45,606 nt of DNA from Opitutaceae bacterium. Its GTDB lineage: Bacteria; Verrucomicrobiota; Verrucomicrobiia; Opitutales; Opitutaceae. A model generated the notes under the pieces. It saw nothing but the letters and a program-made list of their open reading frames with translations. It searched no databases and was not told where the DNA came from. Position 1 is the first letter of the stretch, and each line of letters opens with the position of its first letter. The position numbers and the translations under genes were made by a program. Positions 1-45,606 of the stretch are shown one piece after another. The stretch is taken from positions 1 to 45,606 of the forward strand of contig JAEUGY010000011.1 in assembly GCA_016794625.1 (NCBI GenBank). Direction: 5' to 3'.

Positions 1-416
1 TCCGGGCGCTTCAGGGCCTCGCGTTCAGCTTCGGACAATGCGGCGGGTTGGTGGTAAAGGTCGATCAGCTCCTGTTTAAATGCCGCCTCCCATTGCGCCG
101 GCTGGTCCCAATTGTCCTGCTGCATCTGTTTCGCCAGGAAGAGGGCCACCCGCTCCATGGGCTTCCACGCCAGGTGCGGATCGGCCGGATCGATCGTGCT
201 CGCCCGGGGCGGGGGTGGGGGGCCGACCTCCAATGCGCGTTTGAAGAGGGGCTTGCTCGTGACCGGGGCAACGTGGGTCGAACCCTTTGAACGCGCCGGC
301 TGATCCAGTCCAAGGAAGTGCTTCAGCCGGGCGCCAATACCGCTCGGTTTCACCGCTTCAGACGGGGGCGGCGTCACGGATTTCGGGGCGAGTTCGGATA
401 CGTTGCCTGGGATCAT
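1..416 (-). CDS. hypothetical protein, 3' end beyond the window
   Basis: An open frame runs on the minus strand from an ATG at 416 off the left edge, giving 138 codons without a stop. It has normal high-GC codon use and contains proline-rich stretches. The N-terminal part (about residues 1-80) is low in predicted structure, with runs such as VGPPPPPRAS. After it comes a more ordered, amphipathic segment (PHLAWKPMERVALFLAKQMQQ and onward) that looks helical and carries several Trp residues. No Shine-Dalgarno sequence stands before the ATG, as for many genes here. I do not recognise the family. The gene could be a cytoplasmic protein with a disordered head; no signal peptide or membrane segment is visible in the part present. 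Confidence 0.6.
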   Translation of the reverse strand, partial: MIPGNVSELAPKSVTPPPSEAVKPSGIGARLKHFLGLDQPARSKGSTHVAPVTSKPLFKRALEVGPPPPPRASTIDPADPHLAWKPMERVALFLAKQMQQDNWDQPAQWEAAFKQELIDLYHQPAALSEAEREALKRP

Positions 417-505
417 GGGTGTGCGGCGGGGGGGGAGGGAGCGTAGCATCCCACTGATTTCGCCCAGGTGGCTTTCCGGCGACCGTTTTCCCGCGGACCT
501 CACCC

Positions 506-688
506 GAATGGGCGAATGTGCGAAGGGCGAAGCCAGCCACTGCGGGGCTGGAATGACGAATGACGAATTCCGAATGACGAATGGGGCCTGCCCCGGAAGG
601 GCGGGAGGTGCGAAGGTCGAAGAGTGAAGGGCGAAGCCAGCCCTGCGGGGCTGGAATGACGAATGACGAATTCCGAATGTCGAATGGG
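506..688 (+). repeat. Array of GAAnnnn heptad blocks with abutting hairpins
   Basis: Three regular blocks of five 7-bp units lie at 551-585 (mostly GAATGAC), 605-639 (GAAGGTC/GAAGAGT type) and 654-688 (GAATGAC type). A looser run at 506-535 has unit spacing 8, 8 and 7. Each block starts on the last base of a hairpin: 533-551 (6-bp stem CCAGCC/GGCTGG), 587-606 (CCTGCCC/GGGCGGG, ending within the first unit) and 637-654 (CCAGCCCTGCGGGGCTGG). No reading frame here is credible. The remainder of 417-998, apart from the REP doublet at 748-884, shows nothing I can name. Confidence 0.85.
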
Positions 689-747
689 TGCGGAAATCGG
701 AGTTCAGTACGCGGCTGTGAAACTGGCCCCTCAGACAGGGCACTCTT

Positions 748-884
748 GGAGGGCGCCGCTCTGTTGGCGCCGGTTGCGCGCGGCGGTCTCTTCCCGGTCC
801 AAGGCGTTTTACGCGTCGGGGACAATCAGTCCGGTGCTGGAACGCGGTGCGCGTCCCCGCGGCGCCGACGGAGCGGCGCCCTCC
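748..884. repeat. REP-type inverted doublet (family A)
   Basis: Two copies of a GC-rich palindromic unit face each other. The left arm at 748-773 starts GGAGGGCGCCGCTC and the right arm at 860-884 ends GAGCGGCGCCCTCC. The arms differ at about two positions, and 86 bp lie between them. The same doublet recurs at 35227-35331 and 36716-36821, always outside genes, as expected of REPIN-like elements. No transposase of the RAYT type is in the window. Confidence 0.8.
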
Positions 885-998
885 AGCGTCGTGGAACCGT
901 GTCGTTTCGCCGTTGGAGGGGTGTCCGTGCGGATCCGTCTCCTTCACGCGACGCACCGGCACGGGGGCTGGAACACGCTTGGTATTGAAACCTTGGAA

Positions 999-2603
999 TC
1001 AGTGTCCGCTCGCGACCTTGGCCGGTGCCAGCGGGAGTCGCAGGCAGGCGGCCTCCTGGTCGTTGCGGACGAGCAGCAGGTCGCCGGAGAGGGCGATCGG
1101 GTTCCAGGTTTTGGAATCAAAAACGCGGAAGCGATGCAGTTCATTGGGACCGTCCGGGGTCGGGCGGAGCAGCACCAGTTCGCCACTCTCCGCCATGAGC
1201 AGGTAGAGGTCGCCGACGAGCAGTCCCTGTCCGTGCCCGTATCGGCCTTGTTTCCAGCGGTCCCGGCCGTCGTTCAGGTCGAGGCAGGCGAGCAGGCCGT
1301 CATCGAGTCCATAAAGGAAGCCTTCCCGTGCGACGGGATTGGCGAACTTCGCCTTGAGCTTGCGCGACTGCCAGACGCGCTCGGCCGAGAACGTTCCGTT
1401 GGCATCGCGCGCGATTTCCAGCAATTCGGTGCCCACCCCGTAGCCCGCGGAAAAGGCCACGCGGTTGGGTCCGGCGACCACGGGAACCGCCGCGTAGGGT
1501 TGACCCGTTCCCCAGGGATACTCCCAGAGCACGGTGCCGTCGGCGGCGTCATGGGCGGTGATGAAGCGATGATTGTAGGCCAGGATCTGGCGGCGCCCGG
1601 CGAGCGTGGTCAGGAAGGGCGAACCATAACCGGCCGCAGCCGTCCCGGCCGCCCAGGCGCGCTCCCCGGTCGAGGTCCGATAGGCGACCAGTGACTGTCC
1701 GTCTCGGCCGCCCGCACTGACGATGACCACGCCGTCCTGGACCAACGGGGAACCGGCATAGCCCCACTCGGGCATGCGCGCGCCGGTGTCGGCGACCAGA
1801 TCGCGCGACCACCGCACGCGGCCCGTTTGCAAATCGAGCGCATGCAACATTCCGGTTGATCCCAGGGTATAGACGGCTCCGTCCACCACGGTGGGCGTGG
1901 CCCGCGGGCCCTCGCCGCCGACGGGATTGTCATAACGAGCCGCATACGCATGCGTCCACACGTCGCGGCCGGTGGCGAGTTCGTAGCAGGTCACACACTC
2001 GTTGCCTTGGTCCTGTTCCTGCGTCAGGACGCGGTCGCCCACGATGACAAAGCCCGACCAGCCGGCACCCACCTTGCGGCGCCACCGGATTTCAGGCGGC
2101 CGCTCCGCCCAGTCCGCGCCCAGGAGCGGCCCGGGCAACACCGCAGTGCGGGCCGGACCAAGAAACTGAGCGAAGTCGGGTCGGGGCACCTCGGCGTGGA
2201 CCACAGGCGAGACGGGCTTCGGGGCGTCGGAGGAGACCTCGGCTGAAGCGGGACGCCCTGTTCTTTCCCAGCGAAAGGCGAGGATCGGCACCAGATCTCC
2301 GGTCACACCCCGGATCCGGAACAAGGCCATGCCCACGCCCAGCAAACCGACCACGCCGAGCAGGACGCCCAGGCGGAGCGACCGTCGGGCGCGGGAGAAC
2401 CCGACCCACCAGATCAGCAGCAATGCGGCCGCCCCCAAGGCGATGCTCCCGGTCGCGAGGTTGCGCTCCTGAAAGTCGAGGTCTCCTCGGAAGCGCACCA
2501 CCCCGATGGCGAGAGCGGTTGCGCCCAGGATCAACCAAGCCGGCCACCGTCGGAGGGCGGGTCGGGCCGAGGCAGGGGAGGGGAGGTCCAACGGGGAAGG
2601 CAT
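999..2603 (-). CDS. Membrane-anchored PQQ-like beta-propeller protein
   Basis: The 534-residue protein starts at ATG 2603, the start that places three hydrophobic segments (about residues 20-37, 50-70 and 79-98) before a soluble region. From residue 140 on it carries repeated blades of the PQQ/BamB type, such as LATGRDVWTHAY, LQTGRVRWSRDL, STGERAWAAGTA, DGTVLWEYPWG and NDGRDRWKQGRY. Such propellers usually bind partners or sit in periplasmic complexes. Only a few in the wider family bind PQQ, and I see no dehydrogenase active site, so an enzymatic role is not supported. The N-terminal membrane part makes it an anchored protein with the propeller probably outside the cytoplasm. It is divergent from the oligopeptide-binding gene, sharing a 155-bp intergenic region. 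Confidence 0.85.
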   Translation of the reverse strand: MPSPLDLPSPASARPALRRWPAWLILGATALAIGVVRFRGDLDFQERNLATGSIALGAAALLLIWWVGFSRARRSLRLGVLLGVVGLLGVGMALFRIRGVTGDLVPILAFRWERTGRPASAEVSSDAPKPVSPVVHAEVPRPDFAQFLGPARTAVLPGPLLGADWAERPPEIRWRRKVGAGWSGFVIVGDRVLTQEQDQGNECVTCYELATGRDVWTHAYAARYDNPVGGEGPRATPTVVDGAVYTLGSTGMLHALDLQTGRVRWSRDLVADTGARMPEWGYAGSPLVQDGVVIVSAGGRDGQSLVAYRTSTGERAWAAGTAAAGYGSPFLTTLAGRRQILAYNHRFITAHDAADGTVLWEYPWGTGQPYAAVPVVAGPNRVAFSAGYGVGTELLEIARDANGTFSAERVWQSRKLKAKFANPVAREGFLYGLDDGLLACLDLNDGRDRWKQGRYGHGQGLLVGDLYLLMAESGELVLLRPTPDGPNELHRFRVFDSKTWNPIALSGDLLLVRNDQEAACLRLPLAPAKVASGH

Positions 2604-2670
2604 GGCGCAAGGAGAATCAACCTGGGCTCCAGTGCAACCTGTCAACCCGCGAGCGGCCGGTGCTGGGGTA

Positions 2671-2699
2671 CGAAAAACGGGGGAACGTGCGGTTTTTCG
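2671..2699. promoter_or_regulatory. Inverted repeat between divergent genes
   Basis: CGAAAAAC at 2671-2678 is repeated inverted as GTTTTTCG at 2692-2699, with a 13-base spacer, between the divergent propeller gene and the peptide-binding lipoprotein gene. The A and T tracts contrast with the GC-rich surroundings. It could be an operator or a hairpin in one of the leaders. No promoter consensus is clear. Confidence 0.35.
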
Positions 2700-2758
2700 G
2701 TCGCCAACCTCCAGCGGACTGCGCTGATCAATCGCCGTCCTTTCATCGATTCCCTGCC

Positions 2759-4384
2759 GTGAACCGCACCTCCCGACTCCTTACCTCCCTGCTCCTTGCC
2801 GGCGCCGTCGTCGGACTGACCGCCGGCTGCGGCCGGCGGGAAACGGCGGTGGACCGCGGGAATCGTGACGGCGTCCTCCACTTCAGCATCGGGGCCGAGC
2901 CAGCGGATCTCGATCCGCAGACGGTGACGGGAACAGGGGACGCCAAGATCATCCAGTCGCTGTTTGATCCGCTGGTCACCTTTGAACCAGGCACCCTGGC
3001 GCCCGCGCCGGCGCTGGCGGAACGCTGGGAGGTATCGTCGGACGGCCTCACCTACACCTTTTTCCTGAGGGCCGGCGCGCGCTGGTCGAATGGCGACCCG
3101 GTGACCGCGCAGGACTGTGTGGATTCATGGCGGCGCATCCTCACCCCGGCGCTGGGGGCCGAGTACGCCTATTTTCTGTATTTGCTGCGTGGAGCCGAAG
3201 CCTTCCACAAAGGCCGGACGACGGACTTCAGCACGGTGGGCGTGCGAGCAGCGGATGCGCGCACGCTGGTCGTGACCCTGGGCTATCCGGCCCCGTATTT
3301 TCTGCAGATTCTCCTGAACTCCCCGTGGCGCCCGGTCCACACCCGCTCGATTGCGGCGCGGGGAGGAGTTACCGACCGCGGCACAAAGTGGACCCTGCCC
3401 GGAGCGCTGGTCAGCAGCGGCCCATTCGTGTTGAAGGAGTGGTCCATCAACCGGCGCGTGGTGGTCGAGAAGTCGCCGACTTACTGGGACCAGGCGAATG
3501 TTCGGCTCACGGCGATTCACTTTTATCCCACCGACAACATCGAGGCGGAAGAGCGCGCCTTCCGCACCGGGCAGCTCCATGTGACCTGGGCGCTGCCGCT
3601 GTCCAAGGTGCTTCCGCTGGAGCGGGAGAAGTCGCCGTCGCTGCGGGCTGATCCGCTGTTGGAAACCTATTTTCTGCGCCTGAATGTCCGCCGTCCGCCC
3701 CTGGACGACGTTCGCATCCGTCGCGCGCTGGCGCTCTCGATTGATCGCGAGACGCTCGCGGGCCGGATCCTGCCGGGCGGTCGGCGGCCGGCCGCGACGT
3801 TCATTCCGCCGTTCCTGGCTGGATACACCCCGCCTGAGCGCCGGGCCTATGATCCCGAGGAGGCGCGCCGGCTTCTGGTCGAGGCGGGGTATCCCCGAGG
3901 TGCCGGGCTGCCGCCGATCGAGCTACTCTACAACAACTCCGACATCCTCCGTCTGGTCGGCGAGGCACTGCAGCAGATGTGGCACCGCGAACTCGGAGTC
4001 GAAATCCGGCTGATGAACCAGGAACGCAAGACCGTGTTCGCCAGCCGGCGGGCCGGCGACTATCAGACTGTGCTGGGCAGCTGGACGGCCGACTACCTCG
4101 ACGCCACGACGTTCCTCGACATGTGGCGGAGCGATTCCGGCAATAATCAAACCGGCTGGTCCGATCCCGCCTACGATGCGCTTTGCGATCGCGCCAATAC
4201 CCTCGTCGACCCCGTGGCACGCGCCGCCGTGCTCGCCGAAGCGGAACGACGCGTGCTGGACGCGGCGCCCATCGTGCCCGTGTATTTCAACACACACGTG
4301 TACCTGCTCCATCCGGCGGTGAAGGGGTGGCAGCCTACCCCCATGGATCATACCGACTACCGTTCCGTGTCGATTCAGCCCTAG
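2759..4384 (+). CDS. Peptide ABC transporter substrate-binding lipoprotein (OppA family)
   Basis: The 541-residue product belongs to the solute-binding family 5 (OppA/DppA). I take the GTG at 2759 as start because it gives a clean lipoprotein signal: a short basic head, a hydrophobic stretch and the lipobox LTAGC near residue 24. Family hallmarks follow: FSIGAEPADLDPQTVTGTGD, then FDPLVTFEPGTLAPAPALAERWEVSSDG with TYTFFLRAGARWSNGDPVTAQD, and later RIRRALALSIDRETL. The C-terminal part (VLGSWTADYLDATTFLDMW) is also typical. The protein should capture oligopeptides outside the inner membrane. No permease or ATPase genes are adjacent, so the transporter core must be encoded elsewhere or shared. 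Confidence 0.93.
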   Translation: MNRTSRLLTSLLLAGAVVGLTAGCGRRETAVDRGNRDGVLHFSIGAEPADLDPQTVTGTGDAKIIQSLFDPLVTFEPGTLAPAPALAERWEVSSDGLTYTFFLRAGARWSNGDPVTAQDCVDSWRRILTPALGAEYAYFLYLLRGAEAFHKGRTTDFSTVGVRAADARTLVVTLGYPAPYFLQILLNSPWRPVHTRSIAARGGVTDRGTKWTLPGALVSSGPFVLKEWSINRRVVVEKSPTYWDQANVRLTAIHFYPTDNIEAEERAFRTGQLHVTWALPLSKVLPLEREKSPSLRADPLLETYFLRLNVRRPPLDDVRIRRALALSIDRETLAGRILPGGRRPAATFIPPFLAGYTPPERRAYDPEEARRLLVEAGYPRGAGLPPIELLYNNSDILRLVGEALQQMWHRELGVEIRLMNQERKTVFASRRAGDYQTVLGSWTADYLDATTFLDMWRSDSGNNQTGWSDPAYDALCDRANTLVDPVARAAVLAEAERRVLDAAPIVPVYFNTHVYLLHPAVKGWQPTPMDHTDYRSVSIQP

Positions 4385-4386
4385 CC

Positions 4387-4412
4387 GCGGCCTCGGCGAG
4401 GCCACCTCCAAC
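4387..4412 (+). repeat. Palindromic repeat unit (family B) after the oppA-like gene
   Basis: Two bases after the stop codon lies GCGGCCTCGGCGAGGCC followed by ACCTCCAAC. GGCCTC/GAGGCC forms a 6-bp stem with a 3-base loop (4389-4403). A near copy in opposite orientation is at 25934-25959, and an inverted doublet of the same family is at 39290-39398. It may also serve as a transcription end for the upstream gene, but there is no T tract. Confidence 0.65.
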
Positions 4413-4477
4413 CAAACGAGGGGCAGTCACGGGCGGGAGGTGGGTATGCGCGACGTCGACCGCGGCTCGTGCGGGGC

Positions 4478-6016
4478 CTACTTGGGCTGAGTCGTCAGAG
4501 GAAAGGTGTCCGTCCGGAACGGTGTCACCGGCAGACCGTCCGCCGACACAAGATTGCAGACCGGGTTGTCCGCCCAGGCGTAGCGCACGGCGATAGGGGC
4601 CGCGACCTGGGGCGACGTCAGTTCCACCTGATTGTTACCGACGATTTGGCCCGTGGCCCAATGCCATACCCGGTCCGCGCCGCAGATAGCGAAGCCCTTC
4701 ACGTCGGTGACATCGAACGCCCGCAGACTGCTGCCGAAACAGTCGATCGTCACGACGGCCTTTTTCCCGGTGAACTCCACCGACTTGTATTCCGGACTGC
4801 GGAAGGGGAAGTTGAGACCGTAATCCTTGACCAGCGCCCAGCGCACCAGACGGGAGGCCACGTCGTATTTATTGCGTGGATGGATGTCGCGGGCCTCGCC
4901 CAGATCGATGATCACCGCCTGGCCGGTCTTGGGCAGAGCCAGGGTCTTGGTCTGCGACTCGCGCAATTCCGCCCAGTCGCTTTCGCCCGGCGCGTCCTTG
5001 TAGGGTTTGTAGTCGGCGAGTTGCACCCAATAGAACGAAAAGTCGCCCTGACCCCACTCCTTGCGCCACTGCTCGATCATGAATGGGAAAAGATCGGCGT
5101 ATTCGACGGCCCGGGAGGCGTTGGATTCGCCCTGGTACCAGATCACGCCCTTGATGCCGTAACCGAGAGTGGGGTTGACCACGCCCGCGAAGATGTTCCC
5201 CGGGCGCGAATTGCCGGTCAGCCATTGCTGCGGGCGGGCCGGAGGTGCTTTTTTGGCGGCCTTGGCGGCGGCGGCGGCGGTTTCCCATTTGGCCATGGAG
5301 GCGTCGAATTCCGCTTTGCCTTCCGGTGATTGCAGGCGCAGCTCCCGCTTTACAGTCGACTCCATCAAGCCCTTGAACCGGGGGTCGCGGTCCATCGTCG
5401 TCCGACGGACCCAGGCCTCGGCCGCAGAACCACCCCAGGCGTTGTCGATCAGGCCGACGGGGACGCCCAGAATTTCATGCAGGTAGCGACCATACAGAAA
5501 ACCCACGGCGCTGAAGCCCTTCACGGACTCGGGTGTGGCGGCTTCCCACGCACCCTTGAAGTTGTTTTGCAGTTCCTGGGTGCCGACCTGAGGCACCGAG
5601 ATGAGCCGGATGAGCGGATGACGCGAAGCGGCTCCCTCCAGGTCGCCCGTGTAGGTCTGTCCGAGCGACCACGCCATGTTGGACTGGCCGGAGCACATCC
5701 AGACTTCGCCCACGAGCACGTCCTGCACGACGCGCGTGCTGGATCCCGCAATCGTGATCGTTTGCGGAGTCGCATTCGCCGGCACTGCCGCCAGCTTGAC
5801 CTGCCAGCGTCCGTCGGCGGCGGCCTGGGCAGAAGACACCTGGCCGGCGAAAGTCACCGAAACGGTGGTGCCGGGAGTATCCCAGCCCCAGATCGGATTC
5901 GCCTGTTTTTGCTGCAGGACCATGTGATCGCCGATGATGGCGGGCAGTTTCAGCTCGGCCCGAAGCAGGGGACAGAGCAAGAGACCGCAGAGGAGCGAGA
6001 AGCGGACACGTTTCAT
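4478..6016 (-). CDS. Sialate O-acetylesterase (SASA/DUF303 family), secreted
   Basis: The 512-residue protein starts at ATG 6016 with a signal peptide (MKRVRFSLLCGLLLCPLLRA, cleavage near residue 20). It then runs ELKLPAIIGDHMVLQQKQANPIWGW, the usual start of this family. A beta-sandwich segment carries GTTVSVTFAGQ, and the SGNH-type nucleophile lies in VWMCSGQSNM (Ser112). VIWYQGESNASRAVEYADLFPFMIEQWR is the second family block, and a DIHPRNK motif supplies the catalytic Asp and His. The family removes acetyl groups from sialic acids or other glycans outside the cytoplasm. An Ala/Lys-rich helical insert (about residues 252-270) lies in the middle, as in many verrucomicrobial members. The glycan substrate cannot be told from sequence. 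It stands alone; the next upstream element is a decayed cytochrome gene. Confidence 0.92.
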   Translation of the reverse strand: MKRVRFSLLCGLLLCPLLRAELKLPAIIGDHMVLQQKQANPIWGWDTPGTTVSVTFAGQVSSAQAAADGRWQVKLAAVPANATPQTITIAGSSTRVVQDVLVGEVWMCSGQSNMAWSLGQTYTGDLEGAASRHPLIRLISVPQVGTQELQNNFKGAWEAATPESVKGFSAVGFLYGRYLHEILGVPVGLIDNAWGGSAAEAWVRRTTMDRDPRFKGLMESTVKRELRLQSPEGKAEFDASMAKWETAAAAAKAAKKAPPARPQQWLTGNSRPGNIFAGVVNPTLGYGIKGVIWYQGESNASRAVEYADLFPFMIEQWRKEWGQGDFSFYWVQLADYKPYKDAPGESDWAELRESQTKTLALPKTGQAVIIDLGEARDIHPRNKYDVASRLVRWALVKDYGLNFPFRSPEYKSVEFTGKKAVVTIDCFGSSLRAFDVTDVKGFAICGADRVWHWATGQIVGNNQVELTSPQVAAPIAVRYAWADNPVCNLVSADGLPVTPFRTDTFPLTTQPK

Positions 6017-6179
6017 AGGGTATCGGGGCTGTTGCGAACGCTGCACGGACGGCGCAGCTGGGGAGGAGCATGGGTTGAGTCCAGGTTGTCCTCAAGCTTT
6101 GGCTGCCAGTCAGTCCGGCGGGTGTGCCGGTCGACGAGAGGGTCCGAGCAGCGTTGAGATCGAGTCCGAGGCGTGCGCG

Positions 6180-6407
6180 CTAGGGATTCAGGCTGGCGAG
6201 GTAGGCGACGAGGTCGACCATGTCTTGCTCGGTCAGGTGGGCGACGACGGGCTTCATCCGCTCCGCGGTGGCGTCCGGGGCCACCACCGGATAGGCTCAG
6301 GCTGGAACCGCTGCCGCCATCCCCTGCGCGACCGAGGCGGAGGCAAGAAGACCGAGCGCGCGTCGGACCGGAGTCGATGCGATGGGGTGAACCAGAGGGC
6401 AGGACAT
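6180..6407 (-). pseudogene. Remnant of a c-type cytochrome gene
   Basis: From ATG 6407 a signal-peptide-like stretch of 36 codons (VRRALGLLASASVAQGMAAA) ends at an in-frame TGA (6297-6299). In the same frame the next 38 codons, up to TAG at 6180, read MKPVVAHLTEQDMVDLVAYLASLNP at their end. That is the usual C-terminal helix of small cytochromes c (the c553 type has the distal Met before an L(S/T)xQDxxDLxAYxxSL helix). The CXXCH haem site and roughly the middle half of the protein are absent. The simplest reading is an internal deletion plus stop in a former periplasmic cytochrome. The two parts share one frame, but I cannot prove they came from one gene. Confidence 0.5.
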
Positions 6408-6578
6408 GGGACGTGCGTGGGCGCGCGGGGCGAATGGGGGCAATACGCGTCGTGGCTGCCGAGGCCCGGGATTCCAGTTCCCTCTCAGCCACGTCCAGGC
6501 ATGGCGCGAAGCCGAAAGAACGGTGGACTTGATTTCGTTCGTCCTCCACGGTGCTGGAGCCCCGTGTGGCGCACCTTC

Positions 6579-7139
6579 ATGGATCCCATCACCCTAGGCG
6601 CAAGTGTGACTACGATTCTGTTGTCGAACGTCGGCCAGAAGCTCATCGCGAAGGCGGCGGACCCCGAGAAAGTGGCGTCCGGAGTCTCCTGGTTGTTCCA
6701 GGCGGTGTCTCACTTCTTCAAGATTCGGAAAAAACAGTCTCCGGCGGATACGACACTCGTGCCTCCTCCGGCCCCGACGGTCGTCCCAGCCACGAATGAA
6801 GCGGGCTCCACGCCAACCCCCTCCTCCTCGCCGGTGTCCGCTGGACGCGGTGCGGTGCGATTGAAAGCGCTCGACGAGTTTACGGCCGAGCAGCTGGAGC
6901 AGGAGATCACCAGCCTGCTGAAACAGATCGACACCTATTTGGGCAACCTTCGTTTCGAAGAGGAAAAGGCGGCGTTCCATGGGGGAGCAAGCCAGGCGCC
7001 GGTTTACGTCCGCAACATGATTCGACTGCAGCAACGCGAGGTGGGCCGGCGGCTGGTTCGCTTGAATGCGGCGATCAACAAGGCCTACGGCGTGAGCGCG
7101 CCGGACCTCGATTTGATGGCGGCCGCTTTGGAGGAGTAG
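6579..7139 (+). CDS. Hypothetical protein, partner of the coiled-coil gene
   Basis: The 186-residue protein begins MDPITLGASVTTILLSNVGQ and has a hydrophobic/amphipathic N-terminal segment (about residues 5-48) that could sit at a membrane or form a helical bundle. A Pro/Thr/Ser-rich linker (about 55-90, with PPPAPTVVPAT and STPTPSSSPVS) follows. A helical C-terminal domain (about 95-186) carries EQLEQEITSLLKQIDTYLGNLRFEEEKAAF and IRLQQREVGRRLVRLNAAINKAYG. I do not recognise the family. The gene ends 18 bp before the next one, in the same direction, so the two probably form a unit. A short N-terminal segment of the MDPxTL type also occurs in some conflict-system components, but that resemblance is too slight for a call. 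Confidence 0.75.
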   Translation: MDPITLGASVTTILLSNVGQKLIAKAADPEKVASGVSWLFQAVSHFFKIRKKQSPADTTLVPPPAPTVVPATNEAGSTPTPSSSPVSAGRGAVRLKALDEFTAEQLEQEITSLLKQIDTYLGNLRFEEEKAAFHGGASQAPVYVRNMIRLQQREVGRRLVRLNAAINKAYGVSAPDLDLMAAALEE

Positions 7140-7157
7140 CTTGGGAAAGCGGCGGGC

Positions 7158-8258
7158 ATGGCCGGACTCATCCAGAACATTCAGCAACAGCAGCGGCAGG
7201 AATCGCATCAGCAGGTTGAGGCGCACCTGCTGGCCACACAACTGGCGAAGTTGCGCGGGCTTCGCGACGACGAGGTGCGGCTTCGCGCGCGGGTGGCGCT
7301 TCTCGAGACGCAGGCGGCGGCGCTGGGCCCTTTGCAGCGCAAGGCCGATCTGGCCGAGGCGCTTCGGACTGAACAAGGGGTGCTCCAGCGGTTGCGCAAC
7401 GAACTGGAGGCCCGGCAAGAGGACGTCGTCGCGACGAAGGACTTGCCGGCGGCCACCCGTCTGCACCTCCGGGCAGAGCGTCTCGACGAACACATCAGCG
7501 ACCTCAAGGCGCGGCGGCAACAGGCCCGACTCCACCAGCGAAACGTTCTCTACCTGGAAGAAAAATTGGCCCGGCTTGGGGACGAGGCCACCCTGAACAT
7601 CGTCAACGAGCTTTCCCTTTGCCAGGACGAGTTGAAGCTGGTCACGGCGCAGTTGGCTGCCTTGCACTCCCGGCTCCAGACCGAGTGGCAACTCTCGGCG
7701 ACCGACATCCCCAATCTCGAAGACCTGAACGAGAAGCAGATCATGGAGTTTGCGCTGGAGGTGGTGGCGAGGCGCGAGCGCGACTCTCATGCGGTCGTTC
7801 TCGGGCACATGTCTGACGCCGTGACGAAACTCGACGAAACCGTGACTGCACTTCTGAAGGAGCTGCGAGCGAGCGCGTATCCGTCCGGTGGGTTGAGTTC
7901 GCCCGTCGCGATAGGCGGACCAGCATTGAGTTTGGTGCGGTCAGATCTGCCGCCCCACGGGAGTCTGGATCTTTTCGTGCGTCCTCCGACGTGGGAGTCG
8001 CGAGAGCGTGTGCTGTGGAGCGTGCGCGAGCGCGGGAGTTTTATGGGTGTGGAAGTCGAGCTGGTCTTTGACGCAATCGGACAGCCGCGTGAGTTTCGGT
8101 GCCGACGGTACGTTTCGGATCCGAAACCGGAGTGCGAGATCTCGTCCAAGGTGGATCGTGAATCCTTGAAGACGGCTTTGGTTCGGCTTCACCGGACTGC
8201 GAAGGCGTGGTGGGAATTTTGGCGATCAACGCCCTCGCTGCCCGAATCCTGGCGTTGA
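7158..8258 (+). CDS. Long coiled-coil protein with C-terminal globular domain, unknown function
   Basis: The 366-residue protein is almost entirely helical over residues 1-235, with heptad-rich segments such as QQRQESHQQVEAHLLATQLAKLRGLRDDEVRLRARVALLETQ and ERLDEHISDLKARRQQARLHQRNVLYLEEKLARLG. Residues 240-366 form a separate domain rich in beta-type patterns (SLDLFVRPPTWESRERVLWSVRERG, GVEVELVFDAIGQPREFRCRRYV) that ends in a Trp-rich helix (TAKAWWEFWRSTP). No ATPase, nuclease or membrane motif is visible. Codons ending in T or A and TTG leucines look commoner here than in neighbours, which hints at acquisition by transfer. It follows the 186-residue gene at 18 bp and is convergent with the ADOP permease gene. 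Confidence 0.75.
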   Translation: MAGLIQNIQQQQRQESHQQVEAHLLATQLAKLRGLRDDEVRLRARVALLETQAAALGPLQRKADLAEALRTEQGVLQRLRNELEARQEDVVATKDLPAATRLHLRAERLDEHISDLKARRQQARLHQRNVLYLEEKLARLGDEATLNIVNELSLCQDELKLVTAQLAALHSRLQTEWQLSATDIPNLEDLNEKQIMEFALEVVARRERDSHAVVLGHMSDAVTKLDETVTALLKELRASAYPSGGLSSPVAIGGPALSLVRSDLPPHGSLDLFVRPPTWESRERVLWSVRERGSFMGVEVELVFDAIGQPREFRCRRYVSDPKPECEISSKVDRESLKTALVRLHRTAKAWWEFWRSTPSLPESWR

Positions 8259-8288
8259 AGTCGGTTACGTCGACCCCCGAGGTGTCAG

Positions 8289-10712
8289 TCAGTCGTCGCG
8301 CAGCGCCTGAATGGGATCGATGCGGGCGGCGCGATGGGCGGGGAACCAGAGCGCGACAAAGCCCACCAGTCCGATCAATCCTGCCACGAGGCAATAGACG
8401 AGCGGACTGTTGGTGACCTGCTCGCCGAATACGTCCCGCATCGGCCGGGTGATGACGAAGGCCACGACAAACCCGATCGCGATGCCCAGGCCGATCTGGC
8501 GGCCGCCCTGCCGCAAGACCATGCCGAGGACTTGCGGTACCGTCGCGCCCAGCGCCATGCGCACGCCGAATTCGCGGATGCGCCGGCTCACCGCCATGGA
8601 GGTCACGCCGTAGACGCCGACGGCACCGAGAAAGAGGGTGATGAAGGCAAAGGCGCCCGCCATCTGGCCCACCATGCTGAAGCCGCGCATGGCCCGCACG
8701 GTCTGGCTTTCCAGCGTACCCACCGAGTGGATCGGCTGATTCGGGTCGATGCCCGCGATGGCTTCGCGCAGCGGGGTGATCAGCTGCAAGGGATCGGCCC
8801 GGGTGCGCACAAAGAGATCGAGCCAGCCCCAGCCCATCTGATCCTGCGGCAGGTAGAACCCGGCCTCGTCCCGGCCCGGCGGCTGGAAGAGTCCCTGCAT
8901 CTGCAGGTCCGGGACCACACCAATGACCGTGACCCAGCGGTCGTTCGTCTGACTGGAGTGAAAACGCCGGCCCACCGCTTCACCCCCGGGCCAGAACCGC
9001 CGGGCAAACGTCTCGTTGACGACGGCGACGGGCACTTCCGGCGATTGTTCGCGATGATCAAAGAGCCGCCCGTGGAGCGGCTTGACGTTGATCAAATCGA
9101 AATAGCCGGACGAAACGACTTCCAGCCACACCGTGGGACGATCATTGGCGTGGGCAAACACCGCCCCCTCCGGGGCAACCTGGGTACCCACGCCGGCGCC
9201 GATGAAGTTGCGACTGGTGACCGCCACCGCCTCCACCCCCGGCTCCGACGCGAGACGGTCGAGCAAGGTGCGATAGAAGCGGGACCGCACCTCCGGCGAG
9301 GGATGGGCGCCTTCGTGCAACTCGATCCGGCCGGTCAGCAATCGCTCCGGATCGTACCGGAGATTGGCTTGTCGCGTCAGATAGACCGTCCAGGCGAGCA
9401 GGCACGCGGCGATCAACAGGGTGGTCGAAAACGCAATTTGGAGCGTGACCAACCAGCGGGCGGGTCCACTCAGGCCGAGGCCGGCCGCGGCGCGGGAATC
9501 GTCCTTCAGCGCCGTGTTCACATCGATCCGCGAAGCGCGCCACGCCGGCAGAGCGCCCGCCAGCAGACCGGCGACCACCGTGGAAAGGGCGGCGATTCCC
9601 ACCACCCGGTGGTCGAGGCGGAAATCAAACCAGCCGGGTACATTCAATTCGTTGAGCAGGTAGTCCTGGAGGTAGTCCACGCCGAATCGGGCAAGCAGGA
9701 TGCCGCCGGCGGCACCGAACAGCGCGAGCACCAGCGATTCACCCAGGAGCTGCCGCACCAGTCGCCCGCGGCTCGCCCCCACCGCGGCGCGCACAGCGAG
9801 CTCCCGGGTGCGCTGGGCGGCGCGTCCGAGCAGCATGTTCGCCACGTTCACGCAAGCGAGCGCGAGGATGAACACTGTCATGCCGAGCATGAGGTAGAGG
9901 ATCGGCTGGGTGCCGCCGCCCGCGTAGGCGAAGGCGAACTTCTGCACGCGTATGCGATCGAAGCCGCGGTTGGTGTCGGGCCACATCTGGATCAGGGCCC
10001 TCGCCAGGGTGTCAAACTCGGCCCGCGCCTGCTCGAGGGTCACGCCGGCGCGGAGTTTGCCGACCATCTCCACCCGCTCCAAGACCCGGATACGAGGATC
10101 GGAGGGGGCGGCGCGCAGGTTGACCCAGAGCCGGTGCTGGGCCGGAAAATTGAACCGCGGAGGCATCACCCCGATGATCGTGCCCGGCACGCCATTCACC
10201 ACCAGGGCCTGGCCCAGGACCGAGCCGTTCCCGCCAAACTCCTCCTGCCACAGGGAGTGGGAGAGCACGATGAGGAGCGGCTGCTCCGGCTGGTCCTCCG
10301 CCGCCGTGAACCAGCGTCCCAAGGCGGGTCGCACACCCAGCACGTCCGGCAGGTTGGCGGTCGTCAGCGCGCCAAAGTGGTGGCTTGGCACGCGGCCCGG
10401 GGCGCTGAGGTTGAGACCCAGCGTGGTGTAGCCGGCCAGCGACTCAATGACGGTCTGGCGCTGGCGGTACTCCAAAAAATCGCGGGAAGGGACCGATTCC
10501 CAGTCCACCACCGACGACGCCTGCGTCGCCAATCGAGCCACATGGACCAGCCTTTGGGCATCCGGCACGGGCAATCCGCGCAGGAGAATGCCGTCGATCA
10601 GGCTGAACTGCGTCGCCACCAATCCGATACCCAGCGCGAGCGTGAGCGCCGCCATGAAACTGAATCCCGGCCGCCGCTGGATCTGCCGCAGTGACAACTG
10701 AAGGGTGCTCAT
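8289..10712 (-). CDS. ABC transporter permease of the ADOP (duplicated FtsX/MacB) type
   Basis: The 807-residue protein starts at ATG 10712 (MSTLQLSLRQIQRRPGFSFMAALTLALGIG), the standard opening of ADOP permeases. It contains two halves, each with a periplasmic MacB-type core and an FtsX-like domain. The first FtsX block carries ILALACVNVANMLLGRAAQRTRELAVRAAVGASRGRLVRQLLGESLVLALFGAAGG. The second carries FITLFLGAVGVYGVTSMAVSRRIREFGVRMALGAT and ends WFPAHRAARIDPIQALRDD. Such proteins are thought to couple to MacB-like ATPases and work on the periplasmic side in mechanotransmission or export. No ATPase gene is next to it, which is usual for these orphan permeases. Earlier in-frame ATGs up to 10865 would add a non-homologous head and are unlikely. 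Confidence 0.93.
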   Translation of the reverse strand: MSTLQLSLRQIQRRPGFSFMAALTLALGIGLVATQFSLIDGILLRGLPVPDAQRLVHVARLATQASSVVDWESVPSRDFLEYRQRQTVIESLAGYTTLGLNLSAPGRVPSHHFGALTTANLPDVLGVRPALGRWFTAAEDQPEQPLLIVLSHSLWQEEFGGNGSVLGQALVVNGVPGTIIGVMPPRFNFPAQHRLWVNLRAAPSDPRIRVLERVEMVGKLRAGVTLEQARAEFDTLARALIQMWPDTNRGFDRIRVQKFAFAYAGGGTQPILYLMLGMTVFILALACVNVANMLLGRAAQRTRELAVRAAVGASRGRLVRQLLGESLVLALFGAAGGILLARFGVDYLQDYLLNELNVPGWFDFRLDHRVVGIAALSTVVAGLLAGALPAWRASRIDVNTALKDDSRAAAGLGLSGPARWLVTLQIAFSTTLLIAACLLAWTVYLTRQANLRYDPERLLTGRIELHEGAHPSPEVRSRFYRTLLDRLASEPGVEAVAVTSRNFIGAGVGTQVAPEGAVFAHANDRPTVWLEVVSSGYFDLINVKPLHGRLFDHREQSPEVPVAVVNETFARRFWPGGEAVGRRFHSSQTNDRWVTVIGVVPDLQMQGLFQPPGRDEAGFYLPQDQMGWGWLDLFVRTRADPLQLITPLREAIAGIDPNQPIHSVGTLESQTVRAMRGFSMVGQMAGAFAFITLFLGAVGVYGVTSMAVSRRIREFGVRMALGATVPQVLGMVLRQGGRQIGLGIAIGFVVAFVITRPMRDVFGEQVTNSPLVYCLVAGLIGLVGFVALWFPAHRAARIDPIQALRDD

Positions 10713-10806
10713 GGTGAGAAAACGTTTGCAGCCTGCTCCACGCGACCAGGACCGCAAATGCAGCACCCTGCATCGCCCATGCCAGGATCGAAACGAAACC
10801 TTAGTA

Positions 10807-10838
10807 ATTGTAGGATAACGCTTTCTGTAAGTAAGCAA
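10807..10838 (-). promoter_or_regulatory. Candidate promoter of the ADOP permease gene
   Basis: In an AT-richer patch about 95-125 bp before the permease start, the minus strand reads TACAAT (10812-10807), a good -10 element. Upstream are TTACTT (spacing 16) and TTGCTT (spacing 20), both only fair -35 matches. Confidence 0.3.
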
Positions 10839-10940
10839 CACGCGGGACTCGCGCCACTCCTCCATTTCCGAAACTCCACTTTCCCATTTCTGGGACGTGC
10901 GCCAGCCTGACCAAGCCGCGCAGAAACACAGACCACGGCG

Positions 10941-12038
10941 TCAGGTGGGAGGCGACGCGTCAGGCCTTTCAAGGCCCAGGCCGTACAGCGCGGCGGCGTT
11001 CTCATGAAAGATGCGTGCCTTCCACGCCGGTGGGAGCGACGGCAGGGCCATGCGCGGGTTGTCGAAGTCCCAATGTGGGTAGTCGCTTGAAAACAGAATG
11101 TTGTTCGGGGCGTTGATCATCTCGAGGACTTGAAGGAAGTGCTCCGGGCGTTCCGGCTCCTCGATCGGCTGGGTGGTGAAGAAGACATGCTGCCGGATGT
11201 ACTCGCTGGGGAGACGCTTCAGCCAGGGCGTTTCCGCGCGCAGGGCCTTGTAGTTTTTGTCCATGCGCCAGAGGAGGGACGGCAGCCAGGCGAGTCCGCC
11301 TTCGATGGCGACGAAGCGCAGACTCGGAAAGCGCTCGAAGACACCCTCGCAGACGAGCGAGTTGACGTGCGCCATGAAGTTAATCGGAACGATGTTGTGC
11401 CACTCGAAATAGCGCGTGGGACGCCCCGCCGGGGTGGGTGCCCCGGCCGTGCCGGCGCCCTCGGTGCCGGGGTGGATGGCGACGGGCAGTCCATGCTCGG
11501 CCGCCGCGGCGTAGATCGGATGAAAGAAACGCTGGCCAAAGAGCCGCGAGGAGCCGCTGGCCATCAGCACCTGCACGAAGCGCCGGTCCGCGGCGCAACG
11601 TTGGATCTCAAGCGCGGCTGCGGCTGGATCAGAATGATTGATGACGATCGAGCCTCGGAAGCGCGGGGACCGACTCAGCCAACGGTCGGCGAGATTCCGA
11701 TTGTAGGCGGTGGCGATGGCGTTTCCCCAATCGACATCGGGATGAACAGACAGCCCGAGCACATGCGAGCCGGTGAGCACGGCAAAATCGACGCCATAAC
11801 GATCCAGATGATCCCGGATCAGGAAGTCGGGATCGCTGCCGGCCATCCCGCCGGACGGCGTGCGCGCGTCCTCCCGCTGCACGCCCACGGGTGAAACATA
11901 CCCGGCCGGCGGCACCACGATGCCATGGGCGTCAGCGTAGGCCTGCCAGTAGCGACTCAGGTAGGGCCGAAGTTCGGCGCGGATGTCGGCAAACGCATTG
12001 TGGACGTCGGCATCGATCAGGGGGGCGGACCGGGTCAT
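10941..12038 (-). CDS. Amidohydrolase family protein (amidohydrolase 2/ACMSD type)
   Basis: The 365-residue protein opens LIDADVHNAF, which holds the metal-binding DxH (Asp11, His13). The family's later marks follow: LAIHPGTEG-like GLPVAIHPG for the next His, and FSSDYPHWDFD near residue 330 for the acidic active-site residue. The amidohydrolase 2 branch includes ACMSD and gamma-resorcylate or 5-carboxyvanillate decarboxylases, and many members act on aromatic acids. The gene lies 6 bp downstream of a small Rieske protein gene in the same direction, so the two are probably co-transcribed. That pairing suggests work on an oxidised or aromatic substrate, but the substrate is not readable from the sequence. 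Confidence 0.88.
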   Translation of the reverse strand: MTRSAPLIDADVHNAFADIRAELRPYLSRYWQAYADAHGIVVPPAGYVSPVGVQREDARTPSGGMAGSDPDFLIRDHLDRYGVDFAVLTGSHVLGLSVHPDVDWGNAIATAYNRNLADRWLSRSPRFRGSIVINHSDPAAAALEIQRCAADRRFVQVLMASGSSRLFGQRFFHPIYAAAAEHGLPVAIHPGTEGAGTAGAPTPAGRPTRYFEWHNIVPINFMAHVNSLVCEGVFERFPSLRFVAIEGGLAWLPSLLWRMDKNYKALRAETPWLKRLPSEYIRQHVFFTTQPIEEPERPEHFLQVLEMINAPNNILFSSDYPHWDFDNPRMALPSLPPAWKARIFHENAAALYGLGLERPDASPPT

Positions 12039-12044
12039 GGGGAT

Positions 12045-12464
12045 TCAGGGATTGGGGGATTCGCCGGGCAGCAGCAGGCAAAGGGAGTCGCCTTCACATG
12101 CGATCGGAATCGACTCCAGCTGCTCCGAAGCCGGCGACGCTGGCGGAGCAATCGGGATGGCCTTCAAACGGGTGGCAGGATCGACGAGGTGTTCACCCGT
12201 GCGGAGGTCAAACTCCCAGCCATGCCATGGGCAACGCAGGATGCACCCCTCATGCCCATACTGGTAGTCGTAGACCGCCGACGGCAGGGAGGTGCCGCTG
12301 ATTCGGCCGACGCAGACCGGGGCGCCGGCGTGGGGACAGATGTTGCGGTAGGCGACGATGCGGCCGGCGACGTTGAACAGCCCTACTTCGATGCTGCCGA
12401 CCCGAACCAGACGACGAGCGCCGGGTGGGAGTTCGGAAACCTTCGCGACGGGGTATTTGGCCAT
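12045..12464 (-). CDS. Rieske-type [2Fe-2S] protein
   Basis: The 139-residue protein starts at ATG 12464 (MAKYPVAKVSELPPGARRLV). It has both Rieske ligand pairs: NICPHAGAPVC (Cys43, His45) and CPWHGWEFDLRTGE (Cys78, His81). The spacing between the pairs contains a short insert (GRISGTSLPSAVYDYQYGHEGCI). The small size and the absence of a catalytic domain place it with Rieske ferredoxins that pass electrons to oxygenases or sit beside metal-dependent hydrolases. The gene ends 6 bp before the amidohydrolase. No oxygenase large subunit lies in the window, so its electron partner is unknown. A longer frame extends upstream, but it lies opposite the heparinase-like gene and has no family similarity. 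Confidence 0.92.
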   Translation of the reverse strand: MAKYPVAKVSELPPGARRLVRVGSIEVGLFNVAGRIVAYRNICPHAGAPVCVGRISGTSLPSAVYDYQYGHEGCILRCPWHGWEFDLRTGEHLVDPATRLKAIPIAPPASPASEQLESIPIACEGDSLCLLLPGESPNP

Positions 12465-12513
12465 GGCGGATGCCCTGCAGCGGAAGGCGTGCCACGGTAC
12501 GGACCTCGTTTCT

Positions 12514-14961
12514 TTAGCGGGCTTGCTCGTGGTCGCGCGGAGCGTCGAAGCGGAGTGGTGGCAGGCCGTCGATCTGGGTCCGCGTGACGGCGACAAAGGA
12601 GGCCGCCTCCACCCGGCCGGCGGTGGAACTGAGGCGGGCGTAGCGGAAAGCGCCGGCCACGCCGTCGATGAAGGTCCGGAAGGCCCCATCGGAAACGATG
12701 ATCAGGTCCTGCCGGTCGGCCACGGTCACCCGGTAGGCGAGGGCGACGGGGTCTTGCAGGTCGACCCGTTCGACCGTGACGCGGGCCGCGTCCGGGCGCT
12801 GGCCAGCCGCGTAGGGAAGCAGCAAGGTGGCCATGCGGTCCTGGCGGCGGTCGCCCGTCAGGTTCTTGCGGAAGATCAACCAGTCAATGTCTCGGTGCGA
12901 GGGCTCCTGGTCGAGTCCACCCAGATTGGCTTCTCCTTTCTGCAGGAGCCGCACGGTCCGGCTGGCGTCGCGACGATCCTGTTTGATGAGAAACCCGACA
13001 TCCTCGGTCGAGGCGAACCCGTCCGGGATCTCGCGCAGGGTGCGCGGCGTGTGGAGATTGAAGTCCATTTCCTGCGGTTTGCCCGCCGTCGTGGTGACCT
13101 CGTCGATGATGAGCCAGTAGTGCTCCTTGGCGGACAGGATGTGCCGCCGATGCCGGGCCTTTTGGAAAGGCAGGTAACCATCGTGTGTGGCGGCGAAGAC
13201 CTCGGTGCGGGCCTGAGACGACCACACCTTGTCGTAACCCGGGAGGTTGCGCTTCTCCGGGATGGCCTGATTGATGGTAAGCATGGTGTGGGAGCGCGGA
13301 TGCTTATACCAGGTCACTTGGGCGGGATCCAGGTAGGTGAGTTTGCCCAACCCGGCGTCGACCGCGAGGGCCACTCCATTGGCGTAGGCCTCGAAGGAAA
13401 GCTGGTCCGCGTGGCTGTGGTTCTGATGATCCCCGTAGTTGATGATCATGAAGTGCGACGTCGGTTTCCACGCGTCGCGCATGACCGCGAAACGCGAGTC
13501 GGGGAAGTCCACCGACAGCACCTTGGGCTCGACGACAGGGAACGGCAGTGCGGCGAGCATGGCTGCGTCGAACTCGTGTCGCACCGCCCCGACGAAATCG
13601 CCGCGCTGGAAGAACACCGACATTTCCTTGAACAGCGGCACGAGCTCCTTGCCGCGCCCGGCGTCATTGAAGGGGGCGTTCACTCCGACGGGAGTGTGGG
13701 TGAGCACATAGAATTCGATGAACTTCTCCAGCCGGCCGAGATGACGTTCGAGAAACGAGCGGTCCTGGGCGAAATGGTCGAGCATGAGCATGTACCGGTG
13801 GAACACCGAGAACATGTAGGCCGCGTAGCTCGTGGTGCGTTCGACGTAGCCGCCGTCGTTGAGGATGTCGTTCTCAATGTGCTTTTCCATGCTGGCCCGC
13901 CCGTGCCGGAGCCATGCGGCGGAGTCGGAGAACTCCGGCAGGGCGAGTGCGGCGTACGACAGCGTGTGGGCCGTGTGCGTCTGCCAGTTGTAGGGGTGAA
14001 AGGGCGTTTTTGTCAGGCACTGCTCCAGCCAGCGCGACGAGCCGAGGATGATCTTCAGCAGGCGCAAGTGACTCTCCGGGGAGAGTGTGGCCCCGAACGC
14101 GCGCCGGGCGTTGATGAGCCGCTCGGTGCGGTTGGCCAGCCCCAATTCGTACCAGATAAAATCATACGAGGTCGTGATGTTGATCACCTTCTCGTGCTGC
14201 ACGGCATCGATCTGATCGTACCATTGGTTGAACACGCGCTCGAACGCCCCGGCGATCTCGGGCTGCGGTTTGAGCACGTGGGTCGCGATGAGGGCGTCGA
14301 GGAAGGAAAGGTAGTGTACCCCCCACTTGCTCGTCGTGGCGTAGGAGTGGTTGAAGTCGATGTGCTCGCCCCAGGTTTTGCCGTAGAGCGTGAAGCCTTG
14401 GCCGGGGGTGTAGATCCGGTCGGCAGCCTCAACGATGGCCCGGGCGCGCGCCGGGTCGGCGGCGACGTCCTTCCGGAATTCGTCGATGGTGGCAAAGGAA
14501 CGCTTGTTCCGGGGATCGTAGTTGGACAGGCGCTGGTTGTCGGGGCGCGCGCCGAAGTAGTCATGCAGCAACACCGCCAAGCGTTTCTGGTCCCCGGCCG
14601 CCAGCGCGGCGCGCAATGCGGGTTCGAGGGCGGGAATCCGGAGCGAGTTGACCAGCTCCTCGTCCGAGATGGGCCAGATCTTGGTGCGGAAAAACTCCGC
14701 GTCGATGTACACGTCGTGCCACTCGGAGAGTTGGAGCCGGAGGTCGAGTTTTGAGCGATCGCCCTGGGGCACGGCCTGACGACAGAGCGGGCAATGCCAG
14801 ACGCCGTTCACCTGGTACACCGTGTTTTGCAGGGAAATGACGGGGCCCGACCGATCGAGCTCCGCTGCGGCGTGCAGGCCGGGCAGCGTCGCCGCGACCG
14901 CGAGGGCTCCTGCGAACAAACGGGTTAGAACGTGGGTCGAGGGAGAGAAAAGCGGTCGCAT
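12514..14961 (-). CDS. Secreted heparinase II/III family protein
   Basis: The 815-residue protein has a signal peptide (residues 1-33, ending LPGLHAAA). A helical toroid region follows (about 100-450, with repeated aromatic blocks such as YNWQTHTAHTLSYAALALPEF). After it comes a heparinase II/III beta-sandwich domain whose hallmark HSHADQLSFEAYANGVALAVDAG is at 515-537. A CPLC pair at 57-60 near the N-terminus (VWHCPLCRQAV) resembles half of a zinc ribbon. Members of the superfamily are polysaccharide lyases acting on uronic-acid glycans such as heparin, ulvan or alginate, though many members are uncharacterised. It would act in the periplasm or outside the cell. The gene is 49 bp upstream of the Rieske gene and may start the same transcript. 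Confidence 0.9.
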   Translation of the reverse strand: MRPLFSPSTHVLTRLFAGALAVAATLPGLHAAAELDRSGPVISLQNTVYQVNGVWHCPLCRQAVPQGDRSKLDLRLQLSEWHDVYIDAEFFRTKIWPISDEELVNSLRIPALEPALRAALAAGDQKRLAVLLHDYFGARPDNQRLSNYDPRNKRSFATIDEFRKDVAADPARARAIVEAADRIYTPGQGFTLYGKTWGEHIDFNHSYATTSKWGVHYLSFLDALIATHVLKPQPEIAGAFERVFNQWYDQIDAVQHEKVINITTSYDFIWYELGLANRTERLINARRAFGATLSPESHLRLLKIILGSSRWLEQCLTKTPFHPYNWQTHTAHTLSYAALALPEFSDSAAWLRHGRASMEKHIENDILNDGGYVERTTSYAAYMFSVFHRYMLMLDHFAQDRSFLERHLGRLEKFIEFYVLTHTPVGVNAPFNDAGRGKELVPLFKEMSVFFQRGDFVGAVRHEFDAAMLAALPFPVVEPKVLSVDFPDSRFAVMRDAWKPTSHFMIINYGDHQNHSHADQLSFEAYANGVALAVDAGLGKLTYLDPAQVTWYKHPRSHTMLTINQAIPEKRNLPGYDKVWSSQARTEVFAATHDGYLPFQKARHRRHILSAKEHYWLIIDEVTTTAGKPQEMDFNLHTPRTLREIPDGFASTEDVGFLIKQDRRDASRTVRLLQKGEANLGGLDQEPSHRDIDWLIFRKNLTGDRRQDRMATLLLPYAAGQRPDAARVTVERVDLQDPVALAYRVTVADRQDLIIVSDGAFRTFIDGVAGAFRYARLSSTAGRVEAASFVAVTRTQIDGLPPLRFDAPRDHEQAR

Positions 14962-15231
14962 GGGAGGGACGGGGGCGGCGCGAGGCAGGAGGCGGGGTCA
15001 CTATCGACCGATGACGTGACGGGGGGCAAGTCCCCGGGCAGGCTGGGGGAGCGGTCTGTCGATGCTGGGGAACGAGGTCTCCTGAGCCCGGTCGGTTCCC
15101 CTCCTGACCTTGGCCTCGTCCATGACCTTTGGGGGAAGCGCAGGAGCTGATTCGTTTTCCATTGTCAGGCCATTCGCCATCATGTTGCTTTTCAAGATGT
15201 CCCCTCCTGAGATCGTTTTGCCTGCCCTGGG

Positions 15232-15933
15232 ATGAACGTCGCCATTGTTGAAGATCACGCCTTGTTCGCCGATTTCGTGCGTCTCCTGTGCGAGCGCGAG
15301 TTGGGGTACCATGTCGTGCTGAATGTCACGCATGGCACCGGGGTGGTCGAACGACTGAAGCAGGAGCGACCCGGGTTGTTGATTCTCGACCTTTCGCTGC
15401 CTGACATGGATGGGTTGGACATCGCCCGGCAGGTGCGGACGGAACTTCCGGAGACCCGCATCCTGGTGCTGTCGTCGTTGCGGGACCCGGTGTCGCTCTA
15501 CCGCGTGCACGAGGCGGGCGTGCACGGGTTTGTCGACAAGCGACACCAGAATCTGGCGGTGTTGCGCGAAGCCCTGCCGTTGGTGGCGGGAGGCTCGCCC
15601 TACTTTGCCCCCGTGTTTGACCAGACGACCCAAACCGTGCAGCAGGACCCGCAGGCCTATTACCGCCTGCTGTCCGCCTATGATCAGGTCGTGCTGTCCA
15701 TGATGGGCGAAGCCCGGTCCGATGCGGAAATTGCGGCGGCGCTGGGGGTGAGCGAATCGACCATGCAGTCGCGGCGACGTGACATCATGCGCAAACTCAA
15801 TGTGCATTCGACGCCCAAACTCATGCGCTTTGCCATCGAGCATGGCTTTACGCGCCCGGAACACTTCCCGTCCCGGACCGAACCGGTGCCGCCACTGCGA
15901 GTCACCCCGGGCAAAGGCACCTCTCCTGCGTGA
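15232..15933 (+). CDS. Orphan NarL/FixJ-type response regulator
   Basis: The 233-residue protein has an N-terminal receiver domain: acidic pair in VAIVEDHALF (Glu7, Asp8), phospho-acceptor Asp53 in LILDLSLPDMDG, and the late Lys in GFVDKRHQ. A LuxR-type HTH lies at about 165-210 (VLSMMGEARSDAEIAAALGVSESTMQSRRRDIMRKLNVHSTPKLMRFAIEHG). The HTH departs from the usual SPRE and TVKxH motifs: it has SESTMQSRRRDIMRKL where TVKNHRxNIxxKL is normal. It should bind DNA when phosphorylated. No histidine kinase is nearby, so the signal source is elsewhere. The gene is divergent from the heparinase-like gene across a 270-bp space and convergent with the bestrophin gene, 15 bp away. Confidence 0.9.
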   Translation: MNVAIVEDHALFADFVRLLCERELGYHVVLNVTHGTGVVERLKQERPGLLILDLSLPDMDGLDIARQVRTELPETRILVLSSLRDPVSLYRVHEAGVHGFVDKRHQNLAVLREALPLVAGGSPYFAPVFDQTTQTVQQDPQAYYRLLSAYDQVVLSMMGEARSDAEIAAALGVSESTMQSRRRDIMRKLNVHSTPKLMRFAIEHGFTRPEHFPSRTEPVPPLRVTPGKGTSPA

Positions 15934-15948
15934 GGGTGCCTGCGTCGC

Positions 15949-16839
15949 TCAGGCCGCCGGCGGAGGGGCGGCCGGGGGCGGCGGGATGGATTCGAGGATG
16001 ATCTTCTCCACGCCGGAGCAAAATGACTCGATGGGCAGATCGTTGCTGTCCGTGCCGAAGGGATTTTCGATTTCCACCCCGATCTCGTCGATGCCCAGGA
16101 GCACGTAGGAGATCAGCAGCATGCACAAGGTGGTGAGCCAGCCAAACGGATCGACCAGCACGAAGGGCAGGGTCGTGAGGTAAAGCACCAGGGCCCGTCG
16201 CAGATGCACCACGTAGGCGAAGGGCAAGGGCGTATTCTGGATACGTTCACACTCGCCGATTTCGTCCACCAGGCGCCGCACCATGTCGTCGAGGTAGATG
16301 ATGCAGCGCTCGGCGAAGGTGCCGTCCGAGCGATGTCGGGCCAGGGCCAGGCTGATTTGCTGGGCGACCGCCAGGGGAACATGGGCTGCAGCCAGGACCT
16401 CGGCCACGGCGGCGGGCGGCAGGCGCGACTCGATGGGACCAAGGCCCCGGGTCCTGCGCAGGCTGTTCATCGACGCATAAGGAAACGCCGCCGTCCAGAG
16501 CAGGATCAGCTCCAGGGTCGCCCGCTGGGTCTTGAGCAAGGAACTGGCGGTGCGGGCGATGTTGCGGGAGGAATTGATGATTCGGCCCCAGGACTTTCGG
16601 CCCTCCCAGAAGCGTTCGTACGACGAGTTCGTCCGAAACACCAGGAGCAGACCCAATGCCAGCCCCACCAGGGTATGCACCGTCGGTGGAATCTCGATGT
16701 GTCGGACGTGCTTGTGAATCAGCACCACCACCGCCGACCAGAGCACGACGAGCGCGACCCGGAGGATGATCTTGGGCGCGATTGAGCCGCGCACGGCGAG
16801 CAATTGAGGTGACCAGCGTTTAGGATTATACTCAACCAT
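15949..16839 (-). CDS. Bestrophin-family ion channel (YneE-like)
   Basis: The 296-residue protein matches bacterial bestrophins in order. A basic head (MVEYNPKRWSPQLLAVRGSIAPKI) is followed by two membrane helices (about 24-45 and 55-70). Next is the conserved RTNSSYERFWEGRKSWGRIINSSRNIAR block, a helical middle part, and two further membrane helices (LVLYLTTLPFVLVDPFGW and TTLCMLLISYVLLGIDEIGVEIENPFG). The final IDEIGVEIENPFGTDSNDLPIES segment is the family signature. Characterised bacterial homologues form pentameric channels; some pass cations while eukaryotic ones pass chloride. It ends in a Pro/Ala tail. It follows the antiporter gene in the same direction (76 bp), suggesting linked ion homeostasis. 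Confidence 0.93.
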   Translation of the reverse strand: MVEYNPKRWSPQLLAVRGSIAPKIILRVALVVLWSAVVVLIHKHVRHIEIPPTVHTLVGLALGLLLVFRTNSSYERFWEGRKSWGRIINSSRNIARTASSLLKTQRATLELILLWTAAFPYASMNSLRRTRGLGPIESRLPPAAVAEVLAAAHVPLAVAQQISLALARHRSDGTFAERCIIYLDDMVRRLVDEIGECERIQNTPLPFAYVVHLRRALVLYLTTLPFVLVDPFGWLTTLCMLLISYVLLGIDEIGVEIENPFGTDSNDLPIESFCSGVEKIILESIPPPPAAPPPAA

Positions 16840-16867
16840 GTGGGAAGTCCTTCAGTGCTCGGAGCAT

Positions 16868-16883
16868 GGGGAATTTTTTCCCC
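16868..16883. terminator. Palindrome between antiporter and bestrophin genes
   Basis: A perfect palindrome GGGGAATTTTTTCCCC (GGGGAA stem, TTTT loop) lies 32 bp after the antiporter stop codon. It could end or attenuate transcription, although no T tract follows on the minus strand. Confidence 0.3.
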
Positions 16884-16915
16884 AGGGAAAGACGAAACCA
16901 AAGCCGCTGGGGGCC

Positions 16916-18547
16916 TTATTCCGGTCCGGTCGCCACCCCGGCCTGGTTTTGTCCGACGAGCATCAGTTCCTCGTAGTCGAGCAACTCCTGCAACGGACGG
17001 TGAATGTCGTCGCTGATGGCGTCGTGCCGCCAGAGTGCGTTCAACGCCTCCCGTTCCGCCCGGAGCGCGGTCAGGCGGTGGCGGGTTCCGGCCGAGCGGC
17101 GGCGTTGTGCGCTGGTCCGGGTTTCACCTTCCGCCACCAGTTCCGCCAGGCGATGTTCGTACTCCGCCACGACCGTGCCCAGAGCAGCCTGTTCCTCGGG
17201 CGCGGCCTGACTCGAATCGACCGCGCGCAGGGCTTTCAGTCCGGCCTCGACGGCTGCGATGCGGGCCTGGCGATCCTCTCGCACCTTGGAATCGTCCGCC
17301 TTGACCCCCAGCCGGCAAATCAGCGCTTCCAGCGTCGTACCTTGGAGAAGCAGGGTCACCACGATCACGCCGGCGGCGAGGAAGATGACGAGGTCGCGTC
17401 CCGGAAACGGCGTGCCATTGTCCATCGTCAGCGGGATGGAGAGCGCCGCCGCGAGGGTGATGGTGCCGCGCATGCCGGCCCAGCCGCTGACCAGCACGCC
17501 CTGCCAGGTCGGGGGCGTTTCGGCCTTGCGGATACGACGGGAGAGCGCAAAGGGCAGGTAGGCGCCGGGGAAGATCCAGAGCAGTCGAGTGATGACGGCG
17601 ACTCCGGACACCGCTGCGGTGAAAAGGAGGAGCTGGCCGGTGCTATAGGTGGCGCTGACGGCCTGAAGAATGCCCGGCAGCTGGAGTCCGAGCAGGATGA
17701 AGGCGAGGCCGTTGAGCCAGAAAAGCACCATCGACCACGTTGCCCAGGCCGTCTGGCGCGTGGAGACATCCATGCGCAACGGATCCCGCCAGCCGGAGTA
17801 CAGTCCGGCGGCCACCACCGCGAGGATGTTGGACACCCCGAGCGCGTTGGCGGCGAGGTAGGCGGCGTAAGGAGACATGAGCGAGAGCGTCACCTCGATG
17901 AAGACATCGCTGCTGCGCACCTGCCGGAGCGCATCGCGAAGCCGGCCGATCAGCCAGCCGAGGGCGAGGCCGAGCAGGGTTCCGCCGAGCGCGAGGACGA
18001 CGAACTCCATCGTGGCGCTGCGCAGGGAGAAGCTACCCGCCACCATGGCGCCGAGAGCGAACTTGAAGGCGACCAGGCCGGTGGCGTCGTTCATCAGGCT
18101 TTCGCCATTGAGCACGGCGCTGAGCCGGGCCGGCACCTTGAGTTTTTGCGTGATCGCGCTCACCGCCACCGCATCGGTGGGCGAGACGACGGCGCCGAGG
18201 GCAAAGGCCATGGCCAGGGGCAAATCTGGGATCAGCCAGTGCATGACCAGGCCGATCGAAAGCGTGGTGAAGACGACGAGCCCGGTCGCGAGCATCAGGA
18301 TGGGGCGCTTTGCCTCCATGAAATCGCGGAGGGGCATCAACCAGCCGTCGGAAAACAGCAGCGGCGGCACAAAGCAGAGAAAGAAAAAGCCCGGATCGAG
18401 GGCGATCCGGGGAAACCAGGGTAGGAGCGCGATGGCGGCGGCTCCGAAGACATGGGTGATGGGCATGGGCCATGGCAGCCACCGGCCGATCACGCTCAGG
18501 CCGGTCAGCAGAAGAAGCAGGATCAGGGCGTTTTCAAAACCGGCCAT
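16916..18547 (-). CDS. Na+/H+ antiporter, CPA1 (NhaP/NHE) family
   Basis: The 543-residue protein has about twelve membrane segments over residues 5-410, followed by a hydrophilic tail rich in charged helices (about 415-543, KADDSKVREDRQARIAAVEAGLKALRAVD). Diagnostic blocks are FVPPLLFSDGWLMPLRDF, ALGAVVSPTDAVAVSAI (the ion-binding region) and LNGESLMNDATGLVAFKFAL, where the NDA motif replaces the ND pair used by CPA1 exchangers. It should swap protons for Na+ or K+ at the inner membrane in pH and salt control. It is the upstream gene of a pair with bestrophin. It starts 12 bp after the end of the upstream peptidase gene, so the three may be one transcript. Confidence 0.93.
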   Translation of the reverse strand: MAGFENALILLLLLTGLSVIGRWLPWPMPITHVFGAAAIALLPWFPRIALDPGFFFLCFVPPLLFSDGWLMPLRDFMEAKRPILMLATGLVVFTTLSIGLVMHWLIPDLPLAMAFALGAVVSPTDAVAVSAITQKLKVPARLSAVLNGESLMNDATGLVAFKFALGAMVAGSFSLRSATMEFVVLALGGTLLGLALGWLIGRLRDALRQVRSSDVFIEVTLSLMSPYAAYLAANALGVSNILAVVAAGLYSGWRDPLRMDVSTRQTAWATWSMVLFWLNGLAFILLGLQLPGILQAVSATYSTGQLLLFTAAVSGVAVITRLLWIFPGAYLPFALSRRIRKAETPPTWQGVLVSGWAGMRGTITLAAALSIPLTMDNGTPFPGRDLVIFLAAGVIVVTLLLQGTTLEALICRLGVKADDSKVREDRQARIAAVEAGLKALRAVDSSQAAPEEQAALGTVVAEYEHRLAELVAEGETRTSAQRRRSAGTRHRLTALRAEREALNALWRHDAISDDIHRPLQELLDYEELMLVGQNQAGVATGPE

Positions 18548-18559
18548 GGCGGGTGCGGG

Positions 18560-20209
18560 TCAGCGACGCTTCTGCCCAAAGGTGAGGCCAAAAAAGTTTC
18601 CTGGCAGCCAGTCCGGTGGCTCCGGGGACTCGGCCACGGTCTGCACGAGGTCGCGAGCAACGCGGACAAACGCACCGGTCGATGGCCAGTCGATGGGCTG
18701 GAGCAGATCGTCGTTGGGTTTGTGATAGCGCTCCTGCAGAAACCGTCCGCTCGGATCCGAGCCCGCCGGGCCCGTCGGATCGACGGTGGGCCAGGTGCTG
18801 AGAAAGAGGGCAGGCACGCCTTCGCGGATGAAGGCGTACTGGTCGCTGCGCACAAAGATGGCTTCGTCCGGGATGGGATCCGGGCTGACGGTGAATTGCT
18901 GGCGCCCGGCCACCTGGGCGAGGGTGGCTCCGAGGGAGGAATGGATGGCTCCCCAGCCCACCAGCTCACGTGTCGGCACGGGAAACATCGCCATGTCGAA
19001 ATTCACGTTGGCCAGGTAACGCCTGACTCCGGCCGGTGGATTCAGACTCAGGTGGCGGGCGCCGAGCAGGCCTTTTTCTTCCGCGGTGACGGCGGCAAAC
19101 AGCACTGGCCTCGGCAACGGGGCTCCCGCCCCAAGTTGCTCCGCCATCACCAGCAGCAGGGCCGTGCCGATCGCGTTGTCCATCGCGCCGTTGTAAAGTT
19201 TGTCACCCTTGACCTCCGGTCCGATGCCGAGGTGATCGAGGTGGGCGGTAACGACGATGGGTTCCCCGGCGAGGCGGGCATCGGAGCCCGGCAGCAAGCC
19301 GAGCACATTGAGGGATTCGATGCGATGGAAGGTGGCGGCGGCGCTCAACTCGATCGTCGCGTCGAGGGCAAAGCGCGGCGACGGGCCGGCCTCGGCTGCG
19401 GCGAACAGGGCTTCCGCCGTGTGGGCCGTGCCGGCGAAGAGCGTGTTCGCGGCGTGGGTGCCGACGACCGCGGTGACCTTGATCCCGGGAGCGGAGTCGA
19501 CAATGCGACCCTGCGCATCGAGCAACCGCATGCGCGGAAAGCGGGACTGTGCCGCGACGAACGCCCATGGCGCCTGAGCCAGGTCCCGCGGCGTGATGAG
19601 GGTGACCACCCCGACGGCGCCGCGAGCCGCGATGCCGGTGAGTTTCTCGCTCGCATAGTAGGCCCTGGGATCCGCCGGAAACCGGCTCGGAGCACCCGAG
19701 AGCACCACGGCAATCTTGCCCGTCAGATCGATGCCTTGAAAATCATCGTGGTCGAACTCCGGGGCTCTCACGCCATAGCCGACGAACACTGCCGGGGCTT
19801 CGATCCGACCTTCGGTCTGCCCGGCGGCCACCCGGACAAGGACGTCGGTCGACGCCTGCAGGCTCACGTCCGGTGAACCGGCCCGCCGAAGCAGGAAGCG
19901 GCCCGCCTCGATCTGCTCCGTCGCCTCGATCAGCGGCACCGTCTGGTCAAACGTCCCGGAGTCGCCGGCCGGCTGCAGTCCCAGGCGCAGAAACTGCGAG
20001 GCCACGTACCGCGCGGCCAGTGCATGCCCGCGGGTGCCGGTGCCGCGTCCTTCCAGGAGGTCGTCCGCGAGAAAGGTCGTATGCGCGCGCACTTGGCGCG
20101 CGGCGAGGTCATCCGAGGAAGGCGACGTCGACGCGGACAGCGCGACGGAAACGGACAGGGAACCGGCGCCCAGGGCCAGCCATGGAATCAGAGAGCGGAG
20201 CGAACGCAT
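18560..20209 (-). CDS. Secreted M28-family aminopeptidase
   Basis: The 549-residue protein starts at ATG 20209 with a signal peptide (MRSLRSLIPWLALGAGSLSVSVALSA). A protease-associated (PA) domain sits at about 138-250 (VFVGYGVRAPEFDHDDFQGIDLTGKIAVVLSG). The two-zinc M28 domain follows: His323 and Asp325 in TAHLDHLGIG, Asp344 in YNGAMDNAIGTALLL, the Glu pair in TAEEKGLLGARHL (377-378), and NFDMAM. Such enzymes cut N-terminal residues off peptides outside the cytoplasm. Together with the peptide-binding lipoprotein elsewhere in the window it fits peptide scavenging, though no operon joins them. A further in-frame ATG at 20254 would add a head without signal character. Confidence 0.92.
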   Translation of the reverse strand: MRSLRSLIPWLALGAGSLSVSVALSASTSPSSDDLAARQVRAHTTFLADDLLEGRGTGTRGHALAARYVASQFLRLGLQPAGDSGTFDQTVPLIEATEQIEAGRFLLRRAGSPDVSLQASTDVLVRVAAGQTEGRIEAPAVFVGYGVRAPEFDHDDFQGIDLTGKIAVVLSGAPSRFPADPRAYYASEKLTGIAARGAVGVVTLITPRDLAQAPWAFVAAQSRFPRMRLLDAQGRIVDSAPGIKVTAVVGTHAANTLFAGTAHTAEALFAAAEAGPSPRFALDATIELSAAATFHRIESLNVLGLLPGSDARLAGEPIVVTAHLDHLGIGPEVKGDKLYNGAMDNAIGTALLLVMAEQLGAGAPLPRPVLFAAVTAEEKGLLGARHLSLNPPAGVRRYLANVNFDMAMFPVPTRELVGWGAIHSSLGATLAQVAGRQQFTVSPDPIPDEAIFVRSDQYAFIREGVPALFLSTWPTVDPTGPAGSDPSGRFLQERYHKPNDDLLQPIDWPSTGAFVRVARDLVQTVAESPEPPDWLPGNFFGLTFGQKRR

Positions 20210-20260
20210 GTGTGGGAACGACGCGAAGAAAACGGCGGATCCACGGGAGAACAAACGGAA

Positions 20261-20282
20261 AAGGCCGCCTTGCGGCGGCCTT
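20261..20282 (-). terminator. Rho-independent terminator of the small secreted Dabb-like gene
   Basis: AAGGCCGCC pairs with GGCGGCCTT around a 4-base loop. On the minus strand the stem runs straight into TTTTCCGTTT. It lies about 35 bp after the stop codon at 20318 and separates that gene from the M28 peptidase. Confidence 0.8.
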
Positions 20283-20317
20283 GAAGGAAGAACGATGCGA
20301 ACGATGGCGCGTCGCGC

Positions 20318-20686
20318 TTAGTTCGTGATGTCGAACGTCGTGCTGCTTTCGCGGATCGGCGTGTAAACCTTGTACCAGGCCTTCTGGGCGTCGCTGCCGG
20401 AGTACTGCTTCAGAGCGTCTTCGCTGGCGAACTCCATGACAAACGCATTGGCGGCGCCGCCCTGGACCTTGATCGAGCGGGTCCAAACGCGGGTGATGCC
20501 CTTGAAGCTGGCCGGCAGGGCTTGCACCCCGGCGAGAGCGGCCTGGATCTGTTCGGGCGTGGTGCCGGCCTTCCATTTGACCGTGACCACGTGGATCACC
20601 GTTTTCGGGGCTGTCTGGGCGGTGACCGAGGCGGCGCCCACGAGGAGCAGGCTGGCGGTGAAGAGGGAGAGGAAGAACGATTTCAT
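20318..20686 (-). CDS. Small secreted Dabb (A/B barrel) domain protein
   Basis: The 122-residue protein starts at ATG 20686 with a signal peptide (MKSFFLSLFTASLLLVGAASVTAQ). The mature part reads TVIHVVTVKWKAGTTPEQIQAALAGVQALPASFKGITRVWTRSIKVQ, then FVMEFASEDALKQYSGSDAQKAWYKVY. This is the pattern of stress-responsive A/B barrel (Dabb) proteins: an HVVxxKWK strand, a helix, and an FASxxALxxYxxxxxH-like segment, with the final His lost here. Dabb domains form dimeric alpha-beta barrels and some are enzymes, but most are uncharacterised. Export is unusual for Dabb proteins, although secreted forms occur in Planctomycetes and Verrucomicrobia. A strong terminator follows the gene. Confidence 0.8.
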   Translation of the reverse strand: MKSFFLSLFTASLLLVGAASVTAQTAPKTVIHVVTVKWKAGTTPEQIQAALAGVQALPASFKGITRVWTRSIKVQGGAANAFVMEFASEDALKQYSGSDAQKAWYKVYTPIRESSTTFDITN

Positions 20687-20799
20687 GGTAGGGAGGAGGG
20701 TTCGGGTAGAGTCCCACCACCCCGCAGGTGCGAGGCGCCGGGAACCGTGGTGGTTTGTCGTTCGCGTCGGGGGGCTGTCAAGGGTGGAGCGGAACCGCT

Positions 20800-21546
20800 T
20801 CACCGGGCAAGGTAGCCACCGTCCACAACGAGGTCACTTCCGGTCATGAAGGAGCTATCCTCACTCGCAAGAAACGCAACCGCCGCGGCCACTTCTTCCG
20901 GCCGGCCCTGGCGTCCGAGCAGGTGCATGGCCGAGGCGCGCCGGTTTTCTTCCTCGAGATCGAGTCCGAGCTTCCGGCAGGAATTCACGAACGCCGAGGT
21001 GTAAATGTAACCCGGGCACAGGCTGTTGACCCGGATGCCATGGGGCGCGAGGTCCTGGGCCCAGCACTTGGTCAGTCCGCGCAGGGCAAACTTGGTCGCG
21101 TTGTAGGTCGAAAAGTTGGCCTGACCGACGAATCCGCTGACCGATGACAGGTTGATGATGCTGCCGCCGCCGGCTTCCTTCATGTGCGCGACGATCCGCT
21201 GGGTGACCAGGGTGGTGCCGACCACGTTGACCGAGAGGATGTCGTTCCATTCCGCCGGCGTGGCGTCGACTCCGCGGAAAACAAAGCGGGCGGCTGAGTT
21301 GACGAGGATGCGCACGGGGCCGAGTTCGAGTCGCAGCCGCCGGCAGGCTTCGTCGACCGCGGCCTCCTGGCTGATGTCGACCGCCTGGTGCAGCACCCCG
21401 AGCCGGGCGAGTTGGCCGTCTCCATCGGCTTTGAGGTCGAACGAGGCGACGCGGCAACCCTCCTCGACGAGGCGTTGAATGGCCGCGAGGCCCAGGTCGC
21501 CGAGCCCGCCGGTGACGAGTGCGATCCTGTCCTTGAGGCCTCTCAT
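20800..21546 (-). CDS. SDR-family oxidoreductase
   Basis: The 248-residue protein is a classical short-chain dehydrogenase. The cofactor loop is VTGGLGDLG (11-19). The NAG motif is altered to NSA (83-85). The catalytic Ser lies in INLSSVSGFVG (about 135), and Tyr148 and Lys152 are in YNATK. SLCPGYIYT and the C-terminal MTGSDLVVDGGY complete the family pattern. An acidic residue after strand 2 (SFDLKAD) suggests NAD+ rather than NADP+. The stop overlaps nothing downstream, but the start overlaps the end of the cyclase gene by 4 bp (ATGA type), so the two are translationally coupled. Context points to oxidation of a hydroxy-acid or sugar derivative. Confidence 0.92.
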   Translation of the reverse strand: MRGLKDRIALVTGGLGDLGLAAIQRLVEEGCRVASFDLKADGDGQLARLGVLHQAVDISQEAAVDEACRRLRLELGPVRILVNSAARFVFRGVDATPAEWNDILSVNVVGTTLVTQRIVAHMKEAGGGSIINLSSVSGFVGQANFSTYNATKFALRGLTKCWAQDLAPHGIRVNSLCPGYIYTSAFVNSCRKLGLDLEEENRRASAMHLLGRQGRPEEVAAAVAFLASEDSSFMTGSDLVVDGGYLAR

Positions 21547-22175
21547 GGCACGATCGCGACCGCCCGGATCGGGGAGCCGTCGCGTCCTTTGAAGTTGAGC
21601 GGGAAGCCGCAGAACGTGAATCGATCCGGTGCCTGGTCGAGGTGCGCGAGACCTTCGACGACGACGATCTCGGCCTCTTTTGCGAGCAGGATGTGGTGGA
21701 CCTCGTACCAGTCGCGGCCCGGCGTGGGTGTGTCCATTCCGAGCATACGGATCTTTCGGGAAACGAGGTAGCGCGCGGCCTCCTGGGTCAGGCTGGGAAA
21801 GTCGGAGAAGTAGCCGGGCTGGCCGAACTGACGGTGCCAGCCGGTCTCGTAGATGATCTTCGCACCCGGCTGGAGCACGGCTTCGTGCCGGGCAAAATCC
21901 TCGACCCGCAGCTCCTCCCGCGGCGCCTTCGGTAGGCGAAGGAGCACGGCCTCGCCGTAGAACCAGTCGAGGGGCATCTGGTCGATCGTTTTCCCGTCGT
22001 CGAGAAAGTGATACATGGCATCCAGGTGCGTGCCCTGGTGGGTGGCCATGCTCACCTGGGTCATGTTGTACTTCAGGGTCGAGACCCGGCCGTGCGGCAC
22101 GATGCTGAGCTTCGGGTCGGAGGGGAAGTTGTCCTGGCCGTGGACCAGGGGGTGGGACAGATCGATCAGGCGCAT
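21543..22175 (-). CDS. Cyclase family protein (kynurenine formamidase-like metal hydrolase)
   Basis: The 210-residue protein has the family's metal motif HQGTHLDAMYHF (His46, His50, Asp52, His56), after the opening LIDLSHPLVHGQDNFPSDP. GMDTPTPGRDWYEVHHILLAKEAEIVVVEGLAHLDQ matches the second conserved block. The family includes arylformamidases and other hydrolases opening amides or lactones. With dehydrogenases on both sides, a lactonase-like step in sugar-acid or aromatic breakdown is more likely than tryptophan breakdown, since no kynureninase is present. It overlaps the SDR gene by 4 bp and follows the hydroxyacid dehydrogenase gene by 12 bp. Confidence 0.88.
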   Translation of the reverse strand: MRLIDLSHPLVHGQDNFPSDPKLSIVPHGRVSTLKYNMTQVSMATHQGTHLDAMYHFLDDGKTIDQMPLDWFYGEAVLLRLPKAPREELRVEDFARHEAVLQPGAKIIYETGWHRQFGQPGYFSDFPSLTQEAARYLVSRKIRMLGMDTPTPGRDWYEVHHILLAKEAEIVVVEGLAHLDQAPDRFTFCGFPLNFKGRDGSPIRAVAIVP

Positions 22176-22187
22176 GCGGGCGAGGGG

Positions 22188-23159
22188 TTAGCGGGGCGGG
22201 GCGAGGAAGGATTCGTTGACCACGTGACGCAGGGGCTGGCCGCTCAGGGCGCGCGCGGCGGCTTCCGCGGCCTTGCGCTGGAGCTCGGGCACGCTGGCGG
22301 CGCTGTACCAGGCGGTGTGGGAGGTCAGCAGTACATTCGGAGCGCGGCGGAGCGGGTGGTCCGCCGGCAGCGGTTCGGTCTCAAAGACGTCGAGACCCGC
22401 GCCGCCGAGGGCGCCTTGTTCGAGTGCGGCGGCCAGCGCCACGGTGTCGATGAGGCCTCCGCGCGCGGTGTTCACCAGCACGGCGTCGCGGCGCATGCGG
22501 GCGAGCGTCGCGGCCTGGATGAGGTGGCGGGTGTCCGCGGTGAGCGGCAGGTGGAGGCTGATCACGCCGGCGGTGGTGAGCACGGCGTCGAGCGTGAGCG
22601 GGCGCACGCCAGTCTCGGCGAAGGCGTCGGGCGAGAGGAAGGGATCATAGGCCGCCGGGATGAAGCCAAAGGCGGCCGCGCGACTGAGGACGGCGCGCGC
22701 GATGCGGCCATAACCAAGCGTGGCGAAGAGCGTGCCGCGAAAACCACTGATCGGTCGGGGCGGCGTGATCTTCCAGGTTCCGGCCCGCACGGTTGCATCG
22801 GTCTGGGGCAGCTGGCGCGCGAGGGCGAGGGCGAGCGCGAGGGTGTGGTCCGCGACTTCGTCGATGCAGTAGTCGGGCACATTGCAGACCGGGATGCCGC
22901 GTTCTCCCGCCGCGCGGAGGTCGACATTGTCCACGCCGATGCCGTATCGCACGATCACCCGGCAGTGTTCGAGTGCCTGGATGACGCTGCGATCAATCGG
23001 CGCCCACTGGACCAGAAGCGCGTCGGCGTCGCGTCCCGCCGCGATCACGTCCGCCGGCGTGCGGCACTGGGCGGTGGCGACCTCGGCGCCGATGGCGGTG
23101 AGAATCGCCCGTTCCTGATCGACGTGGGGGAAACCGAAATCGGTGATGAGAACACGCAT
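22188..23159 (-). CDS. D-2-hydroxyacid dehydrogenase (C-terminal binding protein-like)
   Basis: The 323-residue protein is a D-isomer-specific 2-hydroxyacid dehydrogenase. The catalytic domain has IVRYGIGVDNVDLRAAGERGIPVCNVPDYCIDEVADHTLAL. The NAD-binding domain has TLGYGRIARAVLSRAAAFGF. The signature LVNTARGGLIDTVALAAAL is followed by GAGLDVFETEPLP and the catalytic His in TSHTAWYS. The CIDEVADH form is typical of the CtBP/phosphoglycerate dehydrogenase side of the family. It would reduce a 2-keto acid or oxidise a D-2-hydroxy acid with NAD(H). It sits in a minus-strand run with a Zn alcohol dehydrogenase upstream (14 bp) and the cyclase downstream (12 bp). Confidence 0.92.
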   Translation of the reverse strand: MRVLITDFGFPHVDQERAILTAIGAEVATAQCRTPADVIAAGRDADALLVQWAPIDRSVIQALEHCRVIVRYGIGVDNVDLRAAGERGIPVCNVPDYCIDEVADHTLALALALARQLPQTDATVRAGTWKITPPRPISGFRGTLFATLGYGRIARAVLSRAAAFGFIPAAYDPFLSPDAFAETGVRPLTLDAVLTTAGVISLHLPLTADTRHLIQAATLARMRRDAVLVNTARGGLIDTVALAAALEQGALGGAGLDVFETEPLPADHPLRRAPNVLLTSHTAWYSAASVPELQRKAAEAAARALSGQPLRHVVNESFLAPPR

Positions 23160-23173
23160 GAAGGGAGCGGGGA

Positions 23174-24190
23174 TCAGGGGGTGAAGACGGCCTTGAGGTC
23201 GTGGTCGCCGGGCGCGAGCATGCGGCGAAAGACGGCGACGGACTCCTCCAGCGGCGCGGTTTCCACCCAGGAGGCAACCTCCACGCGTCCGGTGCGCATG
23301 AGTTCGAGGGCCGTGGCGAGCTCGTCCTTGCGGGCAGCGTAGGTGCCCAGGATCTGTCGCTCCGGCAGCGTGACCTGATAGGAGTCGATTTCGACGCGGT
23401 CCCCGTGCAGCCCGATCCAGACGGCGGCGCCGCCGGGACGCAGCGCCGCGATGGAGAGTCGCTTGGTCGTGGCGGAACCCGCCGCGTCGACCACAAGGTC
23501 CACCCCTTCACCCTCCGTCCAGGCACGCGCCTCCGCGGGCAGGTCCGCGTCCTTGGTCACGACCGTGCGCGCCGCGCCCAGCCGCTCCGCGACCGCGAGC
23601 CGGCCCGGGGAAAGGTCGGCGACCATGACCTGACTGCCCCGCAGTGTTTGCAGCGCCTGCTGGCACATGAGCCCGATCGGACCGGCCCCGATCACCACGG
23701 CGGTCGTGGCGGGAAGGTGACGCGTGAGATTGACCACGTGGATACCGTTGCCGAGCGGTTCGGCGAGGCAGGCGGCGGCCGCGGGCAGCTCGTCGGGCCA
23801 GGGTAGGAGCACACCGGCGGGCACGACCACGCGCTCGGCGAACGCACCGGCGCGGTGCATGCCGAAGATCTGGCGGTGCGCGCAGAGGTGGGTGTCGCCC
23901 CGCCGGCAGCGCACGCAGCGTTCGCAGGGAACGAGTGAGTTGCTGACCACGCGCCGGCCGAGCAGGGCGCGATCCACACCCGCGCCCGTCTCCTCGACCA
24001 CGCCGCAGAATTCATGGCCCATGACCAGCGGCGGCTGGCGCCGGGGACTGCGATTCTTGAACGACTCCAGTTCGCTGCCGCACAAGCCGCAGGCGGCCAC
24101 GCGAAGCACCACGTCGCCGGCGGCGGGCGTGGGATCCGCGAGGACCTCGATCTTCAACTCATCAAAACGGGGGTAAAGCAGGGCTTTCAA
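23174..24190 (-). CDS. Zinc-dependent alcohol dehydrogenase (MDR family)
   Basis: The protein shows the zinc-MDR pattern. GLCGSELESF holds the first catalytic-zinc ligand and GHEFCGVVEETG the second. CERCVRCRRGDTHLC gives the four structural-zinc cysteines, and VVIGAGPIGLMCQQ is the Rossmann loop. VMVADLSPGRLAVAERLGA, with an acidic residue after strand 2, indicates NAD+. It resembles sorbitol, galactitol-1-phosphate and threonine dehydrogenases. I place the start at TTG 24190, giving a typical opening (KALLYPRFDELKIEVL) and 338 residues. An ATG at 24241 in the same frame would add 17 residues without family similarity. It is likely the first gene of the four-gene catabolic run. Confidence 0.9.
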   Translation of the reverse strand: MKALLYPRFDELKIEVLADPTPAAGDVVLRVAACGLCGSELESFKNRSPRRQPPLVMGHEFCGVVEETGAGVDRALLGRRVVSNSLVPCERCVRCRRGDTHLCAHRQIFGMHRAGAFAERVVVPAGVLLPWPDELPAAAACLAEPLGNGIHVVNLTRHLPATTAVVIGAGPIGLMCQQALQTLRGSQVMVADLSPGRLAVAERLGAARTVVTKDADLPAEARAWTEGEGVDLVVDAAGSATTKRLSIAALRPGGAAVWIGLHGDRVEIDSYQVTLPERQILGTYAARKDELATALELMRTGRVEVASWVETAPLEESVAVFRRMLAPGDHDLKAVFTP

Positions 24191-24300
24191 GCGAGCGCAC
24201 GATCCATGCAACCGGATGCCCGCGTCAATCCCGCGAAACAAAAGTCGCGCCCGCGTGAAATTTCAGCGGAGCCGGGCGAACGGGCGAGGCGGGAGCGCGG

Positions 24301-25731
24301 TCAGGCCGAGGCGCTGATTTCGCGCAGGTCGGCGCGCACGGCCTGGTAGCTGGTGGCGAAGGACTCGATCCGGGGATCGGGGGTCTCGCCGCGTTGACGG
24401 CACCAGGTGCGGTAGAGTTCGGGCCACCAGTTGTGGTGTTGGGTTTTGCCTTCGCGCCGGTAGCTTTCCCAGTCGATGAGGACCTTCGACCAGCAGCGAT
24501 CGCCGAAGGCGGTGGCTTCGCGGGGGTCGCCAATCTGCTTCACATACCAATCGCGACCGATGCGGGCGTGCAGCACTTCGTCCGCCCAGTCGTAGTCCTG
24601 GACGAGCGCGGCGAAGGGGTCACCCGAGGCAAGGCCGACCTCCCATTCGAAGCGTTTGCCGGTTTTCGGCATCAGTCCCTGCTCGATGAAATAGAGCACG
24701 GCATGTCGCTCCAGCGGTGTGAGCTGCGTATTCAGCGCGAGCGACCAGGTGAAGTTCACGCGCACCAGCTGGCGCCAGTCGAGGCCGGCCTGGACGAACC
24801 CGACCTCGCCCATCAGGGCGTGCCGCGCCTCGTCCCAGAGCTGCCGGGTCATGTCGACGGTGTAGTCCCAGGGTTTCCCCGTCGTTTCCGCCAGGATGCT
24901 CGCCATCATCTCCGGCACATCGATTTCCCGGAGCCGCTTGTAGAACATCATCAGGGTTTTCGGTCCGGGCGGAAACGACTCGTCGTAGAGGAAGGCCTCC
25001 GCGTGCACGCCCATGTTGTAGGGATCGGGAAAGCGTTCGTCGCGTTGCGGGACCGGATCGTAGGTCTGTGCGGCGGGCGGCGTGAACCGCAGCAACGGAC
25101 CCGGGGCGGGCTCGGCCTCGCCGGCCAGACCCCCGGCCTGGGCGAGCAGGTGGGTGAGGTGTTGGGTCCAGGGTTGGTGCTGCTCGCGCTGCGCCGCTGA
25201 AACCAGCTGGGTGATGGCCTGCCGGCCGTAGGCGATCATGTCGTCGACTTCGAGCAGCGCGAAGCGACAGATGCGAACTGAGGGGTGGTCCACCAGCCGG
25301 TTGGTGGCCAGGGGGTGGGCGCGCAGCGCCCCGGCGAGGGCGGGCAGGGCGTGTTCATAGACGCCGAGCAGCAGGGCCTCGGTGGTGGGGGAGGCGAGAA
25401 GTTCGTCGAAGAAGAGGTCGAGCGCGGCATCCGGCACGGCGTCGAGACCGAGGGGTGGCTCGCGCATTTCGCCCACGCGATTACGCCAGGCCGCCGCGTG
25501 TTCGGCGCAGTAGTGGGCGTGCAGGCTGAAGGCCATCTTCAGCTCATAGATGGGCTCGGCGGCGAGGCGGTGGATGAACAGGCCGTGCAGGCGTCGGAAC
25601 GCCCAATGGTGCCGCTTGAGCCGGGCCACGCAGTCCTCGACCGAGAGGCCCGGTTGCCGGGCTTCCTCGAAGGTGGCGATGCCGGCGAGGGGAGGGAGGT
25701 TGCGGTAGGGGGTGTAGGCGTTGGGGTTCAT
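24301..25731 (-). CDS. Ferritin-like diiron domain protein of unknown function
   Basis: The 476-residue protein starts at ATG 25731 (MNPNAYTPYRNLPPLAGIATFEEARQ). It is rich in helix and carries several candidate metal-ligand helices: YELKMAFSLHAHYCAEHAAAWRNRVGEM, EAFLYDESFPPGPKTLMMFYKRLREIDVPEMMASILAE, and LWDEARHALMGEVGF, where the EARHA motif is typical of ferritin-like proteins. ADEVLHARIGRDW adds a further ExxH. No signal peptide is seen. Related long ferritin-like proteins lie in varied contexts and their reaction is not known to me. The gene is 110 bp upstream of the alcohol dehydrogenase; whether it is co-transcribed is uncertain. The intergenic region before it holds a heptad-repeat block. 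Confidence 0.75.
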   Translation of the reverse strand: MNPNAYTPYRNLPPLAGIATFEEARQPGLSVEDCVARLKRHHWAFRRLHGLFIHRLAAEPIYELKMAFSLHAHYCAEHAAAWRNRVGEMREPPLGLDAVPDAALDLFFDELLASPTTEALLLGVYEHALPALAGALRAHPLATNRLVDHPSVRICRFALLEVDDMIAYGRQAITQLVSAAQREQHQPWTQHLTHLLAQAGGLAGEAEPAPGPLLRFTPPAAQTYDPVPQRDERFPDPYNMGVHAEAFLYDESFPPGPKTLMMFYKRLREIDVPEMMASILAETTGKPWDYTVDMTRQLWDEARHALMGEVGFVQAGLDWRQLVRVNFTWSLALNTQLTPLERHAVLYFIEQGLMPKTGKRFEWEVGLASGDPFAALVQDYDWADEVLHARIGRDWYVKQIGDPREATAFGDRCWSKVLIDWESYRREGKTQHHNWWPELYRTWCRQRGETPDPRIESFATSYQAVRADLREISASA

Positions 25732-25788
25732 GGCGGGGCAGGCAAAGCGTCGATCCCGGGAAGGTGGCCGCAAGCCGAAACCGCGAGA

Positions 25789-25841
25789 CCAGCCCCTGCG
25801 GGGCTGGAATGACGAATTCCTAATGACGAATGACGAATGAC
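25789..25841 (+). repeat. Hairpin plus GAAnnnn heptad block
   Basis: A hairpin with an 8-bp stem (CCAGCCCC/GGGGCTGG, 3-base loop) spans 25789-25807. Its last base begins five 7-bp units at 25807-25841: four GAAnnnn units of the GAATGAC type and one TAATGAC. It is the same arrangement as at 637-688. Confidence 0.85.
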
Positions 25842-25933
25842 CAGCCGGAGCGGACCACGCGTCCCTTTCGAATAGGGCAGGGCCGCCCCACGCGGGCGCG
25901 CCGGCCCCGCATGAACCCTGCGGGTGTCCTGTT

Positions 25934-25959
25934 GTTGTAGGCGGCCTCGCTGAGGCCGC
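25934..25959 (-). repeat. Palindromic repeat unit (family B)
   Basis: On the plus strand GTTGTAGGCGGCCTCGC continues into TGAGGCCGC, the reverse complement of the family B unit seen at 4387-4412. The inner stem is GGCCTC/GAGGCC. It stands 22 bp after the end of the polytopic membrane protein gene (minus strand), so it might act as that gene's transcript end. Confidence 0.6.
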
Positions 25960-25980
25960 AGGGATCGGCGTCACCCCGCC

Positions 25981-27897
25981 TCACTCGTGCGCGCCGTGCA
26001 ATCGGCGCAGCTGCCAGGCTCCTTCGGTCAGGACGGGCGTGGAGTTCGCCTCCAGAAAGGCCTGGTTGAGTCCGGGAAAGGCGGAGCGCTCCATCGGCCC
26101 TAACACGATCCACCCCACCTGGAGTGCACGGAAACGGGCCAGCACCTCGGCGCTGCCTTCATAGAACTTTGCCACCTCGCCGGTGCGCTCGAGCATGCGG
26201 GGCACTCCGTGCAGGGTGAGTCCGGAATCGTTGGCCGCCACGACCCGCCGGCCGGCGAGGACGAGCACGGGGTGATGCAGGTGGGGAGCGGTCGCGATCA
26301 GAGCGTCGCGGGGTGTGACCCGGGCGACGCCTTCCGCAAACCGCCGGGACTCGGCGTCCGCGATCATCGCGGGCCGGCGGGCTTCCGACAGGATCGACTG
26401 CAGCCCGGACGCCGAGCAGGCGAGGGCGAGCAGAACGGCAAGGCCCCGGCCCGCGTATCCAGCCTGCCAGGCGCGACTGATCCAGACGCTGCAACCCGCC
26501 GCGGCGGCGAGTGCGCCGGCGGCGAAGAGCTTGAGATTGTCGAAGACGTAGGGCTGGAACACGACGAGGTACCCGAGCGGAAAGATGAGCCACCAGCCGG
26601 CGGTTTCCCGGCGGAACCGCGGCCCGGCGGTGATCAGCGCCGCCGCCCCGAGCGTGATCCACAGCCCGGTGTTCCACGCCCAGTGCGAGGCGAGGTCGGT
26701 CCAGGGCGTCGGTCCCCAGAAGGCGGTCATCCAGCCGGGCGACCAGCGCACGAACGGCGGGTCGGACCGTCCCAGTTGCGCCCCCATCCAGGCCAGCTGC
26801 GGCAGCGTCAGCACCGCTCCGACCAGCACCGCGGTCACCCAGGCCCGCGCGCGCCGCCCGGGCTGGTGCTGGAGGGCGAGTGGCGGGATGGCACACGCGA
26901 GGATGATCAGGCCGTGGGCGCTGATCAGCGGCAGGGCCCCGGCCAGGCCTCCGGCGAGGGCAAAGGCCGCGGTGCGAACGCGCCGGCCGGCCAGCGCGGC
27001 CCGCAGGAGCAGGGCGATGGCTCCGGACACCGCCAGGCCGTAGAGCACGACGCGCATGGGCCAGAGGATCCCGGTGGTGAGGTTGTGAAAATGCAGTTCG
27101 AGTTCCCACGCATTGGCGTAGTCGTGCGCCCACCACGCCGTTGCGAATGAACCCTGGGCCGCGGCTTCCGTCGCGAGGTAGGCGAGGCCGAATCCCCCGC
27201 CCAGATGCCAGAGCACGAGGGCGAGCAGCCCCCGGCCGCGCGCACCGAGCCAGCGGCGGAGCAGGCAGGCCGATCCGCCGAGGAAGACGGCGGAGGCGAG
27301 CAGGTTGCCGGTGACAAAGGCGGCGGGAAGCGACAGCCCCGCCGCGTGCAACCAGCCGGCTTGGAAGTCGGGAAGGAACGGGTATCCGAGCGACCACTCC
27401 GGCAGGTGGGGATAACTCAGCCGGGTCAGGTTGTCCCCGAGGGAAAACGACGTCGCCAGCGCGGTGTGAAACGATTGATCCTCCCAGCCCGCGCCCGCGC
27501 TCCAGTAGCCTCCGTCCCGTTCCCAAAGGCAGTGCAGCGTGTGACCCCACGCATGGAAGGCCAGCAGGAGGAGCAGGCCGGCGCCCGACGGAGAACGCAG
27601 GCGGCGCCAAGTCGCGGCGGCCGTCACCCGCAGTGCCTGGCGCAGACGCGCCGGCCGGCGCGCGGCGAGGGCAACCTCAACGCCCAGCAAGCCGGCCGCC
27701 AGCAGTGGCGCCAGCCAGAGGGAGGCGGACAGCCCCGCAAGCCGCGCGACCAGGAAGGGCAGCCAGCAGGTGATCACCAGCGTGAGCGCGCCGGCCACGG
27801 CGAGCGACTCGGTCGTCCGGAGCACCGGGGCGCAGCGGCGGACGAGCAGCCAGGCCCACGCGACGCTGCAGCCGAGAAGGGCGAAGGCGGAGATCAT
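25981..27897 (-). CDS. Polytopic membrane protein, glycosyltransferase-like topology
   Basis: The 638-residue protein has about twelve hydrophobic segments, from MISAFALLGCSVAWAWLLV at the N-terminus to the region near residue 500 (YAGRGLAVLLALACSASGLQS). A large soluble C-terminal part of about 130 residues follows (RFAEGVARVTPRDALIATAPHLHHPVLVLAGRRVVA, then YEGSAEVLARFRALQVGWIVLGP). The C-terminal part and the loop after the third helix (WERDGGYWSAGAGWEDQSFHTALATSFSLGDN) resemble lipid-linked-sugar (GT-C) glycosyltransferases and the YfhO/PMT group, whose first loop carries an acidic active-site pair. The acidic residue in GWEDQSFH would fit. I do not recognise a named family. It starts 12 bp after the end of rdgB and may be co-transcribed with rdgB and ribD. 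Confidence 0.75.
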   Translation of the reverse strand: MISAFALLGCSVAWAWLLVRRCAPVLRTTESLAVAGALTLVITCWLPFLVARLAGLSASLWLAPLLAAGLLGVEVALAARRPARLRQALRVTAAATWRRLRSPSGAGLLLLLAFHAWGHTLHCLWERDGGYWSAGAGWEDQSFHTALATSFSLGDNLTRLSYPHLPEWSLGYPFLPDFQAGWLHAAGLSLPAAFVTGNLLASAVFLGGSACLLRRWLGARGRGLLALVLWHLGGGFGLAYLATEAAAQGSFATAWWAHDYANAWELELHFHNLTTGILWPMRVVLYGLAVSGAIALLLRAALAGRRVRTAAFALAGGLAGALPLISAHGLIILACAIPPLALQHQPGRRARAWVTAVLVGAVLTLPQLAWMGAQLGRSDPPFVRWSPGWMTAFWGPTPWTDLASHWAWNTGLWITLGAAALITAGPRFRRETAGWWLIFPLGYLVVFQPYVFDNLKLFAAGALAAAAGCSVWISRAWQAGYAGRGLAVLLALACSASGLQSILSEARRPAMIADAESRRFAEGVARVTPRDALIATAPHLHHPVLVLAGRRVVAANDSGLTLHGVPRMLERTGEVAKFYEGSAEVLARFRALQVGWIVLGPMERSAFPGLNQAFLEANSTPVLTEGAWQLRRLHGAHE

Positions 27898-27909
27898 GCA
27901 GCGGACGGT

Positions 27910-28533
27910 TCAGGACGCGGTGGACGGTCCCAGCTTCGTCTGCAGGTGGGCGGCCAGCCCCTGCCAGGCGAGCGCCCGGTGCGAGAGCAGATTTTTCCGC
28001 GCTTCCGGCATTTCCGCAAACGACTCGGAGTGCCCCTGCGGCACGAATAGCGGGTCGTAGCCAAAGCCGGCACCGCCGGCGGGTGCCATCCGCAGGGTCC
28101 CTTCACAGCGCCCCTCGAACACGGCCTCGCTGCCATCGGTGCCGACCAGCACCAGCACGCAGACGAACCGCGCGGTGCGCCGCCCGGCCGGCACGTCGCG
28201 CAGCACCGCGACCAGCTTGCGCAGGTTGGCGACGGCGTCGCCCTCGGGGCCGGCGTAATAGGCGGACTCAACTCCCGGCGCGCCCCCGAGCTCGTCGACG
28301 CACAGGCCGCTGTCGTCGGAGAGGGCCCAGGCGGGACCGGGGCCGAGCCGGGCGAGCAGGGCGCGGGCCTTCTTGCGGGCGTTGCCGACGAAAGTTCCCG
28401 CGTCTTCGTCGACCGGCGGCATGCCGCCGACTGCCCGGGCCGACACGATCTCGACCGGCAGGCCGGAGGCGGCCACCAGGGCCTGGAATTCCGCCACCTT
28501 GTGGGCGTTACCCGAGGCTAAATGCAGCTTCAT
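27910..28533 (-). CDS. rdgB: RdgB/HAM1 non-canonical purine NTP pyrophosphatase
   Basis: The 207-residue protein has the family's substrate loop LASGNAHKVAEFQAL (residues 5-19), the catalytic acidic stretch WALSDDSGLCVDELGGAPGVESAYYAG, and GFGYDPLFVPQGHSESFAEMP. It removes inosine and xanthosine triphosphates from the nucleotide pool by hydrolysing them to monophosphate and pyrophosphate. Length is normal for the family. Its start lies inside the last codons of ribD (26-bp overlap), so the two genes are translationally linked, and a membrane protein gene follows after 12 bp. Confidence 0.95.
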   Translation of the reverse strand: MKLHLASGNAHKVAEFQALVAASGLPVEIVSARAVGGMPPVDEDAGTFVGNARKKARALLARLGPGPAWALSDDSGLCVDELGGAPGVESAYYAGPEGDAVANLRKLVAVLRDVPAGRRTARFVCVLVLVGTDGSEAVFEGRCEGTLRMAPAGGAGFGYDPLFVPQGHSESFAEMPEARKNLLSHRALAWQGLAAHLQTKLGPSTAS

Positions 28534-29671
28534 CGACGTACATCTTGTCTGGATACTCGACGCGTCCGCGCATCAGCGTGTCCTCCCCGAAGACCTCGTG
28601 GCGCACCTCGCGGAGCCGGACCGCGTTGACCAGCTTCTCCGTGCGCAGGCCGCTGAAGACCGACTTCGCCCGGTCGTCGGCGAAGAGCACGGGCGCGCGA
28701 TAGACGAACAGGTAGTCGAGCTCGCGCAGCTGGACCAGCTCGCTGATCAACTGGGCCCCGCCTTCGAAGTACACGCCGGTGATCTTCTCCTGGCTGCAGC
28801 GGGCGCGGAAGTCCGTCAGACTCACCCGCTGGGTGGCCGACTCGATGACCCAAACCTGCACGCCAAGATCGCGCAGTTTGCGAATGTAGCCGAGCCCGCC
28901 GTGTTGGGTGGTGACCACGACGGTGCGTTCCCGGTGGCGGTCCGTGAAAACGGTGGGCTGGTTGCGCTCGTTCCACAGGCGCAGGCGGCCGTCGAAAACG
29001 AAGCGCCAGGGACACCACTCTTCGTCGCCATTGCGGGCGGTCAGCCGCGGATTGTCGGCCGCGACCGTGCCCGCTCCCACCGCGATGCCTGGAAAGAGCC
29101 GGCGCCAGCGATGCACGTCGGCCCGCGCCCGTTCGCCCGTGATCCACTTCGAGTCGGCGGCGCGCGTCGCGATCTTGCCGTCGAGCGTGACCGCCGCCTT
29201 GCCCGCGAGCAGCGGGGTGCGCTTCACGATCCAGTGGTTGAACAGGATGTTCAGCTGGGTGCACTCCGACTCCAGCACGCCTGGAATGACCTCGATGCCC
29301 GCCTGGCGGAGCAGAACAAACGCCCGGCCGGCGTGATCGGGAAAGGGGTCGGTGGCGCCCACGACCACGCGGCGCACGCCCGACTCGCGGATCAAGTCGC
29401 AGCAGGCCCCGGTGCGACCGTGGGTGGAGCAGGGCTCCAGCGTTACATACAACGTGGCGTCCGGTTTGGGCGGTCGACCCAGCGCGGCGAAGGCCACGCG
29501 CTCGGCGTGCGGTCCGCCGTCTTCGGCGTGGAAACCCTCGGCCACGATCACCCCGTCCTCGACGATCACGGCCCCCACCATGGGATTCGGCGTGGTCCGG
29601 CCCCAACCCCGACGGGCGAGGTCGAGGGCGCGTCGCATAAACCCTTCGTGCTGGGCGAGGTCAGAACTCAT
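28508..29671 (-). CDS. ribD: Bifunctional riboflavin biosynthesis protein RibD
   Basis: The 387-residue protein joins two enzymes of riboflavin synthesis. The N-terminal deaminase (about 8-150) has the zinc site HAE (His55-Glu57) and PCSTHGRTGAC (Cys81, Cys90). The C-terminal reductase (about 155-380) has AVTLDGKIATRAADSKWITGERARADVHRWR and VYFEGGAQLISELV. It converts the first pyrimidine intermediate after GTP cyclohydrolase II. No ribE, ribBA or ribH is in the window, so the pathway is scattered in this genome. No FMN riboswitch is visible before the start. The end overlaps rdgB by 26 bp. Confidence 0.96.
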   Translation of the reverse strand: MSSDLAQHEGFMRRALDLARRGWGRTTPNPMVGAVIVEDGVIVAEGFHAEDGGPHAERVAFAALGRPPKPDATLYVTLEPCSTHGRTGACCDLIRESGVRRVVVGATDPFPDHAGRAFVLLRQAGIEVIPGVLESECTQLNILFNHWIVKRTPLLAGKAAVTLDGKIATRAADSKWITGERARADVHRWRRLFPGIAVGAGTVAADNPRLTARNGDEEWCPWRFVFDGRLRLWNERNQPTVFTDRHRERTVVVTTQHGGLGYIRKLRDLGVQVWVIESATQRVSLTDFRARCSQEKITGVYFEGGAQLISELVQLRELDYLFVYRAPVLFADDRAKSVFSGLRTEKLVNAVRLREVRHEVFGEDTLMRGRVEYPDKMYVDEAAFSLG

Positions 29672-29760
29672 GCCGCGGGCAGGAAAACGGGTGGGAGCAC
29701 GGGACGCAAGGAGGGGCCGCTGCGATCGGACCCGGTATGAGCGGGTGGCCGGACCGCCGG

Positions 29761-30396
29761 TCAGGCTTTCACGTAGGGGTTGCTCTTCTTTTCCGTCCCG
29801 ACCGTGGTAGCGGGACCGTGTCCCGGGTAAACCGTGGTAGCGTCGGGCAGGGTGTAGATCTGGGACCGGATGGCGGCGAACAGGGTGTCGGAGCTGCCGC
29901 CGGGCAGGTCGGTGCGACCCACGCTGCCGGCGAACAAGGCATCACCGACGAAGGCAGCCCGTGCCTCCGACAGGTAAAACAAGACATTGCCGGGACAGTG
30001 TCCTGGCACGTGGCGGACCTCCACCTCGAGCCCCAGCGACGACCAGCGGCTTCCCTGGTCGATCCACGTGTCGACCTTGATCGGGGTCAGCGAAATGCCG
30101 CGCCCGAGGAAGACCTCCATGACTTCAGGCGTCTCGATCAGGACCTGGTCCGCCCGGTGTGCCCGGACCTTGGCTCCCGTCGCGGCGACCACCTCCGCGC
30201 CGCCTTGCGTGTGATCCCAGTGACCATGCGTGATCCAAAGTTCGGTCAGGCGCGCCTGAGTGGACTTCAAAATCGGTTCCACGTCCGCCCAGACGTCACC
30301 CGGTGCATCGATGAGCACCGCCTCGCCCCGTTCCGGAGCGACCAGCAGGTAGGCATTGGTTTGAATCAGACCGGCCGGCAGAACGTGCAATTGCAT
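29761..30396 (-). CDS. MBL-fold metallo-hydrolase (glyoxalase II-like)
   Basis: The 211-residue protein starts at ATG 30396 (MQLHVLPAGLIQTNAYLLV), the start that fits the family. The metal motif is THGHWDHTQGG. The next His lies in VRHVPGHCPGNVLFYL, the bridging Asp in AAFVGDALFAGSVGRTDLPGG, and the last His in TVYPGHGP. This is the layout of glyoxalase II-like hydrolases of the YcbL group, which open thioesters such as S-lactoylglutathione or have unassigned substrates. The gene ends 89 bp before ribD's start, and its leader is packed with the hairpin/heptad repeats listed separately. Upstream in-frame codons lie in that repeat and are unlikely to be used. Confidence 0.92.
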   Translation of the reverse strand: MQLHVLPAGLIQTNAYLLVAPERGEAVLIDAPGDVWADVEPILKSTQARLTELWITHGHWDHTQGGAEVVAATGAKVRAHRADQVLIETPEVMEVFLGRGISLTPIKVDTWIDQGSRWSSLGLEVEVRHVPGHCPGNVLFYLSEARAAFVGDALFAGSVGRTDLPGGSSDTLFAAIRSQIYTLPDATTVYPGHGPATTVGTEKKSNPYVKA

Positions 30397-30444
30397 CGCC
30401 GGCAAAGACAGGGGAGAGCCGCTGGCGCGCAACTCCAAAGCATG

Positions 30445-30688
30445 CCGCCCCCAGCCGTGGCGAGCGGCTGGGGGCGGAATGACGAAGGTCGAATGACGAA
30501 TGACGAATGGGGCCGGGCCCGTCGGGGCGGGAAGCTCGAAGGGCGAAGAGTGAAGTTCGAAATCAGTGTCCGATTGTAGGGCTCGCCCTCGCGGCCATGC
30601 CTGGCTTTTTTCACGCTTCACTCTTCGACCTTCCCAATTCACCGCCCTGCGGTGACGGCGTGCCCGCAAGGGGCAGCCCTACAATCGG
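30445..30688. repeat. Composite of heptad blocks, hairpins and a 14-bp inverted repeat
   Basis: The space between the MBL hydrolase and leuB holds, in order: a 13-bp-stem hairpin (30445-30477); a five-unit GAAnnnn block (30477-30511); a second hairpin-like spacer; a second block of five (30531-30565); a third block in the opposite sense (30609-30643, TTC units); and a CACCGC/GCGGTG hairpin (30640-30654). An exact 14-bp inverted repeat (CCGATTGTAGGGCT at 30570-30583, AGCCCTACAATCGG at 30675-30688) encloses the third block. The rest of 30397-30857 is AT-richer near 30721-30760 and may hold the leuB promoter, but no clear boxes are seen. Confidence 0.85.
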
Positions 30689-30857
30689 AGGTTGGCCTGC
30701 GCTGATCGTGGGGGCGCTGGGATCGATTGATATAAAAGTTATTGAATTGCGATTGCTGCGAGGGACCAAGCCGCGCGTGGCTCTAAACTGCACCCGCTTG
30801 TGTCCATGGCGGCTGTCGTGAATCCCCACTTGCCACTGAGGCCCGCGGTTTGCCACG

Positions 30858-31973
30858 ATGGCCGACTTTATGTCGACGCTTACGTTCGCCGTTCTTCCAG
30901 GAGACTACATCGGGCCCGAGGTGATGACCGAGGCGCTGCGCGTGCTGGCCCATGTGGCCCGCAAGGAAAACATCACCCTCTCCTACGAGATCGCCGATGT
31001 CGGCGGGGCTGGCATCGACAACCATGGCAAGGCGCTGCCGGACTCGACCTTGGAGCTCTGCCGCAAGAGCGATGCGATTTTATTCGGCTCCGTCGGTGGT
31101 CCGAAATGGGAAAAGCTGCCGCCGAAGGAACAGCCCGAGCGCGCCGCGCTGCTGCCGCTGCGCAAGGCCTTCAGTCTCTTTGCCAACATCCGCCCCGGTC
31201 TGCTCTACAAGGACCTGGTCGACGCCTCGCCGCTCAAGGCGGAACGCATTCCGAACGGCATCGACATCGTCTGCATCCGCGAGCTGACGGGCGGCATTTA
31301 TTTCGGCCAGCCGAAGACCACGATCACGCTGCCCAATGGCGAGGAGCAGGCGGTCGATACGATGATCTACAAGACGTCGGAGATCGAACGCATCGCCGAG
31401 GTCGCCGCGGTCACCGCGCGGGCCCGCGGCAAGCGCGTGTGTTCGGTCGACAAGGCCAATGTGCTGGAAACGTCGGTGCTCTGGCGCAAGACCGTGATCG
31501 CGTATTTCGCGAAGCATCACCCGGACCTCGCGCTCACCCATATGTACGTCGACAACGCGGCGATGCAGCTCGCGCGCGATCCCAACCAGTTCGACGTGCT
31601 CTTCACGGAGAACATGTTCGGCGACATCCTCTCTGACGAGATGGCGGTCATCTGCGGCTCGCTCGGCATGATGAGCAGTGCCTCGCTCGGTGTCGGCTCG
31701 AACCGTCACGGCAAACCCTTCGGTCTGTACGAACCGGCCGGCGGCACCGCGCCCGACATCGCGGGCAAGGGCATCGCCAATCCCTGCGCGCAGATCCTCT
31801 CGGCCGCGCTCATGCTGCGCTACAGCTTCGGCCTCGACGCCCTCGCGACCCGGATCGAGGCGGCGGTCCGCAAGACCGTCGCAGTCGACGGCGTGCGCAC
31901 CGGCGACATCGCCTTCGGCCGCCCCACCGTCGGCACCATCGCCATGGCCGACGCGATCATCCGCAATCTTTGA
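30858..31973 (+). CDS. leuB: 3-isopropylmalate dehydrogenase LeuB
   Basis: The 371-residue protein is a decarboxylating dehydrogenase of leucine synthesis. [108 protein letters not shown] and [32 protein letters not shown] are all standard LeuB blocks. One residue is odd: the opening [10 protein letters not shown] has Tyr where LeuB proteins normally have Gly (LPGDGIGPEV). I start at ATG 30858; the ATG at 30870 ([12 protein letters not shown]) is equally possible. The gene has no leuCD neighbour. Its last codons form one arm of a 15-bp hairpin that leads into a heptad block. Confidence 0.96.
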
Positions 31974-32020
31974 TTGCGGATGATCGAAGTGCGAAGTTCG
32001 AAGAGTGAAGAGTGAAGTTA
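31954..32020 (+). repeat. Hairpin formed with leuB codons plus heptad block
   Basis: CGATCATCCGCAATC (31954-31968, in leuB) pairs perfectly with GATTGCGGATGATCG (31972-31986) across the TTT loop; the leuB TGA spans 31971-31973. Base 31986 starts five GAAnnnn units (31986-32020). The last part of this block also encodes the start (GTG 32005) and first residues of the four-helix-bundle protein. Confidence 0.85.
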
Positions 32021-32376
32021 AAGCAACCAAGGCGCCGGACATCCGTGAGCGGACCTTTCGGTTTTCGGTGGAAGTCGTGAACCTTTGTCGCCAGCATGAG
32101 ACTACAGCGTCGGCCAGTCGCGTTGTTTCGAACCAGCTTTTGCGTGCGGCGACCTCGATTGGAGCCAATGTAGAGGAAGCTTACGGTAGCCAAAGTCGCG
32201 CCGACTTTGCCGCGAAAATGTCCATAGCCTGCAAGGAGGCGCGGGAGACCCGCTATTGGATCCGACTTGCCGAAGCGTGCGGGCTTTTCCGTCCTACCTC
32301 ACTGGGCGACTTCGACAGAGAGGCCAACGAGATTGTCGCCATCCTCACCACCATCGCCAAAAAGTGCCGCACTTAG
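32005..32376 (+). CDS. Four-helix-bundle protein (S23/IVS/Avd-like family)
   Basis: The 123-residue protein matches the small four-helix-bundle family first known from intervening sequences in 23S rRNA genes, which also contains the Avd accessory protein of diversity-generating retroelements. Diagnostic features are FRFSVEVVNLCRQH, LLRAATSIGANVEEAYGSQSRADFAAKMSIACKEARETRYWIRLAEACGLF and a final helix. The start is a GTG (32005) that lies inside the heptad repeat, so the first five residues (MKSEV) are repeat-encoded. No ATG exists before the middle of the protein. The coding sequence is less GC-rich than leuB and alaS. Its function is unknown, but basic Avd-like proteins bind nucleic acid. 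No reverse transcriptase is nearby. It is bracketed by inverted heptad blocks. Confidence 0.85.
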   Translation: MKSEVKATKAPDIRERTFRFSVEVVNLCRQHETTASASRVVSNQLLRAATSIGANVEEAYGSQSRADFAAKMSIACKEARETRYWIRLAEACGLFRPTSLGDFDREANEIVAILTTIAKKCRT

Positions 32377-32390
32377 AAATAGGTCATAAA

Positions 32391-32487
32391 CTTCACTCTT
32401 TACTCTTCGCCCTTCACTCTTCTCCGCCGATCCTCAGGTCTGCCGTCCGAAATTTCACTCTTCACTCTTCGCCCTTCACTCTTCCTT
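32391..32487 (-). repeat. Two heptad blocks before alaS
   Basis: Two runs of five 7-bp units in the TTC sense occupy 32391-32425 and 32453-32487, separated by 27 bp. The second ends four bases before the alaS ATG. The first is inverted relative to the block at 31986-32020, so the four-helix gene has inverted blocks at both ends. Unlike most other blocks, no clear hairpin abuts either run. Confidence 0.85.
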
Positions 32488-32491
32488 TCCC

Positions 32492-35206
32492 ATGACCTCC
32501 GCTCAGATCCGTCAGTCGTTCCTCGATTTTTTTGCGAGCCAGGGGCACACGATTGTGCCCTCGTCCTCGCTGCTGCCGGACTCGCCCGGACTGCTCTTCA
32601 CCAACGCCGGCATGAATCAGTTCGTGCCGATCTTCCTCGGTGACCGGGCGGCGGACGTGTCGAAGTGGGCCGGCGTGCGTCCGAGCAAGGATACCCGGGC
32701 GGCGGATACGCAGAAGTGCATCCGCGCCGGTGGCAAACACAACGATCTGGAGGATGTCGGCTTCGACACCTACCACCACACGCTCTTCGAAATGCTGGGC
32801 AATTGGTCCTTCGGCGACTACTTCAAGAAGGAGTCGCTCACCTGGGGCTGGCACCTGCTGACCAAGGTCTGGGGCATGCCGGCCAAGCGCCTTTTCGCCA
32901 CGGTCTACGCGCCGAAGCCGGGCGACCCGTCGGAGTTTGACCACGAGGCGGCCGCGATCTGGACGGAGCTCTTCAAGGCCGAGGGTCTCGATCCCGCGAT
33001 CCACATCGTCCATGGCAATCGCAAGGACAACTTCTGGATGATGGGCGACACCGGCCCGTGCGGTCCGTGTTCCGAGATCCACTTCAACCTGCTCGCGAAT
33101 GACGACGAGGTCGAGGGCCGCAAACTCGTCAATTCCTCCAGCCCGCGCTGCATCGAGATTTGGAACCACGTGTTCATCCAGTTCAACGCCAACGCCGACG
33201 GCACCTTCTCACCGCTCGCGGCGAAGCACGTCGACACCGGCATGGGCTTTGAGCGCGTCGCCGGCATTCACGCCACGACCAAGGGCTTCACCACCTTCGG
33301 CGCGGAGCCGTCGAACTACGAGGCGGACGTCTTTGCGCCCCTGTTCGCCAAGGTCACCGCGCTGTCCGGCAAGACCTACGCGCGCACGGTTCCGACCAAA
33401 CGCGAGGGGCTGACCGAGCAGGAGCACATCGACATCGCCTTCCGCGTGCTCGCCGATCACGCCCGCACCATCAGTTGCGCCATCGCCGACGGCATCCTGC
33501 CGGGCAACGAAGGGCGCAACTACGTCATCCGCCGCATCCTCCGTCGCGGCATCCTCTATGGCACCAAGCTCGGCCTCAAGGCGGGCTTCTTCGAGCAACT
33601 CGTGGCGCCGGTGGTGGAGAGCCTCGGGCCGGTCTTTCCGGAGCTGGTCGCGCAGCAGGACATCGTGCGCCGCGTCATCCGCAGCGAGGAGGAGAGCTTC
33701 GGGCGCACCCTCGACCGCGGACTTAGCCTGTTCCAGGCCGCAGTCGCCGGCGGGGCCAGCCACGGGGCCGGCACCACGGTGGAGGGCGCCACCGCGTTCG
33801 AGCTGTACGACACGTATGGCTTCCCGCTCGACATGACCCAGCTTCTGGCGGCCGAGCGCGGACTGACCGTCGACACTGCCTCGTTCGAAGCGCTGATGGA
33901 AAAACAGCGCGAGCGCGGTCGCGCGGCGCAGAAAAAGGAAATCGTCGTCGCCGCCACCGAGGGCGAGGCGACGAACCTCAAGCCCACCGAGTTTCTCGGT
34001 TACACCGAGACGTCGGCGTCGGCGACTCTGCAGGAGATTGTGCGCGCGGACGCTGACACGTTCCTGATCTTCGACCGCACACCCTTCTACGCGGAAATGG
34101 GTGGCCAGGCGGGCGACTGCGGTACGGTCCGGGTGGCCGGCACGGAGCTGCACATCGCGGATACCGTGAAGGACAAGTCCGGACGCCACTTGCACAAGAC
34201 GGCCACGGATGCCTCCACCTTGACCGTTGGCACGCGCGCCGAGCTGTCGGTCGACCTCGGCCGTCGCCGCGCCATTTCGCGTCATCACTCCGCCGCGCAC
34301 CTCATCCATTGGGCGCTGCGCAAGGTGCTGGGCAACCACGTGCGCCAGGCCGGCACCTCCAAGACGCCGGACCGCATGCGGTTCGACTTCTCGCACTTCG
34401 AGGCGATGACACCCGAGCAGCTGCGCGAGGTGGAGCGCCTGGTGAACGAGAAGGTCATCGACAACGCCCGCGTGGAAACCTACGAGACCGATTTCGACAA
34501 GAAGCCCGAGGGCACGCTCGCGTTCTTCGGTGAGAAGTACGGCAAGGTGGTCCGGGTGGTCGACATCGGTGGATACAGCCGCGAGCTCTGCGGCGGCACC
34601 CACGTGGCGACCGCGGGCGAGATCGGTTTCATCAAGATCGTGGCGGAAATGGCGATCGCGGCCGGCACCCGCCGCATCGAGGCGGTGGCGGGCCAGGCGG
34701 CCTTCGACCTGCTCACGCATCATGACCAGCAACTCCGGGCCGTCGGCGCCAAGCTCAACGCGGGTCCGACGGATGTCGTGGCCAAGCTCGACGCTCTGCT
34801 CGCGCACAAGGCGGAGTCCGACCGCAAGCTCCGGGTCTTCGAGCAGAAGGCGGCGGCGGGGCTGGCGGATGAACTCGTGACGAAATCGACCGAACGCGGC
34901 GGCCTGCGGTTCGTGTCCGCCGTGGTCACCGTCGACTCGCCCGAAGCCCTGCGCGCGCTCGGTTCCCAGGTCGTGTCCAAGCTCGGTGAGGGCGTGGTCC
35001 GCCTCGGCGCCGTGCTGGGTGACAAGGCCACGGTGGTGGCCTTCTGTTCCCCGGCCGCGATCAAGGCCGGGCACCAGGCGGGTAAACTCGTCGCGGCCCT
35101 CTGCGCCCAGATCGGTGGCAAAGGCGGCGGCAAACCCGATTTCGCGATGGGCGGCGGCAAGGAAACCGCCCGCCTCACCGAAGTCCTCGCCGAACCGGTG
35201 TTGTAA
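32492..35206 (+). CDS. alaS: Alanine--tRNA ligase
   Basis: The 904-residue protein has the full domain order. The class II catalytic core opens SAQIRQSFLDFFASQGHTIVPSSSLLP and FTNAGMNQFVPIFLG. The tRNA-recognition region follows. The editing domain has HHSAAHLIHWALRKVLGNHVRQAG and CGGTHVATAGEIGF (the zinc-binding His/His and Cys/His pairs). The C-Ala domain ends GGGKPDFAMGGGKETARLTEVL. It charges tRNA-Ala and removes mischarged Ser and Gly. Length is typical. The start codon is preceded directly by pyrimidine-rich heptad repeat, so the leader has no Shine-Dalgarno sequence. It is followed by a REP doublet. Confidence 0.97.
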   Translation: MTSAQIRQSFLDFFASQGHTIVPSSSLLPDSPGLLFTNAGMNQFVPIFLGDRAADVSKWAGVRPSKDTRAADTQKCIRAGGKHNDLEDVGFDTYHHTLFEMLGNWSFGDYFKKESLTWGWHLLTKVWGMPAKRLFATVYAPKPGDPSEFDHEAAAIWTELFKAEGLDPAIHIVHGNRKDNFWMMGDTGPCGPCSEIHFNLLANDDEVEGRKLVNSSSPRCIEIWNHVFIQFNANADGTFSPLAAKHVDTGMGFERVAGIHATTKGFTTFGAEPSNYEADVFAPLFAKVTALSGKTYARTVPTKREGLTEQEHIDIAFRVLADHARTISCAIADGILPGNEGRNYVIRRILRRGILYGTKLGLKAGFFEQLVAPVVESLGPVFPELVAQQDIVRRVIRSEEESFGRTLDRGLSLFQAAVAGGASHGAGTTVEGATAFELYDTYGFPLDMTQLLAAERGLTVDTASFEALMEKQRERGRAAQKKEIVVAATEGEATNLKPTEFLGYTETSASATLQEIVRADADTFLIFDRTPFYAEMGGQAGDCGTVRVAGTELHIADTVKDKSGRHLHKTATDASTLTVGTRAELSVDLGRRRAISRHHSAAHLIHWALRKVLGNHVRQAGTSKTPDRMRFDFSHFEAMTPEQLREVERLVNEKVIDNARVETYETDFDKKPEGTLAFFGEKYGKVVRVVDIGGYSRELCGGTHVATAGEIGFIKIVAEMAIAAGTRRIEAVAGQAAFDLLTHHDQQLRAVGAKLNAGPTDVVAKLDALLAHKAESDRKLRVFEQKAAAGLADELVTKSTERGGLRFVSAVVTVDSPEALRALGSQVVSKLGEGVVRLGAVLGDKATVVAFCSPAAIKAGHQAGKLVAALCAQIGGKGGGKPDFAMGGGKETARLTEVLAEPVL

Positions 35207-35226
35207 CCTCGTTCGGATTCACTCTG

Positions 35227-35331
35227 GGAGGGCGCCGCTCCGTCGGCGCCGGTTCAGCGTCGCAATTACCAAAACGGGCGGGCGCAGGTTTTCGAGGGGC
35301 GTTCCCCGGCGTCGACGGAGCGACGCCCTCC
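35227..35331. repeat. REP-type inverted doublet (family A)
   Basis: The left arm at 35227-35252 starts GGAGGGCGCCGCTC and the right arm at 35306-35331 ends GAGCGACGCCCTCC. This doublet follows alaS by 20 bp. Both arms can fold alone (for instance GGCGCC and GGCGTCGACGCC cores) or with each other. Confidence 0.8.
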
Positions 35332-35446
35332 ATCAGAGCCCTAGATCAATCAAAAAAGGCTTACGTTCGGTTTCTCACCTCAACGTTCGCGCCCCCGCCT
35401 GCGCTCCCTCCAACGGACACCTGCCTGTGATCGCGCTGTCGGTCCG

Positions 35447-35493
35447 TTTCACCTTTCACTCTTCGCCCTTCACTCTTCACCGCTCCTGCGGTG
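35447..35493 (-). repeat. Heptad block plus hairpin before alkC
   Basis: Five 7-bp units in the TTC sense (35447-35481) lead into the hairpin CACCGC-TCCT-GCGGTG (35478-35493). The hairpin's outer base is the C pairing with the G of the first GAA when read on the minus strand. It ends six bases before the start codon at 35500. Confidence 0.85.
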
Positions 35494-35499
35494 CCGTCC

Positions 35500-36609
35500 A
35501 TGCCCTCTGAACCTGCGCCGGCGTCGAACGCCTTCAAACATTGGTTCAACGAGCAGCGCTACCGGGATCTCGCCGCGTTGCTGGCGGCCGAAGCCCGGCG
35601 CTTTGACCGCGAGCATTTCCTTCGACTGACGCTGACCGGGCTGGAGGAGCGCGAACTCATGGACCGTGTCCGCCAGACCGCGCTCGCCTGCGAGGCGGCG
35701 CTCTCCGGGACGTATCGCGACAAGGTGCACGTGTTGCGTGCGATCGCGCCGCAGGTGGGACATACCTTTGTCGGGATCGCGCTGTGCGACTTTATCGCCC
35801 GGTACGGCTTGGACGACCCCGACTTTTCTCTCGCCGCCTTGCGCGAACTGACCCGGTACGGTTCGGCGGAATTCGCGGTGCGACCCTTCCTGGTGCGGGA
35901 CCTCGCGGGCACCTTGCAGACCCTGACGCGTTGGGCGGAGGACGAAGACGAACACGTACGCCGGCTCGCCAGCGAGGGCAGTCGTCCGCGGCTGCCGTGG
36001 GGGGTGCGCCTGACCGCACTTGTGCGCGACCCGGATCCGACCGGGCCCATTCTGGAGCGACTGCAGGACGATCCTTCCCTCTACGTGCGCAAATCGGTCG
36101 CGAACCACCTCAACGACATCGCCAAGGACCACCCCGACCGCGTGATCGCACGCGTGTCCGCGTGGAATCGAGGCCGTCCGGGCACGGCTTGGATTGTGCG
36201 ACATGCGTTGCGCACCCTGATCAAACGAGGGGATGCCCGCGCCTTGAGTCTGTTGGGAGCCACCGGCCGGCCCTCCGTCTCCGTTCGTGCCTTCGCCGCC
36301 CGCCCCAAGACCCTCCGGCTCGGCGATGCGTTGGAACTGCAGGCCACGTTCCGTTCGACCGGTCGGAAGGTCCAGAGCCTGGTCGTCGACTATGTCATTC
36401 ACTATGTGAAGGCCAATGGCAGCACCTCGGGCAAGGTTTTCAAATGGACCCGCGTGGAGCTCGCCCCCGGAGCGGAGGTCAGCCTCGTCAAGCGTCAGGT
36501 GATAAAGGACTTTTCCACGCGGCGGCACCAGGCCGGCGTTCACCGGATCGAACTTCAAATCAATGGACAGCGCCCGGCGGAAACCTCGTTTGTTTTGCGC
36601 CGTCCCTGA
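35500..36609 (+). CDS. alkC: AlkC-type DNA glycosylase (HEAT-like repeats plus Ig-like domain)
   Basis: The 369-residue protein has HEAT-like repeats over about residues 1-250 (VRQTALACEAALSGTYRDKVHVLRAIAPQ, FVRPFLVRDLAGT-like segments and LQDDPSLYVRKSVANHLNDIAKDHPDRVI). RRLASEGSRPRLPWG is typical of AlkC. The C-terminal third (about 265-369, PKTLRLGDALELQATFRSTGRKVQSLVVDYVIHYVKANG) looks like an Ig-type beta domain, which is what separates AlkC from AlkD. AlkC removes alkylated bases such as 3-methyladenine and 3-methylcytosine from DNA. Start chosen at ATG 35500; a GTG at 35491 is in the repeat. The gene lies between a REP doublet and heptad block on one side and a second REP doublet on the other. 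Confidence 0.88.
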   Translation: MPSEPAPASNAFKHWFNEQRYRDLAALLAAEARRFDREHFLRLTLTGLEERELMDRVRQTALACEAALSGTYRDKVHVLRAIAPQVGHTFVGIALCDFIARYGLDDPDFSLAALRELTRYGSAEFAVRPFLVRDLAGTLQTLTRWAEDEDEHVRRLASEGSRPRLPWGVRLTALVRDPDPTGPILERLQDDPSLYVRKSVANHLNDIAKDHPDRVIARVSAWNRGRPGTAWIVRHALRTLIKRGDARALSLLGATGRPSVSVRAFAARPKTLRLGDALELQATFRSTGRKVQSLVVDYVIHYVKANGSTSGKVFKWTRVELAPGAEVSLVKRQVIKDFSTRRHQAGVHRIELQINGQRPAETSFVLRRP

Positions 36610-36715
36610 GCGTATCGGCCCATAAGCGTTCACTTTGGAAGCAGGGGGAGCCTTCAGCTCAACTGAAGCTACTCCGAATAGGCTCGGGTGGAGGGCAGCA
36701 TGCCCTGAGCCCGTC

Positions 36716-36821
36716 GAAGGGCGTCGCTCAGTCGACGCCGGGGGACGAACCCCGCAACCCTGCGTCCGTACGTTCTCGGTGAACGCAACGCGCAACCGGC
36801 GTCGACGGAGCGACGCCCTCC
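36716..36821. repeat. REP-type inverted doublet (family A), degenerate left arm
   Basis: The left arm at 36716-36741 (GAAGGGCGTCGCTCAGTCG) is diverged, and the right arm at 36796-36821 is identical to that at 35306-35331. A GGGCAGCATGCCCTGAGCCC stretch just left of it (36693-36712) is itself palindromic at its start. The rest of 36610-36986 holds nothing I can name. Confidence 0.75.
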
Positions 36822-36986
36822 ATCTATCCCACGCTCACCGAAGTGCTCTCTGCCGCGTTGTTTCAAAGTTAACGCATATGGGGCACCGCCCCCCTGGTCG
36901 CCCTCCCGCCCGCGGACGTTCGGAGAGAACGGCAAATGCCGGTTGAGCTCGGCGGGAATCGTGTCACGGTGAGGGGCTCTTCGACC

Positions 36987-37439
36987 ATGACTTCCTATCG
37001 CGCACCGGACCTCAGCCAGCATCCTCCCCGCAGCCCTCGCGTCCGTCTCGGCGGGTTTGTGCATCTGCCCCGCCTGCTCGACAAGGCCCGGGCGCAGACC
37101 ATGGGCAAACTGGGTGACTACGTGTTTCCGTGTCCCCTCGACAAGCGCTTCTTTGGCTTCACCGGAATCGACGCCGATGCCTTTCTCGCCGAGGTGAAGC
37201 AGGGCAAGTCCGACACCGCCATGCTCGCGTGGGTGGAAAGCGCGATGAAGCCGCTTCGCCTGCCGCACGAAATTGAAGCCTGGTCCTGCTGGCTCGAGCG
37301 CCTCGCGCCGGGCGATGCGGATCGCCACGCCGGATTTGCCGATACCCTGCGCGCGATCGCCCCGGGCCGGGCGGATATCCGCACCTCGTTCGATCGCCTG
37401 GATCTCGACGACTACGTCAGCTTCGGCGGAGTCGCCTGA
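36987..37439 (+). CDS. DUF5069 domain protein
   Basis: The 150-residue protein starts at ATG 36987 (MTSYRAPDLSQHPPRSPRVRLGGFVHLPRLLDKARAQTMGKLGDY). PDLxxxPPRSPRxRLGGFVxLPRxLDKxRA is the signature of DUF5069, a family common in Verrucomicrobia and related phyla. The rest includes FFGFTGIDADAFLAEVKQGKSDTAMLAWVE and a C-terminal DLDDYVSFGG. The family has no assigned function. It lacks signal peptide or membrane segments and appears cytoplasmic. It sits 44 bp before ispH in the same direction. Confidence 0.88.
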   Translation: MTSYRAPDLSQHPPRSPRVRLGGFVHLPRLLDKARAQTMGKLGDYVFPCPLDKRFFGFTGIDADAFLAEVKQGKSDTAMLAWVESAMKPLRLPHEIEAWSCWLERLAPGDADRHAGFADTLRAIAPGRADIRTSFDRLDLDDYVSFGGVA

Positions 37440-37483
37440 CCGGCCGCACTTCGCCCGATCAGCGACCTTTTCCCAACGACGGC

Positions 37484-39256
37484 ATGAATCCCAGCGCACC
37501 TCCACAAATCTGCGCCCACCTCGCGTTCGACGCCAACAACCGCCTCGCGGTGCGCAAGCTCGGCGGAAAGCAGGGGCTCGCCTTCACCGGCAGCGATCCG
37601 GCGATGGCGCTGCAGCGGCTGGAATCGAGCTACTCGGAGCACACTCGGCCGGTGGAGATGTTCTCGCTCGAGGCGGCGGGACGCGCCTACCGGGTGTTTT
37701 TTGTGCAGGTGACCGGAGAACCGAAAGACAGCGAGATCGCGCTGCAGTCGATCGATGCGCTCCTCGCCCGGGCCGATTCGCTGGCCCCGTCGCTGCTCGC
37801 CCTGCTGCGGGCGATCGATCCGCACCTCGTGCAGATTCCCTACCTGCACCTGAGCGAGAGCGATTTCATCTACAAATTCCGTCCCGAGAAGGAACGCAAC
37901 CCCGGTATCTACGCCCAGGATGCGCAGGCCGAGGGCCTGTACCAGTCGCGCCTCTGCGCCGCGATCAAGGAGCTGGCCCGCCAGCATGAGCGTACGGCGG
38001 TCGCGCCGGTGACGCTCGACTTTGGCGCCGTCCAGTACCTCATCCCGAGCCACTTCGGCTTCTGCCTCGGCGTGCGCAACGCGATCGAGCGCGCCTACGA
38101 GACGCTCGCCGCCAACCCCGGCCGGCGGGTGTTCATGCTCTCCGAGCTGATCCACAATCCCTTCGTCAATGACGATCTCCGGCAGCGGGGTCTGCTCTAC
38201 CTGCAGAGCGACAAAGGGGTGCCGCTGACGGTCGATGGACGGAAGACGACCGAGGCGCCCGGTGTGGCCCTGCGCTGGGACGGACTGACGTCGGACGACA
38301 TTGTCATCATCCCCGCCTTCGGCGCGACCGACGACGACAAGGCCCGACTCGTGCGCAAGGGCATCGCCGTGTTTCAGCATGATGCGACGTGCATGCTGGT
38401 GGAGAAGGTGTGGAAGGCGGCCCGCACGTATGGACGGGAAGGCTACACCGTGGTCATCCATGGTAAGTCGGAGCACGAGGAGACCAAGGCCACCTTCGCC
38501 AACACCCGCCGTTACGCGCAGGCGGTGATCGTGCGCAACCTCGAGGAAACCCGCCGCCTGATCGCCCTCGCCGGCAGCCGGGACCCGGCGGAGCGAGCCC
38601 GCTTTTACGAGGTGTTCGCCGGTAAATTCACCCCCGGGTTCGACGTCGACCGGGACCTGCAGCGCGTCGCGGTCGTCAATCAGACCACGCTCCTGATGAA
38701 TGAGACCCGCGCGATCATCCAGGCGCTGCGCGACGGGTTCGCTGAGATTTACGGGCCGGATCGTCCGGGTGAGCCCGCCCGGGTGGGCGGCTCCGGGCGC
38801 CATGACACCCTGTGTTATGCGACGCAGGTCAACCAGGACGCCCTGGCGCGCGCGCTGCAGGAGCCGCTCGACGCGGCCTTTGTCATCGGGGGCAAGAATT
38901 CCTCCAACACCTACCAGCTTTACCGCCTCTGCGAACAAAAGCTGCCGGGACGCGCCTTCTTCATCCAGAGCGAGGCGAGCATCAAGTCCCGCGAATCCGT
39001 CGAACACTATGTGTTTCCCGGACACGAAAGCGCGGGCAGTGCGCATGCCGGACACGTGGAGACCCATCCGCTCTGGCCCGACGATTTCAGCCCCAAGCGC
39101 GTGCTCATCACCGGAGGTGCTTCGTGCCCGGACGGCATCATCCAGCAGGTGATCCACCGCATCAATTCCCTCTGGCCGCCAGACCGCCTCCGCCCGATCG
39201 AGGCCGTATTGGCCGACCTGCAAGCAGCGCGCGATCGCCCCGCGACGCCGGCTTGA
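37484..39256 (+). CDS. ispH: 4-hydroxy-3-methylbut-2-enyl diphosphate reductase with long N-terminal extension
   Basis: The 590-residue protein carries the IspH core at about 185-580. The three [4Fe-4S] cysteines are in GFCLGVRNAIERAYE (Cys194), HDATCMLVEKVW (Cys303) and GGASCPDGIIQQV (Cys548). HGKSEHEETKATFAN, NQTTLLMNETRAI and TQVNQDAL match the active-site blocks. SELIHNPFVNDDLRQRG is the form found in cyanobacterial and plant IspH. It makes IPP and DMAPP in the last step of the MEP pathway. The first 180 residues (AHLAFDANNRLAVRKLGGKQGLAFTGSDPAM and onward) are not part of typical IspH and I do not recognise them. Confidence 0.93.
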   Translation: MNPSAPPQICAHLAFDANNRLAVRKLGGKQGLAFTGSDPAMALQRLESSYSEHTRPVEMFSLEAAGRAYRVFFVQVTGEPKDSEIALQSIDALLARADSLAPSLLALLRAIDPHLVQIPYLHLSESDFIYKFRPEKERNPGIYAQDAQAEGLYQSRLCAAIKELARQHERTAVAPVTLDFGAVQYLIPSHFGFCLGVRNAIERAYETLAANPGRRVFMLSELIHNPFVNDDLRQRGLLYLQSDKGVPLTVDGRKTTEAPGVALRWDGLTSDDIVIIPAFGATDDDKARLVRKGIAVFQHDATCMLVEKVWKAARTYGREGYTVVIHGKSEHEETKATFANTRRYAQAVIVRNLEETRRLIALAGSRDPAERARFYEVFAGKFTPGFDVDRDLQRVAVVNQTTLLMNETRAIIQALRDGFAEIYGPDRPGEPARVGGSGRHDTLCYATQVNQDALARALQEPLDAAFVIGGKNSSNTYQLYRLCEQKLPGRAFFIQSEASIKSRESVEHYVFPGHESAGSAHAGHVETHPLWPDDFSPKRVLITGGASCPDGIIQQVIHRINSLWPPDRLRPIEAVLADLQAARDRPATPA

Positions 39257-39289
39257 GGCGGCGGCCTTTCCATGATGAGGATGCCTTCC

Positions 39290-39398
39290 GTTGGAGGTGG
39301 GGTCGCAGACCCCGCGAGGATGGCGTCGCGTGAAGAAATCGGACATCGGAGGCGGGCCCGATAGGTCCCGTCCCGGCCTCAACGAGGCCAGCTCCAAC
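39290..39398. repeat. Palindromic inverted doublet (family B)
   Basis: The left arm starts GTTGGAGGTGGGGTCGCAGA (39290), and the right arm is GGCCTCAACGAGGCC followed by AGCTCCAAC (39375-39398). It occupies most of the space between ispH and the channel gene, which argues that the channel starts after it. Confidence 0.65.
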
Positions 39399-39488
39399 AC
39401 GACCGCTACAAATTCCGCGCCCGCTTCTCCCGTTGGCGCCTCCTCGCCACCGGCTACGCAGGCAGGAAACGCGGTCGCGCCGCTTGAC

Positions 39489-40376
39489 GTGCGGGCTGGA
39501 GCCCGTTTTTTCCGTGCCGTGTTTTCCTCTCTTTCCTCCTTCGCCCGTCGCGTAACCGAGTCGACTGGTTTCCAACGCTTCATTCTCGCGGTGATCGTCT
39601 TTGCCGGCGTGCTGGTCGGCATTGAAACCGATCCGGCCGCGGTCGAGCGGGCGGGGGCGCTGCTCCACACGCTGGACCGCGTCGTGCTTGTGATTTTTGT
39701 CGCCGAGCTGGTCCTCCGTCTGCTGGCCCAAGGGACCCGCCCGTGGCGCTACTTTGTCGATCCGTGGAATGTCTTCGATTTTGTCATCGTCGCCATCTGC
39801 CTGCTTCCGTTTCACACCCAGTTCGCGGCCGTCCTGCGGCTGGCTCGCGTGCTGCGTGTGCTGCGCCTCGTCACGGCGGTGCCGCGACTGCAGATTCTGG
39901 TCGGGGCGCTGCTCAAGAGCGTGCCGTCGATGGGCTACGTGGCACTGCTGCTCAGCCTGCACTTCTACGTTTATGCCGTGGTCGGCGTGACCTTTTTCGG
40001 AGCGGCCGACCCGGCCCATTTTGGAGGCCTCGGACGGGCCGCGCTGACCTTGTTCCAGGTGGTGACCCTGGAGGGTTGGGTCGATGTGATGGACGTGCAG
40101 ATCGCCGCCCTGTCGTCGCCCTGGATCCCGGTGATCTACTTCGTCAGCTTCATTCTCTTCGGCACGATGATCATGCTCAACCTCCTCATCGGCGTCATTG
40201 TCAACGGCATGGACGAAGCGCGCGAAGAGACCGAGGATTCGACCCGCGCCAGCCACCTCGCCAAGGGAGGGGAGCCGTCCGTGGAGGACGATCTGGTGAC
40301 CCTGCAGCGCCAGGTGGACAGTCTATCCCAGGCAATCGGCACGCTTCAGCGTCGCGTGCGCGAACGCTCCCGTTAA
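39489..40376 (+). CDS. Voltage-gated cation channel of the BacNav/CavMr type
   Basis: The 295-residue protein has six membrane segments: S1 (about 30-46), S2 (64-80), S3 (96-108), an S4 with Arg at 117, 120, 123 and 126 (LRLARVLRVLRLVTAVPRLQ), S5 (150-168) and S6 (215-240, IMLNLLIGVIVNGMDEA). A pore loop lies between S5 and S6. The selectivity filter reads TLEGWVD (193-199), where bacterial sodium channels have TLESW. A coiled coil ends the protein (DDLVTLQRQVDSLSQAIGTLQRRV), as in tetrameric members. I choose GTG 39489 as start, since earlier starts (GTG 39330, ATG 39291) would add a repeat-derived, low-complexity head. Confidence 0.9.
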   Translation: MRAGARFFRAVFSSLSSFARRVTESTGFQRFILAVIVFAGVLVGIETDPAAVERAGALLHTLDRVVLVIFVAELVLRLLAQGTRPWRYFVDPWNVFDFVIVAICLLPFHTQFAAVLRLARVLRVLRLVTAVPRLQILVGALLKSVPSMGYVALLLSLHFYVYAVVGVTFFGAADPAHFGGLGRAALTLFQVVTLEGWVDVMDVQIAALSSPWIPVIYFVSFILFGTMIMLNLLIGVIVNGMDEAREETEDSTRASHLAKGGEPSVEDDLVTLQRQVDSLSQAIGTLQRRVRERSR

Positions 40377-40416
40377 CCCCCGTCCGAGCCATTCCGGCCC
40401 GCTCCGAGAGGAACGA

Positions 40417-41667
40417 TCAGAACCGGGTCGTGATGCCGAAGCGGAAGCCAACATTGCCGCCGATATCCACGGCGGCGGTGCGGCTGCCGAGCTTCTGCTC
40501 GTATTTGCCCAGGGTCTCGACCGTGGCTCCGGCGAAGAAACCGGTGCGGTCCGTCAACAGCCATTCGAAATTGGCCTCGGCGTAGACGCCGGACATGAAC
40601 TTGCTGTAGGTGTCCTCGTCCTGAAACTGGTTCGGGCTCGTGCCCTCGACATTGAGCGTTTCGTCGACGCGGTATTTGGTTCCCAGGTACGCCCCGGCAT
40701 AGCCGCCGCTGAACGTCATCGCGAAGCGCTGACCAATCGGAATCCGCACCATCGGTCCGACGCGGAACAGGTAGTAGGCGCCCTTGATCTGCCAGGTGCC
40801 GCTGATGTTGGCGCCGTTGGGCGTGGTGGTGTTGGTGCGGCTGGTGGCGAAGGCCGCCAGCGGAACCGTCGTTTCGAGCGCGCCGGAGTAGGCCGTGCCA
40901 TCGGCGCCGATGTATGCCTCGGTCGTCGGACCGGTGAACGGTGCGGCGGGGGCGGCGCGGCCGCCGAGTGAATAAAGATCGGTCAGCGTCTTGAGGTTGG
41001 ATTTGATGTCGCCCGACACCTTGCCGTTGATGTCGGTGATGCCGAAGCCGAAGAGCACACCCAGTTCGATCTTGCCGCCGAAACTGCCGAACTTGCGGGT
41101 GGCCGTGAATTCGAAGCCGGCGCCCGAGTCCGAGCTCGCCGTCGCGGTGGCGCCCGATGATTCGGCGCTGTAGTCGTGCATGGCGACAAAGCCCGGGTTG
41201 GAGGTCACCTGGCTCGCATTCACGTAGGCCCACGTCCGGGTGAACCCGGCGGTGTAGGAAACATAGTCGCCCGTGATCTGGGTCACGGGATTGCCGGCGT
41301 CGTCCAGAATGGGGTTGCCATTGGCATCGACCCGCACGCCTGAGGTCGTGTAGCGACCGCCGGGGGTGGAGGTCTGGTTGCCGTCGGCGTCCTTCTCATT
41401 GTCCCGCAGCGCATCCAGGCTGATCGCGCCGTCGGTGTAGCTGATGGGCTGTGCGCTCCCCGTAAGGGCGGGAATGGACAGCTGGGAGGGCACGGTGCCG
41501 AGGTTGCCGAACTTGATGTCCGCCCCGCCGATGTAACGCACGCCGACTGAGAAGGCGTTGTTTCGGATCTGCCGGAACTCGATCGGGATTTCCGAATTGG
41601 GCTGGGCGTGGAGCGTGGCAACCAGTCCGAGGGGGGCCGACCAAGCGAGGAGACGAAGCGATTTCAT
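40417..41667 (-). CDS. Probable outer-membrane beta-barrel protein
   Basis: The 416-residue protein starts at ATG 41667 with a signal peptide (MKSLRLLAWSAPLGLVATLHAQ). The rest has alternating beta-type strands with Gly and aromatics (FSVGVRYIGGADIKFGN, AYYLFRVGPMVRIPIGQRFAMTFSGGYAGAYLG, FMSGVYAEANFEWLLTDRTGFFAGATVE, VGFRFGITTRF). It ends in Phe, the usual end of BAM-inserted barrels. One segment (about 80-140, DNEKDADGNQTSTPGGRYTTSGVRVDANGNPIL) is rich in Asp/Asn/Gly and may be a surface or calcium-binding loop. I do not recognise a named porin family. It is convergent with the channel gene, 40 bp apart. The 295 bp upstream show nothing definite. Confidence 0.8.
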   Translation of the reverse strand: MKSLRLLAWSAPLGLVATLHAQPNSEIPIEFRQIRNNAFSVGVRYIGGADIKFGNLGTVPSQLSIPALTGSAQPISYTDGAISLDALRDNEKDADGNQTSTPGGRYTTSGVRVDANGNPILDDAGNPVTQITGDYVSYTAGFTRTWAYVNASQVTSNPGFVAMHDYSAESSGATATASSDSGAGFEFTATRKFGSFGGKIELGVLFGFGITDINGKVSGDIKSNLKTLTDLYSLGGRAAPAAPFTGPTTEAYIGADGTAYSGALETTVPLAAFATSRTNTTTPNGANISGTWQIKGAYYLFRVGPMVRIPIGQRFAMTFSGGYAGAYLGTKYRVDETLNVEGTSPNQFQDEDTYSKFMSGVYAEANFEWLLTDRTGFFAGATVETLGKYEQKLGSRTAAVDIGGNVGFRFGITTRF

Positions 41668-41962
41668 GCGGTGGAACAGAAACAGGAGCAAGATGGGAGC
41701 AAAAGCCGGCCTCCCGGGATCAAGCCAGACAAGAATGTGAAGGGAACGTCGAAAAGTAGGATGACAAAAACGGACACCGAACGCGGACGAGGGTTGCCTC
41801 GGATATTTCCAAGTCGCGATCCGTGGCCGCGACCCCAGTGACAGGGGAGGGCCGACAAAAGGCGGGCTCCGAGGCGAAAAAATGGCCGCGATTCAGCAAC
41901 AATCTGCCGGGCGCGTCAAGCGGTCCCTCTTTCCCGGGTGCCCGCCGGCCGAAGGGCGTGCG

Positions 41963-42502
41963 TCAGGGGCGGGAAGGAGTGACGGAAAGGACGGACTGCC
42001 AAAGGGCCGCCTCTCCTGCAAGTCCATGGACGGTGAGCCGCGCATGGATGTCGTCCAGGCTCGGTTCGACCACCGCGTGTTTCGGATCCGCCGGCCAGTC
42101 GGGACGCACCGCGCGCACGATCGCCCAGCAGGCCCAGGCGCGCCACTGCCGTTGGTCCCGCCGCGGGGCGTTCATGCGGTCGGCGTAGTGTTGGAAATGG
42201 ACGCGGGGGTTGCCAATGAACAGGTCCGCGGGGGTGTGCTGCAGGATCCAAGCGAGCGCGGCATAGGGCATCGGCCAGGTGGCGAGCACGGGTTCGTCTC
42301 CCGTCAACTCGGCCCCCATGGCCCGGTCCAGGCAGAGGAGGGACCGGGCGGCGAAACCGCGCGTCCACAACGATTGACCGTACTCGAGGCAGCCAAAATA
42401 GAACGATGCGCCCCGCTCATCGTGGCGATGCTGGTGCAGCGCCCGCCAGTCGAGTCCCTCCCGGGCGGGCGGCAGATGGGGACAGGCGGGAAGCGGGACC
42501 AT
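41963..42502 (-). CDS. Conserved hypothetical protein, 179 residues
   Basis: The protein starts at ATG 42502 (MVPLPACPHLPPAREGLDWRALHQHRHDERGASFYFGCLEYGQSLW). Its middle is helical and Trp-rich (GFAARSLLCLDRAMGAELTGDEPVLATWPMPYAALAWILQHTP), and the motif PRVHFQHYADRMNAPRRDQRQWRAWACWAIVR follows. No signal peptide or membrane segment is seen. I do not recognise the family; the reading is supported by clean codon use and by a fitting start. It is divergent from the acyltransferase gene with 82 bp between starts. Confidence 0.7.
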   Translation of the reverse strand: MVPLPACPHLPPAREGLDWRALHQHRHDERGASFYFGCLEYGQSLWTRGFAARSLLCLDRAMGAELTGDEPVLATWPMPYAALAWILQHTPADLFIGNPRVHFQHYADRMNAPRRDQRQWRAWACWAIVRAVRPDWPADPKHAVVEPSLDDIHARLTVHGLAGEAALWQSVLSVTPSRP

Positions 42503-42584
42503 GGCGCCTGCGTCGGTGCCTGACGCGGCGGGGGGCGTCAATTCTTCGCTTGGCGGGAAGGTCCGTTTCCCGGAGAACCGAACG

Positions 42585-43292
42585 ATGGATTCCGCAACGA
42601 CGGCGCCAGTCCCCGCGAACCCGTCCGCGCCCGTGCACCGGGTCCGCGGATGGCAGCGCGTCGTGCTGTGGACGTTGGGGCTGCTCATGCGCGTCTGGGG
42701 GGCGACCCTGCGGTTTGAGACCACGCCGGGATCGTTGCGCCAGCTAACCAAGACCGATGAACCGGTGGCGATGGTGCTGTGGCACAACCGCTTGTTCCTC
42801 GGCGCGGAGATTTTCCGCCGATTCCGGCAAGGGCGCCCGGTCTATGCCTTGGTCAGTGCGAGCAAGGATGGAGCCTGGCTGGCCGCCTTTTTTGCCATGG
42901 CCGGATTGAGAACGGTACGCGGCTCGAGCAGCCACCACGGACGCGAAGCCGCGCTCCTGCTCGTCAATGTGCTGAAGGCGGGCAACGACATCGGCATCAC
43001 CCCCGACGGACCGCGGGGCCCGAAGTATGAAGTCAAAGGCGGTGGTTTGGTCGTGGCGCGCCGGGCGCAGGTCCCGATTCTCCTGCTTGGAGGCAACTTT
43101 GAGTCGGCCTGGGTGCTGAAAAGCTGGGATCAGTTCTGTCTGCCGCGACCCTTCTCCCGGGTGCGGGTGACGGGTGAACTCCTCTCCGTCCAGCAACTGG
43201 CGGATCGCCATGCCGGCACCGACCTGATTGCCTCGCGGCTGGCCGCCATCAACGACGACCGCACCCATCAGCCCTCCGGGCTCGTCATCTAG
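42585..43292 (+). CDS. DUF374 family acyltransferase-like protein
   Basis: The 235-residue protein starts at ATG 42585, with a hydrophobic helix at about 22-36 (RVVLWTLGLLMRVWGATLRFE). The DUF374 motifs follow: VAMVLWHNRLFLGAEIF, ALVSASKDGAWLAAFFAMAGLRTVRGSSSHHGREAALLLVNVL and GITPDGPRGPKYEVKGGGLVVAR. DUF374 belongs to the lysophospholipid acyltransferase superfamily and is thought to act in outer-membrane lipid (lipid A) assembly, but the substrate is not fixed. The DGPRGPKYEVKGG block is the strongest evidence. It is likely co-transcribed with the SDR gene 30 bp downstream. Confidence 0.9.
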   Translation: MDSATTAPVPANPSAPVHRVRGWQRVVLWTLGLLMRVWGATLRFETTPGSLRQLTKTDEPVAMVLWHNRLFLGAEIFRRFRQGRPVYALVSASKDGAWLAAFFAMAGLRTVRGSSSHHGREAALLLVNVLKAGNDIGITPDGPRGPKYEVKGGGLVVARRAQVPILLLGGNFESAWVLKSWDQFCLPRPFSRVRVTGELLSVQQLADRHAGTDLIASRLAAINDDRTHQPSGLVI

Positions 43293-43322
43293 CCTCGCCG
43301 CTGCGTTTTCGTCCCTTGCGCC

Positions 43323-44237
43323 ATGGTTCCCTCTTCTCTGAACACCCCTGAGCCCGGCGCGCTGCGCGGCGGCCGGCTGGTCGTGCTCGGCGCCGGCTAT
43401 GTCGGCGGCGCGGTGTGCCGGGAAGGCCTTGCGCGCGGACTGCAGGTGTACGCGTTGACGCGCAATCCCGAGCGTGCGGCCGCACTCGCTACCTTAGGTG
43501 TGCAGACTGTGGTGGCGGCGCTGGATGCGGCCGACTGGCATGACCGCTTGCCCGCCGACGCGGAGTTTATCCTCAATTGTGTCAGCTCGGGCGGGGGAGG
43601 GGTCGACGGCTACCGACGCAGCTATGTCGATGGTGGACGTTCAGTCCTCGCCTGGGGACAACGCGCGGCCCGTCCCGGAGCGCTCATCTATACGAGCAGC
43701 ACCTCCGTCTATGGGCAGGGCGAGGGGGCGCGTCTCGACGAGCAAGCCTCCACGCAGGAGGCAGGGGAGACGGGTCGCATTCTCCTGGAGGCCGAGGCGC
43801 TGGCCCAACAATGGCCGGGCCCCCGCGCGGTGCTCCGCCTCGCCGGCATTTACGGACCCGAACGTCACCACCTGCTCGACAGCCTGCGGGCCGGCGCGCG
43901 CGAGCTGCCCGGCCGGGGCGACCATCGGCTCAACCTCATTCACCGGGATGACGTGGTGAGTGCGGTCTGGTCCGTCTGGACCGCGTTGCGTGGCTCCGCG
44001 ACCTCGCTCCTCTACAATCTGGCCGACAATGACCCCCGCCCCAAAGCCGAAGTCGCCGCCTGGGTGGCCGCGCGGCTCGGCGTCGAGCCGCCGACCTTCA
44101 GCGAAGCCCCCGGGCCCGGGCGCCGTCGCGTGGTGCCGGATCGGATCATCCTGAACTCGCGGATTCGGACGGAATTAGGCTGGAACCCGCGCTATCCCAG
44201 TTTCCGCGAAGGCTACGAAGCGCTACTTGGAGCTTGA
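43323..44237 (+). CDS. NAD-dependent epimerase/dehydratase-like (atypical SDR)
   Basis: The 304-residue protein opens with a Rossmann motif LVVLGAGYVGGAVCREGL (GxGxxG at 23-28) and has the extended-SDR body: LNCVSSGGGGVDGYRRSYVDGG, LIYTSSTSVYGQGEG, AVLRLAGIYGPERHHLLD and LNLIHRDDVVSAVW. The catalytic YxxxK is not in its usual place after SVYG. This departure is common in the atypical SDR5 group, so dehydrogenase chemistry is uncertain. It is probably cytoplasmic and binds NAD(P). It lies between the DUF374 gene and ybaB; the gap to ybaB is 51 bp. Confidence 0.88.
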   Translation: MVPSSLNTPEPGALRGGRLVVLGAGYVGGAVCREGLARGLQVYALTRNPERAAALATLGVQTVVAALDAADWHDRLPADAEFILNCVSSGGGGVDGYRRSYVDGGRSVLAWGQRAARPGALIYTSSTSVYGQGEGARLDEQASTQEAGETGRILLEAEALAQQWPGPRAVLRLAGIYGPERHHLLDSLRAGARELPGRGDHRLNLIHRDDVVSAVWSVWTALRGSATSLLYNLADNDPRPKAEVAAWVAARLGVEPPTFSEAPGPGRRRVVPDRIILNSRIRTELGWNPRYPSFREGYEALLGA

Positions 44238-44288
44238 AGCCGGACCGCTCTTGCCTGTCTCTCCACCCCTAACACCCAATTACACACC

Positions 44289-44597
44289 ATGGCCGGCGTC
44301 GGTAAACTCCTCAAACAAGCCCAGAAGATGCAGCGTTCGATCGAGTCGCTCCAGCAGCAACTCGAAGCGAAGGAATTTGATATCACCGCCGGAGGTGGCG
44401 CGGTGAAGGTCAAGATCAACGGCGGAGGCAAGTTCCTCGCCCTGACGCTCGATCCCGAGTTTCTCAAGGAAGACGCGAAGTTCGTGGCGGACACCGTTCT
44501 GACCGCGATCCAGGATGCGGCGAAGCAGGCGAAGGAGCACAACGACTCGGAGATGCAGAAGGTCACGAGTGCGTTCCAGATGCCGGGCATGATGTAA
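44289..44597 (+). CDS. ybaB: YbaB/EbfC family nucleoid-associated protein
   Basis: The 102-residue protein has an N-terminal helix (VGKLLKQAQKMQRSIESLQQQLEAKEFDITAGGGAVKVKING) and the family's central strand-turn, followed by a C-terminal helix ending in FQMPGMM. MQRSIESLQQQLE and AGGGAVKVKINGGGKFLALTLDPEFL are diagnostic. It binds DNA as a dimer with tweezer-like shape and is commonly paired with recR, as here (27 bp). Usually dnaX precedes it; in this genome an SDR gene does. A clear start ATG exists, and length is normal. Confidence 0.96.
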   Translation: MAGVGKLLKQAQKMQRSIESLQQQLEAKEFDITAGGGAVKVKINGGGKFLALTLDPEFLKEDAKFVADTVLTAIQDAAKQAKEHNDSEMQKVTSAFQMPGMM

Positions 44598-44624
44598 GGA
44601 CGGCGCGGCGCCCTCCCGCCTTCC

Positions 44625-45221
44625 ATGCCCTCCGCCTTCGAAACCCTCCAGCAGCAGCTCAAGCAGCTGCCGGGACTGGGCTTCCGATCGGCCGAGCGCA
44701 TCGCCCTCCACCTCCTGGTGGAAAAGCCCGAGCGGCTCCCAACCCTCGTGGCGGCCCTCGAGCAGGCGGCGAAGACCGTGCGCCGCTGCGTCCGCTGCGG
44801 ACACCTGGCGGAGACCGAGCTCTGCGTCATCTGCGCGGATGACCGCCGCGATCCCACCCTCGTCTGCGTGGTGGAGCACGTGCCCGATCTCGTCGCCCTC
44901 GAGCGCAGTGCCGCCCACCGTGGCGTTTACCATGTGTTGCATGGCAAACTGTCCCCGATCAACGGCGTCGGACCGGAACACCTCAACCTCGACGCGCTCA
45001 TTGCCCGCGTCCAGGCCGGTGACGTCCGCGAGATGATCCTCGCGCTGTCCAATGACGTAGAGGGAGAGGCCACCTGCCACTACCTCACGTCCCACCTCCC
45101 CCCGGACCAATCCGTCAAGGTCTCCCGCATCGGCTTCGGCCTCCCCAGCGGAGGAGGCGTGCTCTATGCGGACTCCGTCACCTTGAAGAACGCCCTCGAA
45201 AGCCGCCGCTCGTATTCGTGA
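44625..45221 (+). CDS. recR: Recombination mediator protein RecR
   Basis: The 198-residue protein has the helix-hairpin-helix opening LKQLPGLGFRSAERIALHLL and a C4 zinc finger (Cys55, Cys58, Cys67, Cys70 in RRCVRCGHLAETELCVIC). A TOPRIM domain (CVVEHVPDLVALERSAAHRGVYHVLHGKLSPINGVGPEHLNLDALIARV) and the C-terminal EGEATCHYLTSHL and IGFGLPSGGGVLYADSVTL motifs complete it. RecR acts with RecO to load RecA on gaps. The length is normal. It follows ybaB by 27 bp and precedes tRNA-Gly by 44 bp. Confidence 0.97.
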   Translation: MPSAFETLQQQLKQLPGLGFRSAERIALHLLVEKPERLPTLVAALEQAAKTVRRCVRCGHLAETELCVICADDRRDPTLVCVVEHVPDLVALERSAAHRGVYHVLHGKLSPINGVGPEHLNLDALIARVQAGDVREMILALSNDVEGEATCHYLTSHLPPDQSVKVSRIGFGLPSGGGVLYADSVTLKNALESRRSYS

Positions 45222-45265
45222 TTGCGCTGAGACGCCGGATGCGTTTTCTCACCCCTCTGGTGACT

Positions 45266-45340
45266 GCGGGCGTAGTATAGTGGTTATCACATGTGCTTCC
45301 CAAGCATGGAACCCGGGTTCGATTCCCGGCGCCCGCACCA
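45266..45340 (+). tRNA. tRNA-Gly(CCC), with encoded CCA
   Basis: GCGGGCG at 45266-45272 pairs with CGCCCGC at 45330-45336, followed by A and CCA. The anticodon loop is TTCCCAA (anticodon CCC). The T-arm GGGTTCGATTCCC is present. It reads GGG codons. Confidence 0.96.
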
Positions 45341-45509
45341 ACTTGCCCCTCCAGGCAAGTTGCCCTGAGCAAGTAAAGCGCGTCGAACGGGCCCCGAAAT
45401 TGTCTCGATAAGCCCCAAGCGACGCGCGTCGAACGGGAGCCGAACGCTGAACGCCGAACGCTTAACCCGGATGTTTCACGAACCGGATTTTGCCGGGTCA
45501 TTTTTGTTT
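45341..45509 (+). terminator. Hairpins and T-rich end after tRNA-Gly, with short GAAC heptads
   Basis: A stem ACTTGCC/GGCAAGT (45341-45360) directly follows the tRNA. Further on, ACCCGG (45465-45470) pairs with CCGGGT (45493-45498) and is followed by CATTTTTGTTT, a fair terminator. Between them lie the palindrome CGACGCGCGTCG (45420-45431) and GAACGCT-type heptads (45442-45462). The last 100 bases of the window show no gene. Confidence 0.45.
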
Positions 45510-45606
45510 CGCGGGCTCTACTTCGTCGATTTGGCGCAGGTGTAGGGGGCTGGGAGCGGGGATTCTATGCGCAATGAGACACTGCCCCCAATCCCCCATT
45601 GTATAA

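Follow-up and report, generated by a model that had tools for sequence, protein, structure and literature searches.

The 23S rRNA IVS elements carry an S23/IVP protein and have complementary ends (PMC4990558). Other accounts describe how template switching can both create and maintain hairpins (PMC8794818), and report unexplained intergenic heptamer arrays from Xanthomonas and Nostoc, with the Xanthomonas pairs often convergent, that is, inverted (PMC4692102), as well as the TAACTGA repeats of Beggiatoaceae, which are likewise heptamer arrays without an explanation (PMC4679880). In the passages considered, neither array paper connects its arrays with IVP genes or with mirrored ends of genes, and the Beggiatoaceae text makes no mention of "IVP," "intervening," or "four helix"; nor did any title or abstract listed by our searches of an open-access library link IVP genes with heptads. 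In addition, DGR targets are described as needing a hairpin or cruciform near the end of the target gene (PMC3240598) and the Avd protein of DGRs as resembling PF05635 (PMC10053308).

Here, we consider a locus that touches on all of these systems. It lies in a stretch of 45,606 nucleotides from an Opitutaceae bacterium (GCA_016794625.1, contig JAEUGY010000011.1), which as a whole we call the window. The 3-isopropylmalate dehydrogenase gene leuB occupies 30858..31973 on the plus strand (assigned from the open reading frame list, a Pfam Iso_dh match at E=1.3e-128, and its relatives), with its TGA stop codon at 31971-31973. Its last 17 coding bases and the stop codon supply one arm and the loop of a hairpin. 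The host (coding) arm, CGATCATCCGCAATC, lies at 31954..31968 on the plus strand, the TTT loop at 31969..31971 ends in the first base of the stop codon, and an exact inverted copy of the arm follows at 31972..31986 (plus strand), beginning with the GA that ends the stop codon. Base 31986 doubles as the last base of this mirror and the first G of a left heptad array of five GAAnnnn units on the plus strand (31986..32020; GAAGTGC, GAAGTTC, GAAGAGT, GAAGAGT, GAAGTTA). What follows the hairpin is AAGTGCGAAG; because this contains no T run, the structure is not a canonical intrinsic terminator.

Next comes the gene for a four-helix-bundle protein, the IVP gene, at 32005..32376 on the plus strand (PF05635 E=3.7e-22; TIGR02436 E=6.1e-27). 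Its start codon is uncertain, the homologous part being 32041-32349, and its product scores above both family cut-offs (79 bits vs 33.8 for PF05635, and 94 bits vs 24 for TIGR02436). To its right are two arrays on the minus strand, inverted relative to the left one, at 32391..32422 and 32450..32484, the latter 7 bases before alaS (32492..35206, plus strand; Pfam tRNA-synt_2c E=3.6e-175). The terminal sequences are thus inverted, as in inverted-repeat IS and MITE elements. On sequence grounds, we read the leuB hairpin as the left-hand boundary of an IVP element that has heptad arrays at its ends and is inserted between leuB and alaS. An IVP gene set between housekeeping genes and flanked by 7-base repeat blocks is selfish-looking.

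The likenesses to described systems are specific, and so are the differences. With the 23S rRNA IVS the element shares the protein family, a small one-ORF layout, complementary ends, and an extended stem at the insertion point; unlike the IVS, which sits in 23S rRNA helices, it occupies a gap between protein-coding genes, has heptad arrays as its boundaries, and shows a stem that repeats the neighboring gene in inverted form, whereas in the IVS the two element ends pair. Its arrays resemble those of Xanthomonas, Nostoc, and Beggiatoaceae in being short, of period 7, and located between genes. As in template-switch (quasipalindrome) mutation, where inverted copying of a neighbor creates or corrects a hairpin and leaves compensatory double changes (PMC8794818), leuB presents an exact inverted copy of adjacent ancestral sequence across a short loop; unlike those mutations, the copying recurs here at one defined place, the outer edge of IVP-element arrays. 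DGR target sites (PMC3240598) offer a further parallel in a hairpin or cruciform near a gene end and in the use of Avd, a protein of a related family, but no reverse transcriptase was found here, and the hairpin is made of the gene itself. There were no PF00078 matches in this genome (G000), the assembly of which is about 95% complete. Similarly, the window protein has no DivGenRetAVD match at E 0.001 (three proteins scanned), and its paralogue L031 reaches 27.9 bits against a cut-off of 80.

The association of heptad arrays with IVP genes is general. Our order sample comprises 95 IVP loci from the window's genome and its relatives (6 and 29 from IVP matches, and 60 taken by place down the match list with some skipped; L341 and L343 entered it for lying at glcD). 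Counting as an array any stretch with at least 16 of 21 period-7 matches, we found arrays to the left of the IVP gene at 47/95 loci, to the right at 54/95, and on at least one side at 62/95. Control sequence 440-620 bp upstream had an array at 0/92 loci, and other periods at the IVP flanks give at most 5, harmonic 14 excepted. A bacteria-wide sample, the best 80 of 584 relatives of one IVP subgroup (from Chloroflexi, Cyanobacteria, Acidobacteria, Bacteroidetes, Planctomycetota, Nitrospirota, and others), has arrays on the left at 49/80 loci, on the right at 42/80, and on at least one side at 59/80 (controls 4/73), often with a TCAGCNN-like motif; L407, which contains a run of N, is left out of the bacteria-wide counts (49 left arrays, 93 ends). 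In 63 of the 71 elements that have both arrays, the left one matches the right one better in inverted than in direct orientation.

Motif similarity tracks the identity of the IVP proteins, with a Mantel rho of 0.46 over 124 array-bearing loci and of 0.25 within the 63 loci of the window's order; 0/300 permutations were as high in either set. If the protein recognizes the array, such covariation is expected, but joint inheritance of array and gene would produce it as well; a DNA-protein specificity is in any case directly testable. Among the arrays of this genome that have at least four units, those with five are the most frequent (82/139), and the solved relatives 2gsc and 2rld each list five chains, although a link between five-unit arrays and a five-chain protein is only suggestive. 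The heptamer arrays of Xanthomonas, Nostoc, and Beggiatoaceae may often be the inverted ends of elements with a four-helix-bundle gene. At L036 in this genome (G000:C48:181475), where the IVP match is weak and falls short of the family cut-off, the flanks carry inverted repeats of 9 bases (GATGGACGG-like) in place of heptads. In the gap between sucB and lpdA (L225, L236, L244, L246, L253), GTAGNNN, GGAGGCC, TTGAAAG, and other arrays occur by genus, and the gap after sucB is a recurrent insertion spot.

The mirror is a different matter from the array, and so far it is a trait of the window's order. We read 119 ends of four genes, leuB, glcD, a circularly permuted ATP-grasp gene (CP-ATP-grasp), and sucB, one of 120 having been dropped at a contig end; the lower glcD rows are paralogues at 39-49% identity. 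A stem of at least 8 bp with a loop of 3-8, touching the gene end, is present at 6/18 ends with a period-7 array and at 0/101 without, and stems of 6-7 bp add two ends with an array and one without (L050). It is important to note that four of the six positives (L037, L165, L195, L225) were query loci picked for their hairpin; the other two, L051 and L196, arrived via searches, and L196 (G001) has the same insertion as L195. For leuB, where the empty sites compared come from same-genus or more distant relatives, no stem of at least 8 bp occurs at the array-free ends of 27 relatives, and L050 has one of 6 bp (loop 6). In L051, from G028, the leuB end is mirrored at the same TTT loop and abuts TAGnnnn heptads, so that leuB is mirrored in two genera, G000 and G028, with the same loop and different heptads. 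The sucB mirror in G028 and the leuB mirrors in the two genera share the center TC-NNN-GA, in which GA closes the TGA stop codon.

At glcD, the array-free ends of G004 and G006 read TGAGCCTTCC from the stop, without a mirror, and the host arm of G000 reads TGAGGCTTCC. Because these array-free ends resemble the G000 host arm and have no mirror, the host arm is ancestral and the other arm derived. The corresponding sequence in G003 is TGAGCCCTTC.

Two further observations concern leuB. The G001 contig (L038, end of G001:C82) stops inside leuB a few bases into the would-be hairpin arm, as if a similar repeat structure had broken the assembly. Directly downstream of leuB in L048, L050, L057, and L063 are AACCACAGAG-like repeats, and in L048 and L050 these are followed by a frame that looks like a GxxExxY family member; they are perhaps a parallel class of repeat-bounded small-gene element.

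The 95 loci of the order were collected by IVP match and not by hairpin, and they provide 101 array ends. Counting stems of at least 7 bp with a loop of 3-6 and an outer base from -6 to +3 of the array start, we found a hairpin at 12/101 ends vs 19/3401 positions in the distal flanks of the same loci (p=1.5e-11); without G000 and G001 the figures are 10/88 vs 13/2102 (p=4.9e-9). Within 14 bases of the array the count is 13/101 vs 52/3401, made up of 9/46 left ends and 4/55 right ends, which leaves 88/101 ends of the order with no such hairpin. Stems with loops of 0-2 are present at 5/101 ends of the order vs 29/2476 control positions, and four of these five places coincide with stems with loops of 3 to 6. 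Outside the order, a stem of at least 7 bp with any loop of 0-6 occurs at 0/93 array ends; arrays alone therefore do not suffice.

The genes adjoining the hairpins, named from matches of partial proteins, include leuB, glcD, CP-ATP-grasp, aspartate kinase, atpA, cysD, an ABC substrate-binding gene, and gyrB at their ends, and a gmhB-like phosphatase gene and an EpsI-like gene at their starts. The arms extend into leuB, glcD, CP-ATP-grasp, aspartate kinase, atpA, the ABC substrate-binding gene, and an unnamed gene (L272), as well as into the gmhB-like and EpsI-like gene starts, and the host arm is therefore fixed at those sites. The cysD stem (L265) is wholly after the stop, and in L333 the copied arm is ambiguous. 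At the gyrB end in L296, both arms are natural coding sequence (NVQFLDV), and L266 and L277 have near-identical sequence at the same junction; on this comparison, the gyrB hairpin probably predates its array. An IVP element follows the gyrB stop codon in these three genera, right behind the NVQFLDV coding sequence. The two gmhB-like cases, L298 and L307, probably go back to a single ancestral event; in L307 the palindrome is perfect and has no loop. L292 has a gene-end mirror and then a second flush stem of 8 bp, only the second falling within -6 to +3; its nested mirrors between gene end and array read TCGCGCCG-TAGG-CGGCGCGA and then GGCGGCGC-GAA-GCGCCGCC, flush with the array. The mirror at L341, the G001 glcD locus, contains one mismatch and one G-T pair, and the locus was scored negative.

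Orthologous insertions, defined as lying at the same gene with IVP proteins that are mutual nearest among the sampled array-bearing ones (65-71% identical), bear on the order of events. At glcD the mirror is present in L034 and L341 and absent from L343; in a second set it is present in L272 and absent from L308. The third copy of that set, L275, has no gene-end mirror and instead a different 15-base palindrome (7 bp, one-base center) 4 bases from the array, because of which only L343 and L308 are clean negatives. Either the insertion preceded the mirror, or the copies without a mirror have lost it. Changes in the two arms are also concerted: at gmhB, three of the four pairs that differ between L298 and L307 are altered on both sides (19 compared), and at glcD this is true of one of the three that differ between G000 and G001 (18 compared). 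Both recurrent copying and selection on the hairpin would keep the arms paired. The mirrored arm of L298 and L307 falls within the open frame, ahead of the conserved domain, where it would encode different residues in the two genomes. The arrays of L034 (at the start of a glcF-like frame), L298, and L307 (at the gmhB-like start) are in open N-terminal frame of housekeeping genes; read as frames, such arrays, and at gmhB the mirrored arm as well, perhaps add residues to these genes.

Flush hairpins are also common elsewhere in this genome. We define a block as at least four GAA heptads and a flush stem as an exact stem of at least 6 bp with a loop of 3-8 and the block's first G as its outer base. 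The blocks come from part of the genome, namely the GAAG places listed and part of the GAAT ones, with 100 of 170 five-unit places listed. A flush stem is present in 82/139 blocks in these stretches vs 2/1261 non-array GAA sites in the window, a statistic that rests on our own control sites; the count is 78 if only the longest stem per block is counted. By array type, flush stems are found in 61/83 GAAG, 21/26 GAAT, 0/28 GAAC, and 0/2 GAAA blocks. The figure of 82/139 is inflated by copy number because the 82 stems are not independent: the distinct arms number 19, and 69 of the stems share six of these. The recurrent stems, CACCGC, CCAGCCC(C), CCCGCCC, and others, sit in varied flanks, and most of the other flush hairpins here look as if they belong to a small number of repeated modules that are mobile and carry the hairpin along. 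The gene-derived leuB stem was found once among the 139 blocks.

Within the window, a hairpin with a recurrent CCAGCC stem joins a GAAT array at 533..585 (plus strand), one with a CCAGCCC stem does so at 637..688 (plus), a hairpin with an interrupted GAAT array lies at 25789..25841 (plus), a 13-bp hairpin with a GAAT-type array at 30445..30511 (plus), and CACCGC-type hairpins with GAAG-type arrays at 30606..30655 and 35444..35493 (both minus). The preliminary description of this DNA held that at each of these places, as at leuB, the outer base of the hairpin is the first base of a GAA heptad. That holds at 551, 654, 30477, and 35478 (minus strand), with flush exact stems of 6, 7, 13, and 6 bp; it also holds at 25789-25807, with an 8-bp stem read from the sequence, which our strict scan missed because its array is interrupted. 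At 30640 (minus strand) it is off by one, the 7-bp stem being one base longer and offset by +1, a one-base overlap. These stems are real, but they belong mostly to recurrent module families and are not fresh copies of an adjacent gene. The converse expectation, that most blocks would lack an abutting hairpin if the idea were wrong, was not borne out, given the 82/139 that have one. In the relative G001, the spot syntenic to window 30441-30819 measures about 80 bases and contains no array and no such hairpin.

The reading that we favor, and hold tentatively, is that the array came first and that snap-back template switching at its outer edge then copied the neighboring gene. The observations that it joins are the succession of array, IVP gene, and inverted arrays, the exact leuB mirror, its absence from array-free relatives, and its recurrence elsewhere. 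DNA synthesis leaving the gene would stall where it meets the array's outer edge, and IVP protein bound to the array, if it has any role in this, may be the block. The new 3' end would fold back across a short loop and prime on a small number of complementary bases, for example the TC...GA at the leuB stop, where the GA at 31972-31973 is a possible priming seed on the TC at 31967-31968; a TC-NNN-GA center would amount to a two-base seed and a three-base loop. The folded-back end would then copy some 7-22 bases of adjacent sequence before synthesis rejoined the template at the array, for which a one-base match to the first heptad base could be enough. A return point at the array would explain why the outer base of the stem is the first heptad base. 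The polymerase step is one that we infer, no intermediate or polymerase having been seen. Against this reading, the loop-free palindrome of L307 is not predicted by fold-back with a loop, the 69 recurrent-arm flush hairpins are not accounted for by copying of a neighboring gene, and selection on the hairpin would account for the concerted arm changes just as well.

The preliminary description had proposed that adjacent sequence is copied back on itself and heptads are then added. Its placement of the leuB mirror, with a 3-base loop and an end on the first base of a 5 x 7 bp GAAnnnn block, is exact by coordinates, and copying back is supported: the gene arm is ancestral, array-free relatives have no mirror (0/101 at 8 bp or more, including the 0/27 leuB ends, where a hairpin in block-free relatives would have spoken against it), and mirrors occur in other genera next to other motifs. 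The addition of heptads is not. The arrays are the inverted ends of IVP elements and usually have no hairpin (88/101 ends in the order, 93/93 outside it, and L343 and L308), so that mirrorless arrays are the rule and snap-back followed by heptad addition is disfavored as the order of events.

Several other explanations must be weighed against array-first copying. The mirror could have been made during insertion, with a broken target end snapping back, copying itself, and jumping into the heptad end of the incoming element. Flush junctions, empty sites without a mirror, and the leuB end mirrored twice at the same loop beside different heptads would all fit, but most array ends have no mirror (88/101 within 14 bases in the order, 93/93 elsewhere), orthologous insertions differ in having one (L034 and L341 vs L343; L272 vs L308), and the compensatory arm changes require a later process as well, so we consider this rather unlikely. 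Less probable again is a hairpin kept as a functional site, either a recognition structure for an Avd-like IVP protein or a stabilizer of the mRNA 3' end. The arms do co-vary, DGR targets need such a structure (PMC3240598), and IVP is a distant relative of Avd (PMC10053308), the paralogue L031 matching DivGenRetAVD at E=2.2e-6, far below the cut-off. Only a minority of ends have the hairpin, however, at gene starts as well as gene ends; its stem varies in sequence and length; the leuB copy, with no T run, is not a canonical intrinsic terminator; and no RT domain (PF00078) was found in this genome or in the IVP-rich G010, G012, G017, G032, and G043.

That the element inserts beside pre-existing hairpins, which would then be its target, strikes us as very improbable. 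The gyrB case would fit, since both arms in L296 are coding and the junction is near-identical in L266 and L277, but the array-free ends of leuB, glcD, CP-ATP-grasp, and sucB include no stem of at least 8 bp (0/101) and one of 6 bp (L050). At leuB, this reading is disfavored because array-free relatives have no hairpin; only gyrB fits. We give hardly any credence, as an explanation of the gene-derived mirrors, to a single mobile module of hairpin and array in which the stem is part of the module. It is likely for most blocks in this genome, given the six arms behind 69/82 flush hairpins, the regular units about 144 bp apart on contig C27, and the absence of both parts from G001 at window 30441-30819, but stems that are the reverse complement of the adjoining gene (leuB, glcD, atpA, and others) do not fit it.

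We also weighed some specific routes. A canonical intrinsic terminator does not fit at leuB, where there is no T run, and mirrors occur at gene starts too. V(D)J-like opening of sealed ends gives loop-free palindromes; it does not apply to leuB, with its loop of 3, and is possible at L307, which is a true loop-free palindrome. A route through reverse transcriptase is unlikely, as PF00078 matches nothing in this genome, although at least one match occurs in each of G035, G011, G015, and G024, which are likewise IVP-rich. For a RAYT/Y1 route, in which a dedicated Y1 transposase mobilizes a palindrome, Y1_Tnp is present in 43/57 genomes and in neither of the IVP-bearing G025 and G031.

Under array-first copying, the order's mirrors would be natural, repeated, and polarised cases in which inverted copying takes place at a defined position in the DNA and the coding sequence fixes which arm was the source. 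The leuB mirror suggests that DNA copying of this kind recurs, and can be tested, at the edge of a type of bacterial element that has received little study. A wider joint reading, which we regard as doubtful, is that IVP elements with heptad boundaries form a class of small mobile elements found across bacteria, in which the element's own pentameric four-helix-bundle protein reads the arrays at about one heptad per subunit, and that in the window's order this complex drives inverted copying of the neighbor, rewriting gene ends and the gmhB-like N-terminal frame from the mirror.

The window contains other repeats around these modules. At 30560-30690, a CACCGC hairpin and its GAAG array sit between the two members of an inverted pair, each about 30 bp long (GATTGTAGGGC...); similar ends precede many such modules in the stretches surveyed, some about 144 bp apart on contig C27. 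Finally, the intergenic repeats at 35227-35340, 36718-36893, and 39287-39399 each have about twenty or more matches listed in G001, at roughly 75-90% identity, and copies of the first two overlap on opposite strands.
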